Made by a program: the position numbers and the translations under genes. The notes beneath the pieces were generated by a model. That model saw only the letters and a list, made by a program, of their open reading frames with translations, had not been told where the DNA came from and did no database searches. 17,135 nucleotides of DNA from Discostella pseudostelligera. Taxonomy: Eukaryota > Bacillariophyta > Thalassiosirophyceae > Thalassiosirales > Thalassiosiraceae. Position 1 is the stretch's first letter; every line of letters begins with the position of its first letter. Where the stretch lies: the NCBI GenBank assembly GCA_036940085.1, contig JALLBK010000273.1:1-17135 (forward strand), given 5' to 3'. Below, in pieces: positions 1-17,135 of the stretch.

Positions 1-1206
1 TCTGTCAAGGCGGTATTTGCCTGAATGGTCGGATTGTTCCGATATTGGAGATGTGTCATTGGATTATGAAAATGATGATGGTGGTGATGTTATTTTGTCT
101 TGCTTTGACCATCCTCGAACAACAATGCATTATCAAGATGCCTTTGCCTTCTTTCTTGATGAATTTGGCCATGACAACGATAACGAAAATGGCGACAGTG
201 ATCTGCGCGATGGAGGAGGGAACACCACGCTTGACACTGACACGACCAAAAATAACAATGGCATTCGAGACGATGGCGACGATGCAGAAGAAGACTTGTT
301 CGATGTGATTATCATGGACGCCTTGGATCCAGACGACTTTGGAGACTTTGTGGACAAGTTGTACAATGAGTGAGTCAAATTGTCGATTCCGTGGTTTAGT
401 CTTTGGTAGTGCCATTGATGCCTAACGTCTTGGATGATATCCATGCCTCTTCTTTGCTGATTGCATTTGCAAAAATCATGCCAGCACTGATTTCATTCGA
501 TCGCTATACGACGGATTAACTGACAATGGTTTGGTACGCCAGTTTTGCATCCGTTGTGCCGATTTCAACCTAGTCCCCAAATTCACTTGAATCCGTCGAT
601 TCACTGTTGCCACTCCTCTCTCACACAAAGTTGCTCGTACAAGTTGGGGAACTTCCCTCCCACTCGGACCCTCCCGATGAAATGAGCACATTTTACAACC
701 GAGCTCATATGATGACTAAATTAAAAGAGGTGGGATTTCAGACCACAGAAACGTATGCCGAGGGGCATTGTCATTTCTTTGCACCCTGGCAATTTCTAGT
801 AGCGTTCAAAAACATCCATACAAGTGAAAATTGGTTTCGGGGTGAGGCCGAAGTGGAATTGCTGTTGCATCAACGCTTGCATCGGACGAAATCTGGCAAA
901 CCCATTTTACAGTATTTTGATGGACATGTCATGAAAGACTACCAGGTTTCACACAAAGTGATAACAACGAACAATTGCCGTAGTAAAGATGAAGGAAGTG
1001 CCTTGAAATGTAGTGAGTTGAAGACGACAACGATGGGACGTCCTGCTTCGCTTTGGGATGGTTTGTTTTCGTTGTTACGTATTCATCGAATGGACATTGA
1101 TTCTAAAGTTGACGGTGCAACCGGGAGTGAATTCCCATCCCTAAAACCCCCAATGCATTTGCTTCCCTTTCATGGATGGTCCGATCATGTTGTAACTTTC
1201 GACTGA
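1..1206 (+). CDS. Spermidine-synthase-like aminopropyltransferase, 5' partial, three exons
   Basis: The reading frame is open from base 2. My exon model is 1-369, 485-533 and 631-1206, with the stop TGA at 1204-1206. Seen: exon 1 carries DPRTTMHYQDAF and then FDVIIMDALDPDD, which match the acidic segment and the catalytic D-x-x-D-P segment of polyamine aminopropyltransferases. Exon 2 reads DFIRSLYDGLTDNGL and joins in phase to LLVQVGELPSHSDPPDE in exon 3, as expected for this fold. Exon 3 continues with EGHCHFFAPWQFLVAFK, typical of the family's C-terminal half. Family knowledge: these enzymes transfer aminopropyl from decarboxylated S-adenosylmethionine to putrescine or a longer amine, usually in the cytosol. 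An Asp/Asn-rich insert of about 40 residues lies between the two acidic motifs, and a C-terminal extension of about 100 residues is unassigned. The N-terminal Rossmann glycine motif lies outside the window. Substrate (spermidine, spermine or thermospermine) cannot be decided. Confidence 0.72.
370..484 (+). other. Intron 1 of the aminopropyltransferase-like gene
   Basis: This 115-base intron starts with the donor GTGAGT and ends at the acceptor GCCAG. Without splicing, the exon 1 frame ends at a TGA at 371-373. Splicing completes a GA|C aspartate codon and gives LYN-D-TDFIRSLYDG, which fits the family. Confidence 0.75.
534..630 (+). other. Intron 2 of the aminopropyltransferase-like gene
   Basis: This 97-base intron starts with GTACGC and ends in a pyrimidine-rich tract followed by CACAAAG. 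It separates phase-0 codons, so that ...DNGL joins LLVQVGE..., restoring the conserved strand. Exon 2, between the two introns, is only 49 bases. Confidence 0.7.
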
Positions 1207-1430
1207 CGGTTTAGCCGTTCCATATTTCATGATTACTTATCATCACAATTTCCATAGATTTTCATAGTATCTACTACAGAATTATTCATCATTGCTGACT
1301 TTCTTATTGTTTTTGGCATGGTCACGCCGCCGATCTACCACCTCTGCTGTACTGGGTCTCTCATTACGGTATCTTTAGGGGAGCATACTATCTCTTGATA
1401 AACACATCATAACACAAAAGAAAATAATAT

Positions 1431-1695
1431 TTGCATGATCTCTGAGTCAGTGAGGAGTCCGTCTGATGCACTTGTCCAACCAAGTTGTGTTATTTGCCAA
1501 GCCACATAGCGGTAAAGCTTCCTCCCAAAGAATTGCTGGCAAGCACTTAACAATGGTTCAACAGCATGATTGATTTGCATGAATCTCTGAGTCATGAGTC
1601 AGTGAGGAGTCCATCTGAGGATGGCGCTTGGTGTCCAACCAAGTCACATTTTTGCTAAGCCACATACCTGTAGTAATGTTCCCCCAGAATTGTCA
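1431..1695 (+). repeat. Imperfect duplicated segment of about 110 bp
   Basis: Copy 1 (about 1431-1535) and copy 2 (about 1575-1695) share, in order, TTGCATGA(A)TCTCTGAGTCA, CAGTGAGGAGTCC, TGTCCAACCAAGT, GCCACATA and CCC(A)(A)GAATTG. Small indels separate the shared blocks, and the offset is about 144 bases. A third fragment, AATATTTGCATGATCT, recurs near 1741-1756. No terminal inverted repeats, transposase or open frame were seen. The rest of 1207-1790 is AT-rich and holds no recognisable gene. Confidence 0.7.
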
Positions 1696-1795
1696 CATCA
1701 TTCTGTGTACTGCGGAGCATTCAAACAATTCTTTCCAAAAATATTTGCATGATCTTTGCAAGGCAGCATATGGTGTGGACAGACTAACAACACAT

Positions 1796-2500
1796 GTTTG
1801 TTGTGCCTGCCAATCCACCCACTTCAAGCCCCCCTAGTACTAGTATGATGCAGAGAGGGTGGTCCTGGCGCTTACCATCCCAACTATTAGCTTACCTGGA
1901 CCAAAGGGAAGTGTATCAATACAGTCCCTGTTCCCAGCAGTTGCCATATCTACTCCACACAACTGGCTTGTTGCAAGGGAGCATAGAGGACAGTTGAGTA
2001 ATGCTGCATGCGTTAAAGCTTGACAAAGCTATGGCCAATCCTCCAACATCCAGTCCAACAACACCAGGAGGGCCCAATGCTCATTATCCTGACTACTCAC
2101 TTGCGTGGACAGAAGGGAAGTGCATCAACACAGTTCCCATACCCACCACACAACTGGCCTGTTGCAAGGGATCATATGGGGGGCAGATCAGCAAGGTGTG
2201 CATTAATCGCTACCAATGAATGCTCCCACCAACCCACCACTGCAAGACCTTCTTCAAGTATGCCCACCAATGCCCCAACCACACTCACAGTCCATCAAAT
2301 GTTCCAACAAACATTCCAACAACTGGTCCACTGGCAGCTCCAACAAATGAACCAACAAGGGTGCCAGCAGGAGCTCTGACAAATGCACCAACAAGCGAGC
2401 CCACAACCTCCATTCCAACAGGCACTCCAAATGCTGCTCCAACAAATGAACCAACAAGTGCTGAGCCAACAGGAGCCCCAACACACACACCATCCTTTGC
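1796..2500 (+). pseudogene. Decayed PT-rich, cysteine-module secreted-type protein
   Basis: Two degenerate copies of a short cysteine module follow PT-type linkers. Unit 2 (about 2034-2207) reads NPPTSSPTTPGG and then YPDYSLAWTEGKCINTVP, CCKGSYGGQ and KVCI. Unit 1 (about 1808-1986) shows the same pattern in translation (YHPNY-stop-LTWTKGKCINTVP ... TQLACCKGA-stop) but has two in-frame stops. From about 2255 a PT repeat follows (NVPTNIPT, APTNEPT, NAPTSEPT, EPTGAPT), shifting between frames 1 and 3 after a TGA at 2217-2219. Diatoms carry many secreted proteins with PT linkers and modules of the form Y-x-D...W...G-x-C...CC...YGGQ. With stops, frame changes and no initiator context, this is best read as a relic. 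An undetected intron-rich gene is possible but less likely. Confidence 0.6.
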
Positions 2501-2501
2501 A

Positions 2502-2504
<3 letters not shown>

Positions 2505-2559
<55 letters not shown>
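2505..2559 (+). repeat. (TC)n microsatellite, about 27 units
   Basis: There is an uninterrupted run of TC dinucleotides, followed at once by GAGAGAGCTCT, which can pair back with the end of the run. It sits at the 3' end of the PT-repeat relic and about 470 bases upstream of the giant gene. Confidence 0.97.
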
Positions 2560-2562
<3 letters not shown>

Positions 2563-3026
2563 AGAGCTCTGGAGGGTAGTAGTCTCCTCTCTATCGTACA
2601 ATAGAGTGGATTCTGCTGTACTCATCTTGAAGACAAAGAGAGTCGATATCGAGCGAAGCTCGAGCGAGCGAGTCATCTCGTTCCACTCCTCCCGCCGAAA
2701 CTAAACTCTATTCGAATTGGTCTGTCCATCGGTGCCTTTTTGGCGCGAAATCATCCTACATGCACCATCTATTCGATCATCGATCGTCAGAGTCAGAGTC
2801 AGAGTCAGAGGCACCTTCGTACCCCGCCCATGAACACGACAATCACAATGCCGGCGGTGGCATCCGCTGCGGACTGCGGAATCATTGCTGCACAGTAGTA
2901 GGACACCATTTTATTATTATTATCGCACGCTTCATTGGTATTGGAGTGCCTCTAGCTTTTTGTTGTGTGTGACTTCATTATGTTCACATGCACCATCATA
3001 ATTATTTGAGGTCGTCTTAATTGAAC
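2560..3026 (+). promoter_or_regulatory. Upstream region of the giant ether-lipid gene
   Basis: This stretch between the microsatellite and the ATG at 3027 must hold the promoter and 5' UTR. It contains palindromic stretches (for example CGAGCGAAGCTCGAGCGAGCGAG near 2650, described loosely) and a hexamer tandem repeat at 2786-2810. No convincing TATA box or initiator could be assigned. A stop codon (TAA, 3018-3020) in frame just ahead of the gene sets the 5' limit of the coding sequence. Confidence 0.4.
2786..2810 (+). repeat. Hexamer tandem repeat (GTCAGA)4
   Basis: There are four perfect GTCAGA units plus one base, within the upstream region of the giant gene. Confidence 0.95.
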
Positions 3027-6000
3027 ATGAATACAATGCCATCATCATCATCATTATCAACGCCGCCGCTGCCGCCGACGATGGAGGAAAGAAAGATCAT
3101 CATCATCATCGAGGCAGCATTTGACAAAGTGTCGTCCCTCATTCGCAATTCAGATTCATCATCCTCGTCATCCTCTCACAATGACAACAACAACGACGAC
3201 GACAACAAAGATGCCAATGACGATGAAATGATAAAGGGGGATGGAGGATGGGATGCTGATGAGGAGGGGACGACGACGACGTCGCGCAGTATTTCCGATT
3301 CGATCCGTCTTCAATTGTACGGGTACTACAAGTGTGCCACTACTACTACTACTATGGCCTCTTCCACCCACGAGATCGACAACGATTATGATGATATTGC
3401 TGCCTCATCACCACCACCACTACGACGCACGCCAAGACCATCCTTCTTTGATCCTGTTGGTCGAGCGAAGTATGATGCTCATACGCAAGTGTATGCAGAG
3501 CTATATCGTGAGGCAACAGTTGCTGCTGCTAACGCTGCTTCTATTGGAACCGCTGCAACTGCTGCAACTACTGATACTTCTGCCGGAACAGGGGATACTA
3601 CTACCATGTCTTCTACTTCCAGTACATTCGAGAAAATTCGACTATTGGCTATGCAACATTATGTCGAAGTTGCCGCCTCGCAGACCCATCATGCTGTTGG
3701 ACGGAAATGTGCCATTATTTATCAATCAATGCAAGCAGAGTTGGATCGTGCAGCGGCTGCTGTTGTTGCTGCTCGTACTGGTGCTGATGCTACTGATGTT
3801 GTCGATGAAAAATCACCGGGGGGGGAGGAAGCAGCTACCACCAAGAACAAGGCCAAGTTGACGACGGTTACCAATGGTGCAAATGATTCTTCCACTATGT
3901 CCACCACCACCTCCCGAAGGAAACACATCATTCCTCCTACTCCTTCCTATCCCACGACAACAACGGCAACAACAACAAAGCCAATCACCACCCTTCTACC
4001 TCCTCCCCTCCTCCCACGGGGTCAATTGGACGTATCCTTCCTCGATCTACTCTATGCACTCTCTCTATGTCTTCTTCATGGGATGTACACCCTTCTCGTC
4101 GAAACGATACTTGCCTCAACATTGCTAAATAAACTACTACCCAATGGTATCAAGATGGTATTGGATATGATTTCTGTAAGTAGTAAATTCCATCCACGAC
4201 GATGGGGACAATGGTATGAGAAGGAGATTGAACGAGTTTGGTTGGAAGAGGTGGATGTGGTTATTGCTCCGAAAGTTGTTGCTGCTACTAATACTAACAC
4301 GTCCGCCACCAAGCCAATCAACAAGAACCGCAACCACAGCAACAATATTGAAAATGCTAATTTGGAGGATGGTACTACTTGCCATCCTCCTCCTCGGCAT
4401 GTGGTGGTGGGATTATCCGTACGGACCCTCCTGGACTTGTATCTATCTACAAAATCATATCCCGTCGGGAGTGAGGTCATTATTGTACCACCGGTGTCGA
4501 TTCCTGGAATGGTGGATGTATTGGAATATCATGGCATGACATTGGTCCCGGTCGATCTTCCCACTGGCGGTGGTGGCGGCGGCGGCGGTGGTGGGGATGG
4601 AAAAGAGGAGGAAAAAGATGGCGAACATGAGCCACAGTCGACAGTATTGGAAACATTTATTCCATTAGATTGTGGTTACTGGGGATTGAATATTCCTGGA
4701 GTGGAGGCGGCCATCTCCCCCCGGACTGTGGCCATTCTAGTCGTGCATCCGTTTGGTACCGTCATGTCACCCTTGACAATGAATATGGTGCGTCGAATAG
4801 CGGAGGAACATGGAGCTGAAATTTGGGAGGATTGTGCTCAATGCTATACGGGCAGTAATGGTGTTGGTGGAGGAGGCAGCAGTAGCAGCAGCAGCAGTAC
4901 CCATCAAAATTCATTATCCAAAGAGTATGGACCTACGGCAACGATGATGAGAACTAGTACTGCTTGCACTACTACAAAACAACAGCAAGTAGGTTACACT
5001 GGGAGTCGTCATGTCAACATCTCCTTCTTCTCATTTGGACCGATCAAGACCGCTACTGCTCTAGGCGGTGGATTAGCCATCCTTCGTGAGAAGCCAAATT
5101 CTAAGAAGGAGGCCGAAGGTGCAACTAAAGTGTTGAACGCCGAAGAAACTGCAAGTACCATGAGGCGAATACAAGAGACGATGTATAGCTCCCAAACGAA
5201 CATTTCGTACCTCCTCCGAGTGGGGAAGTGCTTTGTCTTACATTTGATATCACAATCTCGTCTCTTCTGTGGATTGGTGAAATACGTAGTTGTTGATGTA
5301 ATTGGTTGGGATTATGATGACTTTGTTGTATCATTGCTTCGTGGTTTTTCGACGACGACTGCGTCAAGTACCACTTCTGCAACAACCTTGCACGGCAGAA
5401 ACAATGATGGCACAAATGGAAGGGGGTTGGGACGTGATTCATCATATGGATCTGGGGCAGAAGGAGGCAAATCATCTCTCAACAACAACAGTAATCAGTT
5501 ATTGATTCGGCAGCTGAGGAGACGTCCTTGTCCGGCATTATTTGCATTGCTTCATCGCCGGTTACTCGATTCGAAAAACACCATCAGTCGCGAGAGACAA
5601 CGTAGGAGTAGATGTCATTCATTTGCGAGGCAGCTGCTCTCGGATCTGAGGTTGAAGAATGAATTCGCTTTGTTTCAGAACGTCGAAGATGGAGCCTCTG
5701 ATAGCATGTATGGTTGGGTATTTCCGGTACTGCTCCCAGATCCTTTACGTGCAAGTGAGATACTAATGTCGAAAGGGTTCGATGCGCCTCGTGGAATGAC
5801 GCAACTGAAGCCTATCGTTACGTTCGATGGGAATGGCGCCGATAGATGTCCTCGGGCTCGTGTCGCCTTTGATCACATTTTGTACCTTCCGGTGACAAAC
5901 CCATCGTTCACTTCCAAGGATCGAAATGATTTTATTAACGCGTTGGCAGACGTTGTTGCATGTACCAAGGAGCTAGAAGCATCATGCTCCAACGCGCGCG

Positions 6001-9000
6001 TGGATGATTCAGGTCTCAGACATCACCATTCAACCTCACGGGACGGAGGTCAAAAGACACATCATCTCTCGTCTTGGAAAGGGATGGTCGTTTTCACTGC
6101 GATTGCCACCTTCAGTGAGTGGTATTTTCCCGTCCCGATCCGTTTCGCACTTCGATTGGCAATTGTGATGGCTCCTTGGATTGGTGCAGTGCTTGCCTGC
6201 ACTTTATTGTCGCTGCTCATACTCAGTCGATACATGGGCCCGATCTATTTGAAATCATCCAACACATTTGCAAATTACTGCGATATGTTATTTCGGTCGC
6301 CGTTTCAGCATGCGCGTGATGGGATGGATAATGAGAACGAGTTATTTTTGCAATCGAAAACGATTCTTGAACTAGAATCGACCAAAGTACCTCCCGGTGC
6401 TTCTGGGAGAGGGGGGCAAATCAAAGACAGTAACGAGTTGCCAGTGGTCATCGTCACGGGCGCTACCGGATTCATCGGGTCACTCCTTCTTCGTGAGCTC
6501 CTAATGCATCGACACGCGCTGTCGATAGGCGGTGCCATTGTGATTGTTCGGTCAAAGCGGGGCAAACCAGCCCGTGAGAGAATTGATCGTCTCCTATCCC
6601 AGCCGATGTTTGATTTTTTAGACGACACCGAAAAGCAGACTCTTCTGCATGTCATTGAAGGCGATGTCAGCCTTCCCAATTGTGGGCTGCGTAACGAAGT
6701 TATCAAATCTCTACGGCAACGGAGTATATCACATGTCTTTCATTGTGCAGCGGCTGTCAGCTTTTCGCAATCTCTTGAAGAGGCGGCGTTGTCAAATATC
6801 ACATCATCCTTGCAATTACTTCAACTGACGAAAAGTCTGCGGAGGGTAGACGCCAAATTCATATACATCAGCACCGCCTTTGTACATGGTGGAGATACGG
6901 GCTCAAAGTCCAAGCCTCTACCGCAGGAGACATTTTCACTGCATCCATATGATCCCGCGGAGCTCTACAAATCCATGCTTGGATCTCAGTCGTACGCCTC
7001 TGCTGCTATGAATGAACTTGGTTTTCCAAACACATATACATTCAGCAAATGCATATGTGAGCATCTACTACAAGCGAATGACGACGTCAATACAATTATC
7101 ATCCGACCTAGCATAGTTGGTCCTTCTGTTCAGGAGCCCTTCGAAGGGTGGTCAGGGGAGAAACCATCAACGATTGTCGCCGCGGCTTGCTTGTACCTCA
7201 TGTTTCCATTTAACATGTGGTGCTTCGGCAAGGATCTTGCTCCATTTGTACCCGTAGACGTTGTCTGTCGGTTTGTAATCTCGAAATCTTTTGGTCAACA
7301 ATGCAAACACGGAGAACCTGGTGACCTTGACGCATTTGAAGATGAAAAGAAAGAGACTACTTCATCGGATATCCATGAAAGGGCACGTAGCACCATAGCG
7401 ACCGTGTCGTGGGATGCTTCTTCACCACCGAAAACGACGTTTTCATGGGTAGCTTATGCATATACTGTCACACATCTTGGCGCTGTTTGCGGCCATGTAA
7501 ATCGTGTCATTGCGTATGCGGGGTTAATGTTCTCAACCCGATTGTTCCCATGGTTCAACTTCAATCTCGATACATTTCAGCGCCTACACTTTATGTTGGT
7601 CAGAAAATCACTGGATGCAGTATTGGATGTCTGCGCCCTACTCCCATGGAAGGCTAGAATATTCCGCGATTTGAAGACTTTGAGTCCTCTCATAGATCTG
7701 CCGATGTTATTTTTCCCCTTCGCAAATAAGAGTTTCTACTTCGAAAGTGACTTTGTTGTGCCATTAGACTTCAATGGCGACCGGTACATGTTTAGCTGCG
7801 CAGTTGCTGCTCATCGGTTCATTAAGAAAATTCAAGAGCAGAGGAGAAGGCGATCGGTCCGATGCAACTCAAATGTTCGAGAGTATAGCATTGATTCCAG
7901 CAGCTCAATCTTGATTGCTGGCGCAAATCATGTGAAGCCGGTCTCGGATTTGTGGTGGGCTCTCACACAGCCGAAGGGAAGCATGATCATTCGCTTTGGG
8001 GGATGGATCCTGTCGAAGATTTTTCGTTTCACCTCCATGGAGATTGAGGTAGACATTGCTTCCTTCGAGAGTCTTTCTAGAGCGCTATCGAACTCCTCCG
8101 AATGCGATACGCTACATGCTGTGATTGCACCAACGCATCGGTCTTTCTATGACTTCCTTATTGTCAGCTATATTTGCTTCTCCTTGCCAGAGTTGGGATT
8201 TGACATGCCTCACATAGCAGCCGCCTCAGACTTCGAGAGTATACCATTCATTGGCTGGCTGGCAAGGAAATCGCATGCTTTTTTCTTGAATCGAAGCGGG
8301 TCAAAGAGTGAACACAACCTCGAAGAAAATCTAATGAAAATAACAGAGGGCAATCGCGGCCCTGTATTCATCGAAGCTTTTATTGAAGGTAAGCGGAGCA
8401 GGAATGGGACATTCATCAAGCCCAAGACAGGATTTTTGCGTTGTCTTGCGGGAACTGCACTGGAATACATCATATTACCAATAACAATCAACTACGAAGG
8501 TATACCCGATCAGATAAGTTTGATGAACGAGGCAAATTATGGTCACCGCGAGGAAATGAGTCTGAAAAGGCTCTTACAGTGGATGTACAATGTTGTTGCT
8601 GGACGTGTATTCATTGGACGAGTTTATGTATCCGCATCAGAAGCTATTCCATTAGTAAGAGACAAGTGCATCACAGAATTAGCTCATACTATCCAAATTC
8701 GCCAACAGAGTCGAGTTGCGGTCTCCAGTTATCATATCAAAGCCACTTCATTGGTGTTGGGTTTATCTGAGGAAGTGGTTATCGAGGCCCTTGCGGAACT
8801 GGGATGTCAGCGCTGGCCGACGACATTGGAATCGGAACTTTCTTCCATAATACATGTACCCGAGGACGGCGACTTTCTGTGGGCCGCCATGTTACACTTT
8901 TGCCACCTGCTCGGGCCGTATCTTGCCGGCTCGCACCCGAAGTGGTCGTCGTGGATCTCCCCAAATGCCAGCAATATCGATGTCAATACTTGTCAACACA

Positions 9001-11102
9001 CAGCAGTGGACCAACTCTTGTCGAAGCTAATACATTTCTTTGAAGCCGCAGAAAATGAAGTGGATAAGGTGTTTGAATTGCTTCAGTCAAAAGGATTTGA
9101 TGCACCAGATGAAAGGCATATTATTCAGTATCTACCCATCGATGGTAATGTTCCAATGTTTCTAATGCAAACGGTCGTTAAAGAGAAGCTTGTTTCGGCC
9201 AACGTTTCCTACCTGAAATACAGCGCAGAACTAGCTCATCGGGCTCATGGGAGTAATACCTCACCAATATTCCAATTGACGTATGATACCGACGCTGAAT
9301 CTTTCGGTTCTTGGGGCTATCAAGACTCCTACTTCGTCTTGAATGTCATACCAAATGGACCGAAGTATGTCCAAATGAAAGGATCGCGTTACAGCATTAG
9401 TGGCAAACCACTGTTTGGTCTGATAACTTTTGTTGAAAATGAACTCAATGTTGTCATCGACCCCAAAGGTCAAACATTCTCGCATTGTGAAGACTTGAGT
9501 GCAATTCCAAAGAGCGATCTAACCTCTATTGACATAAGTAAAATCGCTGCATTGCTGGGATATGATGAAGGTAGAATATCTGTCGCACCATCAGACAGAG
9601 CACGACGTGGAACAGGTCATACACAGAAGGACATGTATGAATTACGGACTGGTCTCATCGGGTTTCGCGTGCCAGATGCAGTGGTCTGGCCCCAAACAGA
9701 TGTGGAAGTCGAAGCATTAGTATCTGCAGCCTCCGTGAACAATTGGTGTCTCATACCTTTTGGAGGTGGGACCAATGTGACTCACTCTACTCATTGTCCA
9801 CCGCGAGATATTGATCCAAGACCGATGATATCAGTGGACATGAAGTTAATGTCCCGTGTACTTTGGGTAAATGAAGAGGATGGTCTGGTCCACGTTCAAG
9901 CTGGCATTACGGGTCGTGAATTAATTCAAAATATGGAGAAGCTCGGCTTTACCATTGGACATGAACCGGACAGCTATGAATTCAGCACACTCGGTGGGTG
10001 GATTGCAACCAAAGCCAGCGGAATGAAGCAAAATCGATACGGAAATATCGAAGACATCGTTAGAGAAGTAAGTGTAATTGGAGCGAAAGGTCGCATGTCA
10101 CTCACACACGCTATGGAGAAGGCCTCCATTGGCAGATCCTCTGTGGGCATTGATCTAAAGTCAATCATGCTTGGATCGGAAGGATGCATGGGAGTCATCG
10201 TCAGCGCCGTGCTAAAGATATGGCCACTTGCCGATTCACGATCACACGAGAGCGTTCTACTACCTGACCTAGACGCAGGCATTCGATTTGTCAAAGATAT
10301 AACGAAAATGCGTGGACTGAAGCCAGCGAGTGTGCGACTACTTGACAACGATCAATTTCGACTTGGACAAGTGCTGAGAGGAGCAGAGTCGTCGTGGATT
10401 GAATCAATTCGTAGTCTTGCCATGAAGAGACTTGGTCGCACCTTTGGAAATTTGTCAGAGAATTCTATTGTGTGTGCGACGATTGCTTTCGAGGGAACCT
10501 GCACAGAGGTCAATCTACAGAAGAAATGTGTTCGAGATCTAGCCCATATTAATGGAGGCTTCCTAGCCGGATCTAAAGTCGGCAAGGCTGGATATGACCT
10601 CACATTTGCCATTGCGTATCTTCGCGACTTTGCACTAAGTTACAACATTTTGGGTGAGAGCTTCGAAGCCTTCGTGCCCTGGTCAAAGATACGCCAATTA
10701 ATCGGAGCGACGAAGCAACAAATTTGCACCGAGCACAAGATTCGGGCATTGCCTGGCAGTCCTTTCGTTTGCTGTCGTATCACACAACTCTACGACGATG
10801 GTGCATGCGTCTACTTCTACTTCAGCATGTCTATGAATGGAGTTGTCGAACCAAGTAAAGTCTTTTCATGCATTGAACGTTCAGCTCGACATGAAATATT
10901 GATCAATGGCGGAACACTAAGTCATCATCATGGTTTGGGGAAGATGCGATCAGAATTTGTTCCTGGGATTTATTCTGAGGGATATATGGATGCGCTCATT
11001 TCTATGAAGGCGGCAATCGATCCAATGAATACGTTTGGGGCAAGGAATGGCGTATTTGGTCGTGTACTTGCTGTGCCAGAAAAGAAAATGAGTAGATCCT
11101 AG
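3027..11102 (+). CDS. Giant ether-lipid synthase: ACBP / DegT / FAR / GNPAT / AGPS fusion
   Basis: One open frame of 2,691 residues. The start is the ATG at 3027; TAA at 3018-3020 closes the frame just upstream, and the TTG at 3021 is not a likely eukaryotic start. Modules in order are an acyl-CoA-binding domain (about 27-216), a DegT-type PLP fold (about 450-985), a hydrophobic segment (about 1017-1077), fatty acyl-CoA reductase (about 1139-1601), GNPAT-type acyltransferase (about 1630-1990) and alkyl-DHAP synthase (about 2095-2691). Catalytic motifs are present in each. Inferred role: acyl-CoA to fatty alcohol, DHAP to 1-acyl-DHAP, then exchange to 1-alkyl-DHAP, all on one chain. Low-complexity Ser/Asn/Asp/Thr/Gly tracts occur mainly in the first 900 residues. 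A second hydrophobic stretch lies at about 333-372. The C-terminus is -SRS, not a standard peroxisomal PTS1. No intron is needed. The FAR, GNPAT and AGPS assignments are firm; the combined pathway role is inference. Confidence 0.93.
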   Translation: MNTMPSSSSLSTPPLPPTMEERKIIIIIEAAFDKVSSLIRNSDSSSSSSSHNDNNNDDDNKDANDDEMIKGDGGWDADEEGTTTTSRSISDSIRLQLYGYYKCATTTTTMASSTHEIDNDYDDIAASSPPPLRRTPRPSFFDPVGRAKYDAHTQVYAELYREATVAAANAASIGTAATAATTDTSAGTGDTTTMSSTSSTFEKIRLLAMQHYVEVAASQTHHAVGRKCAIIYQSMQAELDRAAAAVVAARTGADATDVVDEKSPGGEEAATTKNKAKLTTVTNGANDSSTMSTTTSRRKHIIPPTPSYPTTTTATTTKPITTLLPPPLLPRGQLDVSFLDLLYALSLCLLHGMYTLLVETILASTLLNKLLPNGIKMVLDMISVSSKFHPRRWGQWYEKEIERVWLEEVDVVIAPKVVAATNTNTSATKPINKNRNHSNNIENANLEDGTTCHPPPRHVVVGLSVRTLLDLYLSTKSYPVGSEVIIVPPVSIPGMVDVLEYHGMTLVPVDLPTGGGGGGGGGGDGKEEEKDGEHEPQSTVLETFIPLDCGYWGLNIPGVEAAISPRTVAILVVHPFGTVMSPLTMNMVRRIAEEHGAEIWEDCAQCYTGSNGVGGGGSSSSSSSTHQNSLSKEYGPTATMMRTSTACTTTKQQQVGYTGSRHVNISFFSFGPIKTATALGGGLAILREKPNSKKEAEGATKVLNAEETASTMRRIQETMYSSQTNISYLLRVGKCFVLHLISQSRLFCGLVKYVVVDVIGWDYDDFVVSLLRGFSTTTASSTTSATTLHGRNNDGTNGRGLGRDSSYGSGAEGGKSSLNNNSNQLLIRQLRRRPCPALFALLHRRLLDSKNTISRERQRRSRCHSFARQLLSDLRLKNEFALFQNVEDGASDSMYGWVFPVLLPDPLRASEILMSKGFDAPRGMTQLKPIVTFDGNGADRCPRARVAFDHILYLPVTNPSFTSKDRNDFINALADVVACTKELEASCSNARVDDSGLRHHHSTSRDGGQKTHHLSSWKGMVVFTAIATFSEWYFPVPIRFALRLAIVMAPWIGAVLACTLLSLLILSRYMGPIYLKSSNTFANYCDMLFRSPFQHARDGMDNENELFLQSKTILELESTKVPPGASGRGGQIKDSNELPVVIVTGATGFIGSLLLRELLMHRHALSIGGAIVIVRSKRGKPARERIDRLLSQPMFDFLDDTEKQTLLHVIEGDVSLPNCGLRNEVIKSLRQRSISHVFHCAAAVSFSQSLEEAALSNITSSLQLLQLTKSLRRVDAKFIYISTAFVHGGDTGSKSKPLPQETFSLHPYDPAELYKSMLGSQSYASAAMNELGFPNTYTFSKCICEHLLQANDDVNTIIIRPSIVGPSVQEPFEGWSGEKPSTIVAAACLYLMFPFNMWCFGKDLAPFVPVDVVCRFVISKSFGQQCKHGEPGDLDAFEDEKKETTSSDIHERARSTIATVSWDASSPPKTTFSWVAYAYTVTHLGAVCGHVNRVIAYAGLMFSTRLFPWFNFNLDTFQRLHFMLVRKSLDAVLDVCALLPWKARIFRDLKTLSPLIDLPMLFFPFANKSFYFESDFVVPLDFNGDRYMFSCAVAAHRFIKKIQEQRRRRSVRCNSNVREYSIDSSSSILIAGANHVKPVSDLWWALTQPKGSMIIRFGGWILSKIFRFTSMEIEVDIASFESLSRALSNSSECDTLHAVIAPTHRSFYDFLIVSYICFSLPELGFDMPHIAAASDFESIPFIGWLARKSHAFFLNRSGSKSEHNLEENLMKITEGNRGPVFIEAFIEGKRSRNGTFIKPKTGFLRCLAGTALEYIILPITINYEGIPDQISLMNEANYGHREEMSLKRLLQWMYNVVAGRVFIGRVYVSASEAIPLVRDKCITELAHTIQIRQQSRVAVSSYHIKATSLVLGLSEEVVIEALAELGCQRWPTTLESELSSIIHVPEDGDFLWAAMLHFCHLLGPYLAGSHPKWSSWISPNASNIDVNTCQHTAVDQLLSKLIHFFEAAENEVDKVFELLQSKGFDAPDERHIIQYLPIDGNVPMFLMQTVVKEKLVSANVSYLKYSAELAHRAHGSNTSPIFQLTYDTDAESFGSWGYQDSYFVLNVIPNGPKYVQMKGSRYSISGKPLFGLITFVENELNVVIDPKGQTFSHCEDLSAIPKSDLTSIDISKIAALLGYDEGRISVAPSDRARRGTGHTQKDMYELRTGLIGFRVPDAVVWPQTDVEVEALVSAASVNNWCLIPFGGGTNVTHSTHCPPRDIDPRPMISVDMKLMSRVLWVNEEDGLVHVQAGITGRELIQNMEKLGFTIGHEPDSYEFSTLGGWIATKASGMKQNRYGNIEDIVREVSVIGAKGRMSLTHAMEKASIGRSSVGIDLKSIMLGSEGCMGVIVSAVLKIWPLADSRSHESVLLPDLDAGIRFVKDITKMRGLKPASVRLLDNDQFRLGQVLRGAESSWIESIRSLAMKRLGRTFGNLSENSIVCATIAFEGTCTEVNLQKKCVRDLAHINGGFLAGSKVGKAGYDLTFAIAYLRDFALSYNILGESFEAFVPWSKIRQLIGATKQQICTEHKIRALPGSPFVCCRITQLYDDGACVYFYFSMSMNGVVEPSKVFSCIERSARHEILINGGTLSHHHGLGKMRSEFVPGIYSEGYMDALISMKAAIDPMNTFGARNGVFGRVLAVPEKKMSRS
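3105..3674 (+). other. Domain: acyl-CoA-binding (ACBP-like) with low-complexity inserts
   Basis: Four pieces match the four helices of ACBP in order: IEAAFDKVSSLIRN (helix 1), SIRLQLYGYYKCAT (helix 2, compare LYxxYKQAT), DPVGRAKYDAH (helix 3, compare GKAKWDAW) and RLLAMQHYVEV (helix 4, compare AMKAYIxxV). The ligand residues known in ACBP (Tyr28, Lys32, Lys54, Tyr73) correspond to Tyr98, Lys102, Lys148 and Tyr212, all retained. Ser/Asp/Asn-rich, Thr-rich and Ala/Thr-rich inserts separate the pieces and stretch an 86-residue fold to about 190. The likely role is binding long-chain acyl-CoA for the downstream FAR and GNPAT modules. Confidence 0.8.
4374..5980 (+). other. Domain: DegT/DnrJ/EryC1-type PLP aminotransferase-like
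   Basis: The order of motifs fits the DegT family: VVVGLSVRTLLDLYL, then GSEVIIVPPVSIPGMVDVLEYHG, VPVDLPTGG, RTVAILVVHPFG and WEDCAQ. Asp602 is at the position that binds the pyridine nitrogen, with Gln605 nearby. SFGPIKTATALGGG supplies Lys674 at the Schiff-base position. The C-terminal subdomain resumes at about residue 895 with MYGWVFPVLLPDPLRASEIL. Poly-Gly and poly-Ser inserts lie before Asp602 and before Lys674, and a low-complexity insert follows the core. Key PLP residues are intact, so it may be active. The amino donor and acceptor are unknown, and no PLP step belongs to the known ether-lipid pathway. Confidence 0.8.
6075..6257 (+). other. Hydrophobic segment between the DegT and FAR modules
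   Basis: Residues about 1017-1077 contain VVFTAIATFSEWYF and then FALRLAIVMAPWIGAVLACT followed by LLSLLILS. This is long enough for one or two membrane passes or a membrane-inserted hairpin. It sits exactly at the junction between the aminotransferase-like half and the ether-lipid enzymes. Confidence 0.65.
6441..7830 (+). other. Domain: fatty acyl-CoA reductase (alcohol-forming)
   Basis: The NAD(P)-binding glycine motif TGATGFIG is at residues 1144-1151, followed by VFHCAAAVSFSQ and YISTAFVHGG. The catalytic YxxxK pair is Tyr1337 and Lys1341 (YTFSK), followed by IIIRPSIVGPS and the PVDVV segment. The FAR C-terminal region follows, ending in NKSFYFESDF and a basic helix. This is the standard order of alcohol-forming fatty acyl-CoA reductases, which use two NADPH to reduce acyl-CoA to a primary alcohol through a bound aldehyde. 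Confidence 0.95.
7900..9050 (+). other. Domain: DHAP/glycerol-3-phosphate acyltransferase (GNPAT/PlsB type)
   Basis: The HX4D catalytic motif is HRSFYD, with His1704 and Asp1709. It is followed by AAASDFESIPFIGWLAR and AFFLNRSG (motif II), FIEGKRSR (motif III, residues 1785-1792) and LPITINYEGIP (motif IV). This set and spacing match the DHAP acyltransferase/PlsB branch rather than the PlsC branch. The region after motif IV (LAHTIQIRQQSRVAVSSYH onward) resembles the helical C-terminal part of GNPAT/PlsB proteins. Expected product: 1-acyl-DHAP. Confidence 0.9.
9300..11099 (+). other. Domain: alkyl-DHAP (alkylglycerone-phosphate) synthase
   Basis: About 597 residues, close to the length of free-standing AGPS. 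The entry motif is FGSWGYQDSYF, followed by a SDRARRGTGHT segment. FAD-binding motifs are PFGGGTNV (2244-2251) and PDSYEFSTLGGW (from 2314), then ASGMKQNRYGNIED. Conserved arginines are present in ASVRLLDN (Arg2437) and AIAYLRD (Arg2533). The VYFYF strand and the histidine loop SHHHGLGK (His2633-2635) are intact. Every motif I know for AGPS is present, so activity is expected: exchange of the acyl chain of acyl-DHAP for a fatty alcohol. Confidence 0.97.
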
Positions 11103-11419
11103 AGCCGTTTACGTGCACAATCCTTTCTAAGAAATAACAACCAAGTTTTATCTTTATTACTTTCAATTTCAAGGAACCAAACAAACATATTGTAAACATA
11201 CACCGAATGCGGTGCACTTGTTGTAACAAATAATGGGTGCCAAGTACCGCCACCCGAGCAACAAAAGAACAGAGTTAGGGTGAGACGAGTATTTTTCTTC
11301 ACCGACAACCTCCAAGAACAAGCCCCCGTCCCCACACCTTCATGCTCTTGCCAATCAGGATGGTATTGCAGATTCGTCCTCCTGAACAGAGTCGATGAGA
11401 ATTGAGAGGCCAGTGCTTG
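11103..11419. other. Convergent intergenic region
   Basis: This is the 3' side shared by the giant gene and the protease gene, which face each other. It is AT-rich just after the giant gene's stop and includes TGTAAA near 11191, a possible polyadenylation element. No gene was seen. Confidence 0.5.
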
Positions 11420-13165
11420 TTAGTTCTTTCCTGCTTTGGACTTTGCCTGATTCTTGGCAGATTTTGTTGCTTGCTTTGATGATTTGGAGCCCGCACCTTG
11501 GGTATTACTTGTTGGGTTAGATGTAGGAGCATTTGTGGGGGTCGCTGTTGTTGGTCTGGGTGTTGATGGACTCATTGTTGGGTTGGAGGAGGTGGGCAGG
11601 GAGGTTGGCAGGGAGGTTGGCAGGAAGGTAGGCGGGGAGGTGGGCAAGAAGGTGGGCAGGGAAGTTGGCAGAGAGGTTGGCAAAGAGGTGGGCAGTGAGG
11701 TAGGGGAACTGGTTGGACTTGCAGTAGGCAATTGAGTTGGTACATTCGTTGGCTGAGAAGTTTTTTTCAGAAGCTTGTCAATTGCCCCACGCAAATTTAC
11801 AAGAGGACCAATGTGTGTGCTGGTATCTCCATGCTGAGGCGACCCAGTGTCAGAAAGTAGCTTTCGCACATCTTTAGGCTTCAGAGGCGCACCAAACTTT
11901 TGCATCGCGATGCCTTGAAGGTTTGCAACCGCTGCTGCCACAATCGGGCTAGCACTGGATGTTCCACTAAACGTACCCGTGTACCATTTATTTTGGTCGG
12001 AAAATCCGCTTGGATCTTTATATCCTTCACCATATCCTGTTGTCCATACACACTCACCCCAACCTTGTACATCCACACGGCTGCCATAAGTTGAATAAAC
12101 CAATTTCTCACGAGCAGAACCAAACCAACCGCCAGGACAATATAGTCCAGAGCCTCCTGCACCAACGATGATTGCCCCTGAATCTCGATTCGTCCTATCG
12201 TACTTGCGCTGACACATGTCGTCATCGAGATCGACGTTTCCATTCCCTGCAGCGGCAACAACAACAATTCCTTTTGCGACAGCTACCTGAGTGGCCTCAA
12301 AGACCGTGAGATCCTCCTCGGCAGGTCCGAACCTATTTTCGCTGTATGGGAACCCACAAGCCCATGTCTGCATCTCGAGTAGGATTACGTCGCCAGGCTT
12401 ACCGTCATCTACTGCAAGAAGGATTGCATTGGCCCGGTTGCTCCCAAGGAGTTTGGTTCGTTCGGGGGCTACCCTAGCTTTGGCACCATAACTGATGCCC
12501 ATCACACCGAAGACATTCGAAGTTCCAACCATCTCGCCTAACACTGCTGTTCCATGAAAATTATCTGGCCAAGGGTTGACGCCTTCATCGTTAGAATTCA
12601 CAAGCTCCTTTTCATTATGCATGACTGCCAAGTCTTCATGCTGAAGATTCCAGGCATACTCGACATCATAAATCGTAACACCTGTGCCATCCCCGCCGGG
12701 AAATGTCCATGAGTATTGTGCATCAATGCCATTGATCGTTTGCGAGTTCGGGAGGAGATAATTCTGTTTTGCAGTGAAGTCGGGAGTAACGTCGGGTGGA
12801 GGAGCATTCTCGGGAATAACAACATCAGTGATGACACCAGCGTACTGTTCCATGAGACTCTCCTTGAGGGGGGCATCCTCGCCCTCAGGAGTCACTACCC
12901 CATACCAGAGGGTCAAATCCGGCAACCCTGGTTCTACCGCACAAAGCTCTTTGAGCCTCTCAATCGGCAGGGTGAAAAGCGGTGTGACTGTACCCAAGGG
13001 CGCTAAAGCGGTCGCATCGTGCCCAGGCGCAACCTTAACATGAATATCTGCTGCATTAGCCATCCTGAAGAATAAGGAAGCGAGCAGGAAAACACTGGTG
13101 GTGGTGCTGGTGGTACTCCTACGAGCAGCTCCTCCACCTCCGACGAGTCCGACGAGTCCAAGCAT
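11420..13165 (-). CDS. Secreted subtilisin-family (S8) serine protease with PT stalk
   Basis: 581 residues from the ATG at 13165; the frame extends ten codons further only to a TTG. A signal-like segment near residues 24-33 (SVFLLASLFF) precedes MANA-AD, a plausible cleavage site. A prodomain-like region is followed by the S8 triad: Asp167 in TIYDVEYAW, His204 in NFHGTAVLGEMVG and Ser403 in SGTSSASPIVAAA. The oxyanion Asn308 is in AAAGNGN. NRDSGAIIVGAGG and YGSRVDVQGWGECV are further subtilase-like segments. After the catalytic domain comes a PT-rich stalk (about 471-552), then a Lys/Ser-rich tail (KSSKQATKSAKNQAKSKAGKN). The enzyme is probably an extracellular or cell-wall endopeptidase. The catalytic part looks to me more like bacterial S8 proteins than plant or animal subtilases, while the stalk is of diatom style. 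No introns are needed. Confidence 0.93.
   Translation of the reverse strand: MLGLVGLVGGGGAARRSTTSTTTSVFLLASLFFRMANAADIHVKVAPGHDATALAPLGTVTPLFTLPIERLKELCAVEPGLPDLTLWYGVVTPEGEDAPLKESLMEQYAGVITDVVIPENAPPPDVTPDFTAKQNYLLPNSQTINGIDAQYSWTFPGGDGTGVTIYDVEYAWNLQHEDLAVMHNEKELVNSNDEGVNPWPDNFHGTAVLGEMVGTSNVFGVMGISYGAKARVAPERTKLLGSNRANAILLAVDDGKPGDVILLEMQTWACGFPYSENRFGPAEEDLTVFEATQVAVAKGIVVVAAAGNGNVDLDDDMCQRKYDRTNRDSGAIIVGAGGSGLYCPGGWFGSAREKLVYSTYGSRVDVQGWGECVWTTGYGEGYKDPSGFSDQNKWYTGTFSGTSSASPIVAAAVANLQGIAMQKFGAPLKPKDVRKLLSDTGSPQHGDTSTHIGPLVNLRGAIDKLLKKTSQPTNVPTQLPTASPTSSPTSLPTSLPTSLPTSLPTFLPTSPPTFLPTSLPTSLPTSSNPTMSPSTPRPTTATPTNAPTSNPTSNTQGAGSKSSKQATKSAKNQAKSKAGKN
11588..11701 (-). repeat. 12-bp tandem repeat encoding the SLPT stalk
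   Basis: About ten imperfect units of 12 bp (GGTTGGCAGGGA on the plus strand) encode SLPT, FLPT or SPPT tetrapeptides in the protease stalk. The opposite strand is also open across it, giving an artificial GREV repeat. Confidence 0.9.
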
Positions 13166-15206
13166 TTTTGATGATGATAAACCCTGATTCCGCAAGATAA
13201 GTTGATGTGCGATGTGTATGTTCTTCGTGGTTGGAGGCGAAGAGATGTTGGGTTTGAGATCCTTGAAACAATGATGTTAGCTTGCGCTGGAAGTGATAAA
13301 TTATGTGATCGAGCGGCTGCTTGTCCACTGGCTTGAATGCCACAACTATGAAGCAGCCGCTGTAAGGGAAGGAATGGCGCCATCAGCGACAAATTGTTAG
13401 AAGTTTTGTCGCCAAGAGGTATTCGCTCCTGTAAATGATACCAGTTCCAACAGTTCCTCGCAGGAACGAAAGCGACGGGCAGCGAAGGTTTCATCTGGTT
13501 TCACGACTGGCGGCGAGCGAGCAGCGAGGGCGAGAGCGGCTCGCGCTGGGAGTGGGCAATAATCTTACGCCAGACAGGCGCCGTCACTCTTCTCGCGGAC
13601 GGTGTTAGTCGTCTGGCCAAAACTGGCCGTCGTCCGTCACGCTTCTGAAATTATGAGAATGGCCGGCCGGCGCGGACATTGTGGCGGGAAGCCTTCCGCC
13701 GGAATATTATGGCGGGGGTGCTCCTATCTAATAATGCCGCCGACGCCGCCTGCCCCCGATGCCAGGGCAGTGCGAGGCACTACTCTGCTACGAACTCGTC
13801 ATCACCACCACATCGAATGCCACTGCATCATTGCCGGCGTGCCGACGGTGTTGTGACGATGATTTGTGCTGGTGCTGGGGAAAGCCCCAATATCCAATAT
13901 CCCCAACCCAAAACCCAAGAGATGTCAAAGAAAAGAGGGATAGAGCGCCGGTTAGAGGCCCCGCCGACAGAATCACCGACAAGAGCACAAGATGGGGGGA
14001 AAAGAAGATGAGAATACACTTGTGAATTATCCTACAACCGCAACCCCGCCATTGAAATCGTCGTCAGATACTACCTCATCGACTTCTGGTTCTCTAAATA
14101 TTAAACAATGCGAATATTAATCAATGGGACCGACGGCAAATCATTTTCCCACCACACCCCAAAAGAACGCACCAATAATCGACTTCATATCAATCCACTG
14201 CACGCATAACTATAATAAGGATGAAGCATGATGTGCAACAAGCGAGACGTGGCAAAATGTAACTCACCCCCTCCACTCAATAATCAACACACAACACATG
14301 CTCTGGGAGGATACAACAATCGATGCCCACTGCTCGGGATATGCAACAAGCGACGCGTGGCAAAATACTATCCGCATATGCCGGGGAGAGATAAATCTAC
14401 GTCATAAAATGCAATACAAACATGCTCGAGGGGTGCAACAAATGAGGTCAACATGAATCATATGAATGAGAGTTATGCTATCTCATGTGTTTCATGATCT
14501 CATTATCTGTAGAAGATCAAGGTGGAGATATAGAAGGAGCAAATGATGTGGACGTCAAAAACACTGGCTGAAAAAGTTGTGAGAGAGGAGGATATCGCCG
14601 ACGGATCTCGCGAGCAAAGTGATTCATTCACCTTCACCATCATGCTTTTTTCACACCATTCACCAGCTACGATTTATATTAGAATGAAACAATTATTGCA
14701 CAGAGAGAGAGATATTCTGCATGATGTTGAGTCTACGTCTGCAGGATACTACTGGATGCCAAGTAATTGCATTTCATCTATCATCGATAACTCATATTGA
14801 TTGATGGATGTCATAATGATTTCGAGAGCCGGGATGTGCTTGTAATTCTTGGATTTGGTAGTAGGGACATGATGTGGATGCAATCGAGAGTTCGTGGATG
14901 CAACAATTTACCCATTCAAATGCGTTTCGAAAGCGGAATGATGAAATCTCTTATTAAAATGAAGTGGAACGGTGACGGAAACATATTGTTGCCGAGGTTT
15001 GTCACTTTCAATTCCTCTCATCTTGATGGTCTACAATGAGTTCATTAGATATATCAAACAGAGAACAAAAGCGACACAGCGAGATAGGAAGATATTATGA
15101 TAATCGTACATGCATTTACTATTATTAAACTGATAACATATTATTCGCATCACTTCTCCATTGGGATGATGAGTATTGTAGCTATGAAACGATCCGAAGA
15201 ATGAAA
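13166..15206. other. Gene-poor region between protease and LRR gene
   Basis: About 2 kb without a credible gene. 13500-13780 is GC-richer, with a GCGAGCGAGCAGCGAGGGCG stretch and a short hairpin (GGCGGGAAG next to CTTCCGCC, near 13683-13700). It should contain the protease promoter. 14020-15206 is AT-rich with direct repeats at 14226-14450. The short frames at 14543-14800 (85 codons) and 14797-15039 show no recognisable motif, so I do not call them. Confidence 0.5.
14226..14450 (+). repeat. Irregularly spaced direct repeats (CATGCTCGGG..TGCAACAA..GTGGCAAAAT)
   Basis: At least four imperfect copies of one unit start near 14226, 14297, 14328 and 14421. The two longest share TGCAACAAGCGA(GA)CG(C)GTGGCAAAAT (14234-14258 and 14342-14366). 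The other two keep CATGCTC(T/G)..GGGG..T(G/A)CAACAA. A further trace is CATATGCCGGGGAGA near 14375. Spacing is uneven (71, 31 and 93 bases), unlike a CRISPR array or a simple satellite. No function is known to me. Confidence 0.6.
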
Positions 15207-16997
15207 TTATTCCACTTTGCGCAGCTTTCGAGGTGACTCGAGTGTTTCAGAATTCTGAGCGTCTTGGTATTCGAGAAGCGAAGGTATGTTTTGAACAAGA
15301 CAATACATGGCAGAGAAACCGAGCTGATCTCTGCCGATCCATTCTACAACACTGGGCAAAGTTGTTGCAGGCATAGGTCCAAAAACATGTCCGACGGTGT
15401 CCTTGTTAAGAAGACACGACATGAGAAGCTTCCTACGGACAACTTCAGACTTGTCCTCTAGCTTGTTCATTATCAACAACGAAGCAAGTTCATCTGGACA
15501 CTTGGCGTAATCACTACTAGTGTATTCGAAGATATTCAATGTGTGGTTTGAGTTGCACACGCTGGCAATGCTCGTTTTGTCGCATAAGACGTTGGCAAGG
15601 GCATCCAAAGAGCTCGGCGAAATATCGACGTGGCCAATACTGAACTCTGTCAATGAATTGTTACTTGCTAGTGCAGCCACGAACCCAAGAATGACATCAT
15701 CATTGATTTTTATAACAATTTCACTGCAATCTTCAGCCCCTATTCGCAGTGACTTAAGTTTTGACTTTGATGTGAGGAGTAGGACATCAGTGAATGCACG
15801 CCATCCGTCGGTGGAAATGAAGGTGTTGAATTGAACGTCGAGGAGCCGAACTGTACTCATCTGCTTGGACAGCAGATTGACCAACAGATTTGCCCCTTCA
15901 TCATCAATACCACCATCGTTGCATACAAATTTTTTTTCCTCCAGAGCGGATTGAGATCCTAACATACGAAAGCACGTTGCCCAGCCGGTAGAAGTAATGG
16001 TTTGGTCATATGACATCGTCAATTTCTTCAAATTTGTATTACCGCCCAGAGCTTGAAAGATCTCAAATGCATCCTCATCATTGATGTTGCACTCTTCGAA
16101 TTGAAGTTCCAGCAACGACGAAGAAGGAGCTCCCAATCCACGAGAAAATTCTCGCCACCCTGCTGTTGTGATGTTGTTGCCGCCAATTGACATCGACTTC
16201 ATGTTTTGGTTGACGGCCAAGGCATCGCCCAGGGAAGCGGCACTTTCATCCCCCAAGTCGCCTAAAATTGTCATCCTGGGACTCGATAAGAAGATGAAAA
16301 AGAGATGCCAGCATGCTGCTGTTATGTGGTTACTCCAAAGGTCCAAAGTTTTGATACTGTTGTTCACGGCCAACCCGCTAATGAGTATTCCCATGCTCTC
16401 AATGCTGAGACAATTATGTGTTAAATCAAGTGTACGAATCCTACACTCTGGATTCTTGAGCAAAGTTCAAAGTGCTTCAAATCCCTTCCGTCCAATATCG
16501 TTTTCCCCCAAATCAAGTTCTAATAAGTTGTGCAGCCCCGGCATTGCATTCAATGCATTTATTAGGCCAGCAGCTTTCGTATCCCCGATATTATTGCGGT
16601 GCAGATTAATGATTTTTGGACCAATACAAATCAATACAACGGAGGTTGGTGTTTTGCTCAATGAATGGGGCGAGGATACGAAGGATGCGATGGAACGATT
16701 GTGAGCAAGCCAAATGAAAAGCGAATGGAATCCATTCGTATCTTCCAAAACACCCCGTATTTCCAATGTTCGCAAGTGAATGCTCCTGCTGATGGCGCGG
16801 CCTACTTGGTCAGCATAGTCCGCGTTCGTCACTTGAGAAGTAGACAAATGTAAGCCAGCAATGCCGGGATCATTCGCCAAGATCCGACTCACTGTTTCAT
16901 TATCTAGTGGGTGAAATTTCACCTTTGGTTGTTGATATCCAACAGCAACAGCCGCTTGAGGGCTGCCGTCGTCCGGTTGTACTTGCACCGTGGCCAT
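15207..16997 (-). pseudogene. Diatom-type LRR protein gene with one in-frame TGA
   Basis: A single frame runs from the ATG at 16997 to TAA at 15207-15209, 595 sense codons broken only by TGA at codon 177 (16467-16469). Both sides are in the same frame and the LRR pattern continues across the stop (LLELDLGENDIGRKGFEAL, stop, TLLKNPECRIRTLDLTHN). About nine degenerate repeats of the RNI/NLRC3-like ribonuclease-inhibitor type follow, for example KTLDLWSNHIT, KSMSIGGNNIT and RLLDVQFN. The C-terminal tail (SNHTLNIF, then LLIMNKLEDKSEVVRRKLL and VEWIGRDQLGFSAMYCLV) is the conserved end of a large diatom LRR family. The N-terminus (LDNETVSRILANDPGIAGL) also matches that family. The protein is probably intracellular and involved in protein-protein contacts. 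It may be a recent pseudogene, a polymorphic allele, a readthrough gene or a sequencing error. Confidence 0.8.
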
Positions 16998-17135
16998 GGT
17001 CGCATAGGAGAGAGGTTGATTGTGTCAATGTCCATGGTCCACCACATTACTTACAACCACACACAGACAGTCGGTCCACAACATGGACCATGTCGTCCCG
17101 CCAAAAATATCGCCAACACTGTTCGCCACGCATCC
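16998..17135. promoter_or_regulatory. Upstream region of the LRR gene
   Basis: 138 bases to the window edge that must include the LRR gene's 5' flank. An inverted pair CATGGTCC (17033-17040) and GGACCATG (17085-17092) is seen, with GGTCCAC repeated nearby. No other feature was recognised. Confidence 0.35.

Follow-up and report, generated by a model that had tools for sequence, protein, structure and literature searches.

Fusions of a fatty acyl-CoA reductase (FAR) with a DHAP acyltransferase (AT) are already published. Excerpts of two papers place them in Dictyostelium (FARAT, gene fatA), ciliates, Phytophthora and Naegleria (PMC7375469, PMC3143110), and the excerpt of one of them reports Thalassiosira pseudonana and Phaeodactylum tricornutum to be without a FAR-AT fusion (PMC3143110). 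FARAT is needed for Dictyostelium ether lipids and, like the early ether-lipid steps of animals, is peroxisomal (excerpts of PMC7375469 and PMC9131029). The diatom protein analysed here likewise joins FAR to a putative DHAP acyltransferase within a single polypeptide. FARAT is described in the excerpts as a two-part protein with an SKL signal, whereas the diatom fusion is longer by further modules and has no C-terminal peroxisomal signal.

Myxococcus xanthus has the operon MXAN_1676-1675-1674, and disrupting MXAN_1676 (AGPS) lowers its ether lipids slightly (excerpt of PMC9131029). In this operon, as excerpted, and in AGPS-FARAT-SDR operons of Gemmatimonadota, AGPS adjoins a FAR-GNPAT fusion, much like the module set of the diatom chain, but the parts are separate proteins and the third gene is SDR-type rather than a PLP enzyme. 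Two other Gemmatimonadota operons (loci L012 and L025) hold the same four enzyme types as the diatom fusion side by side; they differ in their order (AGPS, FAR-AT and PLP, then a PlsC-type gene) and in that each of AGPS, FAR-AT and PLP is a protein of its own. ElbD of Myxococcus is also multifunctional and required for ether lipids, with FAR-like and AGPAT-like (acyltransferase) parts; it differs in its ACS and ACP domains, and the excerpt describes no AGPS or PLP part for it (PMC9131029). We rejected ElbD as the bacterial counterpart, as Pfam finds no ACS or ACP domain in the diatom fusion. The earlier note had drawn parallels to both FARAT and ElbD. The first holds, as a two-part FAR/AT fusion, but going by the same excerpts MXAN_1675/1676 and the Gemmatimonadota operons are closer than ElbD. 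Among the matches listed from the open-licence literature, no title or abstract gives an account of the five-module fusion, and we found none that describes an AGPS-FARAT operon containing a PLP gene.

Module architecture and catalytic residues

The window (the whole stretch of Discostella pseudostelligera DNA that was analysed, 17,135 nucleotides) contains one open frame of 2,691 amino acids plus stop at 3027..11102 on the + strand (3021/3027-11102 as an ORF), with zero internal stops, in agreement with what the earlier note had read from the sequence. All features below lie on this strand. Translation may start at Met19 (3081), judging from the homologues P0003 and P0004, which begin there with similar sequence. 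From N to C terminus, Pfam matches in the window protein are a weak ACBP, DegT_DnrJ_EryC1, NAD_binding_4, Acyltransferase, FAD_binding_4, and FAD-oxidase_C. All except ACBP score above their curated cut-offs.

The acyl-CoA-binding (ACBP) module (3081..3704, limits set by eye) reaches 21.1 bits against a cut-off of 28.3, its match being interrupted by simple-sequence inserts. Long inserts of this kind occur in both the ACBP and PLP modules of the window copy; the homologue P0036 (2,240 aa) has an ordinary ACBP (8.2e-17) and an ordinary DegT match. Of the two domains that the earlier note had placed in front, the DegT domain is thus found above its cut-off, and the ACBP is in its place but below the cut-off here and intact in P0036.

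The PLP enzyme module, of DegT/DnrJ/EryC1/StrS type, occupies 4011..5996 (approximately residues 329-990), with limits taken from comparison with homologues and with invariant columns in an alignment without the window protein. It is larger than the Pfam DegT match (residues 547-689, 1.9e-10), which covers part of the profile only in searches of the window protein and its bacterial relatives. The module opens with a PRGxLDxxxxDL segment resembling the N-terminus of the bacterial genes. Asp602 in EDCAQ (4830..4832) would presumably hold the PLP ring nitrogen, and Lys674 in SFGPIKTATALGG (5046..5048) is presumably the Schiff-base lysine.

The FAR module matches NAD_binding_4 (PF07993; 6453..7274, residues 1143-1416, 1.5e-45), contains TGATGFIG and YTFSK, and continues to approximately 7826. 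The GNPAT/PlsB-type AT module (8115..8489, residues 1697-1821, 9.6e-18) contains HRSFYD (the HX4D motif) and FIEGKRSR; its nearest NCBIfam acyltransferase is PlsB, below the cut-off of that model. The AGPS module (9303..11048) consists of FAD_binding_4 (residues 2216-2357, 1.9e-30) and FAD-oxidase_C (residues 2408-2670, 8.4e-28). Solved AGPS 4bby matches residues 2093-2674 (418 bits, 3.5e-124), the Dictyostelium AGPS structure 2uuu matches the module at 2.8e-67, and identity to Gemmatimonadota AGPS is 43%. The HHH of SHHHG, which we take to be the AGPS active-site motif, is at 10923..10931. FAR, GNPAT and AGPS are therefore consecutive in one chain, as had been claimed. In the source assembly (23.0 Mb, 963 contigs, possibly incomplete), the fusion is the sole match for AGPS, the PLP module, and FAR-AT; other acyltransferases exist there.

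The catalytic motifs that the earlier note had listed are intact and near-invariant in an alignment of all 121 proteins analysed (the family is described below); denominators count the sequences that have a residue at the position. We take the catalytic roles of the counted residues to be those of their respective families. In the PLP module these are Asp602 (108/108), Ser669 (107/107), and Lys674 (109/109), the lysine and aspartate sitting in the SFxxxK and EDxA contexts typical of DegT/DnrJ/EryC1/StrS aminotransferases. FAR keeps its Ser (120/120), Tyr (120/120), and Lys (121/121), with both the TGxxGFxG and YxxxK motifs, and the AT motifs HX4D and FxEGxRSR keep H, D, E, G, and R in 121/121 each. 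AGPS has the three histidines H2633-2635 (90/91, 88/91, and 88/89), Tyr2596 (89/91), and Arg2437 (97/98). PLP Arg833 is R in only 77/112, though the column looked invariant in other rows; it is perhaps misaligned, and carries no conclusion.

One could suppose an ordinary alkyl-DHAP synthase in which the algal PLP module catalyses nothing and acts as a scaffold or dimeriser. The Triparma protein P0077 has a strongly diverged PLP module (branch 2.32) with no Pfam DegT match, and a PLP match is missing in 10/121 proteins. We consider this improbable: Asp, Ser, and Lys are invariant wherever aligned in diatoms and dinoflagellates, and even P0077 retains Lys and Asp. With catalytic residues so nearly invariant, none of the modules of the algal fusions, not even PLP, looks inactive, and all are predicted to be active. 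The invariant Asp, Ser, and Lys presumably suit an aminotransferase better than a PMP dehydratase.

Between the PLP and FAR modules is a hydrophobic stretch, perhaps a hairpin (6078..6245, residues 1018-1073), found with crude hydropathy windows (up to 2.2) rather than a topology prediction. By the same crude measure, hydrophobic segments recur at this place in the 12 members checked. No PTS1 (C-terminal) or PTS2 (first 60 residues) pattern was recognised in any of the 87 members with SHHHG (87/87), and we rejected a peroxisomal location. For AGPS this is a departure from the animal enzyme in where the protein sits and has no bearing on its chemistry. From these two observations together we infer that the enzyme is tethered to a membrane outside the peroxisome.

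A family in diatoms and dinoflagellates

We searched for homologues with residues 1150-2600 (FAR to AGPS) and kept only hits of 1,480 aa or longer; 120 of 140 homologues and the window protein make up the 121. Given this query and length limit, FAR, AT, and AGPS are in the set partly by selection, PLP is not, and separate short FAR, AT, AGPS, or PLP proteins lie outside its view. Purpose-built HMMs find PLP-FAR-AT-AGPS in this order in 85/121 proteins, PLP-FAR-AT only in 26/121, and FAR-AT-AGPS only in 10/121. The recurrence of the full order makes a chance arrangement unlikely. The closest homologue among the matches listed is from the centric diatom D. pseudostelligera (95% identity over residues 1150-2600). 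Other diatom members come from Stephanodiscus, Thalassiosira, Skeletonema, Cyclotella, Fistulifera, Nitzschia, and Seminavis, dinoflagellate members from Symbiodinium, Cladocopium, and Prorocentrum, and further members from Triparma and Pycnococcus (P0076). Some carry AGPS-type names in databases. The earlier note knew of no other five-module version in an alga; the search for the same domain order instead uncovers a family in diatoms and dinoflagellates.

PLP Asp, PLP Lys, and SHHHG are all visible in 73/85 of the full-order proteins. Of the other 12, four start within PLP (P0005, P0031, P0112, and P0118) and eight are without the AGPS motif, six of these ending at a common ...YN(I/V)LG. Among the 26 PLP-FAR-AT proteins, 24 have tails that, judged by eye, stop at or just past one of two common places, ...GFLR/K or ...W..V (e.g., WLKV); the exceptions are P0107 and P0115. 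Seven of these short forms were placed in a tree and are scattered among long forms. Because of the common ends and the scatter, we read the short forms as frames probably cut at introns, and rejected a short paralogue (a second gene type). Some of the ten PLP-less FAR-AT-AGPS proteins may be cut gene models. The Pycnococcus protein, in which the HMM search matched no PLP module, may be a real case of FAR-AT-AGPS without PLP.

The earlier note had itself raised the doubt that an assembly or gene-model artefact merged separate genes. The gene in the window was observed in a single assembly, but its frame is uninterrupted, and the identical order recurs in other genomes and in four proteins with transcript-type names, P0035 (Chaetoceros), P0048, P0071 (Thalassionema), and P0099. 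Each of these runs from PLP to AGPS as a single frame (P0071 reaches AGPS but is without the SHHHG end), so they answer the doubt more strongly than genomic frames alone. We regard a merger of separate genes as extremely improbable; the five-module fusion is neither an artefact nor unique to this diatom.

An AGPS tree unites the fused AGPS of diatoms, dinoflagellates, Triparma, Pycnococcus, and Seminavis in a single group (100/99) that excludes the sequences of six Gemmatimonadota, guinea pig, and Dictyostelium. With only two standalone eukaryotic AGPS the tree is a thin test, so a single fusion origin is compatible with it rather than proved, and the tree gives no demonstration of transfer from Gemmatimonadota. 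For the PLP module, two trees disagree as to one common acquisition by diatoms and dinoflagellates. In the larger tree, the dinoflagellate PLP modules fall within bacterial sequences and away from those of diatoms (forks 88-92); a smaller one joins the two with support of approximately 15. The larger tree omits second copies of loci, L129, L130, L143, and L144, and includes a chosen subset only of the algal proteins. P0001 and P0009 were left out of it, a weak second match having stretched their span beyond the 700-residue limit, and out of the smaller tree.

Bacterial relatives of the PLP module

When 8,000 candidates were scored with the PLP profile, six proteins of approximately 400 aa came out at E ≤1.3e-69, followed by ordinary DegT enzymes from 3.9e-14. 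Five of the six are bacterial-looking standalone proteins (P0123-P0127). The bacterial PLP proteins start with MIPRxxxDIxWxDL, and in the algal modules ACBP is followed by a similar segment. Scanning prokaryote genomes with PLP gave at least 550 relatives, the best 80 loci of which are our first set.

A FAR-AT match at 1e-30 or better is present in 5/298 Gemmatimonadota genomes. Including L012, which is outside this draw, there are six FAR-AT loci, and AGPS is alongside in 6/6. Five have downstream sequence (L111 is cut off): two (L012 and L025) go on to PLP and a PlsC-type gene, with PLP, which spans 4008-5204 in L025, overlapping each neighbour by four bases, and in three (L108, L109, and L110) SDR is the third gene after AGPS and FAR-AT.

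Within the first set, 14/80 loci have a GlpD-, PlsC-, or OlsC/LpxO-like gene, PlsY, or an AGPS/FAR-AT gene within 5 kb, three of them on the opposite strand (L042, L086, and L088). An ALO-type FAD oxidase adjoins or is fused to PLP in 8/80 loci, and one locus (L083) has a weak acyl-ligase match. The tested neighbour families are absent within 5 kb in 57/80, where some contigs end sooner. We examined further genome groups because the reference genes had been chosen from the first set. PLP occurs in 4/39 genomes of the class of L087, with a GlpD-type gene beside it in 4/4 (3/3 excluding the genome of L087). In the phylum of L041, it occurs in 12/235 genomes, with an adjacent PlsC-type gene in 9/12 (8/11 excluding that of L041); the exceptions are G690 (an OlsC-like gene on the opposite strand), G826 (PLP at the contig end), and G736 (a weak PLP match). 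The phylum of L051 has PLP in 1/296 genomes, that of L051 itself, fused to a GlpD-type dehydrogenase. In 14 neighbourhoods outside the first set, ORFs of the tested families make up 10/22 adjacent ORFs versus 2/82 others (Fisher p 1.3e-6). The ten include the OlsC-like gene beside the PLP gene of G690, and the two are in L131 and L141, where the count kept no PLP frame though a PLP gene adjoins. All neighbour types are above Pfam cut-offs. Only PlsY passes an NCBIfam cut-off; GlpD-, AGP-acyltransferase-, and OlsC-type neighbours fall short of theirs, and no NCBIfam model matches the L041-type acyltransferase, so the exact functions of neighbours other than PlsY are predictions.

By sequence, the closest solved structures are those of ArnB, AHBA synthase, and perosamine synthetase. 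ArnB and perosamine synthetase share the DegT family and the Lys/Asp motifs with the PLP module, and we take enzymes of this kind to act on nucleotide sugars. PDB matches to DegT being mostly such enzymes, PLP might act on something unrelated, such as a sugar or the precursor of a head group, its link with ether-lipid enzymes being incidental, and the 57 first-set loci lacking the tested lipid neighbours would fit this. We think it quite unlikely, as lipid-gene neighbourhoods occur in several phyla and the known sugar aminotransferases match the first half alone, approximately residues 40-197 of 398.

A predicted route to amino ether lipids

In the established pathway, FAR, AT, and AGPS together turn DHAP, two acyl-CoA, and NADPH into alkyl-DHAP, and a predicted alkyl-DHAP assembly line is the well-supported part of our reading. 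ACBP would present acyl-CoA; FAR would convert one acyl-CoA to a fatty alcohol; AT would join another to DHAP, giving acyl-DHAP; and AGPS would exchange the acyl group for the alcohol. That AT accepts DHAP rather than glycerol-3-phosphate is suggested by its AGPS partner only. Channelling between modules and a fixed ratio of alcohol to acyl-DHAP are plausible.

The DegT/PLP domain is the most informative part of the fusion, and its substrate and product are the least certain. AGPS chemistry requires a C2 ketone, and for this reason we place amination after AGPS. We put the chances at about even that PLP is an aminotransferase that exchanges a ketone for an amine on a substrate of DHAP type, with alkyl-DHAP as the likeliest candidate. 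The product would be 1-O-alkyl-2-amino-2-deoxyglycerol-3-phosphate, and later N-acylation would give a ceramide-like 2-amino ether lipid. As a whole, the explanation we favour, a non-peroxisomal, membrane-tethered multifunctional enzyme that builds the ether-lipid core and then aminates it, seems to us just short of an even bet. The Pfam scan of the window protein recognised no alkyl-DHAP reductase domain, and searching the source assembly with the Gemmatimonadota SDR gave a weak match only (3.9e-5, 28%). This fits PLP taking the place of SDR but is little evidence, because other eukaryotes use a different reductase from SDR at the alkyl-DHAP step. In bacteria, the C2 ketone may have two fates, reduction by SDR or amination by PLP followed by PlsC-type acylation.

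Most bacterial PLP loci have no AGPS nearby, and alkyl-DHAP therefore cannot be the universal substrate; in bacteria without AGPS it would be DHAP or acyl-DHAP, with GlpD supplying DHAP. Another reading makes the algal enzyme an ordinary ether-lipid line whose PLP module serves a head group or side product, either by turning free DHAP into serinol phosphate or by aminating the fatty aldehyde that FAR forms as an intermediate. At L036, L051, L087, and L131-L133, which have no AGPS in view, PLP is next to or fused with a GlpD-type gene, which would yield DHAP; in the fusion, PLP directly precedes FAR. For DHAP there is a precedent, which speaks for the favoured amination as well: excerpts of one paper ascribe DHAP aminotransferase activity to RtxA, whose N-terminal domain makes serinol phosphate and serinol from free DHAP (PMC3222319), a likeness to the PLP module in predicted reaction type. 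We hold this reading to be possible but rather unlikely. Its free-DHAP version leaves the joining of PLP to AGPS in both bacteria and algae unexplained, and its fatty-aldehyde version the GlpD-, PlsY-, and PlsC-type neighbours in FAR-less loci.

Amination of alkyl-DHAP, which we favour, might extend beyond the algae. Diatoms, dinoflagellates, and some bacteria would then have a common pathway that aminates rather than reduces alkyl-DHAP, using an extra-peroxisomal giant enzyme in algae and an AGPS-FARAT-PLP-PlsC operon in Gemmatimonadota. It would lead to 1-O-alkyl-2-acylamido-2-deoxyglycerol phosphates, ether analogues of sphingolipids. We advance this common pathway tentatively, as somewhat more doubtful than not. 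Nature does use serinol backbones: excerpted accounts describe serinol-based lipids in tunicates and N-acyl serinols in gut bacteria. Among the matches listed from the open-licence literature, none concerned an amino ether lipid of a diatom.

If the reading is true, one extra-peroxisomal protein of major marine and freshwater algae carries out the committed part of ether-lipid synthesis as far as alkyl-DHAP, with a possible new lipid class at the point where alkyl-DHAP is reduced or aminated. Diatoms and dinoflagellates may make an amino-containing ether lipid that has gone unrecognised; such a lipid, if found, would make the fusion a new kind of system.

Inserts and divergence in the algal fusion proteins

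In the Discostella pseudostelligera fusion gene, the acyl-CoA-binding and DegT-type PLP modules (window 3027-5996) are broken by simple-sequence inserts, which are runs of Ser, Thr, Gly and Asp/Asn. Overall, the window's fusion protein exceeds its homologue P0036 by about 450 residues. The PLP module of the Triparma copy (P0077) has no Pfam DegT match and is strongly divergent, yet it keeps the Lys and Asp.

Genes neighboring the fusion gene

A subtilase frame (11423-13195, minus strand; Peptidase_S8 match, 3e-16) is convergent with the fusion gene and has a C-terminal tail of PT/PTS-rich repeats. Two leucine-rich-repeat-like frames also lie on the minus strand, the first (15210-16463) with a Pfam match and the second (16470-16997) with a match under Pfam's cut-off; perhaps they form a single gene.

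Bacterial loci with relatives of the PLP module

Five proteobacterial loci (L042, L062, L068, L086 and L088) have a hydroxylase near the PLP gene that is most like the ornithine-lipid hydroxylase OlsC, with matches under the OlsC cut-off. The two genes share a strand in L062 and L068 and lie on opposite strands in L042, L086 and L088. Three metagenome bins titled Bordetella parapertussis (L029, L033, L058), examined at the PLP gene and its neighbors, group with Betaproteobacteria, and these titles may be wrong.

An ALO/DprE1-like FAD oxidase adjoins or is fused to the PLP gene in eight loci from Acidobacteria, Planctomycetes and one Bacteroidete (L027, L032, L035, L038 at 9944-12592, L039 at 6515-9229, L048, L065 and L080). 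Locus L051 encodes one fused protein (9986-12835) that joins the PLP enzyme to a GlpD-type glycerol-3-phosphate dehydrogenase (match below the NCBIfam cut-off); upstream are an AMP-ligase-like gene and an Lgt-like gene, both named by eye.
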